From positions 310,001-374,000 of the forward strand of contig NZ_QNRR01000003.1 in the NCBI RefSeq assembly GCF_003315205.1: a stretch of 64,000 bases of DNA, given 5' to 3'. Origin of the DNA: Roseimicrobium gellanilyticum. Its GTDB lineage: Bacteria; Verrucomicrobiota; Verrucomicrobiia; Verrucomicrobiales; Verrucomicrobiaceae. The position numbers were made by a program, and so were the translations under genes. This document shows, piece by piece, positions 1 to 64,000 of this stretch; within the stretch, counting starts at the first letter, position 1, and every line of letters starts with the position of its first letter. The notes under the pieces are model-generated. The model was not told where the DNA came from, did no database searches, and saw nothing but the letters and a program-made list of their open reading frames with translations.

Positions 1-10
1 GGGCATTTCG

Positions 11-484
11 ATGACCACACGACAGTCCGGTCATTTCTTCTTTGAGCCAAAAGGCTACGACCACGTCAATCATGCCACGCATGAACACAAGGAGGAGATC
101 AAGATCGGCTACAATCTCCAGCGCAAAATCGTACTGATGTCCTTGTGGGCACTGATTCCGCTGGCCCTCTGGCTGGCCCCATCCCTTGGCGGCCTGATCA
201 TGCCGGCCACAGATCTGAACGGCTATCTTCATGATGTCGGGATCGCCTGGCTGGCACTCGGCTTGGGCGGCATCCTGTTCCGCACGGTGCATCTGTTTTT
301 CATCTACAACGTGCAGACCGGTTTGACTTGGGCTGTCAAAATCATGACCGATCCCTTTCACGACGCCAGAATCTATGCCAGCGCCCCGCTCTATCTGATG
401 CGCGGTCAGCTCATTGACCCGATGGATCATGCCCGCTCCGAGGACCCGTGCCCGGCATTGGTGAGAGTTCGCACCGGAGAGTAA
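11..484 (+). CDS. Small integral membrane protein, unknown function
   Basis: Encodes 157 residues that I do not recognise. The first 35 residues are hydrophilic and histidine-rich (HATHEHKEE). Two membrane segments follow, roughly residues 40-62 (VLMSLWALIPLALWLAP) and 74-97 (HDVGIAWLALGLGGILF), and then a soluble tail with acidic and proline-containing stretches. The ATG lies only 10 bases from the window edge, so the upstream context is missing and a longer form cannot be excluded. The gene converges on the class III aminotransferase with a gap of about 30 bases and no clear terminator. Its neighbourhood of an aminotransferase and phosphatidylserine decarboxylase hints at a membrane-lipid role, but that is only inference from position. 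Confidence 0.6.
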   Translation: MTTRQSGHFFFEPKGYDHVNHATHEHKEEIKIGYNLQRKIVLMSLWALIPLALWLAPSLGGLIMPATDLNGYLHDVGIAWLALGLGGILFRTVHLFFIYNVQTGLTWAVKIMTDPFHDARIYASAPLYLMRGQLIDPMDHARSEDPCPALVRVRTGE

Positions 485-515
485 CTCCGGCCGCTTTCGC
501 GCCTCACCAAGTCAG

Positions 516-2222
516 CTATTGGAACCGGTGCCTCAGCATTTCCCGCAGCACGCCTCGCTTGATCGACTTGTTGGTAAGCGAGGCGTCCTGCCACCACCAG
601 CCGGCGGCTTGCATCGCTTTTGCTGCGGCGATGATGCGTTCACTCACCTCCGCGAATTCTTCATCAGTGAAGTTGAGGCTGAAGACAAGTCGACCGGTTC
701 CCACCCAGGACAAGGCCAGCCCATGCGCGCGCAAGTAAAACTGGTACATCCAGTTGTAGCGGGAAGCCCGGGTGAACGACACCGTCCAGATTGTCGAGAG
801 ATTCGACACAGTGACAGGAAGCCCTGCTTCAAGGAGTCGCTGGTTGAGCTGTTCTGCGCGGCTGTTCCAGACCCCGTCCAGACCCGCATACAAAGCTTGC
901 ACAGAGGGCGTTTGCACACGCTCGAGGAACACCTGCATCGCCGCCATGACATGCGGATGCGAATTGAAGGTGCCGCGAGCAAAGCAAATGTCCCCCGGAC
1001 GGTCATCGCGGTAGCGCTTCATGAGATGACGTTTGCCACAGACCACGCCCACGGGGAATCCTCCACCGAGCGTCTTGCCGTACGTCACCATGTCCGCCTT
1101 CACTCCGAAATACTCCTGCGCACCGCCCAGTGCGAGCCGGAAGCCGAGGAAGACCTCGTCAAAGATCAGCACAATGCCGTTCGCGGTGCAGGCCTCCCGC
1201 AGTTGCTGGAGCCATCTGGTATAGGCTTCGCGGTCAAAGTGCGCGCTGCGGCTGCTGTCCACCAGCGTGCCGTCTCCAGGTGCAGCCTTGTTCGGGTGCA
1301 GCCCCTGCAGAGGATTCACCAGCACGCAGGCGACATCGCGCCTCTTGCGAAGCACCTGCAGGGCGGCCCCAGACATCTCCTGGAGGGTGTAGACTCTTCC
1401 GGGCGGCATGGGATTGCCGGGACCTGGCTGCACATCATCCCACCAGCCGTGATAGGCGCCACAGAAGCGCACAATCTTTTTCCGACGTGTGTGATACCGG
1501 GCCAGGCGCACTGCCTGCATCACCGCCTCCGTCCCGGACATGTGGAAGGAAACTTCATCCATACCGGAGATGCGGCACAGCTCTTCTGCGTTCCATGCCA
1601 CCGAAGGATGGCAGCTGCCGAGGACCATGCCCATGCCAGCGGCACGTGCGCTGCCTTCGGCCATGCACGACTTGTAGAAGTCATGGCCGAAGACATTGAC
1701 TCCATAAGAACCCGTGAGGTCGATGAGACGCTCTCCATCGAGGTCAGTGACACTCACGCCTTCCGCGGAATCCAGGAACGCTCCGATGGAGAAGTGCTCC
1801 CTCACATACCTGCTGAATTGAAAGGGCACTCGATAAGCGCCCGTGAACTGCAGGTCGGAGATTCTCTCCCTCGCCTGCTTCGTCAGCGCGATGGATTTCT
1901 GGTGTCGCGCATTCAGGGTTGCGGCCAGTTCGGCAAAGCCTGTGCGTCTGGCAGACTGAATATCCGCGGGCGCTCCATCGCACGAAAAGAACCGATCCCC
2001 GTCATACGAGTAACCAGGCACCTGCGACGCAAAACGCTTCGCCATGCGCGAATGTCCGGTGAGCGAGCGGTGTTTGGCCAGCGACAGTTCAATCCTCTGG
2101 CAGACTGGTCGCCAGGCTGCGGCCACCACGGCCGCAGTAGTTACGGTAAGGGCAATCGGTTCGATGGGGGTCACTTTGGTTCGTTGAAACAATCCACGTA
2201 TTGCGGCCCACCCACTCAGCAA
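516..2222 (-). CDS. Class III PLP-dependent aminotransferase (glutamate-1-semialdehyde aminomutase-like)
   Basis: The core from about residue 120 onward matches the class III aminotransferase fold: SGTEAVMQAVRLAR for the cofactor phosphate region, GAYHGWWDD, the aspartate in LIFDEVFLGFR, and the PLP lysine in YGKTLGGGFPVG (about residue 383 counted from the TTG). The closest well-known relatives are glutamate-1-semialdehyde 2,1-aminomutases, but this protein carries an additional N-terminal region of about 120 residues, so hemL is not assigned. The start is uncertain. The longest frame opens with TTG at 2222, touching the ATG of the divergent psd gene; it would add a hydrophobic stretch (IALTVTTAAVVAAAW) that could be a membrane anchor. 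A GTG at 2174 and an ATG at 2045 are alternatives, and none has a convincing Shine-Dalgarno site. The substrate is unknown. Confidence 0.85.
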   Translation of the reverse strand: MLSGWAAIRGLFQRTKVTPIEPIALTVTTAAVVAAAWRPVCQRIELSLAKHRSLTGHSRMAKRFASQVPGYSYDGDRFFSCDGAPADIQSARRTGFAELAATLNARHQKSIALTKQARERISDLQFTGAYRVPFQFSRYVREHFSIGAFLDSAEGVSVTDLDGERLIDLTGSYGVNVFGHDFYKSCMAEGSARAAGMGMVLGSCHPSVAWNAEELCRISGMDEVSFHMSGTEAVMQAVRLARYHTRRKKIVRFCGAYHGWWDDVQPGPGNPMPPGRVYTLQEMSGAALQVLRKRRDVACVLVNPLQGLHPNKAAPGDGTLVDSSRSAHFDREAYTRWLQQLREACTANGIVLIFDEVFLGFRLALGGAQEYFGVKADMVTYGKTLGGGFPVGVVCGKRHLMKRYRDDRPGDICFARGTFNSHPHVMAAMQVFLERVQTPSVQALYAGLDGVWNSRAEQLNQRLLEAGLPVTVSNLSTIWTVSFTRASRYNWMYQFYLRAHGLALSWVGTGRLVFSLNFTDEEFAEVSERIIAAAKAMQAAGWWWQDASLTNKSIKRGVLREMLRHRFQ

Positions 2223-3178
2223 TGAACTTCATGTTACAGATTCGAAAGTTACGGGACAGCCTTCTACTCCAGGAAGACCTCAATTTCCTCCTCACCAATC
2301 GCTTGCCACGCCGCGAGATCACCCGGCTCATGGGATGGTTCAGCAAGATCAGAAATCCCCTCGTCTGCCGGATGTCCATCGCCACGTGGCGCATGTTCAC
2401 CGATCTTGATCTCAGCGAAGCGCGCTCCAACTCCTTTCAGAGCCTGCATGAGTGCTTCACTCGCGATTTGAAGCCCGGCTCCCGGGTCGTCGATTCCGAC
2501 CCGCAAGTCATTACCAGCCCTTGCGATGCCATTGTCGGCGCCACCGGCATGGTGCAGTCTGGCGAAGTCTTCCAGGCCAAGGGCTTCCCCTACCGTCTTG
2601 AAGACCTCTTCGGTCAGGCCGAGCGCGCCATGCCGTTCGAAGGCGGTACGTATGTGACCCTGCGACTGACCTCGACCATGTATCACCGCTTCCATGCTCC
2701 TTCGGATGGTCGCATCGACCACGTGAGCTACCTCAGCGGCGATACTTGGAACGTGAATCCCATCGCACTCAAACGCGTCGAGCGCCTGTTTTGCCGCAAT
2801 GAACGAGCAGTCATCCGCATGTCTCTTGCGGATGGAACCCCGTTCGCGCTGGTACCCGTCGCTGCCATTCTGGTAGCGAGCATCCGGCTCCATTTCCTGG
2901 ATGTGCTGCTACATCTGCGCTGGCCCGGCCCGAATGAATTTGCATGCAATCAAGCCGTGAAAAAGGGCGAAGAACTGGGCTGGTTCGAGCACGGCTCCAC
3001 CATCATCGTCTTCGCCCCGTCCGGCTTCACCCTTGCTCCAGGCATTGAGAGCGGAACCCGCATACAGATGGGACAGCCGTTGATGAAACTTCCCACTTCA
3101 CGCACTGACCCTGCCCCTATGACGCAGGTATCCGCACGTGAGCTTCCACTGCCTGCGGCTGGCATGGCAACTGGCTGA
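2222..3178 (+). CDS. psd: Phosphatidylserine decarboxylase
   Basis: Converts phosphatidylserine to phosphatidylethanolamine at the inner membrane. The proenzyme cleaves itself at a Gly-Ser bond to form a pyruvoyl group. The cleavage motif is visible near the C terminus in GEELGWFEHGSTIIVF, with Ser at about residue 259; the usual LGST is HGST here. The conserved SPCDAIVG and STMYHRFHAPSDG segments of the family are also present. Length (318 residues) fits the family. I chose the ATG at 2222 (MNFMLQIRK); an in-frame TTG lies at 2201 and another ATG at 2231. The 3' end overlaps the convergent hydrolase gene by 62 bases, and the last 30 residues look like a non-conserved extension. Confidence 0.9.
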   Translation: MNFMLQIRKLRDSLLLQEDLNFLLTNRLPRREITRLMGWFSKIRNPLVCRMSIATWRMFTDLDLSEARSNSFQSLHECFTRDLKPGSRVVDSDPQVITSPCDAIVGATGMVQSGEVFQAKGFPYRLEDLFGQAERAMPFEGGTYVTLRLTSTMYHRFHAPSDGRIDHVSYLSGDTWNVNPIALKRVERLFCRNERAVIRMSLADGTPFALVPVAAILVASIRLHFLDVLLHLRWPGPNEFACNQAVKKGEELGWFEHGSTIIVFAPSGFTLAPGIESGTRIQMGQPLMKLPTSRTDPAPMTQVSARELPLPAAGMATG

Positions 3179-3869
3179 AGAATTCGACCAGGCATGCCAC
3201 CGACTCCACTGGCTTTGTAAACAGCGAATGATGCGCCCCCTGCACCTCGAACACTTGTGTCTGCGGCGCGATGGCTGCCACCTCATCACGGTTGGGCCGA
3301 GGCACGGTGGCATCGTGACTCGACGCCAGATACATCAGAGGTGCGTGACATGCCTTTAGCAAGTCACGGACATCCACACTCAAGGCCGCCTGGGCACGCG
3401 CGGCAAGCACCTTGGGGCTGACCTTCCTCCACAACACCACCTTGGCACTCCGAAGTTCACTGCTCGCGAATCCCGGAATCACATACCGAATTCGCCGAAT
3501 CGCACGAACCAGGCCGTACAGCGCAGGTGTTATCACGGAACGAATGCGGGCCAGCCGGGGAATCGGAGGCGTCACAAAGGTGGCACATAACACCACGGCT
3601 GAGACCTGCGATGGACGCCGCGTTGCAATCATCAGGGCCAGTGGACCACCAAACGACCATCCGAGAATGGCAAACTCACCCAACGAAGCAACCTCTCGCT
3701 CCACATGCTCAATCAGCTCTTCGTAGCTGTTCGCGCCTCCATCTGGATATTCAATAACGACAGGGCGAATCCATGCTGGCAACGTTCGGAGCAGAGGCGC
3801 AAAGAGAATCCCCGTTCCATCCATTCCCGGCAGCAACACCAGGGTCATCGTTGTAGATTCATTCTTCAC
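3117..3869 (-). CDS. Alpha/beta hydrolase
   Basis: A 250-residue alpha/beta hydrolase fold protein. LVLLPGMDGTG forms the first strand and oxyanion turn, GWSFGG is the nucleophile elbow with the catalytic Ser, DATVP carries the likely catalytic Asp, and GAHHSLF the catalytic His. The size and LPGMDGTG opening resemble short esterase-like hydrolases. The longest frame starts at GTG 3869; an ATG at 3848 (MTLVLLPG) begins exactly at the first strand and may be the real start. No signal peptide is present, so it is probably cytoplasmic. It overlaps the tail of psd on the other strand. Nothing shows the substrate, and it is not next to the menaquinone genes, so a MenH role is not supported. Confidence 0.83.
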   Translation of the reverse strand: MKNESTTMTLVLLPGMDGTGILFAPLLRTLPAWIRPVVIEYPDGGANSYEELIEHVEREVASLGEFAILGWSFGGPLALMIATRRPSQVSAVVLCATFVTPPIPRLARIRSVITPALYGLVRAIRRIRYVIPGFASSELRSAKVVLWRKVSPKVLAARAQAALSVDVRDLLKACHAPLMYLASSHDATVPRPNRDEVAAIAPQTQVFEVQGAHHSLFTKPVESVACLVEFFSQLPCQPQAVEAHVRIPAS

Positions 3870-3971
3870 CGGGCCACGAGCATGTGTACAGCCCCCAGCA
3901 TAGCGCCTTGTGGCAGCGCCTACAGGTCCAACAACGCAGCACTTTGTTAAGTTCGCGTCACATTGGCGCCG

Positions 3972-4877
3972 TCAGGAACGCGAAGGCGTCTCTCCTGGCG
4001 CAGACTTCACCCCGCTCAGCGGATGCTGTGTGGCGGCCTGCCAGGCAAGCTCCTGAAGCAGGCGGTTGAGCTTCTCCGCCTCAGGAAGCTTGGCCAGTGA
4101 AGCAGGTACCGGCAGGCCAATCGGGCTGCGCTGGTAGATGACCGCAAAATGGCAATACGCAGCCAGCACCATGATGTGTGCGCGGCAATGCCCGAGCGGA
4201 TCAGTGAATAGTTCGCTTTGCTTGCTGATGCCCGGCGCTTCTCCCTTGATGACCTTTTCACGCAAGGCCAGCACGGCCTGTCCTACGGGCACGACAAAAA
4301 CAGCGCTCTTCCCTGCCTTCGTGTTCAGTTCACGCACCAGCTTGTCCATGTCTTCGAAGTAGGTTGCATGGGCAGCACGAAGTTGCTCCATCGTCTTCGT
4401 GTCCCGGTCGATCGTCACACCTTTCCCGCGTGTTGCCCACAGAGCGGGATCGTCAAAGGGCACCCAGAACTCCTGAATAGTGACGCGCAGCGCAGGATTG
4501 TGCTGCAAGCCGAAGGTCACAAAATTCTCGATGCCAGGATCCGGGAGATATATGGGCGAAAGCGTCAGCACATCCGCTTTTCCAGCTTCAAGGACGGGCT
4601 TCACCTTGTTCTTGTCTCCAGCCAGGTCCCAGTGCTGGATGACCCGGGAGCCCCCGATGCCCTGCACCGTGGCGATTTCATGCCCAGTGATGCCGGCTCC
4701 CGCAGCCATTTCTTTGAGCAGCGCCGGCATCCACACATGAAAGCTGTGCCCCGCCGTGGCCACACGCAGCCCCTTGGGAGGCGCATTCACTGCCGAACCT
4801 TCGGCAGCAGTGGCAGCGGATACAGAACAAGAAAGGATGGCAAAGCAGGCGGCGAGAAAGGCGTGGCGCTTCATCAT
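3972..4877 (-). CDS. Secreted SGNH-hydrolase-like protein
   Basis: A 301-residue exported protein. The signal peptide (KRHAFLAACFAILSCSVSAATAAEG) ends near residue 25. Strand VATAGHSFHVWMP resembles the first block of SGNH/GDSL-type hydrolases found in Planctomycetes and Verrucomicrobia, with Ser in GHSF. VLTLSPIYLPDPGIENF and DPLGHCRAHIMVLAAY look like later blocks; the Asp and His of DPLGHCRAH could complete the triad. The assignment rests on these short motifs, so the enzymatic activity is inference. The longest frame opens with TTG at 4889; I prefer the ATG at 4877, which starts directly at the basic signal-peptide n-region. It lies 37 bases downstream of the DUF2917 gene on the same strand. 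Confidence 0.72.
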   Translation of the reverse strand: MMKRHAFLAACFAILSCSVSAATAAEGSAVNAPPKGLRVATAGHSFHVWMPALLKEMAAGAGITGHEIATVQGIGGSRVIQHWDLAGDKNKVKPVLEAGKADVLTLSPIYLPDPGIENFVTFGLQHNPALRVTIQEFWVPFDDPALWATRGKGVTIDRDTKTMEQLRAAHATYFEDMDKLVRELNTKAGKSAVFVVPVGQAVLALREKVIKGEAPGISKQSELFTDPLGHCRAHIMVLAAYCHFAVIYQRSPIGLPVPASLAKLPEAEKLNRLLQELAWQAATQHPLSGVKSAPGETPSRS

Positions 4878-4914
4878 GGCCCGATGCAAACGCCGCCACC
4901 TCCACCCATATTGC

Positions 4915-5304
4915 TCAAGAAGTGACCACGGTCCCCCTGGTAAGCGTACTGCTGGCGATGAACTCCGCCTCTTCCAGAGCTTCGATCACATAGGGCCAGC
5001 AATTCCCAAACTCATACGCCTCACCCGGGCCAAGGATGGTATCTCCACGCGCCGGTGTTCCAGTGATCCACACCCTGCCTTGTGTCAGCTCCAATCGGGA
5101 AACGCCATCCGATTTTTCTAGAGTGAACACCATGCCGCGCGGCAGGTGTGCGGCCTCCGTCGTGCTTACGGCTCCAGGCAGGCTCACACGCCCGGACAAT
5201 GTCCATAGCTTCTCCAACGCCTCGCCAATGCGATGAAGCATGCCTCCAACCGTGGTCCGAAAGTTCGGGCGGGAGGCACGCAGGGATAGGCTGGAAGTGT
5301 TCAT
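4915..5304 (-). CDS. DUF2917-family protein
   Basis: A 129-residue soluble protein. The segment GMVFTLEKSDGVSRLELTQG followed by RVWITGTPARGDTILGPGE is the small beta-rich core typical of DUF2917, a family of unknown function. The start is taken at ATG 5304 (MNTSSLSLRASRPN); the longer frame to 5376 runs into the promoter region and is unlikely. The gene is divergent from a MocR-type regulator across about 210 bases. I recall DUF2917 genes next to MocR regulators in other genomes, so this one may be a target of that regulator; that link is inference. A TATAAT-like -10 on this strand lies at 5363-5368, giving a leader of roughly 50 bases. Confidence 0.75.
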   Translation of the reverse strand: MNTSSLSLRASRPNFRTTVGGMLHRIGEALEKLWTLSGRVSLPGAVSTTEAAHLPRGMVFTLEKSDGVSRLELTQGRVWITGTPARGDTILGPGEAYEFGNCWPYVIEALEEAEFIASSTLTRGTVVTS

Positions 5305-5362
5305 GACAGAATCTTCGCACCCGCCGTCTGTGTTGAACAGATTCACAACAATAACTTTTCCC

Positions 5363-5461
5363 ATTATACAGATCACGACACACCTCGCACTGTACTACCA
5401 GAGCGAACTTACACACACTTTTGCAATTGCTTCATCCTCAGCAGCGATTCATCTGTATAAC
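5363..5461. promoter_or_regulatory. Divergent promoter region with inverted 10-mers, candidate MocR binding sites
   Basis: The AT-rich gap between the DUF2917 gene and the mocR gene holds an exact inverted pair: TTATACAGAT at 5364-5373 and ATCTGTATAA at 5451-5460. The left copy contains TATAAT on the minus strand (5363-5368), a plausible -10 for the DUF2917 gene. The right copy gives TATAAC on the plus strand toward mocR. A further related piece, CTGTATCTGTG, occurs near 5478. MocR regulators commonly bind repeated sites in the divergent region next to their own gene. The -35 elements are not clear. Confidence 0.42.
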
Positions 5462-5518
5462 ATAAAACTCACGCAAACTGTATCTGTGCAGCACACAGAG
5501 CGGTGATATTTTATAGGC

Positions 5519-6964
5519 ATGCACTCCACGGTATCTCATGAAGCAGGGCCGCTTTACCGCACCTTGGCCGATCGCCTGGAGGGAATGATCGGCTCGAATT
5601 CCCTTCGCCCCGGCGACCGCATGCCGTCTGTCCGCCAGTTTGCGCGACAGCAGCGTGTAAGCGTACCCACCGCCATGCACGCCTATGCCACACTGGAGAC
5701 ACGTGGTCTCGTGGAGGCACGACCGAAGTCAGGCTTCTTTGTGCGAGCGAGCAAGGCAGACCTCGTCCGCGCACCGAAGATCATCACCAGCTCTCCGAAG
5801 GTCACCGATTTCTCCAGTCTCGATCCGCTGGATTCCATCATCGCAGCGCATGACAATCCCAACCTCGTTCCCCTGGGCATGGCGCTGCCGGATCCTGAGT
5901 TGCTGCCGGGTGAGAAGCTCGCGCGCAGCATGAGTTCCATTGCACGCAGTCTCGGAGCTCGCAGCACCAACTATGACATGCCACCGGGCAGCGAATGCCT
6001 GCGCCGTGAACTTGCGCGCCGCTCGCTTGATTGGGGCTGTGCGCTACAGCCTGAGGAATTCATCATCACCAACGGATGCACGGAAGCGCTCTCCCTCGCC
6101 CTACGAGCCGTATGTTCACCAGGCGACACCGTGGTGGTGGAGTCACCCACCTACTTTGGTCTCACCTGCATTCTCCGCGAACTGCAGCTCAAAGCCCTGC
6201 CCATTCCGGTCGACAGTCAGAACGGCCTGGATCTCGATGCGCTCGAAACCTGCCTGCGCCGGAACAAGGTGGCCGCGTGCGCTTTGATTCCCAACTTCCA
6301 CAATCCCGTGGGCTACGTGATGCCCGAGGACCGCAAGCGACGTCTCCTGGAGATCGTCGGCAAGCGGGATATCCCCGTCATCGAGGATGACATCTACGGT
6401 GAGCTCAATCACACCGGCGACCGGCCGCGCTGCCTGAAGGCCTTTGACCGGGACGGCCTCGTGGTGCTGTGCAGCTCCTTCTCGAAGAACCTCGCACCCG
6501 GCTATCGAGTGGGTTATGTCTCGGCGGGTCGCTGGCACGCCAAAGTGATGCGCCTGAAGATCGCGTACTCACTGGCGAATGCGACTCTTCCCTCATTGGT
6601 CATCTCTGAGTATCTGAGAAATGGGGGCTATGATCGCTACCTGCGCACTTTGCGACAGACCTACCGCCAGCAGGTGGAGCGCATGCGCGAAGCCGTAGTG
6701 CACAGTTTCCCCGAAGGTATCGGCCTCTCCCGTCCGCAGGGGAACTTTGTCTTGTGGTGCGAGCTCCCTCCACAGGTGGATTCGCTGGTGCTCTTCAAGC
6801 AGGCCTTGCGAGCAGGCATCAGCATCGCACCAGGTCCATTGTTCTCACCGGACGGCGGATTCAGCAACTGCCTGCGGCTCAATTGCGGCTACCCCATGAC
6901 TCCCACCGTGGAGCGCGCCGTAACCGTGCTGGGACAGCTTGCGAAGCAACTGGCGCGCAGCTAA
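5519..6964 (+). CDS. MocR-family regulator: GntR helix-turn-helix fused to aminotransferase fold
   Basis: A 481-residue chimeric transcription factor. Residues 1-75 are a GntR winged helix (LADRLEGMIGSNSLRPGDRMPSV, then VPTAMHAYATLETRGLVEARPKSGFFV). Residues about 110-475 are a fold-type I aminotransferase domain with PLP lysine K323 in SSFSKNLAPGYRVGYV and NFHNPVG in the cofactor site. Such regulators sense PLP adducts of amino compounds. The symporter gene starts 30 bases downstream on the same strand, suggesting an operon in which the regulator controls amino-acid uptake. The divergent DUF2917 gene is a second likely target. Close in type to PdxR or YdcR, but the effector cannot be told from sequence. 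Confidence 0.93.
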   Translation: MHSTVSHEAGPLYRTLADRLEGMIGSNSLRPGDRMPSVRQFARQQRVSVPTAMHAYATLETRGLVEARPKSGFFVRASKADLVRAPKIITSSPKVTDFSSLDPLDSIIAAHDNPNLVPLGMALPDPELLPGEKLARSMSSIARSLGARSTNYDMPPGSECLRRELARRSLDWGCALQPEEFIITNGCTEALSLALRAVCSPGDTVVVESPTYFGLTCILRELQLKALPIPVDSQNGLDLDALETCLRRNKVAACALIPNFHNPVGYVMPEDRKRRLLEIVGKRDIPVIEDDIYGELNHTGDRPRCLKAFDRDGLVVLCSSFSKNLAPGYRVGYVSAGRWHAKVMRLKIAYSLANATLPSLVISEYLRNGGYDRYLRTLRQTYRQQVERMREAVVHSFPEGIGLSRPQGNFVLWCELPPQVDSLVLFKQALRAGISIAPGPLFSPDGGFSNCLRLNCGYPMTPTVERAVTVLGQLAKQLARS

Positions 6965-6994
6965 GGCTGGGGGCGTACTCGCAGTAGCCCCATC

Positions 6995-8389
6995 ATGAAT
7001 ACTCCGCCCATCTTTGCTGTTTCCCAGGCGTTTGCCGATGGCGTGTCCTCCTTCGCAGGTCTGTTGTGGGGCTGGCCCCTGATCATCCTGCTCTTTGGCA
7101 CTCATCTCTTCCTCACGTTCCGCCTTGGATTCATACAGAGGTTTATCGGGCGAGCCATCAGGCTCTCCGTGACCAAGGAAGAAGGCGCGGAGGGTGATGT
7201 CAGCAATTTCGGAGCGCTCGTGACTGCTCTCGCTGCCACCATTGGCACTGGTAATATCATCGGAGTCGCCGGTGCCGTTGCCATGGGAGGTCCCGGAGCC
7301 GTCTTGTGGATGTGGCTCACCGGTGTCTTCGGCATTGCCACCAAATACACGGAGGCTCTTCTTGCCGTGAAATATCGCGTAAAACTCGCGAATGGCACCT
7401 GGGCAGGCGGCCCCATGTATGTCCTCGAAAGGGCGCTCGGCATGAAATGGCTCGGCATTCTCTTCGCCATCTTCACCTGCATCGCTGCGTTTGGTATCGG
7501 CTGCATGACCCAGGCGAACTCCGTCGTCTCCCAGATTCAGCAGACGCTTCCGGATTCCAATCCCCAGACCGTAGCTTGGGTTTCCGGCATTGCCATGAGC
7601 GCACTCACCGCCTTTGTCGTGCTGGGGGGCATCAAATCCATCGCCCGCTTCTGCGAATTTCTGGTGCCCATCATGGCGGCAGGATACGTGTTGGGATGCG
7701 TGGCCATCCTGATCAAAAACTGGGCCGTGCTGGATGACTCCATCATTCTCATCTTCAAATCTGCCTTTACCGGCCAGGCTGCTCTCGGTGGTTTTGTAGG
7801 TGCAGGATTAAAGGAAGCGATGCGGGCCGGGATAGCACGTGGGCTCTTCTCAAATGAATCCGGGCTCGGCAGCGCCCCCATTGTGGCCGCCGCCGCGCAA
7901 ACCCGCAATCCAGTGCGCCAGGCCCTGGTTTCATCCACTGGCACCTTCTGGGATACGGTGGTCGTGTGCCTGGCGACAGGATTGGTGATTGTCAGCAGTG
8001 GTCACTGGCAGGAAGGCCTGGACAAGACGCAGCTCACACGTGCTGCCTTTGCGGACCTGAATGTCTACGGACCTTCCATCCTGACCTTTGGCCTCCTCAC
8101 CTTTGTCTTCTCCACCATTCTGGGATGGAACTACTACGGGGAGAAGGCTGCCGAATACCTGTTTGGCACACGGGCAGTGTTTCCCTATCGCATCCTCTGG
8201 GTCCTTGCGGTGCTGGTCGGATCCGTGCACAAGGATCAGCTCGTGTGGGATTTTGCGGACATCGCCAATGCCTTCATGGCCTTGCCCAACATCATCGCTC
8301 TGCTGGCGCTGAGTGGCATCGCAGCACGTGAGACCCGGGCGAATCGCCATGAACTCACGGGGAAGCTGGCGGAGGAAAATACCCGGTAG
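6995..8389 (+). CDS. Sodium:alanine/glycine symporter, AGCS family
   Basis: A 464-residue inner-membrane carrier with about ten hydrophobic segments. The family hallmark is obvious: GDVSNFGALVTALAATIGTG followed by NIIGVAGAVAMGGPGAVLWMW, and later GGIKSIARFCEFLVP and FSNESGLGSAPIVAAAA. AGCS carriers import alanine, glycine or related small amino acids with sodium. It sits 30 bases after the MocR gene, so it is probably co-transcribed and may supply the amino acid that regulator senses. Its 3' end lies 5 bases from the end of the convergent RND pump gene. No terminator was visible. Confidence 0.93.
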   Translation: MNTPPIFAVSQAFADGVSSFAGLLWGWPLIILLFGTHLFLTFRLGFIQRFIGRAIRLSVTKEEGAEGDVSNFGALVTALAATIGTGNIIGVAGAVAMGGPGAVLWMWLTGVFGIATKYTEALLAVKYRVKLANGTWAGGPMYVLERALGMKWLGILFAIFTCIAAFGIGCMTQANSVVSQIQQTLPDSNPQTVAWVSGIAMSALTAFVVLGGIKSIARFCEFLVPIMAAGYVLGCVAILIKNWAVLDDSIILIFKSAFTGQAALGGFVGAGLKEAMRAGIARGLFSNESGLGSAPIVAAAAQTRNPVRQALVSSTGTFWDTVVVCLATGLVIVSSGHWQEGLDKTQLTRAAFADLNVYGPSILTFGLLTFVFSTILGWNYYGEKAAEYLFGTRAVFPYRILWVLAVLVGSVHKDQLVWDFADIANAFMALPNIIALLALSGIAARETRANRHELTGKLAEENTR

Positions 8390-8394
8390 GCTTG

Positions 8395-11300
8395 TCACGC
8401 GTTCGCCGCTGTCGCCGCCTCAATCTCCATGCCAGTGGGTTCCTTCTTGGGAGGACCGCTGATCTTCTCCGCCAGTCGCTGCACCACGACATACAGCCAC
8501 GGGATGAAGAACACACCCACCACCGTGGCAGTGGTCATACCAAAGCAGACCGCCGTCCCCAGGCTCTGGCGGCTGGCGGCACCCGCGCCACTGGAGAGCA
8601 CGAGAGGTACCACGCCGAGAATGAAGGCCAGTGACGTCATCACGATGGGTCGCAGACGGAGCTTGGCGCCTTCCAGTGCAGCTTCTTCAATGTCCATCCC
8701 ATTCTCACGCCGCACCTTGGCAAACTCCACGATGAGAATCGCATTCTTCGCCGCGAGGCCGATGAGCATCACGAGGCCAATCTGTACATAGACATCATTG
8801 GTCAGTCCCCGCAGCCACGCGCCGAGGAAGGCACCAAAGACACCGATGGGCAGGCCAAACAACACGGCGAATGGCACCGCCCAGCTCTCATACTGCGCCG
8901 CCAGCACCAGGAAGACAAAGAGCAGTGCCAGCGCGAGAATGGTCGTCTGCTGGCCACCGGCTTGTTTCTCCTGAAGCGCGGTGCCGGTCCACTCGTAGCC
9001 GTATCCATCCGGCAGTTGTTCCTTGGCCACTTGCTCCATGGTGGAAATCACCTGCCCCGAGCTGAATCCCGGCGCCGCAGACGCAGTGATCTCCGCATTG
9101 CGGTACACGTTGTAGTGGGGCAGCAGATCCGCGCCGGTCGCGGACTCCACCTTGGCGAAGGTGCTGAATGGCACCATGCTGCCATCCGCACTGCGCACAT
9201 AGATGTTGTTGATGTCCTCCGGATTCATCCGGTAGCTCGGCTCCGCCTGCACCTTCACTTGAAAGCTGCGTCCGAAGAGCGTGAGGTCGTTCACATAAAG
9301 CCCACCGAGGTAGGACTGCAGCGCCCCAAACACACTGTCGAGCGGGATGCCCAGCGTTTTGATCTTGTCACGGTCCAGATCCACGGAGAGCTGCGGTACC
9401 CGCGTGCTGTAGAAGGTGAAGGCTCGGGCGATGCCCGGCTTCTGCGATACTGCACCAAGGAACTGATCTGCCACCTGCTGCAGTTCCTCCGGCGTGCGAC
9501 CGCTGCGATCCTGCAATTCAAATTGCACCCCACCTGCATTCCCCAGGCCCTGGATGGGCGGGGGCGAGGTAGGAATAATCATCGCCTCAGGAATCTGGCT
9601 CACCTTGGCATAGACCGACGGCACAATGTGCGCCACCTGCTCTTCAGGCTTGGTGCGCTCACTCCAATCTTTCAGGGACACGATGCAAGCTCCCGAGTTG
9701 GAACTGCGCGCACCGCTGAGCAAGTTCAGACCACCGATGGTGATGACATCGCTTACGCCCGGCGTCTGCTTCAGGATATCCTCCACCTTGCGCAGCACGC
9801 GATCGGTGCGCTCTTGAGAGGCTCCATCCGGCAGCGTGGTGACCACGAAGATATAGCCCATGTCTTCGTCCGGCAGGAAGGAGGTTGGCAGACGTTTCAA
9901 CAGCCCCACGGCTCCAAGATAGATCGCTGCCAGCAAGACCACCGAAATGATGCCGAAGCGAATCAGCCTGCGGCAAATGCTCACATAAGTGCCCGTCACT
10001 CGATCGAAGAAGCGATTGAACGCCGCCAGCGCCCTGCCCACCGGTCCTTTGGACGGATTGCGATGCCGCAGGAGCATCACGCACAGAGCCGGCGTCAATG
10101 TGAGCGCTACCAGAGCAGAGATCAGTACTGACACGGAAAGTGTGATGGCAAACTGCTGATACAGCTTCCCTGTGATACCGCCCATGAAGGACACGGGGAC
10201 GAACACCGAGCAGAGCACCAGCGCGATGGCGATCACTGGACCGGATACTTCTGTCATCGCCCGCTGGGTGGCCTGCAGCGGGCTCAAGCCCTTCTCAATG
10301 TGGTGCTCCACCGCCTCCACCACCACGATGGCATCATCCACCACCAGGCCAATGGCCAGCACCAGCGCAAAGAGGGTAAGTGTATTGATGGAAAAGCCCA
10401 GCGGTCCAAAGATGGCGAATGTGCCGATCAGCGACACAGGCACCGCCAGCATCGGAATCAAGGTCGCACGCCAGTTCCCCAGGAAGACGAACACCACCAC
10501 CACCACCAGCACGAATGCCTCCAGCAGTGTGTGGAGCACCTCCTCAATCGATGCAGTCACGAACTTGGTGGTGTCAAAACTCACCGCGACCTTCATTCCT
10601 GGCGGCAAGGACTCAGCAAGCAGATCCATGCGCGCCTTCGCCGCATTGGCCGTATCCAGTGCATTCGCTGTGGGAAGCTGGAAGATCCCGATGAGCGCAG
10701 CCGGCGAACCATTGATGCGACCAAAGCTGGTGTAGTCCTTCCCCCCAAGCTCCGTGCGTGCCACATCGCGGATGCGCACCACGGTGCCATCCTGCAACGT
10801 CAGGATCACAATGTCGCCAAACTCCTCCGGGTCGACGAGCCGTCCCTTCACGTTTACCGAAAACTGGAACTCCGCGCCCTTCGCGGCTGGAGGCGATCCG
10901 ATTTGACCCGCGGCAGCCTGCACGTTTTGTTCTTGCAGCGCGCGCGACACGTCATTCGCAGTGAGGCCCAGCTTGGCCAGCTTGTCCGGCTGGAGCCACA
11001 CACGCATGGAGTAGTCCTTCTGCGTGAAGATCTGCACCGCGCCCACCCCCTGCACACGTGCCAGTTCGGATTGCAGGTTCAGGAAGGCATAGTTGTTCAG
11101 GAAGAGGTCATCGTAGGTCCCATCCGGAGAGCTCAGGGCAAACACAAGCAGCATGTCCGGCGACTGCTTCGTCACGGTGATGCCATTCTTCGTCACGTCC
11201 GCCGGCAGCTTGGGTTGCGCACGTGCCACGCGGTTCTGCACATCCACCGCAGCGTCATCGATGTTCTTGCCCACCTTGAAGGTGACCTTGATGCTGCATT

Positions 11301-11559
11301 GCCCATCACTCGTGCTGCTGCTGGACATGTAGATCATGTCCTCCGCTCCATTGATTTCCTGCTCCAGTGGTGTGGTCACTGTTTCCTCCACCACCTTCGA
11401 GCTGGCGCCGGGATACGTCGCCGTGACCTGGATGGTCGGCGGCGTCATATTCGGATAACGTGCGATGGGAAGGGAACGCAATCCAAGATACCCCACCAAC
11501 ACGATGAGGATGGAGAGCACCATCGCAAAGACACGACGCTGGATGAAGAAATGGGCCAT
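8395..11559 (-). CDS. RND multidrug efflux pump, inner-membrane permease (AcrB/MexB type, HAE1)
   Basis: A 1054-residue proton-driven exporter, full length for HAE1 transporters. N terminus MAHFFIQRRVFAMVLSILIVLVGYLGLRSLPIARYP is characteristic. The proton relay is intact: adjacent aspartates in GLVVDDAIVVVEAVEHH of TM4 and the lysine in GLAAKNAILIVEFAK of TM10. Large periplasmic loops with porter and docking domains follow TM1 and TM7. It forms the last gene of a leftward operon with the adaptor (18-base gap) and the TetR regulator. No outer-membrane TolC-like factor is encoded next to it, so the channel must be supplied from elsewhere. Likely substrates are drugs, detergents or other toxic hydrophobic compounds. 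Confidence 0.95.
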   Translation of the reverse strand: MAHFFIQRRVFAMVLSILIVLVGYLGLRSLPIARYPNMTPPTIQVTATYPGASSKVVEETVTTPLEQEINGAEDMIYMSSSSTSDGQCSIKVTFKVGKNIDDAAVDVQNRVARAQPKLPADVTKNGITVTKQSPDMLLVFALSSPDGTYDDLFLNNYAFLNLQSELARVQGVGAVQIFTQKDYSMRVWLQPDKLAKLGLTANDVSRALQEQNVQAAAGQIGSPPAAKGAEFQFSVNVKGRLVDPEEFGDIVILTLQDGTVVRIRDVARTELGGKDYTSFGRINGSPAALIGIFQLPTANALDTANAAKARMDLLAESLPPGMKVAVSFDTTKFVTASIEEVLHTLLEAFVLVVVVVFVFLGNWRATLIPMLAVPVSLIGTFAIFGPLGFSINTLTLFALVLAIGLVVDDAIVVVEAVEHHIEKGLSPLQATQRAMTEVSGPVIAIALVLCSVFVPVSFMGGITGKLYQQFAITLSVSVLISALVALTLTPALCVMLLRHRNPSKGPVGRALAAFNRFFDRVTGTYVSICRRLIRFGIISVVLLAAIYLGAVGLLKRLPTSFLPDEDMGYIFVVTTLPDGASQERTDRVLRKVEDILKQTPGVSDVITIGGLNLLSGARSSNSGACIVSLKDWSERTKPEEQVAHIVPSVYAKVSQIPEAMIIPTSPPPIQGLGNAGGVQFELQDRSGRTPEELQQVADQFLGAVSQKPGIARAFTFYSTRVPQLSVDLDRDKIKTLGIPLDSVFGALQSYLGGLYVNDLTLFGRSFQVKVQAEPSYRMNPEDINNIYVRSADGSMVPFSTFAKVESATGADLLPHYNVYRNAEITASAAPGFSSGQVISTMEQVAKEQLPDGYGYEWTGTALQEKQAGGQQTTILALALLFVFLVLAAQYESWAVPFAVLFGLPIGVFGAFLGAWLRGLTNDVYVQIGLVMLIGLAAKNAILIVEFAKVRRENGMDIEEAALEGAKLRLRPIVMTSLAFILGVVPLVLSSGAGAASRQSLGTAVCFGMTTATVVGVFFIPWLYVVVQRLAEKISGPPKKEPTGMEIEAATAANA

Positions 11560-11577
11560 GACGTGAGCGGGTGCGGG

Positions 11578-12822
11578 TTATTTCGCGGCGGGCGTTTCCG
11601 ACTTGGCGGGCATAGCGTCCGCCTCCTTTTTATCCTGCGGTGCCGATGAGGCAGGACTTGCTGCGGCTGGCGGCGGAGCGGCAGGCGTCGAGGGCTGCGT
11701 CATCGGAGTCACCACCATTCCCGGGCGGGCCTTTTGAATGCCTTCAATGATCACACGCTCACCTTCCTTGACTCCTTCAGACACCACGAAGAGATCTTCA
11801 ACACGGTCGGTGATTTGCACCGGTCGCTGTTCCACCTTGTTCCCCTCTCCCACCACAAACACAAACTTGATGCTCTGCGTTGTGGAGACCGCCCGCTGCG
11901 GAATAAGAATGGCGCCGGGACGATCCTCCGGCTTTGCGCGCACACGGGCAAACTGTCCGGGCCGGAGGAGCCCCTCTTTGTTTGGGAAGGTCACCACCAC
12001 TTTCAGGGTTCCAGCGCGGGCATCCAGGGCACGATCCGCAAAATCAAACCTCCCGATCTGTGGATACGTGGAACCGTCCCCGAGGAGCAACTGGAACTGC
12101 ATCGATTCACTGTGCCGCTCCCTTGCCTCGTCATCACCCAGGAAGCGCTTTTGAAAGCGGAGGAAACTGGACTCGGAAACGTGGAATACCGCTCTCATGG
12201 GATCCACGGTGGACACCGTGGCCAGCAGGGTGGAGCCGCCGGTGCTGCCCACGTAGTTTCCCACGTCCACCTGGCGCTCCCCGATGATGCCATCAAAGGG
12301 GGCCTTCATCTGCGTGTACCCCAGATCCAACTCCGCCTTTTTCAGCGAGGCTTTCGCACCCAGCATGTCCGCCTCAGCAACTTTTGCAGTGGAGATGGCA
12401 TTGTCCAGATCCTGCTGCGAAATGGCGCTCTGCTTCACGAGAGGACGCAGGCGCTCCACATCCGCATTGGCACGGGAGAGCGTTGCCTCTGTCTTGCTCA
12501 CATTGGCCTTCGCTTCCTCCACGATGGCCTGGTAGGGCTTGGGATCGATCTCAAACAACAGCGCCCCCTGTTTCACAAGTCCACCTTCCCGGAAGGGCGC
12601 TTGAGTCAAGAAGCCCTGCACCCGGGCGCGGATCTCCACCGTCTGAAACGCTTCGGTCTGCGCCACATTGTCCACGTAGATGGGCACGTCCTTCTTGATG
12701 ACCGTGGCCACCACCACGGCTGGTGGAGGCGGTGCCGCGGGACCTTGTGGACCACTTTTGCCACACGATGACAGTGCTGCGGCGCCGGTGACGGCCAGGA
12801 GAGTGCAGGCGATCGCTTTCAT
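11578..12822 (-). CDS. RND efflux periplasmic adaptor (membrane fusion protein, lipoprotein)
   Basis: A 414-residue adaptor linking the RND permease to an outer-membrane channel. The signal peptide ends in a lipobox (AAALSSCGKSG, Cys at about residue 20), so it is lipid-anchored like AcrA. The biotinyl-lipoyl-like halves surround an alpha hairpin (AKANVSKTEATLSRANADVE, then VKQSAISQQDLDNAISTAKV); the beta-barrel region contains KAPFDGIIGERQVDVGNYVG. The C-terminal 50 residues are rich in Pro, Ala and Ser and look disordered. The start codon overlaps the stop of tetR by four bases (ATGA), showing translational coupling; the pump gene follows after 18 bases. Confidence 0.93.
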   Translation of the reverse strand: MKAIACTLLAVTGAAALSSCGKSGPQGPAAPPPPAVVVATVIKKDVPIYVDNVAQTEAFQTVEIRARVQGFLTQAPFREGGLVKQGALLFEIDPKPYQAIVEEAKANVSKTEATLSRANADVERLRPLVKQSAISQQDLDNAISTAKVAEADMLGAKASLKKAELDLGYTQMKAPFDGIIGERQVDVGNYVGSTGGSTLLATVSTVDPMRAVFHVSESSFLRFQKRFLGDDEARERHSESMQFQLLLGDGSTYPQIGRFDFADRALDARAGTLKVVVTFPNKEGLLRPGQFARVRAKPEDRPGAILIPQRAVSTTQSIKFVFVVGEGNKVEQRPVQITDRVEDLFVVSEGVKEGERVIIEGIQKARPGMVVTPMTQPSTPAAPPPAAASPASSAPQDKKEADAMPAKSETPAAK

Positions 12823-13460
12823 GACTTGGGAGATTTGAGGACAGCCCTCAGGCAGAGATTGGTGATGAACTCGCTTTCTTCTTCGAGTGCGCGTCCGCTT
12901 TTGCGTGTGGCAATCCAGTCGCGATAAAATCCGTGAAGCATCCCCTGTAGAGCCACAGCGAAGTGGCGGGGATTTCCTGACTGGAACATGCCCTTTTTCT
13001 GTCCAGCTTTCACACAGTCTGCCAGCAAGCTTAGCAGACGTTCCTGCTGCACTTCAAGACGCTTCCAATAGTCGGCGCTCAAACTTGTCTCCAGGCGCTC
13101 GCCGAAATAAATCTGCAGGAGCGACATGTCGCGCCGCACGGACTCCAACTGACCGGAGATGACTCGGCGAAGCACTTCCACCGGATCCTTCACCTCCTTG
13201 ATGCGCTCCTGAACGAACCGCAGCACGCTCGCGATCCGGCGCTCCACCAGTTCCACGTACAGGGCTTCTTTCCCCGGGAAATAGCGGTACAGGGCGCCCG
13301 TCGCGTACTCCGCGGCCTTCGCGATCTCATCCATGGAGGCGCCATGAAATCCCTTCTGGGCAAAGACCCGGCTCGCTGCGGCCAGCATGTCCTCCACCTT
13401 GCGCTCACGCTCCCTCGCCTTACGGGGAGTGGCTGTTCCGGCATCAGAATCCAAGTTCAT
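12819..13460 (-). CDS. TetR/AcrR-family repressor of the RND pump operon
   Basis: A 213-residue regulator. The N-terminal TetR helix-turn-helix is clear: ILA-like helix DMLAAASRVFAQKGFHGASM, then DEIAKAAEYATGALYRYFPGKEALY. The remaining 140 residues are the ligand-binding all-helical domain. It is the first gene of the efflux operon and overlaps the adaptor gene by four bases. The start ATG at 13460 lies inside a 36-bp perfect palindrome (13455-13490), so the protein very likely represses its own operon by occluding transcription or translation initiation. The start lacks a Shine-Dalgarno sequence because the palindrome fills that space; a later ATG at residue 25 would cut into the DNA-binding domain. 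Confidence 0.93.
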   Translation of the reverse strand: MNLDSDAGTATPRKARERERKVEDMLAAASRVFAQKGFHGASMDEIAKAAEYATGALYRYFPGKEALYVELVERRIASVLRFVQERIKEVKDPVEVLRRVISGQLESVRRDMSLLQIYFGERLETSLSADYWKRLEVQQERLLSLLADCVKAGQKKGMFQSGNPRHFAVALQGMLHGFYRDWIATRKSGRALEEESEFITNLCLRAVLKSPKS

Positions 13461-13490
13461 GAATGTGAACGTACGTTCACATTCATGAAC
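13455..13490. promoter_or_regulatory. 36-bp perfect palindrome, probable TetR operator
   Basis: Positions 13455-13472 are the exact reverse complement of 13473-13490. The centre reads GTGAACGTACGTTCAC, a typical TetR-family operator core, and the arms extend to GTTCATGAAT on each side. The palindrome covers the ATG of the tetR gene (13458-13460). A TTGACG hexamer, a fair -35, lies just outside it at 13495-13500 on the minus strand, so the bound repressor would cover the rest of the promoter. Symmetry breaks one base beyond each end. Confidence 0.85.
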
Positions 13491-13553
13491 AAACCGTCAA
13501 ATGGATTCTTGTTTATCCAAGTCGCCCCACCTTGGAGAGCGCCTGCTAATCAC

Positions 13554-14987
13554 TTAGGCCAGAAGGCCTTGAGCCACTTCACCGCTCACATTTGTCAGCC
13601 GGAAATTCCGCCCGGCGTAGTTGAAGGTCAGTTTTGTGTGATCCAGCCCCAGCAGGTGCAGCATGGTCGCGTGCCAGTCATGGATGTGCATGGGATTGAC
13701 CGATGCCTTGTAGCCAATCTCATCCGTGGCGCCGTAGTTCATGCCGCCTTTCACACCACCGCCGGCCATCCAGATGGAGTAGCCTTTGTTGTTGTGATCG
13801 CGCCCATCATTCGCCTGAGCGTAGGGTGTGCGACCGAACTCACCGGCCCACACCACCAGGGTGTCCTTCAGCATGCCACGCTGTTTCAAATCGGTGAGCA
13901 GGGCCGCGATGGGCTTGTCCGTGGCCTCGCACGCTTTTGCGAGATTGTCTTTCAGCAGGGCATGGTGGTCCCAGTTCGCCGGGGCCGCGATCTCGATGAA
14001 CCTCACTCCTGCTTCTGCAAGGCGGCGGGCCAGCAGGCACTGGCGGGCGAACTGATCCTTTCCTTCACCGATGCCGTAGAGCTTGCGCACACTCTCCGGC
14101 TCATCTCGAATCTCCAGCACCCCGGGCACTTCAGACTGCATGCGGAAGGCAAGTTCGAAGGATTCAATCGCCCCTTCGATTTCCGGCTGCCACTGCTCGC
14201 GCTCCAGCTTGTGCTGGTTCAGACTGCGGATGAGATCGATCTGCGCCCGCTGGGTGGAGGATGAAAGTTTGCTGTTCGCGATGTTCTTCATCGGCGGTCC
14301 CGGAGTGTCGTCGCGCTTCAGGAAAGCGGCGTACAAGTCCGGCAGCTGGCTGCCACCGATGCGTGTACCCTGGCAGATGGCGGGCAGGAAGGCGCTGCCA
14401 TAGTTCAAGGCGCCGCCGTTGTCCGCCGGTGGATTCAAGGTGATGAAGCCCGGCAGGTTGTCATTCTCACTGCCAAGGCCATACAAGGTCCATGCCCCCA
14501 ACGAAGGCCGCACGAACTGGAAACTTCCCGTGTGCATCTGCGCGAAGGCCTGCGCGTGATTCGGCAGGTCCGTGTGCATGGAGTTGATGATGCACAAATC
14601 ATCTGCATGCTTCGCGAGATGTGGATATCTGTCTGTGATCCACAGGCCGGACTTCCCATGCTGGGTGAAGGGATGCGCGGGTCCGAGAAGTTTTGCTCCT
14701 GCAGAATCGCGCCCGAGTGTAGCGGATTTGCCACTGCCCTTGATGAGGTCAGGCTTGTAGTCGAACAGATCCACATGCGAGGGACCGCCGCGCATGGTGA
14801 GGAAGATGATGCGCTTCGCCCGCGCAGGGAAATGCGGCGCCTTCGAGACAAGAGCATCCCCACCTTTCGCTGCCGCCGTCTGTGCCAGCGCGGCGAATGC
14901 CAGATAGCCGATGCCCGAGGAGACGGTCATCAAGGCCTCGCGACGCGAAAACAAGCGGTGCGGAAAAGCGGAAGCAGTCGTTTGCAT
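13554..14987 (-). CDS. DUF1501 secreted protein (Tat signal), partner of the PSD1 gene
   Basis: A 477-residue protein of the DUF1501 family, which has an alkaline-phosphatase-superfamily fold and occurs mostly in Planctomycetes and Verrucomicrobia. The N terminus has a twin-arginine-like signal (LFSRREALMTVSSGIGYLAF). Family landmarks are FLTMRGGPSHVDLFDYKP, HPFTQHGKSGLWITD, MHTDLPNHAQAFAQMHTG and WAGEFGRTPYAQANDGRDHN. The start at ATG 14987 fits the signal peptide; the longer frame to 15302 lies in the coding region of the upstream gene. It begins 31 bases after the PSD1 gene on the same strand. The pair is recurrent in this phylum, but its biochemical role is not established. Confidence 0.92.
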   Translation of the reverse strand: MQTTASAFPHRLFSRREALMTVSSGIGYLAFAALAQTAAAKGGDALVSKAPHFPARAKRIIFLTMRGGPSHVDLFDYKPDLIKGSGKSATLGRDSAGAKLLGPAHPFTQHGKSGLWITDRYPHLAKHADDLCIINSMHTDLPNHAQAFAQMHTGSFQFVRPSLGAWTLYGLGSENDNLPGFITLNPPADNGGALNYGSAFLPAICQGTRIGGSQLPDLYAAFLKRDDTPGPPMKNIANSKLSSSTQRAQIDLIRSLNQHKLEREQWQPEIEGAIESFELAFRMQSEVPGVLEIRDEPESVRKLYGIGEGKDQFARQCLLARRLAEAGVRFIEIAAPANWDHHALLKDNLAKACEATDKPIAALLTDLKQRGMLKDTLVVWAGEFGRTPYAQANDGRDHNNKGYSIWMAGGGVKGGMNYGATDEIGYKASVNPMHIHDWHATMLHLLGLDHTKLTFNYAGRNFRLTNVSGEVAQGLLA

Positions 14988-15018
14988 GGCAGTACGATTG
15001 GTGGAGTGAACTTGCTGA

Positions 15019-17541
15019 CTAGTCGGCGTTGCGGAATTCTGCGGTGGCCAGCAGAGCCTGGCAGTAGCTGGCGAGCAGGGCGTCTTCAGCCGGAGCATCG
15101 GACGACGTTCCCGCCGTCTCGAAATAGTGCTTCGCGATTTCCATCTCCTTCGGGTCGGGCGCGCGGTTGAAGCAGAGGAGAAATGCCTCGCGAATGCGTG
15201 CCTCGGTTGCCTTCTGTGCCTTCGCGACCCGTGCAGCAAGAGCCGCGGCCTGTTCCTGAACGAAGGCGCCGTTGAGCAGGTACAACGCCTGTAGCGGCAC
15301 ATTCGTCACACTGCGGTCTCCGATCACCAGGCTGGGCTCAGCGGCATCGAACAACTCCATGGCATCCGGCAACGCATCACGCAGCACCGGAAGATATACG
15401 GAGCGTCGGCGAGAACCATCGAGGTCCTCAGGCACCTTTTTGTTGAAGCCGATGAGCGACACCGAGTGGTTATCGAGTTCCGCCACCAGCGACCCTGCAC
15501 GCGGTGAAGGATCCAGGAGGCCTGACACGGACAGCATGGAGTCGCGGATCACTTCTGCATCCAGACGCCTCTTGCCGGCACGCCACAGCAGGCGGTTCTC
15601 CGGATCCTTGTGGAAACAATCGTCACGATACGTCGACGCCTGACGGTAGGTACGGGAGAGCGCAATCTCACGAATGAGCGCCTTCACCGACCAACCACCG
15701 TCCGTGAATTTCACTGCCAGCGAATCCAACAGCTCCTGGTGACTGGGGCGCTCACCGCTGAAGCCAAAATTGTCCGTGGTCTTCACGAGTCCCGCTCCCA
15801 GCAGGTGTCGCCACACACGATTCACCATCACCCGGGAAGTGAGTGGATGTTCCGGACTGGTGAGCCATCTGGCAAACTCCAGCCGCCCGCTCGATTTGCC
15901 ATCAGGAACTGATACACCGCGCATCTCCATCACTTTGGGGAAGCCACGCCTGATGGTTTTGCCCGGGTGCGCGATCTCTCCACGCTCCAGCAGGGCCGCA
16001 TCCTGGATCTTCTCCGCATCCTCCACGCCCATGCACAGCGGAAGAGCGCGTCCCTTTTCATCCATGGTGGCCAGCCGTCCCTCCAGACCACCGCTCTGCC
16101 AGTAGATGCGAATGGCATTGCCCAGCAGTTTGTTGAACTCACCACTGAGGTCCTTGCCCTCGAGGTTGGCCTTCATCACATAAGCCTCCTGGTCCTTGCC
16201 CTCTTTGGCGAGTTGGGCGAGGTCGGCCTTCAGCCTGGCCACCTCTTGAGGTGTGCCGGGTTTGTTTGGCACGAGCTGCCCGGGCAATTCCGGGAGACGA
16301 AGGAGCGTGCCGCCATTGTTGTTCTCGGAATCGATCCACGTGCCGTAGTGCGTCTTCGTGCTCTTGAAGACACCCGCGAGCGCGTAGTAGTCCTCCATGC
16401 TGAAGGGCTCCGTTTTGTGATCATGGCAGCGTGCGCAGGCCACGGAACTGGCCATGATGGCGCGGGTCACGGTGTCGAGCTGTTCGTCCGCGAGATCCGC
16501 GGCGAACTGCGCCTTGCTCATTTCATTCAACCCCTTCGCACCAAAGGCAAGAAAGCCGGTGGCCACCAGCAGTTGTGCCCGCGCAGCATCATCCTTTGCT
16601 GGCAGCAGATCACCTGCGATCTGCTCGGTGACGAACCGATCGAACGGCTTTCCTTCGTTCATCGCACGGATGACATAGTCGCGATATCGCCAGGCATGTG
16701 GAAAGGTGATGTTCGATTCACGCCCATTCGACTCCGCGAAGCGAGCGACGTCCAGCCAGTGCTTTCCCCATCGTTCGCCGAAGTGTGGACTGCCCAGCAA
16801 GCGGTCCACCGTTTCGCCCAACAGTTTCTCTCGCTCCTCACCACCTTTGTTCCATCTCTGTACGAAGAACTCTGTTTCCGCCGGAGTTGGAGGGAGACCG
16901 ACAAGGTCGAAATGCAATCGACGCAGCAGCACTACGGGCTCGGCATCTGGCGAAGGCGTCATGCCTTCCGCCTCCAGCCTGGCCAGGACGAAGTGATCCA
17001 GGTCCCGAGTCGCCCAATCCGTGTCCTTTGTTTTTGGCGAGGGCGCCACGACGGGCTTTTGGTAGCTCCAGAATTTTCTCCCCTCCTCCACAGAGACGGG
17101 AGGCAGGGCAGCTGTTCTCGCCGCCGTCTCACGGGGATCATTCGCACCACTCTTGATCCAGGCTTCCAAATCCGCGATGACCCGGTCGCTGAGTTTCGGC
17201 TTTTTGGGTGGCATCTCCAGGTCGGGATCCGCATGCTTCACTGCGGTGAGCAGCAGACTCTTCGTGGGATCTCCCGGCACGACTGCAGGGCCGGTCTCAC
17301 CTCCGCTGCGAATGCCGTGTTTCGTATCCAGCAGCAGCCCACCCTTGGATTTGCCAGTTTCTGTGGAGTGGCATTCGTAGCAGTGCTCCACCAACACGGG
17401 ACGGATCTTCGATTCAAAGAAGGCGACTGAAGCAGCATCCTCCGCGCGCGTGTGCGAGGCCATGCCAGCCAACGAGACGAGGGGGAGCAGCAGGCGAGCA
17501 ACCCTGCGAGGCGCGGAGGTGAGGTTGTTTCCGGAGCTCAT
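15019..17541 (-). CDS. PSD1 protein: planctomycete-type cytochrome c + DUF1549 + DUF1553
   Basis: An 840-residue exported protein with the order cytochrome-like domain (about 40-135), DUF1549 (about 165-375) and DUF1553 (about 540-820). A single heme-binding motif, CYECHS with C54, C57 and H58, follows the signal peptide (RLLLPLVSLAGMASHTRA). VDRLLGSPHFGERWGKHWLDVARFAESNG and RVMVNRVWRHLLGAGLVKTTDNFG are characteristic of the two DUFs. Genes of this kind are found in large numbers in Planctomycetes and Verrucomicrobia and are often linked to sulfatase and polysaccharide degradation loci; a redox function in the periplasm is inferred from the heme motif. Upstream, a TATAAA at 17727-17732 on this strand could be the -10 of the operon promoter, implying a leader of about 180 bases. 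Confidence 0.95.
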   Translation of the reverse strand: MSSGNNLTSAPRRVARLLLPLVSLAGMASHTRAEDAASVAFFESKIRPVLVEHCYECHSTETGKSKGGLLLDTKHGIRSGGETGPAVVPGDPTKSLLLTAVKHADPDLEMPPKKPKLSDRVIADLEAWIKSGANDPRETAARTAALPPVSVEEGRKFWSYQKPVVAPSPKTKDTDWATRDLDHFVLARLEAEGMTPSPDAEPVVLLRRLHFDLVGLPPTPAETEFFVQRWNKGGEEREKLLGETVDRLLGSPHFGERWGKHWLDVARFAESNGRESNITFPHAWRYRDYVIRAMNEGKPFDRFVTEQIAGDLLPAKDDAARAQLLVATGFLAFGAKGLNEMSKAQFAADLADEQLDTVTRAIMASSVACARCHDHKTEPFSMEDYYALAGVFKSTKTHYGTWIDSENNNGGTLLRLPELPGQLVPNKPGTPQEVARLKADLAQLAKEGKDQEAYVMKANLEGKDLSGEFNKLLGNAIRIYWQSGGLEGRLATMDEKGRALPLCMGVEDAEKIQDAALLERGEIAHPGKTIRRGFPKVMEMRGVSVPDGKSSGRLEFARWLTSPEHPLTSRVMVNRVWRHLLGAGLVKTTDNFGFSGERPSHQELLDSLAVKFTDGGWSVKALIREIALSRTYRQASTYRDDCFHKDPENRLLWRAGKRRLDAEVIRDSMLSVSGLLDPSPRAGSLVAELDNHSVSLIGFNKKVPEDLDGSRRRSVYLPVLRDALPDAMELFDAAEPSLVIGDRSVTNVPLQALYLLNGAFVQEQAAALAARVAKAQKATEARIREAFLLCFNRAPDPKEMEIAKHYFETAGTSSDAPAEDALLASYCQALLATAEFRNAD

Positions 17542-17650
17542 GGGAGTCTGAAAAAATTCAGAAATTGGCCAAACGAACTATCGTTTTCGGCAGTTGATTG
17601 ATTTTCAGGGGGAATGGCGGCGAGATTCATGATGAGAGCTTCGGGGAATG

Positions 17651-17677
17651 GCCGCAAAAGAACGCAAAGGACGCAGG
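17651..17677. repeat. Short A/G-rich direct-repeat remnant
   Basis: The segment contains three near-copies of a roughly 9-base unit (CGCAAAAGAA, CGCAAAGGA, CGCAGGAGG). Sequences of this type are scattered in intergenic regions of many Verrucomicrobia as I recall. No coding or regulatory function is visible; it lies in the leader of the PSD1 operon. Confidence 0.3.
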
Positions 17678-17792
17678 AGGGTTGGGCGCCAGGCAGGGTG
17701 ACGGAATGTGGTGAGCTTACCCAGATTTTATACCCATACAATTGTTGAATAAATAGTCAGGTTAACTGTGAGCTCGTTGGAGGAAGGGTAAT

Positions 17793-17814
17793 TGTCCGAT
17801 GGATATTTCGGACA
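17793..17814 (-). terminator. Hairpin just after the beta-propeller lipoprotein gene
   Basis: TGTCCGA at 17793-17799 pairs with TCGGACA at 17808-17814 around an 8-base loop. It lies 4 bases beyond the stop codon of the leftward lipoprotein gene, a typical terminator position. There is no run of T after it, so it may be only a 3'-end stabilising hairpin or an operator. Confidence 0.33.
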
Positions 17815-17818
17815 GCGT

Positions 17819-19282
17819 TCATGGAGACTTCTCCGCAGGCTGTTCTTTCTTCTTCTCCTCCAGCCATCTGGCGGTGGCTGATGAAGGCCAGGAGTCGCTG
17901 ATGCAGCGCACGCCTTCACCTTGTTTCCAGAGCATCCACTTCGGCGCACCGTCTTTCAAGGCGGCAAAGGTGAGCTCGGTGGAGGACTTCCACGCCGGCA
18001 TGGTGCGGCACTGCCAGCTGGCGTGCACTGGGGAGATGATCTCCGTCTTGCCACTATCGATTTCCACCACGGCCACGGCATCCGTATCGCTCTCCACCAC
18101 GGCCAGCTTCTTTCCGTCCGGTGAGGCAGTGAACCAGCCAAGATTCGCAGGCAGGTCCCCCGGAGCCGTAGGCACCGGTGTGAGGGTCTTGCCATCCGCA
18201 GTGACGGTGAAGAGCTGCAGCGCCACTTCCAGTCCCTCGCCTTTTGCCGGAAAGGTCACCGGCTGGCTGGCGAAGAGCACCCGGCCATCCGGCAGGGCAA
18301 TCACACGCGGAGAGGTGGGCATCAGCGTCAGGGCGAGGGTCACCGGGCCTTTCAGGTCATCGGGGTGGGCCACGTCTCCCTCGCTCCGTTTCCTCAGCGT
18401 GCCGTCCGCTTTCAGGACCTCCAGCCGGTGGATGCGCTGGAGATTGCTGTCCTTGCCCATCACCGGAGCTGAATACACCAGCGAATGCCCATCCGTGGTC
18501 CAGTCGAAGGCAGCACTGATCTGGTGCGCAGCCTCCAACCTCGCGCTTCCGTCCAGCATGGCCACCTCCAGCTTTGCCGCATCCTCCTCCTCCATCGCAT
18601 GCAGGAACGCCACGGCCTTCGCTGTGGGTGAGATCTTGGGGAAGACAAGCGCACGGAGGCTACGGGCGAGTGGACGGGGTTCACCATCCAGCTTTCCGTC
18701 CTTCATCTTCACCAGACAGATTTCCTGCACGGGGAATACCATCTCTTCTTCACGCAGGTGCTCGATCGTCGCTTCACCCTTGGGAGTCTTGCGCAGTTCA
18801 GCTTCGAGCGTCTCTCGTTGCGTGGTGTAGGCGAGGTAGAAGGCAGCGCCCAGCAGCACCCTGTTTTTCACAGGCAACCAATCGTCCACATCACCAGTGT
18901 TCTCAGTCTTCTGGTCATGCGCCGCATTCCAAGCAGTGATGAGCAAGGGGATACCCCTGGCGAGCCGCTCCACCTCGGCCGCTTCCCCGGGGGGGATCAC
19001 GACCTTCGCATCCTCCCATTTCGAGAAGGCGAGAACGCGATTCACCACAAAGCCGCTGCCGTCTGGAAGCCAGCTCGCACGGCTGGCAAGTTCCCCCTCG
19101 TTCCCGAGCTTGATATCAAGCTTCACCGGCGCAGCGCCATCTGCCCCGGCCAGGTAGAGCCCGTCTTCAAGTTGCATCAGGGCGTGGCTGCCATCTGGCG
19201 ACCACCAGAAGCGCTCCTCGGGGAGGCATCCCGCGAGGGCCAGCACCACCAGGGCACTGAGTGCCGTGAAAAGTTTTTTCAT
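17819..19282 (-). CDS. Lipoprotein with TolB-like beta-propeller repeats
   Basis: A 487-residue protein with a lipoprotein signal (LFTALSALVVLALAGCLPEE, lipid Cys at residue 19). The rest contains several WD40/TolB-like blades, such as RFWWSPDGSHALMQLEDGLY, ASWLPDGSGFVV, SPTAKAVAFLHAME, SAAFDWTTDGHSLVYSAP and LGWFTASPDGKKLAVVESD. It probably sits in the periplasmic face of a membrane and binds protein or ligand; no enzymatic motif is seen. It is the third gene of a leftward operon with the ECF sigma factor and the anti-sigma-like protein (20-base gap), so it may be the sensor or output part of that signalling unit. Confidence 0.8.
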   Translation of the reverse strand: MKKLFTALSALVVLALAGCLPEERFWWSPDGSHALMQLEDGLYLAGADGAAPVKLDIKLGNEGELASRASWLPDGSGFVVNRVLAFSKWEDAKVVIPPGEAAEVERLARGIPLLITAWNAAHDQKTENTGDVDDWLPVKNRVLLGAAFYLAYTTQRETLEAELRKTPKGEATIEHLREEEMVFPVQEICLVKMKDGKLDGEPRPLARSLRALVFPKISPTAKAVAFLHAMEEEDAAKLEVAMLDGSARLEAAHQISAAFDWTTDGHSLVYSAPVMGKDSNLQRIHRLEVLKADGTLRKRSEGDVAHPDDLKGPVTLALTLMPTSPRVIALPDGRVLFASQPVTFPAKGEGLEVALQLFTVTADGKTLTPVPTAPGDLPANLGWFTASPDGKKLAVVESDTDAVAVVEIDSGKTEIISPVHASWQCRTMPAWKSSTELTFAALKDGAPKWMLWKQGEGVRCISDSWPSSATARWLEEKKKEQPAEKSP

Positions 19283-19302
19283 GGAATGGAAAAGTTACGT
19301 TG

Positions 19303-19776
19303 TTAGTTCCTCACCCGAACTGCGCGCAGTTCACCGCTGTCTGGATCAGGTGCGAGGCGGTAGCTGGCCCACGGGCTGTCCGACCGCGGGGTCTGCGGCA
19401 CCACATTCACCGAGGCGACGGTTGGCGTTGGAGGAGAAAGTGGCTGTGTCCGCCCTGCAAAGAAGCCGGTGGCGCCACTCGCCCCCAGCAGCACCACGAT
19501 GGCTGCTGCTTTCGCCAGCACCGCAGGGGTGAACCATCCCTTCTTCACGATGGGAGAGGCAGGGGCGTTCTTCTTCTCACCACCTCCCATCTGCACGAGT
19601 TCCGGATGTTCCAGCACGGTCTGCTCGGTGATGGCGAGAGCGCCCAGGATGCGATTCGCTTCGGCCTGTGCTTCGGGATTCTGCGCGAGGTGTACGGCCA
19701 GCAGTTCGGTGGCCTCCGGGCTGAGTTCTCCGAAGTGCCGGTCGATGATCAAGGCATGGAGGGATTGTGCATTCAT
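19303..19776 (-). CDS. Anti-sigma-factor-like membrane protein
   Basis: A 157-residue single-pass membrane protein. Residues 1-50 (SLHALIIDRHFGELSPEATELLAVHL) look like the short cytoplasmic sigma-binding segment of ECF anti-sigma factors, although the zinc-binding HxxxCxxC motif is absent. The membrane segment is about residues 85-108 (VLAKAAAIVVLLGASGATGFFAG); the C-terminal 50 residues would be outside. The start ATG 19776 is chosen because the longer frame lies inside the sigma gene. It follows that gene by 28 bases. The anti-sigma role is inferred from gene order and topology. Confidence 0.75.
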   Translation of the reverse strand: MNAQSLHALIIDRHFGELSPEATELLAVHLAQNPEAQAEANRILGALAITEQTVLEHPELVQMGGGEKKNAPASPIVKKGWFTPAVLAKAAAIVVLLGASGATGFFAGRTQPLSPPTPTVASVNVVPQTPRSDSPWASYRLAPDPDSGELRAVRVRN

Positions 19777-19798
19777 AAGCTGAAGAGAAAAGGGAAGG

Positions 19799-19807
19799 AA
19801 AGGTTCA
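19799..19807 (-). promoter_or_regulatory. TGAACCTTT motif, second copy, in front of the anti-sigma gene
   Basis: The minus strand reads TGAACCTTT at 19807-19799, beginning with the stop codon of the sigma gene and lying 23 bases before the anti-sigma start. The same 9-mer occurs upstream of the sigma gene (20391-20383). It might be an ECF-type -35 element (AAC core) recognised by the encoded sigma factor. No matching -10 element is obvious. Confidence 0.25.
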
Positions 19808-20308
19808 AGGGTTGGTTTCCAGCCGCTCGCGCACGGCGGCCACGGCGTTGTGCAGGCGGGAGCGGACGGTGCCCACCGGGATGCCCAGGGCCTCCGCGAT
19901 TTCCGCGTAGGAAAGGCCCTGGGAAAAGCGCAGCTCCAGCACCTCGCGCTGCAGCGGTGCCAGGGCAGCGATGGTCTCACGCGCAGCGTCCACGCGGTCA
20001 TCTTTCACCGTCACTGGCGTGCGCGCGTCGGCGACAGCTGCCACGGTATCAAAGGGCACCACGACTTCGCGCGACTTCCGCTCCCAGGCCGCCTGGCTCA
20101 GGTGTCGCGCGATGCCAAAGAGGTAGCCCCGGGCACACTTGAGCTGCCGCCCCTCCTTCAGGCCGCGGGCCATCTGGAGGAAGGTTTCCTGCACCAGGTC
20201 CTGCACGATCGCACTCACGCCATGCCGCCGGGTGAAGTAGCGGGCAAGGTCTCCCGCGCTCTCGGCAAAGAGGCGCTCCAGAAGGGGCGGTTGGTCGGTG
20301 GTGTCCAC
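19805..20308 (-). CDS. ECF RNA polymerase sigma factor
   Basis: A 167-residue sigma-70-family protein with only regions 2 and 4. Region 2 contains the core-binding VQDLVQETFLQMARGL; region 4 is LAPLQREVLELRFSQGLSYA followed by EIAEALGIPVGTVRSRLHNAV, a textbook helix-turn-helix. Start is GTG at 20308. The next two genes on the same strand encode an anti-sigma-like membrane protein and a beta-propeller lipoprotein, forming a probable envelope-signal operon. A TGAACCTTT motif on this strand 75 bases upstream could be the -35 of an autoregulated promoter. Confidence 0.92.
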   Translation of the reverse strand: MDTTDQPPLLERLFAESAGDLARYFTRRHGVSAIVQDLVQETFLQMARGLKEGRQLKCARGYLFGIARHLSQAAWERKSREVVVPFDTVAAVADARTPVTVKDDRVDAARETIAALAPLQREVLELRFSQGLSYAEIAEALGIPVGTVRSRLHNAVAAVRERLETNP

Positions 20309-20382
20309 GGTCGGCAGCAGGGTGAGCGGTCAGGCGCCGGGGCATTCCATTACGCTCACTTCTCCGTGTCCGCGCCAAGGGA

Positions 20383-20391
20383 AAAGGTTCA
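20383..20391 (-). promoter_or_regulatory. TGAACCTTT motif upstream of the ECF sigma gene
   Basis: The 9-mer reads on the minus strand about 75 bases before the sigma start codon and is repeated exactly in front of the anti-sigma gene. The AAC trinucleotide is usual in ECF -35 elements. The promoter assignment is speculative because no clear -10 follows at 16-17 bases. Confidence 0.3.
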
Positions 20392-20494
20392 GAGGGTTTT
20401 GAGTTTTTTGGATGGTCATGGAGGGTAACCAAGTTGTCCTGGGGAGCGGGTTGGTGTGGCCGTTCCGTACGGGGGCGAGGCAGTGTACGTGGGA

Positions 20495-20526
20495 TTCAAC
20501 GCAGAGACACGGAGACGCAGAGGAAC
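20495..20526. repeat. Intergenic cGCAGAGACacGGAGACGCAGAG-type repeat remnant
   Basis: The 387-base gap 20309-20695 has no convincing gene. It holds a purine-rich repeat built from GCAGAGACAC, GGAGACGCAG and AGGAAC units. Such CAGAGAC/CGGAGAC sequences recur between genes in Planctomycetes and Verrucomicrobia as I recall. The rest of the gap shows no further structure apart from the TGAACCTTT motif. Confidence 0.35.
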
Positions 20527-20695
20527 TTCGGAGACGGAGAATGAGTGCGCGGCTGATCGCGGAGGGAGTGGCGGGACGGGTGTCGCCTGCTCTGTCCGTC
20601 ACACTCACAAAGGTCCTGACATCCATCCTGCAAGACACGGCGGCTTCGACACCGGCTGTCTTGCAAAACCTCCCAAGCAAAACAAGCGACCTATC

Positions 20696-21214
20696 ATGAG
20701 CTTTCTGACCAAACTCTTCGGCAAGAAACCGGACCCGACGGCCGAGTTCCCCGTTCCTCCCAAGCCTGTGAAACTAGTCTGGGATACCTCCACGGGTTCA
20801 CTAAATGGCATTCCCCTGGGTGCACCCGTGTCTGCACTGGAGCCGCTTGGTCCCTGTCCGGACATCCGCTACATCAGCAACAGCACGACCTACTTTGCCT
20901 ATCCGCATCTGGGTCTGTTGATGGAGTTCACCCAATGTGGACTTGAGTTCATCACCCTCTCGATTTCTGAGCACGAGTTCAATCCGGTGGGCGAATCGAG
21001 TGCCAACGCTGAAGTCGTCATCCATCCTGCGGGAGAACTCCTTACTCCAAACATGGATCCGGACACTCTGACCCACCTCCTGGGAGAATTTGACCTGATG
21101 GACAAGGATGAAGACGAAGTCACTGGCAACTTTTGCATCGGCGACCTCGTGCATGAGGCCACCTTTGTCGAAGGGGCGCGGCTGGTGAGCGTGGTCATCT
21201 ACCGCGACGAGTAG
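20696..21214 (+). CDS. Hypothetical acidic protein
   Basis: A 172-residue protein that I do not recognise. A short basic opening (MSFLTKLFGKKPDP) leads to a soluble body rich in acidic residues (DLMDKDEDEVTG) with no membrane segment or signal peptide. SLNGIPLGAPVSALEPLGPC looks like a surface-exposed binding loop followed by beta strands (TTYFAYPHLGLLMEF, EATFVEGARLVSVVIYRDE). The ATG at 20696 is preferred; a longer frame from 20456 would translate the repeat-containing gap. It converges on the amine oxidase gene with a 13-base gap. Confidence 0.65.
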   Translation: MSFLTKLFGKKPDPTAEFPVPPKPVKLVWDTSTGSLNGIPLGAPVSALEPLGPCPDIRYISNSTTYFAYPHLGLLMEFTQCGLEFITLSISEHEFNPVGESSANAEVVIHPAGELLTPNMDPDTLTHLLGEFDLMDKDEDEVTGNFCIGDLVHEATFVEGARLVSVVIYRDE

Positions 21215-21227
21215 CCCCTGCTTCACG

Positions 21228-22694
21228 CTACGCGGCATGGATCTGCTCTGCCACGCGATTCGCGGAGCGGGTGGCAGCATCCATGCCCCAGGGCAGATTG
21301 TCATAGGCCGCACCGGCAAAATGAATCGGCCCCACCGGCTCGATGAGATGCGGCCATAACTTTGCCAACTGCCCCAGGGGGAAGGCCTGCCGTTCGCAGC
21401 CGAAGCACGTGGGCTCCTCCTTCCACCACTCATGGACAATGCATCGCTCGATGGTGTCCTTGTTCTTACCCGGATAGAATTTGCGGAACGCCGCGATGGT
21501 TTCTTCCGGAGTCTGTGAAGGCATGCCACTCCCCATGAGTACGCAGGATTCGCCCGGCACATCGTCCGCCGTTTCATAGACCAGGGACATGCGCGAGTCG
21601 CCTGTTTCGAGGTTGATGCTGGGCACATCTCCCTTCCAGAAGGCCGTCTTCGTCTGCAACAACACGCGCGACTGCATCCCCATCACCGTCTTCTGCAAGG
21701 CAAACGCCTTCGCTTCCGGCCAGTCCGGCGTGACCTTGACGCCTGCGAGCAGAATGGGCGGAATGCAGAGGACCAGCGCATCCGCCTGAAGCTGCTGAGG
21801 CTTGTCTCTTTCGGTGAAATGCACCGTGACGGAACTGACCGTGTGCTCAATGGCAGTGATCGGACAATGGCGCCGGATGCGATCGCCAAGCTTCGCGGCA
21901 AAGGTATCGGGCAGCACCTGATTTCCTCCCTTGAGATGGAAGACCTCCCGCTTGAAGCCGGGGAGACCACGCAGCTTCACGATCGCGGACTGCCAGAGAC
22001 GAAACAACGCGGAGGTGTCGCTGCTTAGGGGAGGCTTCTCGGGAGTGGCGACTCGTCCTCCGCCAGCAAAGCGCATCGCAGCCGCTGATGCACCTGCCTC
22101 GGCAAAAAGTTCACCGATGAGCGAATAGTCCAGTTCGTCAAGACCGACGCCGAAGGGCTGGTATTCATCTTTGAACTTCGCGAGATATGGTTCGAGGAAC
22201 AGCTTGCTGAGCTCCGTCCAACCATGCTCGATGATGTAGTCCACTTCACGGGGAGCGAAGCCAAAGGTGCGCAACACCACAGGCTCTTGAAGCTGCGCCT
22301 CGGTGTACCATAACCCATCGATCTTCCGGTACATGTTCTGCCTCCGGTTCCAGGGCAGATAGTCGAGGTTGAACTTCTCCACATACTTCCAGTACTGGGT
22401 GTAGCCGGGCTTCGTGAAATGCTCCGCGCCCACGTCGGCATAAAGCCCGTCAGGCAGCGGATCGCGGATGGTCTTCACATGCCCGCCGATGCGTCTCGAT
22501 GCCTCCAGCACCGTCACTTCATGACCTCGCTCCATCAGTTCATAGGCGCAGCATAGACCTGCGATGCCGCCGCCGGCCACGATGACCTTCTTGCGGGCCT
22601 TCACTGCTGGTGGCTGCTGCTGAGCATGAATATTGCCCATCAACGTGGCTCCGGTCAGACCGGCCGCGATTCGGTGGAAGTGACGGCGACGCAT
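21228..22694 (-). CDS. FAD-dependent amine oxidase-family protein, exported
   Basis: A 488-residue flavoprotein of the monoamine oxidase/phytoene desaturase superfamily. An N-terminal signal with arginines (MRRRHFHRIAAGLTGATLMG) suggests Tat export. The dinucleotide-binding fold follows (KVIVAGGGIAGLCCAYELME, then VTVLEASRRIGGH), and the C-terminal FAD contact is GPIHFAGAAYDNLPWGMDAA. CIPPILLAGVKVTPDWPEAKAF matches the substrate-domain loop. The substrate is unknown. It is divergent from the nagA-like gene, about 157 bases apart. Confidence 0.9.
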   Translation of the reverse strand: MRRRHFHRIAAGLTGATLMGNIHAQQQPPAVKARKKVIVAGGGIAGLCCAYELMERGHEVTVLEASRRIGGHVKTIRDPLPDGLYADVGAEHFTKPGYTQYWKYVEKFNLDYLPWNRRQNMYRKIDGLWYTEAQLQEPVVLRTFGFAPREVDYIIEHGWTELSKLFLEPYLAKFKDEYQPFGVGLDELDYSLIGELFAEAGASAAAMRFAGGGRVATPEKPPLSSDTSALFRLWQSAIVKLRGLPGFKREVFHLKGGNQVLPDTFAAKLGDRIRRHCPITAIEHTVSSVTVHFTERDKPQQLQADALVLCIPPILLAGVKVTPDWPEAKAFALQKTVMGMQSRVLLQTKTAFWKGDVPSINLETGDSRMSLVYETADDVPGESCVLMGSGMPSQTPEETIAAFRKFYPGKNKDTIERCIVHEWWKEEPTCFGCERQAFPLGQLAKLWPHLIEPVGPIHFAGAAYDNLPWGMDAATRSANRVAEQIHAA

Positions 22695-22752
22695 AGGAGC
22701 GTGGAGTGATCGGTGAACCTTCTTGCAGTCAGGAGGGCCGGGGCATGGGGCG

Positions 22753-22773
22753 TTCTCACGTTACCGTGAAAGA
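22753..22773. promoter_or_regulatory. Imperfect palindrome between the amine oxidase and NagA-like genes
   Basis: TTCTCACG faces CGTGAAAGAA around a TTAC centre, giving an imperfect dyad in the divergent intergenic region. It could be an operator shared by both genes. No promoter hexamers are clear, and the call is weak. Confidence 0.25.
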
Positions 22774-22851
22774 ATGCTGCCATGATCAGCCTTTGGACTT
22801 CAACCGCGATCGGATGCCCATCCTTTCGGAGAACTTTTCCACCATCGCTCC

Positions 22852-24075
22852 ATGGTCATGAAAACCAATGCTCCTGCTCTGATTTTCCAAAATGGAACCG
22901 CAGTCCTGCCGGATCGGCTGGTGCCAGATGCGGTGGTCATCTGTGAGAAGGGTCGCATCGCGGCGGTAGGACCTGCGAAGAGGACACGGGTGCCGCGCGG
23001 AGCGCATGTCATCGATGCACGTGGCGGATACATTTCGCCCGGCTTCGTGGAGATGCATGTGCATGGTGGCGATGGGGCAGACTACATGGATGGAACTGCC
23101 GAAGCCGTGCGTGTGGCCAATCGCGCGCACACGCGGCATGGAACGACTTCCATTTTCCCCACCACGACCACGGGTTCACCGGCACAGCTCGATGCGATGC
23201 TGAATGCCTGCATCGCAGTGCGGAAGGAGTGGAGCATCGCGGATGGCGCACGGCTGCCGGGTGTGCATTTCTATGGTCCGTACTTTGCCGAGGACAAGGT
23301 GGGGGCGCACTCTGCGAAGGGAAGACGCAATCCGGTGGTGGAGGAATACACGGAGTACTTCCAACGGGGGATTATCAAGATCGCCACCTGTGCAGCGGAG
23401 CTGCCGGGTGCAGAGGCATTCTACAAGACTGCGAAGAAGAGCGGCTGCCTCGTCACCTGCGGTCATTCGAATTCCAGCTGGACCGAAATGGAGCGAGCCT
23501 TCCGCTGCGGCATGCGTCATGTGGATCACTTCTGGTGCGCCATGAGTTCGGTGGCTTCACTACGTGCCCGCTTGGGTACGCCCATGCAGGCGAGCATGGA
23601 GGAGTTCGTGCTGATGCATCGTGAGATGAGCACGGAAGTCATCGCGGATGGGCATCATCTCGCGCCGGCGCTTTTGCGTTTCGCGTATGTGATGAAAGGT
23701 GCGGACCGTCTCTGCCTGGTCACGGACTCCAATCGTGCGCTCGACATGCCGCCCGGAGAATACCGCATTGGGCCGGAAGATGGTACGATGTTCATCAGCG
23801 ATGGTTTTGTGGGACGTATGCCCGGTGGTCCGCTGGCCAGTTCCATCATGGGGATGGATCACATGGTGCGTGTGATGGCGCGCGATACCAAGGCACCGGT
23901 GCATGATGTGATCCGCATGGCCTCGCTCACGCCTGCAGAACGGGCTGGCGTGGCGAAGAAGGTCGGCAGCCTGGAGAAGGGCAAGCTCGCCGATGTGCTG
24001 GTGCTGGATCGGAAGCTGGGGGTGAAGCGGGTGTTTATTGGTGGGGAGGAGTTTTCGGTGAAGAGGCGGGGATGA
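22852..24075 (+). CDS. N-acetylglucosamine-6-phosphate deacetylase-like amidohydrolase
   Basis: A 407-residue amidohydrolase-superfamily protein with NagA architecture. H69 and H71 lie in GFVEMHVHGGDG, H205 in TCGHSNSSW, H226 in VDHFWCAMSS, and the catalytic Asp D292 in LVTDSNRALDMPPGEY. NagA removes the acetyl group from GlcNAc-6-P in amino-sugar catabolism and cell-wall recycling. One feature is odd: the conserved LEGP segment whose Glu binds metal reads FYGPYFAED here, so that Glu is replaced by Y141. The function may therefore differ, and the nagA symbol is withheld. Either ATG 22852 or ATG 22858 could be the start. No nagB or GlcNAc transporter is nearby. Confidence 0.87.
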   Translation: MVMKTNAPALIFQNGTAVLPDRLVPDAVVICEKGRIAAVGPAKRTRVPRGAHVIDARGGYISPGFVEMHVHGGDGADYMDGTAEAVRVANRAHTRHGTTSIFPTTTTGSPAQLDAMLNACIAVRKEWSIADGARLPGVHFYGPYFAEDKVGAHSAKGRRNPVVEEYTEYFQRGIIKIATCAAELPGAEAFYKTAKKSGCLVTCGHSNSSWTEMERAFRCGMRHVDHFWCAMSSVASLRARLGTPMQASMEEFVLMHREMSTEVIADGHHLAPALLRFAYVMKGADRLCLVTDSNRALDMPPGEYRIGPEDGTMFISDGFVGRMPGGPLASSIMGMDHMVRVMARDTKAPVHDVIRMASLTPAERAGVAKKVGSLEKGKLADVLVLDRKLGVKRVFIGGEEFSVKRRG

Positions 24076-24112
24076 GACTGGTCTACTACAGCGCGATGAC
24101 AAACGGAGCTCG

Positions 24113-24280
24113 CCCCTGAGGGGTCTCTCGGAGAGGTTGCCAAGATATGCAAAGCATCGCCGTTTGTTGCAACGACTCCGCGACCCCTTCAGGGTCGAAT
24201 GATATTTTGTATCATACCCAAGGTGTCGGTCGCCAAGGCTCCCTAACACTGGGCTGGGCTCCTGCGCCCTTTCAGGGCGC
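24113..24280. repeat. Cluster of three GC-rich hairpins, interspersed-repeat remnant
   Basis: The 422-base gap 24076-24497 contains no credible gene but three short palindromes: CCCCTGAGGGG at 24113-24123, CGACCC-CTTCA-GGGTCG at 24181-24197 and GCGCCC-TTTCA-GGGCGC at 24264-24280. The last two share the loop TTCA. This layout resembles a type of intergenic repeat I recall from Planctomycetes and Verrucomicrobia. The intact element boundaries cannot be set from one copy. The remainder up to 24497 shows nothing else. Confidence 0.45.
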
Positions 24281-24497
24281 GGCTGCGGGCACTCATGCAG
24301 TCCACCAAGCATGCTGCCTGGTCAGTTGTCATGTAGAATTCAATGAGCATGTCCCGCTCGCTGTGATCGCGCAATTCACGCCACGCAACATGAGGAAGCC
24401 TCGTGCGGGATTTGAGCCATGACCGTTGATTCGAGATGTGTGACGGTGAAATTTTGTATGACGGCACGTATGGTTGGATTGTTCACCACTTCACGCC

Positions 24498-24680
24498 ATG
24501 ACTGATCCAACTGAGTACTCCTCTGACGATGGTGAGAGAGAAGCATCGCAAGAACAGGAGATGTCACAGTCCTTGGAGGAGATAGCCACGCTTGCAAGCA
24601 TTCGCCGCGGTCTTGAGGATATGAGACAAAACCGGACCGTAGCCACTCAGGTGGTGCATGACAAGCTGCGGCTGGGTTGA
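24498..24680 (+). CDS. Small antitoxin-like protein, possibly an orphan
   Basis: A 60-residue ORF (MTDPTEYSSDDGE...). The C-terminal half, LEEIATLASIRRGLEDMRQN followed by RTVATQVVHDKLR, resembles short type II antitoxins in which a RxGLEDxRxGRT-V helix wraps the toxin. The N-terminal half is acidic and has no DNA-binding domain. No recognisable toxin follows: a 67-codon frame at 24658-24861 has no family resemblance. It lies next to repeat remnants, so it may be the residue of a decayed toxin-antitoxin locus. A longer frame from 24474 is less likely. The remaining sequence to 24952 appears empty. Confidence 0.4.
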   Translation: MTDPTEYSSDDGEREASQEQEMSQSLEEIATLASIRRGLEDMRQNRTVATQVVHDKLRLG

Positions 24681-24952
24681 AGTTCGGAAGCTGGATTCCA
24701 GCAACGTTATCAAGGACATCAGGGCTGGATCCCTCCGTTCAAAGCGGTGTCGCGCCTTAGCGCTTGCCACCGCACTCCAAGACGCAAAGCGAACTGGAGA
24801 TATGGGCAGGTATACATTGCGCCATCTCGCCGCTAAAATCATTCACGGTTTCTTATCCTGACTCATATGTCCGAAGCGAGATGGACACTGCCTGAACCGT
24901 ATTGTCGGTTTCCACTTGCCATCACCATACCGATTCCGCTACCACTTCCCTC

Positions 24953-25876
24953 ATGACACTGACCTGCCGCTTTCTTCTTCTCGGTTTTTGTTTGTCGATT
25001 GCTTCCACCGCCTTCTCCGCGGAGAAGCACAAGGTGCTCATTGTGGATGGGCAGAACAATCACAAGTGGGACATCACCACGCCGGTGCTGAAGGATGCGC
25101 TGGAGAGTAGCGGTGTTTTCACGGTTGATGTGAGCACCTCGCCACCCAAAGGTTCACCGAAGGAAGCGTGGAATGCCTGGAAGCCGAAATTTTCCGACTA
25201 TGCGGCGGTGGTGAGCAACTACAACGGCGAGCTGTGGCCGGAGGCAGTGCGCAAGGACTTCGAGGCGTATGTCTCCAGCGGCGGTGGCTTTGTCTGTGTG
25301 CACGCGGCGAACAACTCCTTCCCCGAGTGGCCGGAGTACAACAAGATGATCGGCGTGGGTGGCTGGGGCGGTCGTGATGAAAAGTCCGGTCCCCGTCTGC
25401 TCGTGAAAGACGGTAAACTCATGCGCGACACCTCCGCCGGCAAAGGTGGGTCGCATGGACCACAGCATGGCTTCGTGGTCACCCATGTGAACACCGAGCA
25501 CCCCATCACGAAGGGACTGCCCACCCAATGGATGCAAACCCAGGACGAGCTCTACAACAGCCTGCGCGGTCCTGCCGAGAACCTGGAGGTGCTGGCCACG
25601 GCTGTCTCTGAGCAGACCAATGATGCGGAGCCCATGCTCATGACCCTGACTTATGGCAAAGGGAGAGTCTTCCACACGCCGCTGGGCCATGCGGACTACT
25701 CCATGCTGAACCGGGGGTTCTACACCATCCTGCAGCGCGGCACCGAGTGGGCCATCACGGGCAAGGTCGTGCAGACTGCCAAGGTCCCGGCCGACTTCCC
25801 CACAGCGGACAAGGCTTCCGTGGTCACTCTGGAGGGCTACCCCAAGCAGCAGCCTCCGGCACCGAAGCAAAAGTAG
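24953..25876 (+). CDS. ThuA-domain secreted protein
   Basis: A 307-residue exported protein with a signal peptide ([20 protein letters not shown]). The ThuA-like fold, related to class I glutamine amidotransferases, spans most of the remainder: [61 protein letters not shown] and [22 protein letters not shown]. ThuA proteins have been linked to trehalose and other sugar metabolism, and are common in Planctomycetes and Verrucomicrobia, but the reaction is unknown. ATG 24953 is chosen since it starts the signal peptide. A REPIN-like element starts directly at its stop codon. Confidence 0.88.
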
Positions 25877-26028
25877 AAGGCTTTTCCAGAAGCCTCGGCG
25901 GCGTGAGACACTTTCCGGGGGCTGTCTCTGGCGCGTCACAGGAATTCACTGTGTGTGAATCACTTACGCTGCGCGGATGGCAACACCGTGGGGACTCTTG
26001 GACGTGAAAAGGCTTCTGGAGAAGCCTT
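25877..26028. repeat. REPIN-like palindrome pair, copy A
   Basis: Left arm at 25877-25895 (AAGGCTTTTCCAGAAGCCT) and right arm AAGGCTTCTGGAGAAGCCTT at 26009-26028. Each arm is itself a hairpin with stem AAGGCTTC/GAAGCCTT; the left loop is TCCA type, the right TGGA, so the arms are inverted relative to each other. The left arm begins right after the thuA-like stop. The same pair occurs at 38940, 41050 and 45500. Confidence 0.75.
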
Positions 26029-26116
26029 CTACTTTCACTTAGCCTCCTAGGCTTGCGGCCCCTTCAATTCTCGCCAGAATCAGAGGTTTCAGTACCCCTT
26101 TCCCTCCCCCTTCCTC

Positions 26117-27349
26117 ATGCAGCTCCGTTCGTTCCAAGGTCTCGTCCCCACCCCTGAAAAAGCCGCCGATGTCGCCGCCGTGCCCTATGACGTGGTGAAC
26201 CGCGCCGAATCCAAGGCCCTGGCCGCCAACAACCCGGTCAACCTGCTGCACGTGGACCGCGCGGAAATCGACCTTCCGGACAGCGTGGGCGACTACGACC
26301 CACAGGTCTACCTGAAGGCGCTGGAGAACTTCAAGAAGCTCCAGACGGATGGCGTTCTCGTCCGTGAAGCTGGCCCCTGCATGTATCTCTACCGCCAGGT
26401 GATGGGTGAGCATGCCCAGACCGGTCTCGTCGCCGTCTGCCACATCGAGGACTACGAGAACGACATCATCCGCAAGCACGAGAAGACCCGCAAGGTGAAG
26501 GAGGATGACCGCACCAAGCTGGTGGATACCCTCAGTGCGAACACCGGCCCCATCTTCCTGACGTACCGCGACCAAGCGCAGATCTCCGCGATTACCAAGG
26601 AGCACGAGAAGGAAGACAAGCCCATCTATGACATCACCGCTCCGGATGGCATCCGTCACCTGCTGTGGCGCCTGCCCATCGAAACCTGCGAGGAGCTGAC
26701 GAGGCTCTTCGACAAGAAGGTGCCCCTCTCCTATGTGGCGGATGGTCACCACCGCAGCGCCAGTGCCGCCCGTGTGGGCAAGGAGCGCCGCGAGAAGAAT
26801 CCCGATCACACCGGCCAGGAGGACTACAACTGGTTCCTCAGCGTGCTCTTCCCCGCCAGCGAGCTGAAGATTCTCCCCTACAACCGTGCGGTGAAGGATC
26901 TCAACGGCCACACTCTGGAAGGCTTCCTGCACGTGGTGGGTGCCATCTTCTCCGTGGACCCTAATGGGAAGAAAATCCCTGACCACCCCGGCCAGGCCTG
27001 CATGTACTACGGTGGCGTGTGGCACACCCTTGATTGGAAGCCCCTGGAAAACGCCTCTCCCGTGGAAGCGCTCGACGTGAGCATCCTGCAGAGCCGCCTC
27101 CTCGCCCCGGTGCTTGGCATCGACGATCCGCGCACCAGTGAGAAGATCGACTTCATCGGCGGCATTCGCGGCACTGCGGAACTGGAGAAGCTGGTGGACA
27201 GCGGCTCGCACAAGGTCGCCTTCAGCATGTACCCCACCACGGTGGACCAGCTCATGGCCATCGCGGACGCGGGTGAGATCATGCCGCCAAAGAGCACGTG
27301 GTTCGAGCCGAAGCTGCGCTCCGGCCTCTTCATCCACACCCTGGATTAA
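26117..27349 (+). CDS. DUF1015-family protein
   Basis: A 410-residue cytoplasmic protein that covers the whole DUF1015 family length. Signature segments are AAVPYDVVNRAESKALAANN, DGVLVREAGPCMYLYRQVMG, ENDIIRKHEKTRKVKEDDR and especially YVADGHHRSASAARV near residue 210. The DGHHR motif recalls the active-site GxHR of ParB/SbnI/SerK-type nucleotidyl enzymes, so a kinase or phosphotransfer role is conceivable, but the family is uncharacterised to my knowledge. The start ATG 26117 opens with the family's typical hydrophobic strand. It stands alone: the next gene starts 136 bases downstream. Confidence 0.9.
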   Translation: MQLRSFQGLVPTPEKAADVAAVPYDVVNRAESKALAANNPVNLLHVDRAEIDLPDSVGDYDPQVYLKALENFKKLQTDGVLVREAGPCMYLYRQVMGEHAQTGLVAVCHIEDYENDIIRKHEKTRKVKEDDRTKLVDTLSANTGPIFLTYRDQAQISAITKEHEKEDKPIYDITAPDGIRHLLWRLPIETCEELTRLFDKKVPLSYVADGHHRSASAARVGKERREKNPDHTGQEDYNWFLSVLFPASELKILPYNRAVKDLNGHTLEGFLHVVGAIFSVDPNGKKIPDHPGQACMYYGGVWHTLDWKPLENASPVEALDVSILQSRLLAPVLGIDDPRTSEKIDFIGGIRGTAELEKLVDSGSHKVAFSMYPTTVDQLMAIADAGEIMPPKSTWFEPKLRSGLFIHTLD

Positions 27350-27485
27350 TGGAGCGATCGTGCCAGCACGAGTGAATTGAGATGAGCTCCGCCGGTCCGC
27401 CCTCCCTGCCCTCCGTGCACCGCCGCGTGGCGATCACGGCGCAGGGTGGCACACGCTGTGCGACAGGCGCCCGCGCCCTCCACTG

Positions 27486-28826
27486 ATGTTATCCATCTCC
27501 GCCATCGGCTTTGCCCTTGTGGTGCTGCACGACTCCCCCGTGCAGCCCAGCATCAACTGGCCGTTGGTGATTCCCATGCTGGTGGCGTACGTCGCACTGC
27601 TGGCGCTGGCGGCCGTTCTTTCGGCGCTGGAGATGTCGCTCTTCGCCCTGCGGGAGCGGGGTGTGGCGGCGCTGCCCACCACGATGCCGAAGGAGAAGGA
27701 GCACCTGCGTGAAATTCTGCGAGATCCCACTGCCTTGCTTCCGGAGGCGCTGCTGCTTGGCTGCCTGGCAAACCTCGTCCTCGCCACCATCTGCCTCTGG
27801 TTCGCCGTAGAGCCGCTGCAGCAGCTTGGATGGAATCCATGGATCAGCGCTCCCATTTTGCTGGGAGCAAGTCTCCTTGCCGCCGAGTTGCTGCCCAATG
27901 CACTGGCCATCCGCTCTCCGGAGAAGGTTCTGCTGCGGACACTTCCCTGGTTCCGCGGCATCCGCTGGATCCTGGTGCCACTCTGCGCGCCGCTCCGCAT
28001 CTGGACTGAGGCCGCTGTCCGCTTCTTCACGCCGAAGAAAATGAAGCCACGGCAGAATCTTGACGCGGAAGAAATCGTCACGCTCATCGACATGCGTCAT
28101 GAGCAGGATGCCATCACCGGCGATGAGGCCACGCTGCTGAAGTCCATGGTGGGCCTGCACCAGCTCGCGGCCAAGGACGCCATGACCCCGCGGGTGGACC
28201 TTCCCCTGATGCCGCACGATGCCGAGGATGATGAGGCCTCGAATATGCTGGAGACCACGAGGCATCAATTCGTCGCGGTCTTTGATGCGAAACGCGATGC
28301 CATTGCGTACGTCGTGCCCGTGCAGCAGTGGAAGCTCTCAGGGCGCCCGCACTGGAGCACCCTGACTCAGGTACCCGAGTTTGTGCCCGAATCGCTGCCC
28401 TTGCTCGAGGCCATGCGCGAGCATCTGAAAGATGACGCTACCGCCGTGGTGGTGGTGGATGAATATGGCGGCTTCGAAGGCCTGCTCACGAGGGCAAATG
28501 TGGTGGAGCAAATCCTCGCGAAGGTCGCGCCTGCACCCACGTCATCCGCAGGTCTGCAATCCATCGGCCCGGATCGCTATCTCGTTTCGGGCACCACCCG
28601 CCTGGATGAGTTGGAGCGCGAGCTGGAACTCGAGTTCAATGCAGAGGGTGTGGATACCATCGGTGGGTTGGTGCTCAATGCGTTTGGCTATCCACCCAAG
28701 CCCGGTGAGCACATCACGGTGGCAGGCGTGCACATCAAGGTGAAGCGCACTGCTCGCGCACGCATCCAGCAACTGGAACTGCACGTGCTCGAAACCACCG
28801 GTGAAGAGGAGGCCGAGTCGCCATGA
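27486..28826 (+). CDS. CNNM/HlyC/CorC-family membrane protein (hemolysin-like) with CBS and transporter-associated domains
   Basis: A 446-residue protein. Residues 1-180 form a CNNM-type membrane domain with four segments (LVAYVALLALAAVLSALEMS, LLGCLANLVLATICLWF, ISAPILLGASLLAAELLPNA). AEEIVTLIDMRHEQDAITGDEA leads into a pair of CBS-like repeats (KDAMTPRVDLPLMP; VVVVDEYGGFEGLLTRANVV). The C-terminal 80 residues are the CorC_HlyC domain (DTIGGLVLNAFGYPPKPGEH). Relatives take part in magnesium or cobalt efflux. Its stop overlaps the next gene by four bases, so the two are translated together. Confidence 0.9.
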   Translation: MLSISAIGFALVVLHDSPVQPSINWPLVIPMLVAYVALLALAAVLSALEMSLFALRERGVAALPTTMPKEKEHLREILRDPTALLPEALLLGCLANLVLATICLWFAVEPLQQLGWNPWISAPILLGASLLAAELLPNALAIRSPEKVLLRTLPWFRGIRWILVPLCAPLRIWTEAAVRFFTPKKMKPRQNLDAEEIVTLIDMRHEQDAITGDEATLLKSMVGLHQLAAKDAMTPRVDLPLMPHDAEDDEASNMLETTRHQFVAVFDAKRDAIAYVVPVQQWKLSGRPHWSTLTQVPEFVPESLPLLEAMREHLKDDATAVVVVDEYGGFEGLLTRANVVEQILAKVAPAPTSSAGLQSIGPDRYLVSGTTRLDELERELELEFNAEGVDTIGGLVLNAFGYPPKPGEHITVAGVHIKVKRTARARIQQLELHVLETTGEEEAESP

Positions 28827-29779
28827 TCTGGGTCCTCCTGCCACTCTGCCTTATTCTGGCATTCATCCTGTCCGGCATGGAGAGCGCCCTGCTCACCGTG
28901 AGTCGCGTCCGCGCCCGCCACGCCGCGGATGAAGGGGACAAACTCGCTGCGCGCCTCGCGGGCCTGCTGGAAAAGCGCAATGAAATCCTGCACACCGTGA
29001 CCGTGCTGAATCGCGCCATGGGCCTCGGTGCTTTCGCGATGGTCGCGGTGGGTCTGGTGCATCTCCTGGGACCTTGGGGCTGGGCAGCTGCACTCTTGCT
29101 TGGTTTGCCGGTGTTTCTGATCGGACTCGAGCTCGTGCCGAAGGTGCTCTTCCGCCGTTATCCCTTCCGCCTCTTGCGCAGCTTCGCACCGATGCTGTGC
29201 TACATCCATCGCGCCTCGACACCTACGCTCTGGCTTGCGCGACTCATCACGCCGAAGCAACTCACCTCACCCACGCATGTGGAGAGCGTGGGACTCTCCT
29301 CACTGGCGAAGACGGTCGCCGGGCTGGGTGTACTGCCAGAGCAAACCTGCAAGCTGCTTCACGGCCTCGCAGAATTTCACCCCATGCAGGCACGCAATGT
29401 CATGACGCATCTCAAGAAGTTGAGTGCCCTGCCTCCGGATTTGCCCCTGACAAGTGTCGTTGCCCTCTCCAAGGAAGCGCCCCTCCTGTGGCGAGCGGTG
29501 ATGACGAGTGACGGCACGCTGAAAGGCTGGCTGGACATGACGGCTCTCCCAGCCTCGCCTTCACGGGATCGGCTCGTGCGTCAGTTCATGCGCCCGCTGC
29601 TGCAAATTCGTGAGACGGATTCCGCACTCCGCTGCTTGCAGGCACTGAGGAAACGAGGCGAGCCTGTCGCCGCAGTGTTGGATGGCTCTGGTGAAACCGT
29701 GGGTGTGATCACGCAAAAAGGGCTGGTGCAGGCCCTGCTCGCGCAGAATGGGAAGAACGGGCACGGCGCGGTGAAGTAA
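28823..29779 (+). CDS. Second CNNM-type membrane protein, reduced version
   Basis: A 318-residue protein coupled to the previous gene by an ATGA overlap. The N-terminal half is a CNNM-like membrane region (LLPLCLILAFILSGMESALL; WAAALLLGLPVFLIGLELVPK). The CBS region is degenerate: MQARNVMTHLKKLSALPPDL and AAVLDGSGETVGVITQKGLV can still be aligned. The CorC_HlyC domain is absent. It probably forms a heteromeric complex with its larger neighbour, each contributing a membrane half; that is inference from co-translation and homology. An inverted-repeat element lies 14 bases downstream. Confidence 0.8.
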   Translation: MIWVLLPLCLILAFILSGMESALLTVSRVRARHAADEGDKLAARLAGLLEKRNEILHTVTVLNRAMGLGAFAMVAVGLVHLLGPWGWAAALLLGLPVFLIGLELVPKVLFRRYPFRLLRSFAPMLCYIHRASTPTLWLARLITPKQLTSPTHVESVGLSSLAKTVAGLGVLPEQTCKLLHGLAEFHPMQARNVMTHLKKLSALPPDLPLTSVVALSKEAPLLWRAVMTSDGTLKGWLDMTALPASPSRDRLVRQFMRPLLQIRETDSALRCLQALRKRGEPVAAVLDGSGETVGVITQKGLVQALLAQNGKNGHGAVK

Positions 29780-29793
29780 TGGTGCTCCTACAT

Positions 29794-29940
29794 GGTGGTC
29801 CGCCCACTCCGTGTGCGGTCAGAGTGTTGCATGTCTCCGGATGAGATTTGAGCCTGGAACGTGGTTCGTGCGCGCTGGGAATTTTGTGGGTGAAGGCGAT
29901 TGTTTCACCCTCTGACCGCACACGGAGTGGGCGGACCACC
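29794..29940. mobile_element. MITE-like element with 31-bp perfect terminal inverted repeats
   Basis: 29794-29824 is the exact reverse complement of 29910-29940. The outer end is GGTGGTCCGCCCACTCCG and the inner end ...GCGGTCAGAG. The 85-base interior holds no gene. The symmetry stops sharply at both ends. It lies between convergent genes, 14 bases after the CNNM-type gene and 5 bases from the menD stop. No target-site duplication is obvious in the first bases flanking it, and no transposase is nearby, so a simple long terminator hairpin is the alternative; there is no T-run. Confidence 0.65.
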
Positions 29941-29945
29941 CTCGG

Positions 29946-31559
29946 TCAACTCCCCTGCCACGCCTTCCAGAAGGCTTCTGTCTGCAACATATCTGGTCGT
30001 ACCTCCCAAATGGCGGCGCCTTCGTCCGCATCATCATGCAACTGGTCAGGCACCGTGATGAGCCTGTAGTCCATGCTCCACATGCGGGCCCAGGGCTCGA
30101 AGCTCAGGCCGTGCGGGTTTTCCATCACGCGTCGCGTGCCTTCATCCGCATCCTTCAGCCATGCCACGCGTGAGAAGATTTTCCCGCCGCCGTTGTTGAT
30201 CACTACCAGCCGCCGCTTGCCGGCTTTCAACTGCGGCAGGATCCAAGGTGCGCCGAGGTCATAGACCGCACTGAGATCTCCCACAATGAGCCATGATTCC
30301 TGTGACTGCGCGGAGAGTCCGAGCCAGGTGGAGACAAGGCCATCAATGCCATTGGCGCCACGGTTCGCGAAGAATGCCGCACCCGTTGGAGGAGGCTCTG
30401 ACGCGAGATTCCACTCGCGGATGGGCAGGCTGTTCCCCAGCATGACCATGCTGCCTTCACCCATGACTCGTGAAAGGTGCCCCATCCATGCAGGCTCAGA
30501 GAGCGGGTTCGCTTCCAGCGCCCGCTCGAGTCGCTCCGCGTCCGTGTTCACCGGCATCGCAGAGGCGACCATAGGCACATGAAAGTCCGGATGCCGCAGC
30601 ACATCCCATGAGCAGGTCACCACCCCCTCTGTCCTGGAGAGCCCACGAAAAGGAGCGCGCGAAATATTGAGCACAGGAATGTCCTCGCGCGCATCGAGAT
30701 CACGCCACCATCTCCACGATGGCACGCTTCCCAGACGCACTACGCGCTTCGCATCGAACGCGCGCATCACAGACTCCCCGCCGGTCAACAGCTGGGACTT
30801 CAATTGGTCATCCCCAAGCAGATTGGATGTGGCCTCCGCCATCACGGGCACTCCCACTTTCAGCAGGAACTGCCGTGCCGCAGGAACATCCGCAGGATGC
30901 AATCCACCCACGAGCGCGAGCATGGGCCCCTTGGCACTCCAGAATTTGCTGATGCCCACCTTGTCCCACTCGAGAGCCGGATGCGGGGTCGGTTTCCGAG
31001 CCGGCAGGTCGCGATGCTCCGCTTCAAAGCAGGCGAAGCCCTCCTCCAGGCAGATGTTGAAATGCTGGGGACCGCTGCCTCCGGTGGCTCGTCCGACCGT
31101 GGCGTGATACTCCGCATCCCGGTATTCCATTTCCACGTCCCGCACGACGTAGTTTCCGAAGAAGCCCATCTGCTCCACCGCCTGTGGAGCACCGCTGCCG
31201 CGATAACGCGAAGGACGATCGGCGGTGATGGCGATGAGCGGCAGCGCCTGATAGTGCGCCTCCATGATGGCAGGAAAGAGCTCTGCCACTGCGGTGCCCG
31301 ATGTCGTGACCACCGCCACAGGACGCCGCGAATGCATCACACGACCCAGCGCAAAGAAGGCCGCACTGCGCTCCTCCACGAAATGATACACCACGGAACG
31401 ACGTGCGAGCAGCAGATGCAGCAGTTGCGCATTGCGCGCACCCGCTGCCACGCAGAACTCCCGCACGCCCATGACATCCAGTTCATTGAGCAACGCAGAA
31501 ATCAATTCCACATTCCGCTGCACTGCGGTGTGCTCAGGAGAACCGTTGGAGTCTGCCAT
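29946..31559 (-). CDS. menD: 2-succinyl-5-enolpyruvyl-6-hydroxy-3-cyclohexene-1-carboxylate synthase
   Basis: A 537-residue ThDP-dependent enzyme that adds a succinyl semialdehyde unit from 2-oxoglutarate to isochorismate in menaquinone synthesis. The N-terminal pyrimidine-binding domain shows the catalytic glutamate context VVYHFVEERSAAFFALG and PVAVVTTSGTAVAELFPAI; the C-terminal domain has ANRGANGIDGLVSTWLGLS and the ThDP-magnesium site GDLSAVYDLGAPW...NNGGGKIFSRV. ATG 31559 (MADSNGSPEHTAVQRN) is preferred over the longer frame to 31616, which overlaps menF. It begins two bases after the menF stop, so the two are one operon. Confidence 0.93.
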   Translation of the reverse strand: MADSNGSPEHTAVQRNVELISALLNELDVMGVREFCVAAGARNAQLLHLLLARRSVVYHFVEERSAAFFALGRVMHSRRPVAVVTTSGTAVAELFPAIMEAHYQALPLIAITADRPSRYRGSGAPQAVEQMGFFGNYVVRDVEMEYRDAEYHATVGRATGGSGPQHFNICLEEGFACFEAEHRDLPARKPTPHPALEWDKVGISKFWSAKGPMLALVGGLHPADVPAARQFLLKVGVPVMAEATSNLLGDDQLKSQLLTGGESVMRAFDAKRVVRLGSVPSWRWWRDLDAREDIPVLNISRAPFRGLSRTEGVVTCSWDVLRHPDFHVPMVASAMPVNTDAERLERALEANPLSEPAWMGHLSRVMGEGSMVMLGNSLPIREWNLASEPPPTGAAFFANRGANGIDGLVSTWLGLSAQSQESWLIVGDLSAVYDLGAPWILPQLKAGKRRLVVINNGGGKIFSRVAWLKDADEGTRRVMENPHGLSFEPWARMWSMDYRLITVPDQLHDDADEGAAIWEVRPDMLQTEAFWKAWQGS

Positions 31560-31561
31560 GA

Positions 31562-32584
31562 CTAGACGCCAAAAAGTTTTGCCACAGATTCCCGTTTGAG
31601 CCGGAGCTCGCGCCACTCGTGATCAAAGGCACTGCCACCCACGATGCCACAGCCGCTGGGCAGGAACATGGTCGCCTCATTCCATGCGAGGCCACGGATG
31701 CTCACCACGCAGTGGAAGGCATCATCCACCTTCAATCCAAACGGTGCGCCAAAGAATGCAGGCGTCTTCAGCTGCCGGCGATACTCCGCCAGTTTCTCAC
31801 GGCCAGACTCATCACGCGGCAGGCAACCCACCGCTGGAGTGGGATGGAGCCTTGCGATGAGGTCGTTGATATCCGCGGAGTTCTGAAGCTGCACGGAAAT
31901 GTCCGTGCGGAAATGCGTGAGACCGGCGGGGTGGCTTACTTCGCGGGCGCCACGGCTCACCTGTCCAAACTCCTTGAGCGCTTCCTCAATGAAACCTGCC
32001 ACGAGTTCGTGCTCCTCAATCTCCTTCACGTCCGCCGCGAAGCTCTCCTCGCGGTTGGGCTTCGCCGTTCCAGCGAGAGCCATGGTGCGTAGCGTGCTGC
32101 CCTCGATCTGCATGAGGAGTTCCGGCGTGGCGCCGAGGAAACCCTGGTTTCCCTGCACACGCGCATACCCCCACAATCCGTCCGGCGCCTCCAGCACACG
32201 GCACAGCAGCACACGCGGGTCGCCGGATTGCAATTCGCCTTCTTCGGTGAGCACCGGCACGAGTTTGCGGAGCTTGTGCGCGAGCACATCCTTGCGGATA
32301 CGGCGGAAGGCCATCTTGAACCACTCCGTGGCTGGCTTCTGCCAGCGCACCTTGGGCGCAGCCGCATCGTTCAGTGCTTCATTTTGGGCTAGGGCAGCCC
32401 ACAGATCTTCCCTGGATTTCACCGGGGTTAGCCGTGCAGGTATCTTCCAGGGCCTGGCGTCGGACAGTGTGAAGTCATTCACATAGAACGCAGTGCCGCC
32501 CGGAGGTGCCGCCGCTTCCGCAAACGGTCCCTCCCCCACCCATGCCCGTCCGTCGGGAAGCCTGAAAAGCGCGAGGTCCATCAT
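31562..32584 (-). CDS. menF: Isochorismate synthase
   Basis: A 340-residue chorismate-utilising enzyme, on the short side for the family since the N-terminal region is reduced. Hallmarks are GFLGATPELLMQIEGSTLRT, ALAGTAKPNREESFAADVKE, EHELVAGFI and ARLHPTPAVGCLPRD, and the C-terminal FLPSGCGIVGGSAFDHEWRE. It converts chorismate to isochorismate, the substrate of MenD encoded immediately downstream. Two consecutive ATGs (32584, 32581) open the gene. The remaining menaquinone genes are not in the window. Confidence 0.9.
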   Translation of the reverse strand: MMDLALFRLPDGRAWVGEGPFAEAAAPPGGTAFYVNDFTLSDARPWKIPARLTPVKSREDLWAALAQNEALNDAAAPKVRWQKPATEWFKMAFRRIRKDVLAHKLRKLVPVLTEEGELQSGDPRVLLCRVLEAPDGLWGYARVQGNQGFLGATPELLMQIEGSTLRTMALAGTAKPNREESFAADVKEIEEHELVAGFIEEALKEFGQVSRGAREVSHPAGLTHFRTDISVQLQNSADINDLIARLHPTPAVGCLPRDESGREKLAEYRRQLKTPAFFGAPFGLKVDDAFHCVVSIRGLAWNEATMFLPSGCGIVGGSAFDHEWRELRLKRESVAKLFGV

Positions 32585-32716
32585 GAATCAAAATTGGACC
32601 GGCATCTTGGCGCGGGATACGACAATGTGCAACGCATGCCTGATGTGGCTGAAAAGGAGAGGGATGGGCATTTTTTTCGGATTGTCGCAGCCGCCACTGT
32701 TTGCTAGATAAGAAGA

Positions 32717-33562
32717 ATGCCGTCCGCCCCTGTGGAACTCCGGTCGCTGCTCCGGCTGCTGGATGATGATACGCCTGTCGTCCGCGACGCGGTACGTCAG
32801 AAGCTGGCTGCGCTGCGCCACGAACTCCCGGAGCATTTCCTCGCTCTGGGCGAGCCTCTGGATGACGAGCAGCAGCGTCTCATCAGCGAAATCCTCGCCC
32901 CCGTGTGCCGCGAAGAGCTGGAATCTGCCTGGATGTCCTGGAAGTGGCTCTCCTCCCCGGAAGCCCAACTGGAAGAGGCTCTCGGCCAGCTTTCTGCCTT
33001 CCTGAGCGGCTGGCAAACAAAGGCCGAGGAGCTGCCCCACCAGCTTGATGCGGTCGCGGAGCGGGCCATGCGCGAGGGCGGGACCTATGATCCCCACCGG
33101 CTCGCAGACTTCCTTTTCGGTGGTCGCGGGGACGACGCCCGCCTGCGCGGAAATACGAAGGACTACTATGCCGCCCACAACAGCAACCTCCTCTGGGTGC
33201 TGGCCAACGGGCAGGGCAATCCTATTTCCCTGAGCTGCATCTACATCTTGGTGGGCCGCCGCCTTGGCATGCGCATCGAGGGCTGCAACTTCCCCGGTCA
33301 CTTCCTCGCGCGTGTGCGCCACGAGAGCAAGGTATGGCTGGTCGATTGCTTCAATCGCGGTCGCTTCATGCTGTCCGAGGACGTGGCCAAGCATCACCCC
33401 GCCGCCAATCCTTCGATGGAAGACGTGGTCCGCGACCCTGCCCCGGTGGAAGCCATCATCGCCCGGGTACTGCGAAATCTGGACGAGGCTTTTGAGCGCG
33501 AAAGCAACCTGCCGCAACGCCACGTGATACGGCGGCTGATGCTGAAGTTGATGGAGGCGTGA
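32717..33562 (+). CDS. SirB1-like protein with transglutaminase-like core
   Basis: A 281-residue protein of the SirB1/Transglut_core2 family. The core is GNPISLSCIYILVGRRLGMR followed by IEGCNFPGHFLARV and VWLVDCFNRGRFM. The Cys of true transglutaminases at the GNxIS position is replaced by proline, so it is probably not a classical transglutaminase; the family as a whole is uncharacterised. Residues 1-100 are helical with HEAT-like leucine-rich spacing. It is divergent from menF by about 130 bases and ends 7 bases from the convergent SMP-30-like gene. Confidence 0.85.
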   Translation: MPSAPVELRSLLRLLDDDTPVVRDAVRQKLAALRHELPEHFLALGEPLDDEQQRLISEILAPVCREELESAWMSWKWLSSPEAQLEEALGQLSAFLSGWQTKAEELPHQLDAVAERAMREGGTYDPHRLADFLFGGRGDDARLRGNTKDYYAAHNSNLLWVLANGQGNPISLSCIYILVGRRLGMRIEGCNFPGHFLARVRHESKVWLVDCFNRGRFMLSEDVAKHHPAANPSMEDVVRDPAPVEAIIARVLRNLDEAFERESNLPQRHVIRRLMLKLMEA

Positions 33563-33569
33563 GGTGGCC

Positions 33570-34814
<1,245 letters not shown>

Positions 34815-34952
34815 ACTTAGAAAGCGTTTCGGAACTGAGTTTTTCGAAGGGCAGGATGACGAAATAGACGCAAGCAGGCAATGGGTATTCGATGAATAAG
34901 TGCTCCATACCGCGGACACTTCCGCACTACGGACGCCGCCCTCCGGACTTTC

Positions 34953-35942
34953 TCAATTCACCACATTCCTCGCCGCCTGTCCGAGCAACACGCGTCGCAC
35001 ATTCTCACTTCCCTTCACGCGCATGTCGCGCAGGCCTTCTTCCGTGTAGAAGGCGGAATGCGGATTGAGAATCAAACGGTCATGGGCGGGATGATGCGGA
35101 TCGCGCCAGGCTTGAAGCAATGGGTCGCTGTCGGACGGCGGTTCCTTCTCCAACACATCCAGTGCGGCACCGGCGAGGTGACCGTTTTCAATGGCGCGCA
35201 GGATGGCCATGGGGTCGGATACTGCACCACGCGCCGAATTGATGACATAGGATCCCTGCGGCAGAAGCTTCAGCGTCTCCGCATTTACCAGCAACCGCGT
35301 CTCCGGCGTCAGTGGGCAGTGCAGGGACAGCACGTACGACTTGGCGAAGAGTTCCTCAATCGACTCGGCACGGCGCACACCCAGGGACTTGTCTTTGCCA
35401 TCCGGTGCATAGGGATCATAGAACCACACATCCATGCCCAGTGCCTTCGCACGCAACGCCGCCGACGTACCAATACGACCCAGCCCCACAATGCCAAACA
35501 CGCGACCACGCAGGCGGTGCAGGGGCACCATGGGTGAGTAGTGCCAGGGGCCGACGTTGCGCTGCAGCCGGGAGTTCATCAAATGCACGCCACGTGTGAG
35601 CGTCATCATCATGGCAATCGCGGTGTCCGCCACGTCCTCCGTGCCGTAGTCCGGGATGTTGGCCACCGGGATGCCGCGCGTGCGGGCGAAGGCATGATCC
35701 ACGTTGTCCACGCCCACACCGCAGCGGATGATCAGCTTGCAGTTCGTGAGGCGCTCGATGATGCGAGAGGTCACATTGAACTGGTGATACATCATGATGG
35801 CATCCGCATCCTCGATGCGACCAATGAGCTCATCCTCACAGAGGGCATCCAGCGCAATGACCTCCGCGAGTTCCCCCAGGATGCGGCGTTCCTCGTCGAG
35901 GGGTTCCGTGACGAAATCGGTGATGATGACTTTGGCGGGCAT
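34953..35942 (-). CDS. D-isomer-specific 2-hydroxyacid dehydrogenase, CtBP-like
   Basis: A 329-residue NAD-dependent oxidoreductase. The Rossmann motif is VFGIVGLGRIGTSAALRAKA, with ALGMDVWFYDPY for the cofactor-specificity strand. Catalytic residues are the Arg in YVINSARGAV, the Glu in DVLEKEPPSDSD and the His in NPHSAFYTEEGLRD. The last segment resembles the C-terminal binding protein branch more than SerA or glyoxylate reductase; the substrate is unknown. ATG 35942 (MPAKVIITDF) is chosen as the family's typical first strand. It lies 17 bases downstream of the frameshifted membrane-protein gene. Confidence 0.9.
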   Translation of the reverse strand: MPAKVIITDFVTEPLDEERRILGELAEVIALDALCEDELIGRIEDADAIMMYHQFNVTSRIIERLTNCKLIIRCGVGVDNVDHAFARTRGIPVANIPDYGTEDVADTAIAMMMTLTRGVHLMNSRLQRNVGPWHYSPMVPLHRLRGRVFGIVGLGRIGTSAALRAKALGMDVWFYDPYAPDGKDKSLGVRRAESIEELFAKSYVLSLHCPLTPETRLLVNAETLKLLPQGSYVINSARGAVSDPMAILRAIENGHLAGAALDVLEKEPPSDSDPLLQAWRDPHHPAHDRLILNPHSAFYTEEGLRDMRVKGSENVRRVLLGQAARNVVN

Positions 35943-35959
35943 GGTATGCAGAAAATTTA

Positions 35960-36374
35960 TCAATTGCGACGTCCCATCTTTTTCTCCACTGACTCGATGC
36001 CGTTTCTAGCGATATCCACAAGCACGAGGGAGACTACGGAGCTCAAACAGAAGGTGAAGAGCAGCAATGCGTTGATGAGAATCACGAGAGCCGAAAGAAC
36101 TGTCAGCCGCCATCTAGGCCACCATTTCTTCAAAGTAAACTCCACGGTCACGAGAGTCGCGACCACAGCCAAAAACAATGGACCAGTACGCCATCAATCG
36201 TATAGCGTGTGACATATCCTGAAACGAAGCATCGGCAGCAATCTTGTCCCATTGATGGCTGATTTTCGGTGCGATGATCGTAACCCAAAACAACCAGGTT
36301 AGGAGCGTGGGAAAGATCGCAAGAGTCACCATCAGATAGGTCTTCCACGCCGGCTTGGGTTGCATGGCCGCCAT
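35960..36374 (-). pseudogene. Small membrane protein interrupted by a frameshift
   Basis: Two frames together encode one plausible protein of about 136 residues. The first, from ATG 36374, has a good Shine-Dalgarno (GGAGG eight bases upstream) and gives one clear membrane segment (YLMVTLAIFPTLLTWLFWVT) and the start of a second (AIRLMAYWSIVF). The second frame continues it (LAVVATLVTVEF) and adds another (VLSALVILINALLLFTF). They join at a run of five A's on the plus strand (36171-36175); removing one base restores a single frame (SIV-LAVVAT). It is a decaying gene, a slippage site, or a sequencing error. Function unknown. Confidence 0.6.
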
Positions 36375-36560
36375 GCTGGAGTCCTCCCGCAATTTTCATC
36401 AAGGAAAATTCTTCATTTTCTCCTGCGGAAGCAGCCAGCCAGCGCAAGCGAAAATCGCCCCTCTGCACCTTTTGCTTGCCGCTTCCGGCGTGTCCGCTAC
36501 CCCTTTGAGATCCTCATCCCCCAAAGAATCCGACCCTGCATCTCTGCACGCTGACCATCC

Positions 36561-38921
36561 ATGAATCTGAAACACGTTGAGACGATCGCCCGTGAACTGA
36601 ACGTCAAACCCCTGCAGGTCACCGCGACTGCCAAGCTGATTGCCGAAGGGGGCACCGTTCCGTTCATCGCGCGCTATCGCAAGGAGGCCACCGGCATGCT
36701 GGATGAAGTGGCCATCACCGGCATTCGTGACGGCATGCTGCGCCTGGCCCAGCTCGACGAACGCCGCGAGGCCATCGTGAAGTCGCTCGACGAGCGCAAG
36801 CTGATGACCGACGCCCTGCGCTCGAAAATCGAGGGAGCCACCACCATCGCCGTGCTGGAAGACCTTTTCGCCCCCTTCCGCCCGAAGCGCCGCACCCGCG
36901 CCACCATCGGCAAGGAGAAGGGACTGGAGCCACTGGCCGACTGGCTGGAGCAGAACCAGACCAACGGCTCCGCTGACCCTGCCACTGAAGCAGTGAACTA
37001 CATCAAGACTGATGTGGAAGATGAACTGAAGGTGAACACGGCCGTCGATGCCCTGGCCGGGGCCCGCGACATCATTGCCGAACGCGTGAGCGACTCCGCC
37101 GAAGCCCGTGCTGCCATCCGCCGCCTCATCAATGAGCAAGGCACCGTGGTGAGCAAGGTCATGTTTGGCAAGGAAGAGGACAAGGAAGCGGCCAAGTTCC
37201 GCGACTACTTCGACTGGAGCGAGCCTCTGAAGAACATCCCCTCCCACCGCATGCTGGCCATCCGCCGTGGTGAAAAGGAAGGTTTTCTCATCATGCGTGT
37301 GACTGCTCCCGAAGGCGACGCCATTCGCCTGCTCGAGCCCTTCTTCGTGAAAGGCAACACCGCGTGCAGCAAGCAGGTGAGTGAAGCCGTGCTGGATGGA
37401 TACAAGCGCCTTCTTTCTCCCTCCATGGAGACGGAAGCCCGCCTTGAGTCCAAGAAGAAAGCAGACGCCGAAGCCGTGAAGGTCTTCGCAGACAACCTGC
37501 GCGAACTCCTCCTCGCGGCACCACTGGGACAGAAGCGCGTGATGGGTGTGGACCCAGGCTTCCGCACCGGTTGCAAGATCGTGTGCCTCGATGCCCAGGG
37601 CAAGCTGCTGCACAACGACGTGATGTACCTCCTGGGTGAAGGCAACAGCCTCATCGCCGCGAAGGTGCTGGTGACGAATCTCGTGCAGCGCTTCAACATC
37701 GAAGCCATCGCCGTGGGCAATGGCACTGCCAGCCGCGAGACGGAGATGTTCCTCGCGAAGATCGGTCTGCCGAAGCACATCCCCATTCTCATGGTAAATG
37801 AGAGCGGCGCCTCGATCTACTCCGCCAGCGAAGTGGCGCGCGAAGAATTCCCCGATCATGACGTGACCGTGCGTGGCTCCGTCTCCATCGCCCGCCGTCT
37901 CATGGACCCTCTCGCAGAGCTGGTGAAGCTCGATCCGAAATCCATCGGGGTGGGCCAGTACCAGCACGATGTGGATCAGACCCTGCTCAAGGACAGCCTC
38001 GATGACGTGGTGATGAGCAGTGTGAACGCGGTGGGCGTGGAGGTGAACACCGCCTCCAAACAGCTCCTCTCGTATGTGTCCGGCCTGAACTCGCTGCTCG
38101 CCGCGAACATCGTGGCGTTCCGCAATGAGAATGGCCCCTTCAAGTCTCGCGACGAACTGAAGAAGGTGCCGCGTCTTGGTGACAAGGCGTTCGAACAGGC
38201 CGCAGGCTTCCTGCGCATCCGTGGCGCGGAGAATCCTCTCGACACCAGCGCCGTGCACCCCGAGCGCTATGACGTGGTGAACCGCATGGCGAAGGATCTC
38301 TCCTGCGATGTGAGCGACCTGCTCAGCAAGGAAGACCTCCGCAAGAAGATCGATGCCCGCAAGTATGTGAGCGAAGAAGTCGGTCTGCCGACCCTGCAGG
38401 ACATTCTCTCCGAGCTCTCCAAGCCCGGTCGTGACCCGCGCAAGCAGTTTGAGGTCTTCAAGTTCCAGGAAGGCGTGGAGAAGCCCGAACACCTCACGGT
38501 GGGCATGAAGCTCCCCGGCATCGTGACAAACGTGACCGCGTTTGGCGCGTTTGTGGACATCGGCGTGCACCAGGATGGCCTCGTGCACGTGAGCCAGCTC
38601 GCGGATCACTTCATCAAGGACGCCAGCGAGGCGGTGAAAGTGCAGCAGAAGGTGCAGGTCACCGTGATCGAAGTGGATCTGGAGCGCAAGCGCATCGCCC
38701 TCTCCATGAAGTCCAACCCTGACTTCGACCGCAGCAAGAAGGGCGGCTCAGGCGGTGGCGGCGGACAGGGAGGTGGACGCCCCGGTCAAGGTGGCGGCGG
38801 TGGCAATCGCAGCTTCCAGAGCAGCGGCAGCGGCTCTCGCGGTGGTGGCTCGGGTGGTGGTATGGGCGGGATGGGTGGCGGCGACTGGTTCTCCGCGGCG
38901 GTGCAGAAGGGGAAGAAGTAG
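36561..38921 (+). CDS. tex: Tex family transcription accessory / RNA-binding protein
   Basis: A 786-residue nucleic-acid-binding protein. Order of domains: N-terminal Tex helical region (GGTVPFIARYRKEATGMLDE), YqgF/RuvC-like fold from about residue 325 (MGVDPGFRTGCKIVCLDAQG), helix-hairpin-helix around 490-560 (LSYVSGLNSLLAANIVAFRN), and an S1 RNA-binding domain around 650-720 (KLPGIVTNVTAFGAFVDIGV). After residue 735 there is a tail of about 50 residues built from Gly, Ser and a few Arg and Gln (GGGGGQGGGRPGQGGGG). Such tails are not part of the core family and could add RNA affinity. A strong Rho-independent terminator follows 48 bases after the stop. Confidence 0.95.
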   Translation: MNLKHVETIARELNVKPLQVTATAKLIAEGGTVPFIARYRKEATGMLDEVAITGIRDGMLRLAQLDERREAIVKSLDERKLMTDALRSKIEGATTIAVLEDLFAPFRPKRRTRATIGKEKGLEPLADWLEQNQTNGSADPATEAVNYIKTDVEDELKVNTAVDALAGARDIIAERVSDSAEARAAIRRLINEQGTVVSKVMFGKEEDKEAAKFRDYFDWSEPLKNIPSHRMLAIRRGEKEGFLIMRVTAPEGDAIRLLEPFFVKGNTACSKQVSEAVLDGYKRLLSPSMETEARLESKKKADAEAVKVFADNLRELLLAAPLGQKRVMGVDPGFRTGCKIVCLDAQGKLLHNDVMYLLGEGNSLIAAKVLVTNLVQRFNIEAIAVGNGTASRETEMFLAKIGLPKHIPILMVNESGASIYSASEVAREEFPDHDVTVRGSVSIARRLMDPLAELVKLDPKSIGVGQYQHDVDQTLLKDSLDDVVMSSVNAVGVEVNTASKQLLSYVSGLNSLLAANIVAFRNENGPFKSRDELKKVPRLGDKAFEQAAGFLRIRGAENPLDTSAVHPERYDVVNRMAKDLSCDVSDLLSKEDLRKKIDARKYVSEEVGLPTLQDILSELSKPGRDPRKQFEVFKFQEGVEKPEHLTVGMKLPGIVTNVTAFGAFVDIGVHQDGLVHVSQLADHFIKDASEAVKVQQKVQVTVIEVDLERKRIALSMKSNPDFDRSKKGGSGGGGGQGGGRPGQGGGGGNRSFQSSGSGSRGGGSGGGMGGMGGGDWFSAAVQKGKK

Positions 38922-38939
38922 GGCTGACCAACCAAGTGG

Positions 38940-38959
38940 AAGGCTTCTTCAGAAGCCTT
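38940..38959. repeat. REPIN-like palindrome, copy B left arm
   Basis: AAGGCTTCTTCAGAAGCCTT at 38940-38959, 18 bases after the tex stop. It is the left (TTCA loop) member of the palindrome family also present at 25877, 41050 and 45500. Its right-hand partners are the arms at 39043-39119. The tex terminator lies between them. Confidence 0.7.
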
Positions 38960-38968
38960 TCAGAGATG

Positions 38969-38996
38969 GCCGCACCTGAGCAGGTGCGGCTTTTTT
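38969..38996 (+). terminator. Rho-independent terminator of tex
   Basis: GCCGCACCTG at 38969-38978 pairs perfectly with CAGGTGCGGC at 38981-38990 around a two-base loop, followed by TTTTTT at 38991-38996. The 10-bp stem and T-run are a classic intrinsic terminator 48 bases after the tex stop. Confidence 0.88.
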
Positions 38997-39042
38997 CGTG
39001 CTCGTTCCGAAACGCGCCCTCGGTATGCGAGTTTGTCGGAAC

Positions 39043-39119
39043 AAGGCCTCTGGAGAGACCTTCTACTTTCCTGAGCAAGGCTTCTGGGAAAGCCTTCTAC
39101 ATGGGGAGAGGCCTTCTAC
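39043..39119. repeat. REPIN-like palindromes, copy B right arms (tandem)
   Basis: Three right-type arms in a row: 39043-39062 (AAGGCCTCTGGAGAGACCTT), 39077-39096 (AAGGCTTCTGGGAAAGCCTT) and a partial one at 39107-39119 (AGAGGCCTTCTAC). Each is followed by CTAC, as in copies A and D. The first two have single-base changes that spoil the stem, so this locus looks like a decayed tandem expansion in front of the fumarylacetoacetase-fold gene. Confidence 0.62.
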
Positions 39120-39163
39120 TTTGGGGTTGTGCCGATGCGAGTGCCGTCTAGCGTGAGGTTCTC

Positions 39164-39991
39164 ATGATCATCTACAAGACCCACGCCGGACCGGTGCTCG
39201 AGCTCGATGAAAAGTGCTTCATCATCGATGTCCCGAGCTGGGATGAGCTTCTGAACAAGGAAGACCTTCCCGAGTGGCTCCGTCATCAGGCCTCGAAGGG
39301 CATTGTGACCGATGGCGTCACGCATCAGGAGTTGCTCCCGCCCATCGGCACCCAGGAGGTATGGGCCAGTGGCGTGACCTATTTCCGCAGCAAGACGGCG
39401 CGCATGGAGGAGTCCAAGGACGCAGGGGGGGCCACCTTCTATGACAAGGTGTACGAAGCCGACCGTCCCGAAATCTTCTTCAAGGCCACACCGCAGCGCG
39501 TCGTGGGACCGCATGGCGTCCTGCATCGTCGCAAGGACTCGAAGTGGATCGTCCCCGAGCCGGAACTCACGCTGGTGATCAACAAGGCCGGCAAAATCAT
39601 CGGCTACACCTGTGGCAATGACTTGAGCTGCCGGGACATCGAGGGCGAGAATCCACTCTACCTCCCGCAGGCCAAGGTCTTCAAGAATTGTGCGGCCCTG
39701 GGCCCAGGCATCCTGATTGCAGAGAAGCCATTGGCAGAGACGACCTCCATCGCATGCGACATCATCCGTGATTGCGAAAAGGTCTTCTCCAGCGAAACCA
39801 CGCTCGCGCAGATGAAACGGGATCTCGAAGAGCTCGCGGGCTGGCTCTACAAGGAGGAATCCTTCCCTGTGGGTTGCTTCATGATGACTGGCACCGGCAT
39901 TGTGCCACCCGATGATTTCTGCCTGCAGACCGATGACGAGGTGCGCATCCGCATTGAGGGCATCGGCGAGCTGGTGAACCGGATGGACTAG
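39164..39991 (+). CDS. Fumarylacetoacetate hydrolase-family protein, possibly 2-keto-3-deoxypentonate dehydratase
   Basis: A 275-residue enzyme of the FAH superfamily. The metal-binding triad region includes EIFFKATPQRVVGPHG and EPELTLVINKAGKIIGYTCG; NDLSCRDIEGENPLYLPQAK and the C-terminal GCFMMTGTGIVPPDDFCLQT with IRIEGIGELVNRM resemble 2-dehydro-3-deoxy-arabinonate dehydratases more than fumarylacetoacetase proper. FAH enzymes use Mg to cleave or dehydrate beta-keto acids. A good Shine-Dalgarno (GTGAGG) lies eight bases before ATG 39164. It is flanked by repeat arms and the tex terminator and appears to be transcribed alone. Confidence 0.88.
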   Translation: MIIYKTHAGPVLELDEKCFIIDVPSWDELLNKEDLPEWLRHQASKGIVTDGVTHQELLPPIGTQEVWASGVTYFRSKTARMEESKDAGGATFYDKVYEADRPEIFFKATPQRVVGPHGVLHRRKDSKWIVPEPELTLVINKAGKIIGYTCGNDLSCRDIEGENPLYLPQAKVFKNCAALGPGILIAEKPLAETTSIACDIIRDCEKVFSSETTLAQMKRDLEELAGWLYKEESFPVGCFMMTGTGIVPPDDFCLQTDDEVRIRIEGIGELVNRMD

Positions 39992-40164
39992 CGGAGGCGC
40001 TACCTGGCAGCAACCTGCTGGCAGAGGAGGATGTGGGTCTTCAACGTTTTCCCCGAAGGCCTGTCCAATGCATGCCGCCGCTGCAGACTTTACATTCTAT
40101 TTGTTTGGCATCTCCCGTGCTGGAGGTACCAGTTTCCTCCCCGGCAACGGTTGCCCCCTCACAC

Positions 40165-41031
40165 ATGATTTCAGAGAACCGGCGTTCTTTCCTCAAGAGA
40201 TTCAGGCACTTCTACGCTCCCGTTCTTTTGGCGGGAGGCGCTTCGTACGGTTATGGGACCTCCCTGGAGAGGCACCGTCTGAAGGTGGAGCACCATGATC
40301 TGAAGCTCGCCCTCGGGGAACGGGCGCCACGCAGCTTTCGCGCGGTGTCCCTCACAGACTTCCACTTCGACCCCCTGTACGAGGAGGATTTCGTCCAGGA
40401 ATGTGTACGCCAGGCCAACGCGCTCAAACCGGACATCGTGCTGCTCACGGGGGATTACATCTCCAACACCAGCAGCCGCATCAATGACTTTGCACGAATC
40501 ATCGGTGACCTTGAGGCATCCACTGGCGTGTATGCCTGCCTGGGCAATCATGACCACTGGGACAGCCGCACGCGCGTGGCAGGCGCGCTGAATCACCAGC
40601 ACATCTCGGTCCTGCAGAATCACCACACACGAGTCACGTGCAAGGGCGGAGAGCTGGTGATCGCGGGTTTGCAGAGTGCCTGGGCCGGGACCCCGAACTG
40701 GCGGAACGCGGCCGACGGCTTGCGCAAGGATGACCGTGTGATCGCCCTGGTGCATGAGCCAGACTTCGCGGACAACCTCGCCATCGATCCTCGTGTGGCC
40801 TTTCAACTTTCAGGTCACACCCATGGCGGTCAAGTGCGCGTGCCCGGATGGGGCGCGCTCATCCTGCCAAGCTGGGGCAAGCGTTATCAGGCAGGCTTCT
40901 ACAACGTGGGCCCCAGAAAAGATCTCAAGCTCTACGTGAATCGCGGCATCGGCACCATTGAGCACCACGTGCGCTTCTTCTGCCCACCGGAGATTGCGTG
41001 CTTTGATGTGGTGAACACGGACGCGGTGTGA
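40165..41031 (+). CDS. Metallophosphoesterase, YkuE-like, with Tat signal
   Basis: A 288-residue calcineurin-type phosphoesterase. The signal is twin-arginine (ENRRSFLKRFRHFYAPVLL). Dimetal motifs are in order: DFHFDP, LLTGDYIS, CLGNHDHWD, LVHEPDF and QLSGHTHGGQVRVPG. This set matches YkuE/YaeI phosphodiesterases, some of which act on UDP-diacylglucosamine in lipid A synthesis, but the Tat signal suggests action outside the cytoplasm. The start is ATG 40165, where the signal begins; the longer frame to 40033 has no such signal. Confidence 0.9.
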   Translation: MISENRRSFLKRFRHFYAPVLLAGGASYGYGTSLERHRLKVEHHDLKLALGERAPRSFRAVSLTDFHFDPLYEEDFVQECVRQANALKPDIVLLTGDYISNTSSRINDFARIIGDLEASTGVYACLGNHDHWDSRTRVAGALNHQHISVLQNHHTRVTCKGGELVIAGLQSAWAGTPNWRNAADGLRKDDRVIALVHEPDFADNLAIDPRVAFQLSGHTHGGQVRVPGWGALILPSWGKRYQAGFYNVGPRKDLKLYVNRGIGTIEHHVRFFCPPEIACFDVVNTDAV

Positions 41032-41049
41032 GCAGGCGCTCCAGTGCAG

Positions 41050-41178
41050 AAGGCGTCTCCAGAAGCCTTTCACGTCAGAAGATCCTGCAATCTCTCAATT
41101 CACATCGATGACTTCGCCGCCCTGTCGCATTCCAGTTCACTGAGAGAGCGGCGCAATGAAGGCTTCTGGAGAAGCCTT
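41050..41178. repeat. REPIN-like palindrome pair, copy C
   Basis: Left arm AAGGCGTCTCCAGAAGCCTT at 41050-41069 and right arm AAGGCTTCTGGAGAAGCCTT at 41159-41178. The left arm starts 19 bases after the metallophosphoesterase stop, and the right arm ends 17 bases from the protease stop. It lies exactly between convergent genes and may act as a two-way transcription end. Confidence 0.75.
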
Positions 41179-41194
41179 CCACGTTCTTCTGCTA

Positions 41195-44113
41195 CTACCT
41201 CCCCTGCTCATCCAGCCCACGGGCGATCTTGTACTTCACAAACTCAATGTGGGCGATGTTGGCTGCAGGGGCCTTAACTTGAAGGGCCGTGAAGTAGGTC
41301 TGGATCTGACGAAGCTGTGCCAGTGCCACACTCTGCACCGCCGGCAGGTGTCCGCGACCCTGCACGATGCCGAGCAGGCGATCCACATAGTCGATCTGCA
41401 GGTTCTGCCGCTGCGTGGAGATCTCACCTCTCTCACCCTCTCCATGGATGATGGCCTTGGTGAGGTCCCACATCACTTCATGCAGCGGGTACTTGTTGCC
41501 ATACAGAGAGCTGTCGAGGATGCGGTTCTGCGTATTCACGTGCATCAGGTGATCCAGAAGGCCACGCTGAATCTTCAGTGCGCGCTCGTGAAGCTTCGGA
41601 TCCTCACCCTCACTGCGGAAGTCGAACCCGCGGCGCTGCTGCTGCATGTGGGAGATGAGCACTTCAGGCGCCGTCCACGCATCGGGAGCAAAGGCATACT
41701 TCGCCAGAGTCTGCATGGCCGCGCGTTGCTTCTCCGCCTCCACGGGGCGCAGAGGTTGTGGCGCCCCCTGCTTCACCTGTCCCACGAAAGGACGCTCCAC
41801 ATACACGCCGCCGACGTAGCGGGAAATGGCGGCGAGTGCATTGCCTGCATCGGACGTGAGTGAGACATACGCATTTGTCAGCTCCTGCCAGCTCGTGCCG
41901 TCCTTCGGATACTCTTCGAGCAGCTTGCCCGTCGCCTGGCGGACGAGTTCACAGCGCTGTGTACCATAAGTAATCTGGTCACTGCTCATGTCATAGATCA
42001 TGGCACGTGGGTCGATGGCCTTACCCGCTCCGCGCATGTCATCCGCGTCGTTGGCGAAGGCGAGTTGCGGCTCATGCGAGCGCCCGGCAATGGCCGCTAG
42101 ACGCTGCTTCTCCCCTTCTGCATCCGGCGCTGCGACGCTGTAACCGTACTCGATGGCCCAGTGATCGTAGGGCCCCGGGTCGGTGATGTAGTACTGACCC
42201 TGATGCGCCTTGTCCGGGCCGAGGTTCATGGGCATGTAATCCATCACAGAGCCACTGAGCGCCGTCTTCTGCGTCAGTTCACGCTTCTGCAAATCGGCCG
42301 GGCTCAGCATCTGGCTGGCGCGGAAGTTGTGGTTCAGTCCCAGCGTGTGTCCGAGTTCATGCAGGATGAGCTGTGTGAGGCTCTCCTTGATCATCGCATC
42401 GAAGTCCACCTGATCTGCCTTGCGCAGGCGCATCATGTTCGTGCCGAACATCAGGCCCTGTTGCGTGAGATTGCCCGCCATGCAGGCATGCTCGTCTTCA
42501 CCACCACCCTGTGCAGCATCCGTGCCCACGATGCCCACTTCGCTCCAGAGGCGGCGGGCAAAGATGCGGTTCTTCACGAAGGCGAACTCCAGCATGATGT
42601 CCGAACCCAGGATCTGGCCCGTGCGAGGATTCACAAAGCTCGGTCCATAACCACCGAAGGGCGGCTTGGGCGAGGAGGTCCAGCGCAGCACATTGTAGTC
42701 GATATCGTCGGCATCCCATTCAGCATTGTCCGGCTGCTCCTTGATGACCACGGCGTTCTTGAAGCCAATCTTCTCAAACGACTGGTTCCATTTCAAACCA
42801 GCCTCCATGATGATGGGGCGGAACTCGTGCGGCGTGGTGTTCTCAATCCACCAGGTGATGGGCTCCATCGGCTCGCTCACGGGCGCGTTCGGATCCTTCT
42901 TCACCAGATGCCAGCGGTGGATGAAGTCGCGCCAGGGTGTGGCTTCCGTGGAAGTCTGGTCCGTGAGCTGCGTCATGAAGTAGCCCACGCGGGGGTCATC
43001 GAAGCGCGGCTGGTAGTCATTCTCCGGCATCGCGATGAGCGTATGCTGCACCTTCACGCTCACGTACCGCGGGTCCGTCACGTCCTGCGCAGACTTTTCA
43101 TCATCACGTCTGGGCGGCGAAGGATTCTCATACACGTACTCCACGACGAAGAGGGTGTTCCGCGAGAAGGACTTGGTGCGGGTGAACTTCGTTTTTGTTT
43201 CGGAAAGCTTGCCGAGAAGGGACTTGCCATCGTTGCCCGAGCTGGGCTTCACCTGGCGGAGTGTTTCACGCAGGAAGAGATTGCCCGCGTTGATGAGGAT
43301 GCCCTCGTCGTTCTCCGCCACAATGGGCTCCAAGGCGAGCACGGCATCGCTCACATTGGCACGTGCCGCGCGAGCCAGCGGATGCTCAGGATCGAAGTAA
43401 TATGCGGTGTTGCGGCCAACGAACTCCACCTTCTCATAGTTGCGATGCATGGTGAACACGGTCTCATCGCCAAACTGACCGCGATTCCTGCCGGCACCCA
43501 CGACACCATCCACGGTATGGGAGAAGTAGATGAACTCCTGGTCGAGTTGCTTCTTCTTGATGTAGAGGAAGACGGTACCGTTGTCCTTGTCGCGGTACAC
43601 ACGGAAAAGACCTTTGTCGTCTTCGCAATTCTTGGTGACCTCTTCGATCGTCTTCTTCTTCGGAGGCTCAGGGTTGGCAGGCACCGGCTTGGGCTGGGCG
43701 GCAATGTCCTTGGTCTTCGCCTGGTTGTCCGCTTCTGGTTTGCGCGCACCGGGTGGCTGGGGAGGAGCGGGAAGGCCGGGTGCTGGTGCAGGGGCGGGTG
43801 CTGGCTGCTGGGGCTTTGCGACTTCGGCAGCAGGAGCGGGTGCTGGCGCTGGCTTGGCGGTGGCTGGCTTGTTTTCCTCAGCCTTCTTCTCGGGTGCGGT
43901 GGCGGGAGCGGCCACCTTGGGCTTGTTCGCCGTTTCCGCCTTGCGAACTTCAGGCGCGGGGGCTGGGGCGGGCTCGGAGGGTTTGGGGGGAGCAGCAGGG
44001 GCTGGCGCAGGAGAAGGTGCCGGGGCCGGGGTCGGGGCTGCGTTTTGCCCAAGGGCAACCACGGTAGCCACCGTGGCCAGCATGCCCACGAGGTAGGAAG
44101 AGAGCGCGTTCAT
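41195..44113 (-). CDS. Zinc metalloprotease with DUF5117-type domain, secreted
   Basis: A 972-residue exported protein. A signal peptide (SSYLVGMLATVATVVALGQN) is followed by about 130 residues almost entirely of Pro and Ala (APTPAPAPSPAPAPAAPPKP) with Lys and Glu, a likely disordered linker. The zinc site is HELGHTLGLNHNFRAS, a metzincin-like HExxHxxGxxH. Upstream, RVYRDKDNGTVFLYIKKKQL and FIYFSHTVDGVVGAGRNRGQ match DUF5117/DUF5118-type proteins found in many Bacteroidetes and Verrucomicrobia. Substrate unknown. ATG 44113 is chosen since the signal begins there. It converges on the metallophosphoesterase gene across a REPIN-like element. Confidence 0.9.
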   Translation of the reverse strand: MNALSSYLVGMLATVATVVALGQNAAPTPAPAPSPAPAPAAPPKPSEPAPAPAPEVRKAETANKPKVAAPATAPEKKAEENKPATAKPAPAPAPAAEVAKPQQPAPAPAPAPGLPAPPQPPGARKPEADNQAKTKDIAAQPKPVPANPEPPKKKTIEEVTKNCEDDKGLFRVYRDKDNGTVFLYIKKKQLDQEFIYFSHTVDGVVGAGRNRGQFGDETVFTMHRNYEKVEFVGRNTAYYFDPEHPLARAARANVSDAVLALEPIVAENDEGILINAGNLFLRETLRQVKPSSGNDGKSLLGKLSETKTKFTRTKSFSRNTLFVVEYVYENPSPPRRDDEKSAQDVTDPRYVSVKVQHTLIAMPENDYQPRFDDPRVGYFMTQLTDQTSTEATPWRDFIHRWHLVKKDPNAPVSEPMEPITWWIENTTPHEFRPIIMEAGLKWNQSFEKIGFKNAVVIKEQPDNAEWDADDIDYNVLRWTSSPKPPFGGYGPSFVNPRTGQILGSDIMLEFAFVKNRIFARRLWSEVGIVGTDAAQGGGEDEHACMAGNLTQQGLMFGTNMMRLRKADQVDFDAMIKESLTQLILHELGHTLGLNHNFRASQMLSPADLQKRELTQKTALSGSVMDYMPMNLGPDKAHQGQYYITDPGPYDHWAIEYGYSVAAPDAEGEKQRLAAIAGRSHEPQLAFANDADDMRGAGKAIDPRAMIYDMSSDQITYGTQRCELVRQATGKLLEEYPKDGTSWQELTNAYVSLTSDAGNALAAISRYVGGVYVERPFVGQVKQGAPQPLRPVEAEKQRAAMQTLAKYAFAPDAWTAPEVLISHMQQQRRGFDFRSEGEDPKLHERALKIQRGLLDHLMHVNTQNRILDSSLYGNKYPLHEVMWDLTKAIIHGEGERGEISTQRQNLQIDYVDRLLGIVQGRGHLPAVQSVALAQLRQIQTYFTALQVKAPAANIAHIEFVKYKIARGLDEQGR

Positions 44114-44381
44114 GGCGTGTGACGTGACGAGACGTTCGCAGGGTAAGGAATGAGAAACGTGGATCTTGCCACATTCCTTAGGGCTTGAGCGCACAGCCAT
44201 TCGCGAAACACGCCCCAACATTGAGCAGCAAAGGGAGCGGCTAGAGGGCCCCCACCCCATCTTCCTTTGAGGCTGTGTTGCTTTGCAACTTTTATCAAAA
44301 ACCGTTCGCTATTCCACCCGTACCTTCTCCTTCGCCAGCGCACGTCCCATGCCTCTGCCCCACCCTACCCCGGTCACATCC

Positions 44382-45485
44382 ATGGCCCAAGCAATCCCTC
44401 TCCGGGTGCTGCTGCCGCTGTGGATGATGTTGAGCATTCCCGCACCTGCCCAGGAAGCATCCAAAATCCACCCACCGGAATTCGTCTCCAGTGTTCCCCT
44501 CTGTTTCTGGGAACCGCCCTCAGGGCCTTACATCGTGAGGAGAACGGAATTTCACGGTGCCGTTCGCATGAAGGATCCGCAACTCACCAAGCAGGTCCAT
44601 CGGTCCTATATGACCCTGTACGATCCCCTCGCCTATGTTATCGCTTCAGGGACTGATGACTCCCAGTGCATGCCACCGTTGAAATTTGTCACCACACCTC
44701 TGGTGGATGATAAGCCCGCGACCGAAAGCATGCTGAACTATGTCAATGCCAGTTCCACGTCCGACCGGCCAGGGACTCGCGGGAAAATCACTGCAACGCT
44801 GTTCACAGAATTTGATCTGGTGGATCTCTTCGGCGTGGAACCAACTCCCCGCCTGCATGAAATCATCAACAACATCGATTGTACCGGCACCCTGGTTCTT
44901 CCTTTCAGTGGGGTGGACCTCAAGCGCATCAAGCGCCTCCCGCCCAGAATCAGACGCCTGGTGATCTACAATTCCGAGATTGGAAAAGCCCTGGAAGACC
45001 ACGTCCGGTCCATGCCGGAGCTTGAAGAATTGGTCCTCTGGGGATGCCGTCATACCGATGAGGTGTTCTATTCCGGCCCCGTCCACGAAGAGTCCCGGAC
45101 ACCGCCAATTTTCAATCAGCAGCTCTTTCCCGACCTCTGTTCCAAAACGAAGGTCCTGTTCGCGTTCCATTGCTCTGAGTCTCTTCATCACTGCTTGGGA
45201 TGGCACTCCTGGCCGCAACTGGAGCGATTGGAGTCCACCCGTGATTTCTTCCTGCGCCGAGCATGGGACGTCGGGGCCAAGGGCGGCAAATACGTGGAAG
45301 TGGGATATCGGAAACCGGAGTATCCCAAGCTGAAGGCCTTCAGCTATTATGTGGTGGAGAGGTTGTTCAACGATTGGGGCGGAATCGAGAATTGGCCCCA
45401 CATGAGGCAATCAACATGCGAGGTCATGGGCATATCGCCTTCCATGATGAGAACCTACGTGGTGAAGACGAGCGGAAGGAAGTGA
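44382..45485 (+). CDS. Hypothetical secreted protein with leucine-rich-like segment
   Basis: A 367-residue protein I do not recognise. ATG 44382 begins a signal peptide (MAQAIPLRVLLPLWMMLSIP); an in-frame ATG at 44349 and a longer frame to 44283 are alternatives, and none has a Shine-Dalgarno site. Residues about 165-250 have a repeating Leu/Ile pattern (GTLVLPFSGVDLKRIKRLPP; RRLVIYNSEIG; ELEELVLWGCRHTDE) reminiscent of leucine-rich repeats. Several conserved-looking cysteines lie in the second half. It is divergent from the protease gene; the 268-base gap between them shows no clear promoter. A REPIN-like element follows 15 bases after the stop. Confidence 0.65.
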   Translation: MAQAIPLRVLLPLWMMLSIPAPAQEASKIHPPEFVSSVPLCFWEPPSGPYIVRRTEFHGAVRMKDPQLTKQVHRSYMTLYDPLAYVIASGTDDSQCMPPLKFVTTPLVDDKPATESMLNYVNASSTSDRPGTRGKITATLFTEFDLVDLFGVEPTPRLHEIINNIDCTGTLVLPFSGVDLKRIKRLPPRIRRLVIYNSEIGKALEDHVRSMPELEELVLWGCRHTDEVFYSGPVHEESRTPPIFNQQLFPDLCSKTKVLFAFHCSESLHHCLGWHSWPQLERLESTRDFFLRRAWDVGAKGGKYVEVGYRKPEYPKLKAFSYYVVERLFNDWGGIENWPHMRQSTCEVMGISPSMMRTYVVKTSGRK

Positions 45486-45499
45486 CCGCTCGAATGGAG

Positions 45500-45630
45500 A
45501 AAGCGTCTCCAGAAGCCTTTGGAGGGGACGCGTTACCGAGAGGTGAGTATTCTGAGACACCTGGCCACACTCCTGAGGGGAGAATTCCTCAGGAGCATGC
45601 AATCTGATGAAAGGCTTCTGGAGAAGCCTT
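45500..45630. repeat. REPIN-like palindrome pair, copy D
   Basis: Left arm AAAGCGTCTCCAGAAGCCTT at 45500-45519 and right arm AAGGCTTCTGGAGAAGCCTT at 45611-45630. It fills the space between the hypothetical gene stop (45485) and the convergent alaS stop (45648). The right arm is identical in all 20 positions to those of copies A and C. Confidence 0.75.
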
Positions 45631-45647
45631 CTACGTTGTTGTCGGAT

Positions 45648-48347
<2,700 letters not shown>

Positions 48348-48472
48348 GAGCGTGTCTGGAAAAGGGCGCGCAGACTAGCGCGGGATCGCCCGACGGCATA
48401 GGAAAATGTGGCCCCCGGGCGGACTGCCGCCCTTGCCCCGGGGTGGCATTTCCGCTACGGTGCTGTGCAGCT

Positions 48473-48925
48473 ATGGACGACACGCCTCCCACGCCTCCGC
48501 CGCAGCCGGGTTCCCAGCCGCCCATGCCACCTTCTTACCCCTCGGGTCAGGCTCTCCCTCCACCACCCCAGCCCCCACCCAACTTCCCCGGCGCTGAGGA
48601 AAGGCAGATGGCCATGTGGTGCCACCTCGCCAGCCTCGCCGGCTACCTGGTTCCATTCGGCAATGTGATCGGGCCTCTCGTGATCTGGCTCAGCAAGCGC
48701 GAGACCATGCCCCTGGTGGATCGGGAAGGAAAGGAGTCGGTGAATTTCCAGATCTCCGTCACCATCTATGCTCTTGTTTCGCTGGTTCTGGCGTTCTTCT
48801 GCATCGGCATTCCCCTGCTCATCGCCGTGGGTGTGTTTGCGGTCGTCTTTGCCGTCCTTGCCTCCATCGAAGCCAGCAAGGGAAACTCGTACAAATACCC
48901 TCTCTGCATCCGTTTCATCAATTGA
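48473..48925 (+). CDS. DUF4870 membrane protein
   Basis: A 150-residue protein. Residues 1-50 are Pro-rich and probably disordered (PPTPPPQPGSQPPMPPSYP). The DUF4870 part follows: MAMWCHLASLAGYLVPFGNV, VIGPLVIWLSKRETMPLVDR, EGKESVNFQISVTIYALVSL and a last segment FFCIGIPLLIAVGVFAVVF. About three membrane helices. Function unknown. It is the first of three co-directional membrane-protein genes (DUF4282 and GspF-like follow at gaps of 28 and 73 bases). ATG 48473 (MDDTPP) is chosen over the longer frame. Confidence 0.8.
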   Translation: MDDTPPTPPPQPGSQPPMPPSYPSGQALPPPPQPPPNFPGAEERQMAMWCHLASLAGYLVPFGNVIGPLVIWLSKRETMPLVDREGKESVNFQISVTIYALVSLVLAFFCIGIPLLIAVGVFAVVFAVLASIEASKGNSYKYPLCIRFIN

Positions 48926-48953
48926 CCTGACCGTGGTGCCCTAACACCTCTTC

Positions 48954-49310
48954 ATGCCGCTCCCCATGGATGAGACCAATCCCCAAATCTCCGAAGCACG
49001 CCCCGAGGAAAAGAAGGACATACTTGATGCCCTGCTGGACCTCTCCTTCCGCACGGCCATCACGCCGAAGATTGCCCGCTGGCTCTACATCATGGGCCTG
49101 GTGATTTCCGGTCTTCTGGCGGCGAGGTGGGTGCTTGCCGCCTTCAGTGTGGGCCAGGGTGGCGGTCTCTTCGCAGGGGTGGTGGCGATCTTTTTCGCCC
49201 CCATTCTCTTCGTCATCTACGCCCTCATCACCCGTGTGGCGCTGGAGGTCGTGCTTGCCGTTTTTTCCATTGCAGAGTCACTCAAGAACATCGAGCGCCG
49301 GAAGCTGTAG
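48954..49310 (+). CDS. DUF4282 membrane protein
   Basis: A 118-residue protein with a hydrophilic start, two membrane segments (ARWLYIMGLVISGLLAARW; GVVAIFFAPILFVIYALITR), and a short helical tail (EVVLAVFSIAESLKNIERRK), which together match the DUF4282 family layout. It starts at ATG 48954 or 48966 (MDETN). Position between a DUF4870 gene and a GspF-like gene suggests a small membrane-associated operon of unknown function. Confidence 0.75.
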   Translation: MPLPMDETNPQISEARPEEKKDILDALLDLSFRTAITPKIARWLYIMGLVISGLLAARWVLAAFSVGQGGGLFAGVVAIFFAPILFVIYALITRVALEVVLAVFSIAESLKNIERRKL

Positions 49311-49383
49311 ACCGAACCGGAAATCCACCCGGACAACAAAGTCTGGGATTGGTTTCCCCAGGTCGTTGTGATTCCATCCGCAC

Positions 49384-50364
49384 ATGACCAACCGCCAGCG
49401 CGCGCAGATTTTTCATGAGATGGGCAAACTCCTGCGCGCGGGAGTGCACCTGGATCGCTCGGTGGATCTCCTCCTGGAGCAGGGCCCTGCAGCACCGGTG
49501 CGGAGCTGGCTGGAAGGTCTGAAACAGGGGCTCGCCGCCCGACTGAGCGTGGCGGAGGCTGTGGCGAAGAATGGGGCTACGCGTCCCCTTGAAACCAGCC
49601 TGCTCGCAGCCGGAGAAAAGGGAGGCAGGCTGGAGAATTCCTTCGAACACCTGGCGAGCTACTATGACCTGCGCCAGCGGAGCCGGGACAAGGCGATTGG
49701 AGCGCTCATCTATCCCTTCATCCTCCTGCACCTCGGTCTTTTCGTTCCGGACTTCGGCGGGATCATGCAGGGAAAAGGGCTCGGAGGATTGCTCCCGGAC
49801 TTTCTAAACCGGCTCATCATCGCCTGGACGTTGATCCTGGCAGTGGGGATAGCTGCGAAGATGGCCTTGAAAGCTGCAACGACGTCCACGGCAATTGACG
49901 GGTTGCTGAATTCGATACCCCTCGTGGGCGGTGTCCGCCGCCATTGGGCGCTGGCCCGTTTCTGTCAGGTGTTCCAGACCTGCCTGCTCGCCGCCCTGCG
50001 CATCTCGGACACACTGAGGCTGGCTGGCGATGCCTCGCAGAGTGCCGTGCTGGAGGACGCCGGCAAACAAGCGGCAGCGAAGGTGGAAAAGGGTGAGCAA
50101 CTCACCCCTTCCATGCGCGGTACAGGGGCCTTTCCCATCACCTTCATGCAATCCATCGCCACCGCTGAGGAAACCGGTACGCTCGACATCGAAATGGGAC
50201 GCTGGGCCGCAGCGGAATCCGAGCTTGCCTCCCAAGCGCAAAACCGGGCAGCGGAATGGCTGCCACGCATCTTCTACGTCATCGTCGTGTTTTACGTTGC
50301 GTACCGAATCGTGAGTGGGTTTGCCAGCTACTTCAACGGGTTGAACAGCATGCTGGGTGCGTAG
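49384..50364 (+). CDS. GspF/PilC-type type II secretion platform protein, solitary
   Basis: A 326-residue protein with two T2SSF domains: residues about 5-125 (EMGKLLRAGVHLDRSVDLLL; LLAAGEKGGRLENSFEHLAS) and about 190-310 (FCQVFQTCLLAALRISDTLR; QSIATAEETGTLDIEMGRWA). Three membrane segments are visible: about 104-122, 142-160 and 290-312. In type II secretion and type IV pili, GspF/PilC is the inner-membrane platform. No ATPase (GspE/PilB), pseudopilin or secretin genes lie within this window, so either the partners are elsewhere or this is a repurposed copy. Gap to the next gene 200 bases. Confidence 0.85.
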   Translation: MTNRQRAQIFHEMGKLLRAGVHLDRSVDLLLEQGPAAPVRSWLEGLKQGLAARLSVAEAVAKNGATRPLETSLLAAGEKGGRLENSFEHLASYYDLRQRSRDKAIGALIYPFILLHLGLFVPDFGGIMQGKGLGGLLPDFLNRLIIAWTLILAVGIAAKMALKAATTSTAIDGLLNSIPLVGGVRRHWALARFCQVFQTCLLAALRISDTLRLAGDASQSAVLEDAGKQAAAKVEKGEQLTPSMRGTGAFPITFMQSIATAEETGTLDIEMGRWAAAESELASQAQNRAAEWLPRIFYVIVVFYVAYRIVSGFASYFNGLNSMLGA

Positions 50365-50458
50365 GACCGTCGATAAACAATTCCGGGCTACTTATTCGAA
50401 CGCCCGCGCATTTCCGGACTGAACATGCCTTCAGTGAGTGGCGGAAATGTTACTCCAT

Positions 50459-50487
50459 TTGCGCCATTGTAATATGGTATGGAATAT
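50459..50487 (+). promoter_or_regulatory. Possible promoter in the AT-rich leader of the FnIII gene
   Basis: TTGCGC at 50459-50464 and GAATAT at 50482-50487 are 17 bases apart. The surrounding 50390-50510 stretch is clearly richer in A and T than its neighbourhood (TAATATGGTATGGAATATTTT). The hexamers match the consensus only partly. Confidence 0.27.
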
Positions 50488-50564
50488 TTTCTTGCGGCGC
50501 ATAAGCGCATCTGAAATGATGCGTGCGAGTCCAGAACACACAGCGTTTTCCCCCATCGCGTATC

Positions 50565-51722
50565 ATGGAGTGGTTCTACCTCGCCCTGCTGGCACCCTTT
50601 ATCCTGGTCCCTGTCGTGCTGCTCTTTGGGTATGCGGGATGCGGCAAGTTTGGCGTCAAACACGAGCTTACGCTCACGCATACGATTGACGGCACCACCG
50701 TCACGCTCACCTGGACCGCCGGTCCCGTGGGAACGATGAGATACCAAATCTCACGCGGTGAGGAGGGAGAGGATATCGAACAGATCTCCACGGCCCCCAG
50801 CACACAAACCCAGTATGCTGATACAGGCCGCCCGGAACTGGCCAAATATTTCTACACTGTCATCGCTCTGAATGGAGAGAATGACGAAGCAGCAAAGTCC
50901 AATCAACTGGAGGTGGACATTCCCCTCCTGGCTCCATCAAATCTCAAGGCCGTTGCGATTGAGGCGAACAAGGTCCGTCTCACCTGGACGAATGACGCCA
51001 ATTCCAGAGCCAACCGCAACGTGGTTCACCGCTTCCGAGCTGGCACTACCACGGATTTTGTAGACACGGACATTGCCCGCGCAGAGGCGCACGAGGACGT
51101 CACGCCATCTGCTGCCACGGATTTCAGCTATCAGATCGCCAGTCGACTGGTCGAGGCCGGAACCTCCGGCACCTCGATCTTCGTACCTCCGACGCCAGTA
51201 AACGTCGAGACCACGACTCCCCCACCCCCTGTAGAAAACCCTGTACTGGTCTTCCCCGCCACGCCCGCGCCTCCGCCGACCAGGGAGTCATCCAACGTGG
51301 GAGACTGTCTCATCCAACGCTTCCCCAGCGAACAGCTGCGTGCGGGAGGCAACAGACTGCGCGTCACCTTTCGCGCCGCTCCCAATGGTCTGGGATTCAA
51401 AAGAGTTACTGTCTCCCAACCCGCTCGCAGCGGAGACGATTTTGACTCTCACACGGATCTGAAAACGATTGAGACCAATTTCGACCTGTCCGCCACTGGA
51501 CCCACGGTGCGCACTGTCGACTACGTGCTGGACCCGGCTCAGGATCTTCTCATTGCTTTCGACGTGAAGGACAATGCGGGCATGGTGCCCGTGGTAGACG
51601 GTGTGGCTGGCTGCACCGTCTATCAGCAGGACAACACCGCGCAGGCAGACAGCATGGAACGCAGCGGCTTCCGGACCTTCAACAACACCCTGGTCATCGT
51701 TGAAAAAATCGAGGTCGTATAA
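50565..51722 (+). CDS. Membrane-anchored protein with two fibronectin type III-like domains
   Basis: A 385-residue protein. An N-terminal membrane anchor (FYLALLAPFILVPVVLLFGY) is followed by a short linker and two FnIII-like domains: about 35-115 (GTTVTLTWTAGPVGTMRYQI; AKYFYTVIALNGENDEAAKS) and about 120-215 (KAVAIEANKVRLTWTNDANS; TDFSYQIASRLVEAGTSGTS). A Pro/Thr-rich linker (PPTPVNVETTTPPPPVENP) leads to a C-terminal domain of about 140 residues without a recognised family. It is followed after six bases by the 920-residue gene, so they form a tight pair. A role in surface binding or scaffolding is inferred from the domains. The start ATG 50565 is chosen since the anchor begins there. Confidence 0.75.
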   Translation: MEWFYLALLAPFILVPVVLLFGYAGCGKFGVKHELTLTHTIDGTTVTLTWTAGPVGTMRYQISRGEEGEDIEQISTAPSTQTQYADTGRPELAKYFYTVIALNGENDEAAKSNQLEVDIPLLAPSNLKAVAIEANKVRLTWTNDANSRANRNVVHRFRAGTTTDFVDTDIARAEAHEDVTPSAATDFSYQIASRLVEAGTSGTSIFVPPTPVNVETTTPPPPVENPVLVFPATPAPPPTRESSNVGDCLIQRFPSEQLRAGGNRLRVTFRAAPNGLGFKRVTVSQPARSGDDFDSHTDLKTIETNFDLSATGPTVRTVDYVLDPAQDLLIAFDVKDNAGMVPVVDGVAGCTVYQQDNTAQADSMERSGFRTFNNTLVIVEKIEVV

Positions 51723-51728
51723 CCCGCC

Positions 51729-54491
51729 ATGGCCAATTCAATTACGGGACAGTTCGATGCGGCGCTGCAGATCAGCGTACAGCGGATCAATGGGTTGCTG
51801 GCCACCATGCACCAAAATCGCTGGGAACGGGAGCAAAACCCCAACTCCAAGCTGGCCACCTTTCCCCACACGGACAAAATCCGACTGGGACCACTGCCGT
51901 TTCACATTGACCCTGCCTTGCTGCAGATCGCGGTGTGGTTCCAGAATCGTGGGGAGGGAAACGCCGAAAACGCTCCCAACCCGAATGACTCCGGCCTCTC
52001 AAGCTTTTTGAACGGCCTGCCGCCAGAAACAGCTGCGGGACTCATGGAGCATTTTGTGAACTGGCACAGTGCTGCCACCTCTGCCACGGAAGCTGCCGGC
52101 AGCATGGCGAGGGGGTTGGCTGAGGTGCAGATTTCCGCCCCGTCCATCAGCCTGGCCAACGGCGACATGAACAAGGTCACCGTGCATGTTTTCATTCGCG
52201 CGCGCTACCTCGCGGACAGCCCCAGCCCTCTGCTGCCGGAGCGCATTCACGGAGAGGTGCGCATCGGTTACGAAATGAAGCGTGAAGGAAACTCGCTCAA
52301 GGTCGTGCCCTCGGAGGACGACAGCAAGATTTCCTTCATCTCAGCAACCTCGATCGCGCACGTCGTAACGGCTGCCATTACCAAGGAAATCATCTTGCTG
52401 GTGCGCGAGCGTTTCCGGCCCAACTTCGTGGATGTCACGAGTGACTTTGGCTTCTCTGCAGCCTTCAAGGCACTGGGCAGCGGTTCCAGCCAGGTGCTCG
52501 CCATGCCGGTATCTCTCACGCCGGACGGAGTGCCTGCGGGAAACGTCGACAGCCTGAACAGTGCCTGGTTGGGGAATCAGGATTTCGCGCTGGCCGTGAG
52601 CAAGGAGTTCGTGGGAGGGAAATTCGAACCTGCGCTGGCGCCACTGCGCGGTTTCAGCGTGAGGTTCACGGTGAATGTGGATGTCCTGATTTTTGGTTTC
52701 AGCGTCGCCGAATTCACGCTGCGAATTCTGGACGCGCGGCTGGAGTGGAGTGCCGGACTCGTGACGCTGAGGATCGATGCCAAGCTCCTGGCATCAGTGG
52801 CCTTTGGAGCGATTCGAGATTCCTATGATATTGTCGTGACCCAGAAGATGCGCTTCCAGCTGGCTTCGGGAATGGTCACTCTCACGGCTGTCGACGGCGA
52901 TCTCCATGTCACCGGCGCACCGACGGAATTTGGCATCCATGATGAGGCGTGGAAAGCCGCGCGTGATGCCCGCAATCGATCATTACCCGCGGTGCAGCAG
53001 ATGGTTCCCAAGCTGTTCCAGGATGGCGAATCCCCGGGCATCGGCAAAGGAGCGCTCCGACGCATCGGAGTGGCTCTGCGCAGGTTCGACACGAATCTTG
53101 CGGTGGCGTACAAGATCCTGGAGGTCAACAGCAGCGGGATCATTGTGCGGGGCGCCATCTCCGGTGGGAAACGCATGGCCCCCATCGCGGACATCGGGAG
53201 TGCCGACGGCGGCGACAGCTACACCGCCCTGCATAGCTGGATACCTGGAGGCCGGATCGAAAAGCTGCAGTGGGGCATGTGGGAAAAAGTGCCCTTCCAG
53301 AAGGCCCTCGCCACATCCGGGCTGTTGTGGACCCTGCCGTGGGAAGGCATGCCAAAATTCTCCGGGGAGGAGACAGAACATTTCATGTTTCCTCATGCAT
53401 GGACGCTGCCGCGCAGCACCACGGTGTGCCTCACCATCTATGGCTCCCGGAGGGATCTCAGGGGTGTGGTGGAAGATGATGTGTGGGGAGCGGATAACAC
53501 CCGCGGGGCGTGCGCTCCGGTGGAACTCCCGCCTATTTTCATCGACGCGCACTGGAAGGAGTTCAAGATCCCCAACATCTGGCCGGACTTCACCGGAGAA
53601 GCGATTCTGGAGGATCTCATCTTTGCCCATATCGATGCCTCGGTGCCGGACTGGCCAGGAGGTGAACTGACCACCAATCATCTTGTGCATTTCATGGACT
53701 GGAGCGCGGAGCAGCCCATGCAGGTCATCCACGAGGCATTGGGCATGATGAAGAAAAAACAATTTTCTCTTTCGCTCATGGTCGTGGTGCCGCAGGGAAG
53801 CCTCAAGGTATCACGCTACGAAATGGAGGAGAAACTCGGCCTCGCGGGTCCCCACGAAAAAATTGGCCAGAAGAAAGGCCAGTCCCCGGTGCACATTCAA
53901 GTGGTGGAGGATCTGAACCGAGGCTGGTCTGAAGTGTTCCATGCAAGCGGCACGCCGGCGACATATTTTGTGAATGCACACCGACAGCGGGTCTGGGACA
54001 TGGATGGTCCCGTGGACCCCGGTGAACTCGCGGCTGTGCTGGACAAGCAGATCGTACCCGCCCCCGCCGCGCGAAATCGGCTTCCCGCACTGGTCACTCG
54101 CCCGGGAAACAGCCTGCCTCCCATCAACTTCGTGGATGATCAGGGCAATGCGATGCGCCTGCGGGACTTTTCCAAGAAGGAGCTGAAGCTCTGCTTCTGG
54201 AATGCGTCCTCCCGACCGTGCATCCGCGAGTTGCAGCGGTTGGAGGAGATGCAAAAGGCGGATGGCGATCTGGTAGTGGTAGGGCTTTGCGGCGATGAAG
54301 ATGCGAAGGTAATCTCCCGCATACGTGAGCAGTACCAGCTCTCCATGATTCTGGCGCAGGACCCGGAACGGACCAATGCCCGGAAGCTCAAGGTGCGCTG
54401 CTGGCCCACCACACTGAGCATTGGCCATGAGAACATTCTCCACAGCATCCAGTACGGCTACCCGATGAAGGGGGGCCTGGGGAAGGAGTAG
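51729..54491 (+). CDS. Large protein of unknown function ending in two degenerate thioredoxin-fold domains
   Basis: A 920-residue protein without signal peptide. Residues 1-400 (FDAALQISVQRINGLLATMH; NVDVLIFGFSVAEFTLRILD) are amphipathic and beta-rich, faintly reminiscent of lipid-binding TULIP-type folds, but no family is certain. Residues about 400-645 are unassigned. Residues about 648-780 look like a TlpA-type fold (HLVHFMDWSAEQPMQVIHEA ... GTPATYFVNAHRQRVWDMDG) with a cis-Pro loop and both redox cysteines lost. Residues about 794-915 form a second such fold (LKLCFWNASSRPCIRELQRL ... CWPTTLSIGH); its CxxC is SxxC, with C831 kept. Both thus look non-catalytic or altered. It is coupled by six bases to the FnIII gene. 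No homolog is named. Confidence 0.78.
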   Translation: MANSITGQFDAALQISVQRINGLLATMHQNRWEREQNPNSKLATFPHTDKIRLGPLPFHIDPALLQIAVWFQNRGEGNAENAPNPNDSGLSSFLNGLPPETAAGLMEHFVNWHSAATSATEAAGSMARGLAEVQISAPSISLANGDMNKVTVHVFIRARYLADSPSPLLPERIHGEVRIGYEMKREGNSLKVVPSEDDSKISFISATSIAHVVTAAITKEIILLVRERFRPNFVDVTSDFGFSAAFKALGSGSSQVLAMPVSLTPDGVPAGNVDSLNSAWLGNQDFALAVSKEFVGGKFEPALAPLRGFSVRFTVNVDVLIFGFSVAEFTLRILDARLEWSAGLVTLRIDAKLLASVAFGAIRDSYDIVVTQKMRFQLASGMVTLTAVDGDLHVTGAPTEFGIHDEAWKAARDARNRSLPAVQQMVPKLFQDGESPGIGKGALRRIGVALRRFDTNLAVAYKILEVNSSGIIVRGAISGGKRMAPIADIGSADGGDSYTALHSWIPGGRIEKLQWGMWEKVPFQKALATSGLLWTLPWEGMPKFSGEETEHFMFPHAWTLPRSTTVCLTIYGSRRDLRGVVEDDVWGADNTRGACAPVELPPIFIDAHWKEFKIPNIWPDFTGEAILEDLIFAHIDASVPDWPGGELTTNHLVHFMDWSAEQPMQVIHEALGMMKKKQFSLSLMVVVPQGSLKVSRYEMEEKLGLAGPHEKIGQKKGQSPVHIQVVEDLNRGWSEVFHASGTPATYFVNAHRQRVWDMDGPVDPGELAAVLDKQIVPAPAARNRLPALVTRPGNSLPPINFVDDQGNAMRLRDFSKKELKLCFWNASSRPCIRELQRLEEMQKADGDLVVVGLCGDEDAKVISRIREQYQLSMILAQDPERTNARKLKVRCWPTTLSIGHENILHSIQYGYPMKGGLGKE

Positions 54492-54642
54492 CTGGTCCCA
54501 CGCGGTGGCTCCCCCTGCCAAAAAGTTCTCGGCTGCCATTGCCAGCCGTGGGCAGCTCGGGTAATGCTCGGCCTTTCCCCTTTCTCGGGACCAGACGTTT
54601 CCGGAGGTGGGGTAAATATTTGCAATTTGCCCTTGCCTTTTC

Positions 54643-54656
54643 TGTTCATTCGAACA
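54643..54656. promoter_or_regulatory. LexA box of recA (Verrucomicrobia motif)
   Basis: TGTTC at 54643-54647 and GAACA at 54652-54656 with four bases between, a perfect 14-bp match to TGTTC-N4-GAACA, the LexA-binding motif published for Verrucomicrobia. It lies 51 bases upstream of the recA start, where a repressor would block transcription. This predicts SOS induction of recA. Confidence 0.9.
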
Positions 54657-54707
54657 TCATCGGCAAATTCCAAAGAATTCGTCCACTGAACATTCATCCG
54701 ACACATC

Positions 54708-55823
54708 ATGGCCCGCGCACCCAAAGAAGCACCCTCCTCTGAATCCTCCGCCCAGAACAAGATTGCGGAGGCGCGAGCCCGGAACCTCGACCAGGCGATC
54801 CAGCAGATCCAGAAGGATTATGGCGAAGGCGCCATTCTCCGCATGGATGAGAGCTCCAAGGTCGACATCACGGTGATCCCCACGGGGAACCTCCTCATCG
54901 ACCAGGCCCTCGGTGTGGGTGGCTTCCCCCGCGGCCGCATTGTGGAAGTGTACGGCCCGGAGTCTTCCGGTAAGACGACCCTGACATTGACGGTCATCGC
55001 CCAAGCTCAGAAGGCTGGCGGTCTGGCGGCCTTCATCGACGTGGAACACGCCCTCGACCCCAGCTATGCCCGCAAGCTCGGCGTGAAGATGGAAGAACTC
55101 CTCGTCTCCCAGCCCAGCAGTGGTGAAGAAGCCCTGCGCATCTGCGAAACGCTCGTCCGCTCGAATGCCCTGGATGTCATCGTCATCGACTCCGTGGCCG
55201 CCCTCGTGACGCGCCAGGAACTGGAAGGTGAAATCGGTGATGCCACCGTGGGCGCACAGGCCCGCCTCATGAGCGCTGCACTGAGGAAGCTCACTGCCAT
55301 CATCAGCAAGGCGCGCACCTGCTGCGTCTTCACGAACCAGATTCGTGAGAAGGTGGGCATCATGTTCGGCAACCCCGAAACGACGCCGGGCGGCAAGGCC
55401 CTGAAGTTCTACGCCAGCGTGCGTGTGGACATCCGCCGCATCGGCGCCATCAAGACCTCGGACGGTACCGTGAGCGGCAACCGCACCAAGGTGAAGATCG
55501 TGAAGAACAAGCTGGCCCCGCCCTACACGGAGGCTGAATTCGACCTGATGTACAACGAAGGCATCAGCGGTGTCGGTTCGCTGCTGGATCTGGCGCTCGA
55601 GTTCGACATCCTGCAGAAACGTGGCTCCTGGATCAGCTACAAGGGCACGCAACTCGCCCAAGGCCGCGATGCCTGCAAGGAAGCCCTGAAGGGTGACGCC
55701 ACCCTCTATGCGGAAGTCGAGGTCGCCGTGAAGGAGAAGCTCGCGGAGAAAAACGGCACCAGCACCGGCCGCAGCAGTGGCGGCAGCGGCAGCAGCAGTG
55801 AAGGTGATTCCGCTGGTGAGTAG
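54708..55823 (+). CDS. recA: Recombinase A
   Basis: A 371-residue recombinase. The Walker A is [12 protein letters not shown], Walker [11 protein letters not shown], and loop 2 is near [20 protein letters not shown] in spirit ([20 protein letters not shown] here). It binds ssDNA, drives strand exchange, and promotes LexA self-cleavage. The N-terminal [21 protein letters not shown]-type segment is present. The last 25 residues are Ser/Gly-rich with a few acids ([20 protein letters not shown]), replacing the usual acidic tail. A LexA box sits upstream and an intrinsic terminator downstream, so it is a single-gene SOS unit. Confidence 0.98.
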
Positions 55824-55860
55824 TCGAGCATAGCTCGTTTGTATTTCCTCGTTGCTGGGG

Positions 55861-55895
55861 ACACCGCCCGCATGCCGGGCGGTGTTTATGTTTTT
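55861..55895 (+). terminator. Rho-independent terminator of recA
   Basis: ACACCGCCCG at 55861-55870 pairs fully with CGGGCGGTGT at 55876-55885 around CATGC, followed by TTATGTTTTT. The 10-bp stem and T-rich tail lie 37 bases after the recA stop. Confidence 0.88.
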
Positions 55896-55981
55896 ATTGG
55901 TCTTGTCGAATGCGGTCGGCTGTAGTGAAACTTCAGTCCGTAGCCTGGGCTCCTCGCCATCCAGGTCAACACGTTCGCCTT

Positions 55982-56830
55982 ATGAAAACGTTCCTTCTGC
56001 TCCTTTGTGTGGCGGTGAGCTTGAGTGTGGCTCATGCTCAAACTGCACCGCCGCGTCTGATTGTCCGTGCGGATGACATGGGGTATTCGCATGCGGGCAA
56101 TGAGGCCATCCTGAAGACGTACAAAGAGGGCATTGCGACCTCGGTGGAAATCATCGTGCCGTCACCCTGGTTTCCCGAGGCGGTGGCGATGCTCACGCAG
56201 CGTCCCGAGGTGGATGTGGGCATTCATCTTTGCCTGAGCAGCGAGTGGGACAACGTGAAGTGGCGGCCTCTCACCGAGTGCCCCAGCCTGCGTGATGCGG
56301 ATGGTTTTTTCTTCCCCATGATCTTCCCAAACAAGAACTATCCGGGACGATCGCTCGCGGAGAACAAGTGGAAGCTCGAAGAGATTGAAAAGGAGTTTCG
56401 CGCCCAGATTGAACTGGCGCTGAAAAAGATTCCGCGCATCAGCCATGTGACGCATCACATGGGATGTTCGGAACTCAACAGCGAGGTCTCAGCCATGGCC
56501 CAGCGACTGGCGAGCGAGTACAAGCTTGCTCTTGGACCTGGAAGCCTGGGAATGAAACGAGTCAGCTATCAGGGGCCGAAAGGGACCTCTGAAGAGAAGA
56601 TCGCCAGCTTCATCAAGATGCTCGAAGGCCTGGAGGCAGGGAAGACCCACCTCTTTGTGGATCACCCCGGTCTGGATGTGCCTGAGGTGCGGGCGATTCA
56701 TCACATCGGCTATGAGAACGTGGCCGTGGACCGGCAGGGGGTGACCGATACCTTCACCAGTCCGAAGGTGCGTGAAGTGATCAAGGCGAGGGGTATCCAG
56801 TTGATCAGCTACGGTGATTTGAAGCGGTAG
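55982..56830 (+). CDS. ChbG/HpnK (YdjC)-family deacetylase, secreted
   Basis: A 282-residue protein with a signal peptide (KTFLLLLCVAVSLSVAHAQ). The YdjC/ChbG fold is recognised by LIVRADDMGYSHAGNEAILK (metal-binding Asp-Asp), SVEIIVPSPWFPEAV, VDVGIHLCLSSEWDNVKWRP (His), ISHVTHHMGC and LFVDHPGLDVPEVRAIHHIG. Family members deacetylate chito-oligosaccharides or hopanoid sugars. Export suggests a substrate outside the cytoplasm. ATG 55982 is chosen since the signal starts there; the longer frame opens inside the recA terminator region. Confidence 0.88.
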   Translation: MKTFLLLLCVAVSLSVAHAQTAPPRLIVRADDMGYSHAGNEAILKTYKEGIATSVEIIVPSPWFPEAVAMLTQRPEVDVGIHLCLSSEWDNVKWRPLTECPSLRDADGFFFPMIFPNKNYPGRSLAENKWKLEEIEKEFRAQIELALKKIPRISHVTHHMGCSELNSEVSAMAQRLASEYKLALGPGSLGMKRVSYQGPKGTSEEKIASFIKMLEGLEAGKTHLFVDHPGLDVPEVRAIHHIGYENVAVDRQGVTDTFTSPKVREVIKARGIQLISYGDLKR

Positions 56831-56919
56831 CTTCAAATCTCTCCGGGACTGTCCCATGCGATCCCCGCTTGCATTCAAGGGTGACTTCGCCAACGTCCTT
56901 CCCCTCTTCCTTCCCCAAC

Positions 56920-57714
56920 ATGAACACTCCTTCCTTCTCCCTCGCGAATCGTGTCGCCTTTGTTTCCGGAACTTCGCGTGGCTTGGGAGAGCGATTCGCC
57001 CTCACGCTGGCGCAGGCTGGTGCGGATCTGGTTTTGACGAGCCGCACGCTGAAGTCGCTGGATGACATCAAGAAGCGCATCGAGGACATGGGCCGCAAGG
57101 TACTGCCGCTGGAGCTGGATGTGCGTTCGCTGGACAGCATCGTAAACGCGGTGCAGGAGGCGAAGGCCTGCTTCAGCAAGCTGGACATCCTGGTGTGCAA
57201 TGCCGGCTGCAATGTGCGCAAGCCCGCTGTGGACGTGACCTGGGATGACTGGAATCTGATTCTCGACACCAACCTGCGCGGGTCCTTCTTCCTCGCCCAA
57301 CAAGCCGCGAAGGAACTCATGATCCCCGCCCAATACGGCCGCGTGATCCTCATCGGCTCAGTGACCTGTGTGGCAGGCTATGCTGGACTCGCTCCTTACG
57401 GCGCGAGCCGTGGTGGTGTGAAACAGATGGCCATGGCCCTCGCTGACGATTGGGGCGTCCACGGCATCACTGTGAATGTCCTGGCCCCCGGCTGGTTCAA
57501 GACTGCCCAGAATGCGGTGATGTATCAGGATGCCGAGTGGGTGGAGTATCTCAGCGACCGCATCCCGCTGAAGCGCCCCGGCTCCATGGATGACCTCGAA
57601 GGACCGCTCGTTTTCCTGGCCAGTGAAGAAAGCCGCTACGTGACCGCCCAGACCCTGCTGGTGGATGGCGGCATCAGCGGCGGTGCCACCCGTGCCCTGC
57701 CGAAGAAGAAGTAA
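56920..57714 (+). CDS. Short-chain dehydrogenase/reductase (SDR)
   Basis: A 264-residue NAD(P)-dependent oxidoreductase with the complete classical SDR pattern: VAFVSGTSRGLGERFALTLA for cofactor binding, NAG in LDILVCNAGCNVRKP, the Ser of GSVTCVAGYAGLAPYGASRG with Tyr-x-x-x-Lys degenerate as YGASRGG (Lys replaced by Arg), and the C-terminal YVTAQTLLVDGGISGG. The Tyr remains, but the lysine that lowers its pKa appears to be Arg. Gluconate 5-dehydrogenase-like by general look, although substrate is not determined. ATG 56920 is chosen; a longer frame to 56869 is unlikely. Confidence 0.9.
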   Translation: MNTPSFSLANRVAFVSGTSRGLGERFALTLAQAGADLVLTSRTLKSLDDIKKRIEDMGRKVLPLELDVRSLDSIVNAVQEAKACFSKLDILVCNAGCNVRKPAVDVTWDDWNLILDTNLRGSFFLAQQAAKELMIPAQYGRVILIGSVTCVAGYAGLAPYGASRGGVKQMAMALADDWGVHGITVNVLAPGWFKTAQNAVMYQDAEWVEYLSDRIPLKRPGSMDDLEGPLVFLASEESRYVTAQTLLVDGGISGGATRALPKKK

Positions 57715-57742
57715 AGCACAGAGGGACAAGGGATAAGGGACA

Positions 57743-57765
57743 AGGGGCAAGAAGTGCTTGCCCCT
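57743..57765 (+). terminator. Hairpin between SDR and purB
   Basis: GGGGCAAG at 57744-57751 pairs with CTTGCCCC at 57757-57764 (nine pairs with the flanking A-T) around AAGTG. It sits in a short GGGACAAG repeat cluster (57724-57751) after the SDR stop. There is no T-run, so a terminator function is only possible. Confidence 0.35.
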
Positions 57766-57803
57766 GGGTTGGCGTTTGATTTGCGAAAAGCGCCAGATGA
57801 CGC

Positions 57804-59258
57804 ATGATGACTGCCCCAATTCCCACTATGCCTGAAGACGTCATCTCCAATGTCCTTGCCGAACGCTACGCCACCGCCCCCATGAGGGCCATCTGGTCCG
57901 GCGAGGGCAAAGTCCGGCTGGAACGCGAACTCTGGATCGCCGTGATGAAGGCGCAGAAGGATCTGGGCATCAGCATCCCGGATGGCGTCATCGAGAGCTA
58001 CGAGCGCGTGAAGAACCAGGTGAATCTGGAAAGCATCATGCAGCGCGAGCGCGTCACGCGCCATGATGTGAAGGCCCGCATCGAGGAATTCTGCGACCTC
58101 GCCGGGCATGAGCACATCCACAAGGGCATGACCAGCCGTGACCTCACGGAGAATGTGGAGCAGCTTCAGGTCTTCCGCGCTCTACAAGTCATCCGGAACA
58201 AGGCTGTGGCCGCACTCACGAAGTTTGCGGCCCGCGCCAGCGAGACCCGCGACATCCCTTTCACCGCCCGCACGCACAATGTGGCCGCGCAGGTCACCAC
58301 CGTGGGCAAGCGCATCGCCATGTTCGGCGAGGAAATGCTGGGTGGCTTGCAGCAGCTTGAGAACGTCATCGCCACCTACCCCGCGCGCGGCCTGAAGGGC
58401 GCCGTGGGCACCCGGCTCGACCAGATCAGCCTTTTCGGAGGAGACGCCGCGCAGGCCCGTGCCTTGGATGCGAAGATCGTGGCCCACCTTGGACTGCCCG
58501 GCTCGCTGGATGCCGTGGGCCAGGTGTACCCCCGCAGCCTCGACTTCCGCGTCATCAGCGCGCTGTGTGATCTGGCCAGCGGTCCGGGAGATTTCGCCCG
58601 TACCCTCCGCCTCATGGCGGGCCACGAGCTGGCCAGCGAAGGTTTCGCCAAGGGCCAGGTCGGCTCCTCCGCGATGCCGCACAAGATGAACAGCCGCTCC
58701 TGCGAGCGCATCAACGGCTTGCACGTGGTGCTGAAGGGTTACCTCGCCATGGCCGCCGGACTCGCCGGAGACCAGTGGAATGAAGGCGACGTCTCCTGCT
58801 CTGTGGTGCGTCGCGTGATGCTGCCGGATGCTTTCCTGGCGATGGATGGCCTTCTCGAAACGCTGCTCACCGTGCTGAACCAGATGGAGGTCTTCGAGGC
58901 TGTGGTGGCCCAGGAGCTTCAGCGTTACCTCCCCTTCCTGCTCACCACCACGGTTCTCATGGAAGCCGTGAAGACTGGCGCTGGCCGCGAGGAAGCTCAC
59001 GAGGCCATCAAGGAACATGCCGTGGCGGTGGCCAAGGACCTGCGCACTGGCAAAGTGAGCACAAACAACCTCTTCGATCGCCTCGCCGCAGACGAGCGTC
59101 TGGGACTCTCCACGGACCAGTTCGACGCCGTCTTCGAAAAGGGACGCGCGAACTCCGGGGATGCCGCCGCGCAGGTGAATCACTTTGCGGAGAAGGTCGC
59201 TACCCTGGCTGGAAAGCACCCCACTGCCGCCGCCTACGAGCCCGGGTCCATCCTTTGA
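57804..59258 (+). CDS. purB: Adenylosuccinate lyase
   Basis: A 484-residue enzyme of the fumarase/aspartase superfamily. The signature GSSAMPHKMNSRSCERINGL is intact with the catalytic Ser. HEHIHKGMTSRDLTENVEQL and FTARTHNVAAQVTTVGKRIA give the two catalytic His regions. It makes AMP from adenylosuccinate and AICAR from SAICAR in purine synthesis. Of the starts ATG 57804, 57807 and 57828, the first is recorded. The next gene begins 116 bases downstream. Confidence 0.93.
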   Translation: MMTAPIPTMPEDVISNVLAERYATAPMRAIWSGEGKVRLERELWIAVMKAQKDLGISIPDGVIESYERVKNQVNLESIMQRERVTRHDVKARIEEFCDLAGHEHIHKGMTSRDLTENVEQLQVFRALQVIRNKAVAALTKFAARASETRDIPFTARTHNVAAQVTTVGKRIAMFGEEMLGGLQQLENVIATYPARGLKGAVGTRLDQISLFGGDAAQARALDAKIVAHLGLPGSLDAVGQVYPRSLDFRVISALCDLASGPGDFARTLRLMAGHELASEGFAKGQVGSSAMPHKMNSRSCERINGLHVVLKGYLAMAAGLAGDQWNEGDVSCSVVRRVMLPDAFLAMDGLLETLLTVLNQMEVFEAVVAQELQRYLPFLLTTTVLMEAVKTGAGREEAHEAIKEHAVAVAKDLRTGKVSTNNLFDRLAADERLGLSTDQFDAVFEKGRANSGDAAAQVNHFAEKVATLAGKHPTAAAYEPGSIL

Positions 59259-59373
59259 TCCCCGCAGATTGGTATTTTCACCGGGACTGAAACAGGGCAA
59301 CATTGATTCAACGCCCTCTTTATTCCCGGGTCCAATCCACCCCCCTTCCCCCAGAGATCCTGCTGCATCCTAC

Positions 59374-60042
59374 ATGAAAATCGTCGCCATCATTCTCACC
59401 TGCACCCTGCTCGGCTTCATGGGCTGGCTGGTACTGGACGCCCGCTCTGAGGCACGTGGCGCCCGCAATCAGATGGAAATGCTCCGGCGAGAGCACGACG
59501 GCGATGCAGCCACCGCCACTCCCAGGTCCGCTCCGAACATCGCTGAGCAGGGCCTGATTGCTGACAGGGAACAGCAACTCCTGCAGGACATGCAGCGCAG
59601 CCAGGGAAATGCCGGAAACATTCCTCCCCCTGTTGGCCGCCCAGCCACTCCTCCCTCTCCCGGCTATGGGGCCGCAGGTACTCCAGCGGGCTCCATCCCC
59701 GGCACCATCTCGCTGCCTCCCGGGATGAATCCCGCCGACCTCACGCCGCCGCCTCCCGCCACCCCCCGCCAGCGCATGATCGCCTCCGCTCCGGTGCTCG
59801 CCAAGGTGACGGAATACCAGAAGGAGTTTGGTTTCGTTGTCATCAACGCTGGCGCGAAACGGAAGTTGGAAAAGGACATGACCTTCGCCATCCGCCGCGG
59901 CAGCGCCATCATCGGTCGTATCAAGGTGACGGAAGTGAGCGAAGAAGGTTCCGTGGCTGACCTGCCTGTGGACACTGTCCCCTCGGGCGTAACCATCGAA
60001 GTGGGTGACGAAGTCATCCAGGACATGCCTCCCGAGGCCTGA
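59374..60042 (+). CDS. Hypothetical membrane-anchored protein with Pro-rich linker and small C-terminal domain
   Basis: A 222-residue protein I do not recognise by name. One N-terminal membrane segment (KIVAIILTCTLLGFMGWLVL), a charged coil (ARNQMEMLRREHDGD), a Pro/Gly-rich linker (PPPVGRPATPPSPGYGAAG), and a C-terminal domain of 85 residues rich in short beta strands (VLAKVTEYQKEFGFVVINAG; MTFAIRRGSAIIGRIKVTEV). The last resembles small barrel domains seen in envelope proteins of this phylum. ATG 59374 is the only start with a following membrane segment. It is 43 bases upstream of tlyA. Confidence 0.65.
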   Translation: MKIVAIILTCTLLGFMGWLVLDARSEARGARNQMEMLRREHDGDAATATPRSAPNIAEQGLIADREQQLLQDMQRSQGNAGNIPPPVGRPATPPSPGYGAAGTPAGSIPGTISLPPGMNPADLTPPPPATPRQRMIASAPVLAKVTEYQKEFGFVVINAGAKRKLEKDMTFAIRRGSAIIGRIKVTEVSEEGSVADLPVDTVPSGVTIEVGDEVIQDMPPEA

Positions 60043-60085
60043 GCCTCATCTTCAAAGTCACTCACGCGGAAGGATACCACGGCGC

Positions 60086-60820
60086 ATGAAGCAGCGGCTC
60101 GACCACCTGCTCGTGGCACGTGGTCTCTGTGAATCACGGGAAAAAGGCAAGCGCCTCATCCTTGCCGGTGATGTGCTGGTAAACGACGAGCCCATCACCA
60201 AAGCAGGCCATCTGGTGCCTGAAGATGCTGAGATCCGCATCAAGGCCCAGCCCAAGTATGTGAGCCGCGGAGGCTTCAAGATGGAAGGCGCTCTGGAGCA
60301 CTTCGGCATCGACGTCACTGGCAAGACCTGCCTCGATGTAGGAGCCTCCACTGGCGGCTTCACCGATTGCCTGCTGCAGCGCGGCGCAGTGAAGGTCCAT
60401 GCCTTTGATGTGGGCACGAACCAGCTCGTGTGGAAGCTGCGCAACGATCCGCGCGTAGTCTCTCGTGAAAACTACAACGTGCGCCATCTGAACAAGGAGG
60501 ATGTGCCAGATCCCGTGGATCTCATCGTGGCGGATGTCTCCTTCATCTCGCTCACCCTGGTGCTGCCGCCCGCCTTCCAAACGCTGAAGTCCGGTGGGCA
60601 GGCGGTGGTGCTCATCAAACCCCAGTTCGAGTTGAGCAAGGAGGAAATCGGCAAGGGTGGCATCGTGCGCGAGAAGGCGCTGCATGAGAAGGCCTGCAAA
60701 AAGATCGAGGACTTCGCCCGCTCCCAATCTGGATGGGAATGGCGCGGGCTCATGGAGTCCCCCATCCAAGGAACCGACGGCAACCGCGAGTTCCTCGCGT
60801 GGATTGGCTACAACGCCTGA
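60086..60820 (+). CDS. tlyA: TlyA-family rRNA 2'-O-methyltransferase
   Basis: A 244-residue protein. An N-terminal S4 RNA-binding domain (MKQRLDHLLVARGLCESREK, LAGDVLVNDEPITKAGHLV) is followed by a FtsJ-type Rossmann methyltransferase: TCLDVGASTGGFTDCLLQRG for SAM binding and LIVADVSFISLTLVLPPAFQ, VLIKPQFELSKEEIGKGGIV. TlyA methylates cytidines in 16S and 23S rRNA, and some members were misnamed hemolysins. The start ATG 60086 coincides with the S4 domain. Confidence 0.92.
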   Translation: MKQRLDHLLVARGLCESREKGKRLILAGDVLVNDEPITKAGHLVPEDAEIRIKAQPKYVSRGGFKMEGALEHFGIDVTGKTCLDVGASTGGFTDCLLQRGAVKVHAFDVGTNQLVWKLRNDPRVVSRENYNVRHLNKEDVPDPVDLIVADVSFISLTLVLPPAFQTLKSGGQAVVLIKPQFELSKEEIGKGGIVREKALHEKACKKIEDFARSQSGWEWRGLMESPIQGTDGNREFLAWIGYNA

Positions 60821-60930
60821 AAGACTGCGGAGCAAACCGAGTTCCCATGTGACAGGTCCAGCGGCTCTGGCCTGCGGTCGGCGTAGCTCGCCCCGCGTTC
60901 TCCAAGTTACCCCACACCCCACCTCACCCC

Positions 60931-61674
60931 ATGAAGGCCCTCCTCGTTCTCGTCACCTTCGTGGCTTTCATGGCGTCCGTTTCTGCTGAGGAAGGTAAAG
61001 CGCCCATCCGCGTCGCCCTCTACGATGATGCCGGCTCCACTGGCAAGGGCGTGCCGCGTGTGACCGAACTCCTCGGGAAGGACACGTCATTCAAACTCAC
61101 CGTCCTAAAGGGCGCCGACATTGCCTCAGGAGCGCTCAAAGACCACGACGTGGTCATTTTCACCGGGGGCAGCGGCAGCAAGCAGGCTGCGGGTCTCGGC
61201 GAAGCAGGCAAGGTCGAAGTCCGGAAGTTCGTAGAGAATGGAGGAGGCTATGTAGGCATCTGCGCAGGAGCCTATCTCGCGTGCTCGGGCTTCGACTGGA
61301 GCCTCGGCGTCCTCGATGCCATGACCGTTTCCAACAAATGGAAGCGCGGCATCGGCGACGTGAAGATCCAGGTGCATGACATCGCACCGGCGGTGACCGG
61401 CATTACCACTGGAGAACAATCGGTGCGCTATGCAAATGGTCCCATCATCAAGCCCGCGGGCCGTGATGACATTCCCGACTACGAAACGCTCGCCTCCTTC
61501 CGCACTGAACTCGCGGAAAACAACTCGCCAAAGGGCATTATGGTCGACAGTCCCGCGTGGGCACGTGGCATTTTTGGCAAGGGACGTGTGATCGTTTCCA
61601 GCCCGCATCCGGAGCAAACGCCGGGCATGGATGCCTTCGTGGCAAGTGCGGTGAAGTGGGCCGCAGGCAAGTGA
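60931..61674 (+). CDS. Secreted BPL_N-like (class I glutamine amidotransferase-like) protein
   Basis: A 247-residue exported protein with a signal peptide (KALLVLVTFVAFMASVSAEE). The fold matches biotin-protein-ligase N-terminal/class I amidotransferase-like proteins: VALYDDAGSTGKGVPRVTEL, HDVVIFTGGSGSKQAAGLGE and GGGYVGICAGAYLACSGFDW, where C of ICAGAY is at the nucleophile elbow. SPHPEQTPGMD gives a possible partner His. The reaction is not known. A single gene in a row of co-directional ones, with 71 bases to the methyltransferase. Confidence 0.85.
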   Translation: MKALLVLVTFVAFMASVSAEEGKAPIRVALYDDAGSTGKGVPRVTELLGKDTSFKLTVLKGADIASGALKDHDVVIFTGGSGSKQAAGLGEAGKVEVRKFVENGGGYVGICAGAYLACSGFDWSLGVLDAMTVSNKWKRGIGDVKIQVHDIAPAVTGITTGEQSVRYANGPIIKPAGRDDIPDYETLASFRTELAENNSPKGIMVDSPAWARGIFGKGRVIVSSPHPEQTPGMDAFVASAVKWAAGK

Positions 61675-61745
61675 GCGCCTGCAGTTTTGGCTTTGCACAG
61701 TCGAATTCGATGGTTCACACACGGAAGTGTGGTTAGCCTCAGCGC

Positions 61746-62522
61746 ATGTCGATCGACATTCTTGCCTACAATCGTGAAGCCTGGAATCGGCGTGTGGCCC
61801 AAGGCGACGAATGGACGATTCCTGTCTCCCCAGAAGCGATTGCCAAGGCACGTCAGGGCGACTGGAGCATTGTGCTAACGCCACTCAAGCCCGTACCAGC
61901 CGACTGGTTCCCACCTTTCGGAGGGAAGAAGGTGCTCGGTCTCGCCGCTGGTGGCGGGCAGCAGGGTCCTACTCTGTCTGCGGCTGGCGGTGACGTGACC
62001 GTCTTCGACAACTCACCCTCCCAGCTTGCCCAGGATGATCTGGTGGCGAAACGCGAAGGGCTCACCCTCCGCACCGTGCAGGGCGACATGGCGGACCTTT
62101 CGGTCTTCGAGAACGAAACCTTCGACCTCATTGTCCATCCCTGCTCGAACTGCTTTGTGCCAGACATCAAGCCCGTGTGGCGTGAAGCCTATCGCGTGTT
62201 GAAGAAGGGCGGCGTGATGCTTTCCGGCTTCTGCAACCCCATCACCTGGATACTTGATCCGGAGCTGGAAGCCAAAGGCGTGCTCCAGATCAAGTACCGC
62301 ACGCCGTACTCCGACCTGGAACTCACCGAAGAGGAGCGCAAACGCTACACGGATGCGGGTGAGCCGTTGGGATTCGGACACACATTGGAGGACCAAATCG
62401 GCGGCCAGATCGCCGCCGGATTCTCGATCACCGGCTTCTATGAAGATGCCTGGGCGCCAGAGAAACACCCCCTATCCGCGAAGATGTCCTGCTACGCGGC
62501 AACCCGGGCACTGAAGCTCTGA
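61746..62522 (+). CDS. SAM-dependent class I methyltransferase
   Basis: A 258-residue methyltransferase. Motif I is [20 protein letters not shown], motif [22 protein letters not shown], motif [23 protein letters not shown], and a UbiE/type 11-like C-terminal region [19 protein letters not shown]. No substrate clue is present. It begins at ATG 61746. The next gene starts 64 bases downstream. Confidence 0.9.
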
Positions 62523-62586
62523 GCTGTTGGGATTGCCAGCTCATTGGTGCTTGACCGGTGACCTTGGGACCGTTGACTCTTTCCTC

Positions 62587-64000
62587 ATGGCTCACCCCAC
62601 CCCTCACGGTCTTCGCAGCGAACTCTGGCTCAACAATCCGGACAACCCCGGCATGACCGCGCTCTACGTGGAGCGGCTGGTGAACTATGGCATCACGCGC
62701 AAGGAACTGCAGAGTGGCCGCCCGGTGATTGGCATCTCGCAGACCGGCGGCGACATCGCACCATGCAATCGCATCCACCTTGAAACGGTGGAACGTGCCA
62801 AGGCTGGCGTGCGCGACGCGGGCGGCATTCCCTTTGTGTTCCCCGTGCATCCCATTCAGGAGACGGTACGCCGTCCCACGGCGGCTCTGGATCGCAATCT
62901 CTCCTACCTGGGCATGGTGGAGGTGATTCACGGCAATCCTTTTGATGGCGTCATCTTCACCACGGGTTGTGACAAAACCACGCCCGCAGCGCTGATGACG
63001 GCTGCCACGGTGAATCTTCCCAGCATCATCCTCAGTGGCGGCCCCATGCTCGATGGCTGGCACAAGGGCAACCTCGCGGGTAGCGGCACCATTGTGTGGG
63101 AGTCGAGGAAACTCTACGCCGCCGGGAAGATCGACTACGAAGAGTTCATGGATCGCTCCTGTGCCAGTGTGCCCAGCGCAGGCCACTGCAACACGATGGG
63201 TACTGCGCTCTCCATGAACAGCCTCGCCGAGGCGCTCGGGATGAGCCTGCCCGGATGCGCGAGCATTCCTGCGCCCTATCGCGAGCGTGGTCAGATCGCT
63301 TATGAAACCGGCCTCCGGATTGTGCAGATGGTGCGCGAAGATCTCACTCCGCAGAAAGTGCTGACGCGCGAGGCGTTTGAGAATGCCATTGTCGTGAACT
63401 CCGCCATCGGCGGCAGCACGAATTGCCCGCCACACCTTGTCGCAATCGCCCGCCACATGGGTGTGGAGCTCGATACCACCGACTGGCAAAAGGTGGGCTA
63501 TGATGTGCCTCTGCTGGTGAACTGCATGCCTGCGGGCAAGTGGCTCGGAGAAGCCTTCCACCGCGCAGGCGGTGTGCCTGCAGTACTCGGCGAGCTCATC
63601 CGCGCAGGCCGCATCCACGAGGGTGCCATCACGGTGAACGGCAAGAGCATCGGTGAGAACTGTTCGAAGGTGGAAGTCGTGAATACCGATGTCATCCGCC
63701 CCTACGCCACCCCGTTGCGTGAGAAGGCAGGCTTTCTGGTGCTGAGTGGCAATCTCTTCGACTGTGCCCTCATCAAGACCAGCGTCATTGGCGAGGATTT
63801 CCGGCGTCGCTATCTCTCCAAGCCCGGCAGTGAGAATCGCTTCGAAGGCCGCGCGATTGTATTCGAAGGCACGGAGGACTATCACGAGCGCATCAATGAC
63901 CCGGCACTCGATATCGATGAGAACTGCTTTCTCGTCGTGCGTGGCAGCGGCAGCATCGGCTATCCCGGCGCTCCTGAAGTGGTGAACATGACGCCCCCCG
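62587..64000 (+). CDS. IlvD/Edd-family dehydratase, partial (sugar-acid dehydratase type)
   Basis: The frame from ATG 62587 stays open for 471 codons to the window edge, so the C terminus is missing. Iron-sulfur and metal motifs are intact: DIAPCNRIH, FTTGCDKTTPAALMTAATV and SAGHCNTMGTALSMNSLAEA. The AGHCNTMGT form is closer to L-arabinonate/D-xylonate dehydratases than to amino-acid IlvD. VNSAIGGSTNCPPHLVAIAR and RGSGSIGYPGAPEVVNM follow in expected order. It would dehydrate an aldonic acid or a dihydroxy acid; the substrate is not proven. Such an enzyme could feed the fumarylacetoacetase-fold gene at 39164. Confidence 0.92.
   Translation, partial: MAHPTPHGLRSELWLNNPDNPGMTALYVERLVNYGITRKELQSGRPVIGISQTGGDIAPCNRIHLETVERAKAGVRDAGGIPFVFPVHPIQETVRRPTAALDRNLSYLGMVEVIHGNPFDGVIFTTGCDKTTPAALMTAATVNLPSIILSGGPMLDGWHKGNLAGSGTIVWESRKLYAAGKIDYEEFMDRSCASVPSAGHCNTMGTALSMNSLAEALGMSLPGCASIPAPYRERGQIAYETGLRIVQMVREDLTPQKVLTREAFENAIVVNSAIGGSTNCPPHLVAIARHMGVELDTTDWQKVGYDVPLLVNCMPAGKWLGEAFHRAGGVPAVLGELIRAGRIHEGAITVNGKSIGENCSKVEVVNTDVIRPYATPLREKAGFLVLSGNLFDCALIKTSVIGEDFRRRYLSKPGSENRFEGRAIVFEGTEDYHERINDPALDIDENCFLVVRGSGSIGYPGAPEVVNMTPP

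Follow-up and report, generated by a model that had tools for sequence, protein, structure and literature searches.

We describe a pair of adjacent genes, encoding an anchor protein and a larger protein that we call Big, in a 64-kb window (the whole stretch of DNA analysed). We propose, with about an even chance of being right, that the pair belongs to an inside-out lipoprotein anchoring module, in which the anchor protein would receive its lipid at the cytoplasmic leaflet, where Big would bind it. The sequence-only reading of this DNA had described a two-gene unit; the pair is real, but its relatives form a four-gene cassette that also encodes an LspA-like and an Lgt-like enzyme, and the N-terminal anchor ends in a lipobox-like Gly-Cys. 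The enzymes of the cassette carry a reversed Lys/Arg distribution and keep their main catalytic residues.

The gene pair and the anchor signal

The features of the locus are as follows.

50365..50564, + strand: intergenic stretch upstream of the anchor gene, mildly AT-rich
50565..51722, + strand: anchor gene (P0002, 385 aa), with a hydrophobic N-terminal anchor, a lipobox-like GC and an FnIII-type payload
50565..50642, + strand: anchor signal, residues 1-26, with an acidic M-E-W tail, a K/R-free hydrophobic segment and a terminal G-Y-A-G-C
50667..50915, + strand: fibronectin type III domain, residues 35-117 (Pfam fn3, E 3.6e-6)
51729..54491, + strand: Big gene (P0001, 920 aa), with two predicted TULIP folds, a middle part and two CxxC-less thioredoxin folds
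51729..52577, + strand: first predicted TULIP fold, ~residues 1-283, approximate boundary taken from a relative (L035)
52578..53168, + strand: second predicted TULIP fold, ~residues 284-480 (approximate), from the BPIFA1 match of L035 and AlphaFold2 element order
53169..53666, + strand: middle part; SWIPGG at 503-508 is a family motif, Cys-Leu at 567-568 is conserved; pLDDT mostly <50
53667..54068, + strand: first predicted thioredoxin fold, ~residues 647-780, redox Cys absent, from AlphaFold2 element order
54096..54473, + strand: second thioredoxin fold, ResA/TlpA-like, ~residues 790-915, with SxxC in place of CxxC and a Cys-Trp preceding cis-Pro

The coordinates and the Pfam fn3 match (27.5 bits, cut-off 25) agree with the earlier description of an FnIII-like anchored protein followed, 6 bases downstream, by a 920-residue protein. 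The stop codon of the anchor gene (51720-51722) is in the same frame as the Big gene, and Big therefore has no upstream extension. A GTG at 50523 offers a possible earlier start for the anchor gene; however, since both the same-genus orthologue and one paralogue have an in-frame stop directly before the MEW start, the ATG at 50565 was taken as the start. The AT-rich leader noted earlier is present as a dip in GC content (0.505-0.52 at 50300-50599, versus mostly 0.55-0.65 and at lowest 0.53 elsewhere), but it is mild and ordinary for intergenic DNA, and no sigma-70-like promoter was found in 50365..50564. The locus yielded no tandem repeats, and a PADLOC defence-system search with eight proteins gave no match.

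With exceptions, the anchors of the family begin with M-[DE]-W-hydrophobic-[FY]xGC, while their payloads differ; Pfam searches of three further anchors (L036, L037 and L038) returned no named domain. Among 13 aligned anchors, Gly-Cys is strictly conserved (13/13), the tail contains an acidic residue in 11, and no Lys or Arg precedes the Cys in 12, the other having Arg at -4. These Lys/Arg counts presume the MEW/MxDW start: the reading frames of the window anchor, of L109 and of one anchor in L205 are open further upstream, where starting earlier would bring in basic residues. Of the lipobox [LV][ASTVI][GAS]C, all 13 show fitting residues at -2, -1 and the Cys, but at -3 they have F/Y (12) or T (one) instead of L or V. 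Ordinary lipoprotein signals carry positive charge, as described in parts of PMC8689077; the signals of the two ordinary lipobox proteins found in the window contain 1 and 2 Lys/Arg (n=2, too few for statistics). Searched across 11 genomes at E<=1e-3, the anchor signature gave 14 matches, every one adjoining a Big gene, and no other match that would indicate further substrates. The same 11 genomes contain 11 weaker matches, with E from 0.003 to 0.8.

Big combines predicted TULIP folds with thioredoxin folds that lack CxxC

Models support two TULIP lipid-binding folds in the first ~480 residues of Big, a TULIP fold being a tube formed by a sheet that winds about a long helix. In a model of L035 residues 1-480, residues 6-259 match YceB (Z 9.4) and residues 284-449 match BPIFA1 (Z 8.8), and all 11 Foldseek hits with E<=0.001 for the Big N-terminal model are TULIP proteins; the Z scores are modest, the models have low confidence (mean pLDDT 56 and 57), and a non-TULIP chain, Aha1, comes next in the ranking at Z 7.8. 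The N-terminal part matched no family in Pfam or NCBIfam, in line with the sequence-only reading, which recognised no family in the N-terminal 645 residues; the models add the two TULIP domains. An N-terminal match to a known enzyme family would have spoken against that reading; none was found, and since TULIP domains are not enzymes, it stands on this point. All aligned relatives of Big start with the same hydrophilic N-terminus, and N-terminal sequence comparison reveals no signal peptide. Compared with its same-genus orthologue, Big has a dN/dS of ~0.18, indicating purifying selection, with ~0.08 for the first thioredoxin fold.

The two tandem TlpA-type folds noted earlier at the C-terminus were both recovered, at different strengths. 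Residues 789-915 superpose on a ResA chain with Z 19.7 (127 residues, rmsd 1.8), and residues 793-904 match AhpC-TSA (PF00578, E 3.1e-9), with Redoxin falling slightly under its Pfam cut-off. AlphaFold2 places thioredoxin element order at ~650-774 and 800-909, and for the first fold this order, at moderate pLDDT, is the basis of the assignment. The fold comparison of the full Big model covered mainly 786-919, and the N-terminal part was therefore modelled separately. The motifs DWSAEQPM, WNASSRPC, GTPATYF and CWPTTL are all present, and the loss of the redox cysteines extends to the whole family. In the second fold, the first Cys of the motif is replaced by Ser in 12 relatives and by Thr in one, the second Cys being kept in seven; the stretch aligned with DWSAEQPM contains no Cys in any of the 13, one of which (G582, its Big split over two frames) enters the alignment mainly by its C-terminal piece. 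A dithiol redox function is thus ruled out by the absence of CxxC in all 13 relatives. Because the folds are kept without dithiol chemistry, they may serve binding rather than redox catalysis, as had been suggested; this role also fits the purifying selection.

The Lys/Arg distribution of the cassette enzymes is reversed

Charge was measured as Lys plus Arg on cytoplasmic minus periplasmic segments. For LspA, the 11 cassette copies range from -12 to -5, versus -2 to +4 in seven housekeeping copies of the same genomes; without the N-tail, the cassette range is unchanged (-12 to -5), versus -4 to +2 in these seven and -4 to +4 in 30 more, the latter being best-scoring matches, not random draws, and presumed to be housekeeping enzymes. 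For Lgt, the 11 cassette copies range from -16 to -11, versus -6 to +7 in seven housekeeping copies and 0 to +6 in 29 more, namely 28 from the own phylum, likewise best-scoring matches of presumed housekeeping status, and L055, a poorly aligned third Lgt-like protein of a Planctomycetota genome; a 30th row, L144, was read in the wrong frame and does not enter the tree or the residue counts. With the main loop limits, all 11 cassette copies of both families lie outside the ranges of the housekeeping and further copies; when the LspA limits are moved by 3 residues in either direction, one cassette copy overlaps the controls (-4 vs -4 to +4; -5 vs -6 to +1). Per residue, Lgt Lys/Arg frequencies are 0.075 inside and 0.171 outside in cassette copies, versus 0.233 and 0.080, a depletion inside together with an enrichment outside. 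On average, cytoplasmic loops and tails carry 0.9 Lys/Arg in cassette LspA versus 6.4 in housekeeping LspA, and 3.0 versus 12.0 in Lgt. The p-values for cassette against housekeeping copies (~5e-4 in both families) overstate independence, since each enzyme set forms one clade and the shift thus represents one event per family; the clade support is 0.889 and 0.866 for the two enzyme sets. Charge, the sole evidence on orientation, suggests that cassette Lgt and LspA sit inverted in the membrane.

The same enzymes could be imagined in normal orientation, which we regard as possible but rather unlikely. Lipoproteins with odd signals would then be matured periplasmically by a dedicated module, the charge shift would stem from complex formation or an anionic partner, and Big would enter the periplasm by some other route or act elsewhere. 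In known proteins, FnIII, LamG, TULIP and TlpA/ResA-like folds mostly lie outside the cytoplasm, and the folds of payload and partner thus favour a periplasmic site, contrary to an inside-out arrangement. Normal orientation also agrees with the retained catalytic residues of both enzymes and with the GC box of the 13 anchors, whose positions -2 to +1 agree with [ASTVI][GAS]C as given in parts of PMC8689077. It is, however, hard to reconcile with the loss of most Lys/Arg from cytoplasmic loops and tails, and it has to accommodate a Big with no signal peptide seen and anchor tails without the positive charge that the same parts of PMC8689077 ascribe to ordinary lipoprotein signals.

Catalytic residues are largely retained

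The Lgt-like protein of the own genome matches PF01790 (LGT) with E 3.9e-29, and the LspA-like protein matches PF01252 (Peptidase_A8) with E 1.8e-11; the LspA-like protein scores just 43 bits against its family. In the 11 cassette Lgt-like copies, R239, Y235 and G154 are invariant and the Tyr of WYGL is present in 10; R143, like R239 an essential arginine of Lgt, is Arg in nine and Lys in two, and E243 is other than Glu in three. All 11 LspA-like copies keep the Asp of xDF/xDY and the Asp of NxAD, which we take to be the LspA catalytic pair. The cassette Lgt-like proteins lack H103 and have Cys at the positions of E. coli N146 and E151. We considered whether these changes mark a dead enzyme and rejected this: among the 29 further Lgt, all of normal charge, Cys replaces N146 in every copy and E151 in 28, and Tyr, Phe or Val stands in place of H103 throughout; the changes are therefore a poor argument for inactivity.

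Inverted enzymes might also do another job, such as acting on a free lipid as substrate or forming a membrane scaffold for Big. The substitutions at R143 and E243 and the low family score of the own-genome LspA-like protein point in this direction, whereas the invariant LspA Asp pair, the invariant Lgt R239 and the strict conservation of Gly-Cys in the anchors speak for lipoprotein maturation, and we consider another job improbable.

The pair is a satellite of a linked four-gene cassette

Relatives of the Big N-terminal part are rare, yet they occur in five phyla, counting the own phylum, which we infer. In all 12 genomes examined with this part, an anchor gene, an LspA-like gene and an Lgt-like gene adjoin a Big gene, in varying order and, in L040 and L111, on opposite strands; in G1114, Lgt and anchor form a single reading frame. 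The cassette LspA copies, like the Lgt copies, form one clade. The own genome has three Big and four anchor genes with one non-housekeeping LspA and one non-housekeeping Lgt, and the sister species has three Big and five anchor genes with one LspA-like and one Lgt-like gene within the stretch examined; the enzymes are therefore shared, and Big and anchor are paired partners. The window pair, ~141 kb from the cassette enzymes of its genome, is a satellite copy of the cassette. A reading in which an anchored protein simply has a pseudo-thioredoxin partner, and the enzymes near relatives of the pair are unrelated neighbours, would suit the window, where no cassette-type enzyme gene (Lgt/LspA) adjoins the pair, but is highly improbable given the 12/12 linkage despite differing gene orders, the fused Lgt-anchor frame and the sister copies of the pair, which in the same genome stand in a tight gene row with both enzymes.

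The neighbourhood survey proposed for Verrucomicrobia found the pair in two species of one genus, the other relatives belonging to other phyla. The family search, which scored all candidates, gave 2 of 68 genomes (these two species), and 1 of 288 genomes was positive in a sample from the phylum, where, as in all sampled searches, 2-4 first-look candidates were scored per genome, such that a distant copy could escape. Genomes with C-terminal thioredoxin matches only were not counted as Big (51, 1, 1, 6 and 38 in five sampled searches). A phage or plasmid home of Big was considered and rejected: none of the 14 pattern matches from viral contigs is a relative of the N-terminal part, and 13 plasmid records match the C-terminal part only, over <=20% of the query.

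A proposed inside-out module

To our knowledge, lipoprotein maturation by Lgt and LspA is known only from the outer face of the cytoplasmic membrane. In the inside-out module that we propose, the anchor N-terminus, with its acidic tail, hydrophobic segment and aromatic-x-Gly-Cys, would be a dedicated lipobox-like signal that inserts tail-out, leaving the GC and the payload on the cytoplasmic side. The dedicated Lgt and LspA paralogues, encoded ~141 kb away, would be oriented opposite to the housekeeping enzymes, the former adding diacylglyceryl to the anchor Cys and the latter cutting before it, and the payload would be held at the cytoplasmic leaflet through its lipid. Big, having no signal peptide, would remain cytoplasmic and bind the anchor or its lipid via the two predicted TULIP folds, its thioredoxin folds acting as binding folds, not redox enzymes. 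Whether such a pathway, with flipped Lgt/LspA and a TULIP-thioredoxin partner, has spread horizontally through about five phyla seems to us evenly balanced between yes and no. If true, two unrelated polytopic enzymes and their substrate would exemplify the natural inversion of a whole pathway in the membrane, and bacteria would be able to anchor cytosolic proteins through a covalently attached lipid; the inside-out working of Lgt and LspA copies would be new, if confirmed. The anchor signature can be used as a search term for more members.

Comparison with known systems

Canonical lipoprotein maturation, as parts of PMC4728403 and PMC8689077 describe it, likewise relies on homologous Lgt and LspA, on key catalytic residues and on a substrate with a hydrophobic segment and Gly-Cys. 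The cassette differs in being a second, dedicated enzyme set with reversed Lys/Arg and a TULIP-thioredoxin partner, and its anchor differs from the canonical substrate in an acidic rather than basic tail and an aromatic residue at -3. The Skillet-1 lipocone systems, predicted to have lipobox-like substrates with Gly-Ser (PMC12419801, in part), resemble the cassette in combining a dedicated enzyme in the operon with an odd lipobox-like protein of variable domains (concanavalin, Ig-like). They use a lipocone enzyme and serine, with no inversion proposed in these parts of PMC12419801, whereas the cassette has Lgt, LspA and cysteine: where Skillet-1 is defined by a Gly-Ser box and a lipocone enzyme in the operon, we found a Gly-Cys box with LGT and Peptidase_A8.

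By fold match, Big would resemble P47, OrfX3 and BPI, which have two TULIP folds per chain in the account given in parts of PMC6791001. The TULIP proteins P47/OrfX, YceB and BPI/LBP have no sequence match to Big, whose predicted TULIP folds differ from theirs in being fused to two thioredoxin folds and in the lipoprotein-enzyme context. With ResA/TlpA oxidoreductases, Big shares fold and profile at ~790-915; unlike them, it lacks CxxC, has no export signal seen and carries the fold as part of a large protein. For the enzymes, YdgE/YdgF, homologues of opposite Lys/Arg bias and opposite orientation (parts of PMC3962082), offer a precedent. YdgE/YdgF are a pair of small membrane proteins, however, whereas in the cassette two unrelated enzyme families have changed together.

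The window pair is a conserved two-gene unit

Two genes lie six bases apart on the forward strand, with a T2SF-like gene on one side and recA on the other, both named by eye from their translations:

49384-50364, T2SF-like gene (type II secretion/pilus assembly) before the pair
50565-51722 (+), anchor gene, fn3 by Pfam
51729-54491 (+), Big gene, 920 residues, AhpC-TSA close to the C-terminal end by Pfam

These coordinates bear out the two-gene unit proposed in an earlier sequence-only reading, the FnIII-like nature of its first protein is confirmed by Pfam, and the motifs quoted there for Big are correct. The sister species, a second species of the genus, carries the same pair at the same place and also keeps the T2SF-like neighbour and the recA after the pair; Big is 77% identical between the two species, with a dN/dS of about 0.18.

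Big is predicted to combine TULIP-like and degenerate thioredoxin folds

The conserved hydrophilic sequence [MV]-[ATV]-N-x-x-TG opens every aligned Big relative and was taken as the start, although some frames extend further upstream. One actinobacterial copy is split over two overlapping frames (frameshift or assembly error):

L111:4835-7500 (-), split actinobacterial Big

The AlphaFold2 model of Big (7 sequences) has low overall confidence (mean pLDDT 56), and in this model the second C-terminal thioredoxin fold, as previously proposed, matches ResA chains with a Z of 19.7. Its first redox cysteine, described as lost, is indeed replaced in all 13 relatives (Ser in 12, Thr in one); the second cysteine is kept in 7/13, and a Cys precedes Trp-cisPro in 9/13. 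The N-terminal part had been assigned to no recognised family. The Smaragdicoccus relative was modelled over residues 1-480 (mean pLDDT 57); all 11 Foldseek matches of this second model at E<=0.001 are TULIP proteins, namely chains of OrfX1-OrfX3 complexes, CETP, LBP, BPI, P47 and OrfX2. VIA returned YceB over residues 6-259 (Z 9.4) and BPIFA1 over 284-449 (Z 8.8), followed by Aha1, which is not a TULIP protein, at 7.8. Because superposition over both TULIP domains is poor (rmsd above 20), the domains match singly and not in arrangement. By this weak model, residues 1-480 match a known fold; residues 481-646, which contain an SWIPGG motif, remain without an assigned fold.

Big genes travel with dedicated Lgt-like and LspA-like genes

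Two further Big genes of the same genome, 32% and 31% identical to the window Big, lie about 141 kb away in a row ordered anchor-Big-anchor-anchor-Big-LspA-like-Lgt-like; this arrangement recurs in the sister species with one extra anchor. Directly before this row, both species carry response-regulator-like and histidine-kinase-like genes, named by eye (L004:17276-19758 (-) and, in the sister species, L205:15204-17500 (-)).

When an alignment of the three Big N-terminal parts was run against 84,980 species genomes, six relatives came out, a lower bound since an exact short peptide pattern is required: Smaragdicoccus, one genome of the Mycobacteriaceae, and assemblies from two gammaproteobacteria, a planctomycete and a gemmatimonad. 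In sampled groups, counting only matches to the N-terminal part and including the centre genome in each phylum or class count, it occurs in 4/396 genomes of the Smaragdicoccus phylum, 1/220 of the gemmatimonad phylum, 2/294 of the planctomycete phylum and 1/369 of the gammaproteobacterial class. The survey for the pair across other Verrucomicrobia recovered it in the sister species; the N-terminal part was found in 1/288 sampled genomes of the phylum, the centre genome included, and in 2/68 of the family.

In all 12 genomes with the Big N-terminal part, anchor, LspA-like and Lgt-like genes adjoin a Big gene, forming a cassette. Whole-genome Pfam searches found further Lgt and LspA besides the cassette copy in 7/7 genomes, scoring much above it in six; in the exception, the planctomycete, the other Lgt matched in two pieces with a score similar to the cassette copy. 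This Planctomycetota genome (G291) carries two further LspA genes and, as its third Lgt-like, a distant stretch within a 1142-residue open frame (L055). The cassette Lgt of R. gellanilyticum is 62% identical to that of the actinobacterial genome G685, 51% to that of Smaragdicoccus and 22-32% to the other eight, a pattern that points to movement between phyla.

Cassette Lgt and LspA have a shifted charge distribution

The cassette enzymes retain their catalytic residues: the LspA Asp pair in 11/11 copies, and in Lgt R239 and Y235 in 11/11, with R (nine) or K (two) at the R143 position. For each enzyme, the 11 cassette copies were aligned with seven other copies from the same set of genomes, and Lys+Arg were tallied on each membrane side using loop limits from one housekeeping copy. 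For LspA, the sides were assigned from the topology with both ends inside. According to excerpts of PMC4728403 and PMC8689077, E. coli Lgt is strongly positive on the cytoplasmic side and negative on the periplasmic side, with a periplasm-facing active site and its C-terminus inside. The cytoplasmic minus periplasmic difference in Lgt is -16 to -11 for cassette copies and -6 to +7 for the others (Lys+Arg per residue, 0.075 vs 0.233 inside and 0.171 vs 0.080 outside). In LspA it is -12 to -5 vs -2 to +4 (mean Lys+Arg, 0.9 vs 6.4 inside and 10.3 vs 5.6 outside); p-values of both comparisons count related sequences as independent. Further controls gave 0 to +6 for 29 Lgt (28 of the own phylum plus L055) and, with the N-tail left out, -4 to +4 for 30 own-phylum LspA vs -12 to -5 for the cassette. 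The LspA result is somewhat sensitive to loop limits. Widening the second cytoplasmic loop and narrowing the first periplasmic one, by 3 residues per end, makes the ranges touch (cassette -11 to -4 vs -4 to +4); the reverse adjustment puts one cassette copy (-5) within the range of the controls (-6 to +1). Since cassette Lgt (support 0.889) and cassette LspA (0.866) each form one clade, each shift probably arose a single time and persisted through later sequence divergence.

A GCxxxGCC signature runs nearly throughout the 29 further Lgt; the 28 of the own phylum (L139-L167 without L144) have normal charge. In these 28 it replaces the E. coli signature, with Cys for N146 and E151 and mostly Tyr for H103; such an Lgt would be a natural active-site variant wherever it is a genome's only one.

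The anchor N-terminus resembles a sorting signal

Anchor N-termini follow one pattern: Met and 0-3 residues, then Asp/Glu-Trp, about 18-20 hydrophobic residues and [FY]-x-Gly-Cys. Exceptions are the lack of an acidic residue in L040 and L111, of Trp in L039, and Thr at -3 in L040; Arg stands at -4 in L110 and the G1114 frame. Payloads vary: fn3 in all four anchors of R. gellanilyticum (three above the Pfam cut-off, one below) and, below cut-off, in L035, L039 and L109; Laminin_G_3 in L040 and L111 and, by eye, L110; and no Pfam-named payload found in L036-L038. Because it stays constant while the payload changes, this N-terminus looks like a sorting signal. Between the sister species, the first 30 anchor residues are 77% identical and the whole anchor 55%. 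An HMM of the signature gave 14 matches at E<=1e-3 in 11 genomes, all 14 adjoining a Big gene. In G1114, of the planctomycete phylum, anchor and Lgt share one reading frame (true fusion or rare internal start):

L112:9160-10716 (-), Lgt-like plus anchor in one frame

A proposed inside-out lipoprotein module

We take the charge distribution as evidence for an inverted orientation of cassette Lgt and LspA, because the shift is parallel in two unrelated families and goes together with a substrate whose tail is acidic and a partner that shows no export signal. The anchor would then be lipidated on the cytoplasmic leaflet, with Big in the cytoplasm. We consider the main rival, a dedicated pathway in normal orientation, unlikely but not negligible. 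The payload and partner domain types are usually extracytoplasmic, which counts against the inside-out arrangement, as do the facts that orientation rests on charge and that the fold models are weak. The two sister genomes each have one enzyme set for three Bigs and four or five anchors, which suggests that one set serves all anchors in common; the window pair would therefore depend on enzymes in trans.

Among the open-licence PMC matches listed (titles and abstract starts; most subscription papers lie outside), no paper was found on the cassette, an inverted Lgt or LspA, or a TULIP-thioredoxin protein. The words "thioredoxin" and "Verrucomicrob" are absent from PMC6791001 on bacterial TULIPs, and "lipoprotein" from PMC7020563 on orfX-p47 clusters. 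The nearest published idea found is the predicted Skillet-1 GS-lipobox system, as it appears in an excerpt of PMC12419801, and oppositely oriented homologues are known, YdgE/YdgF being an example (excerpt of PMC3962082).
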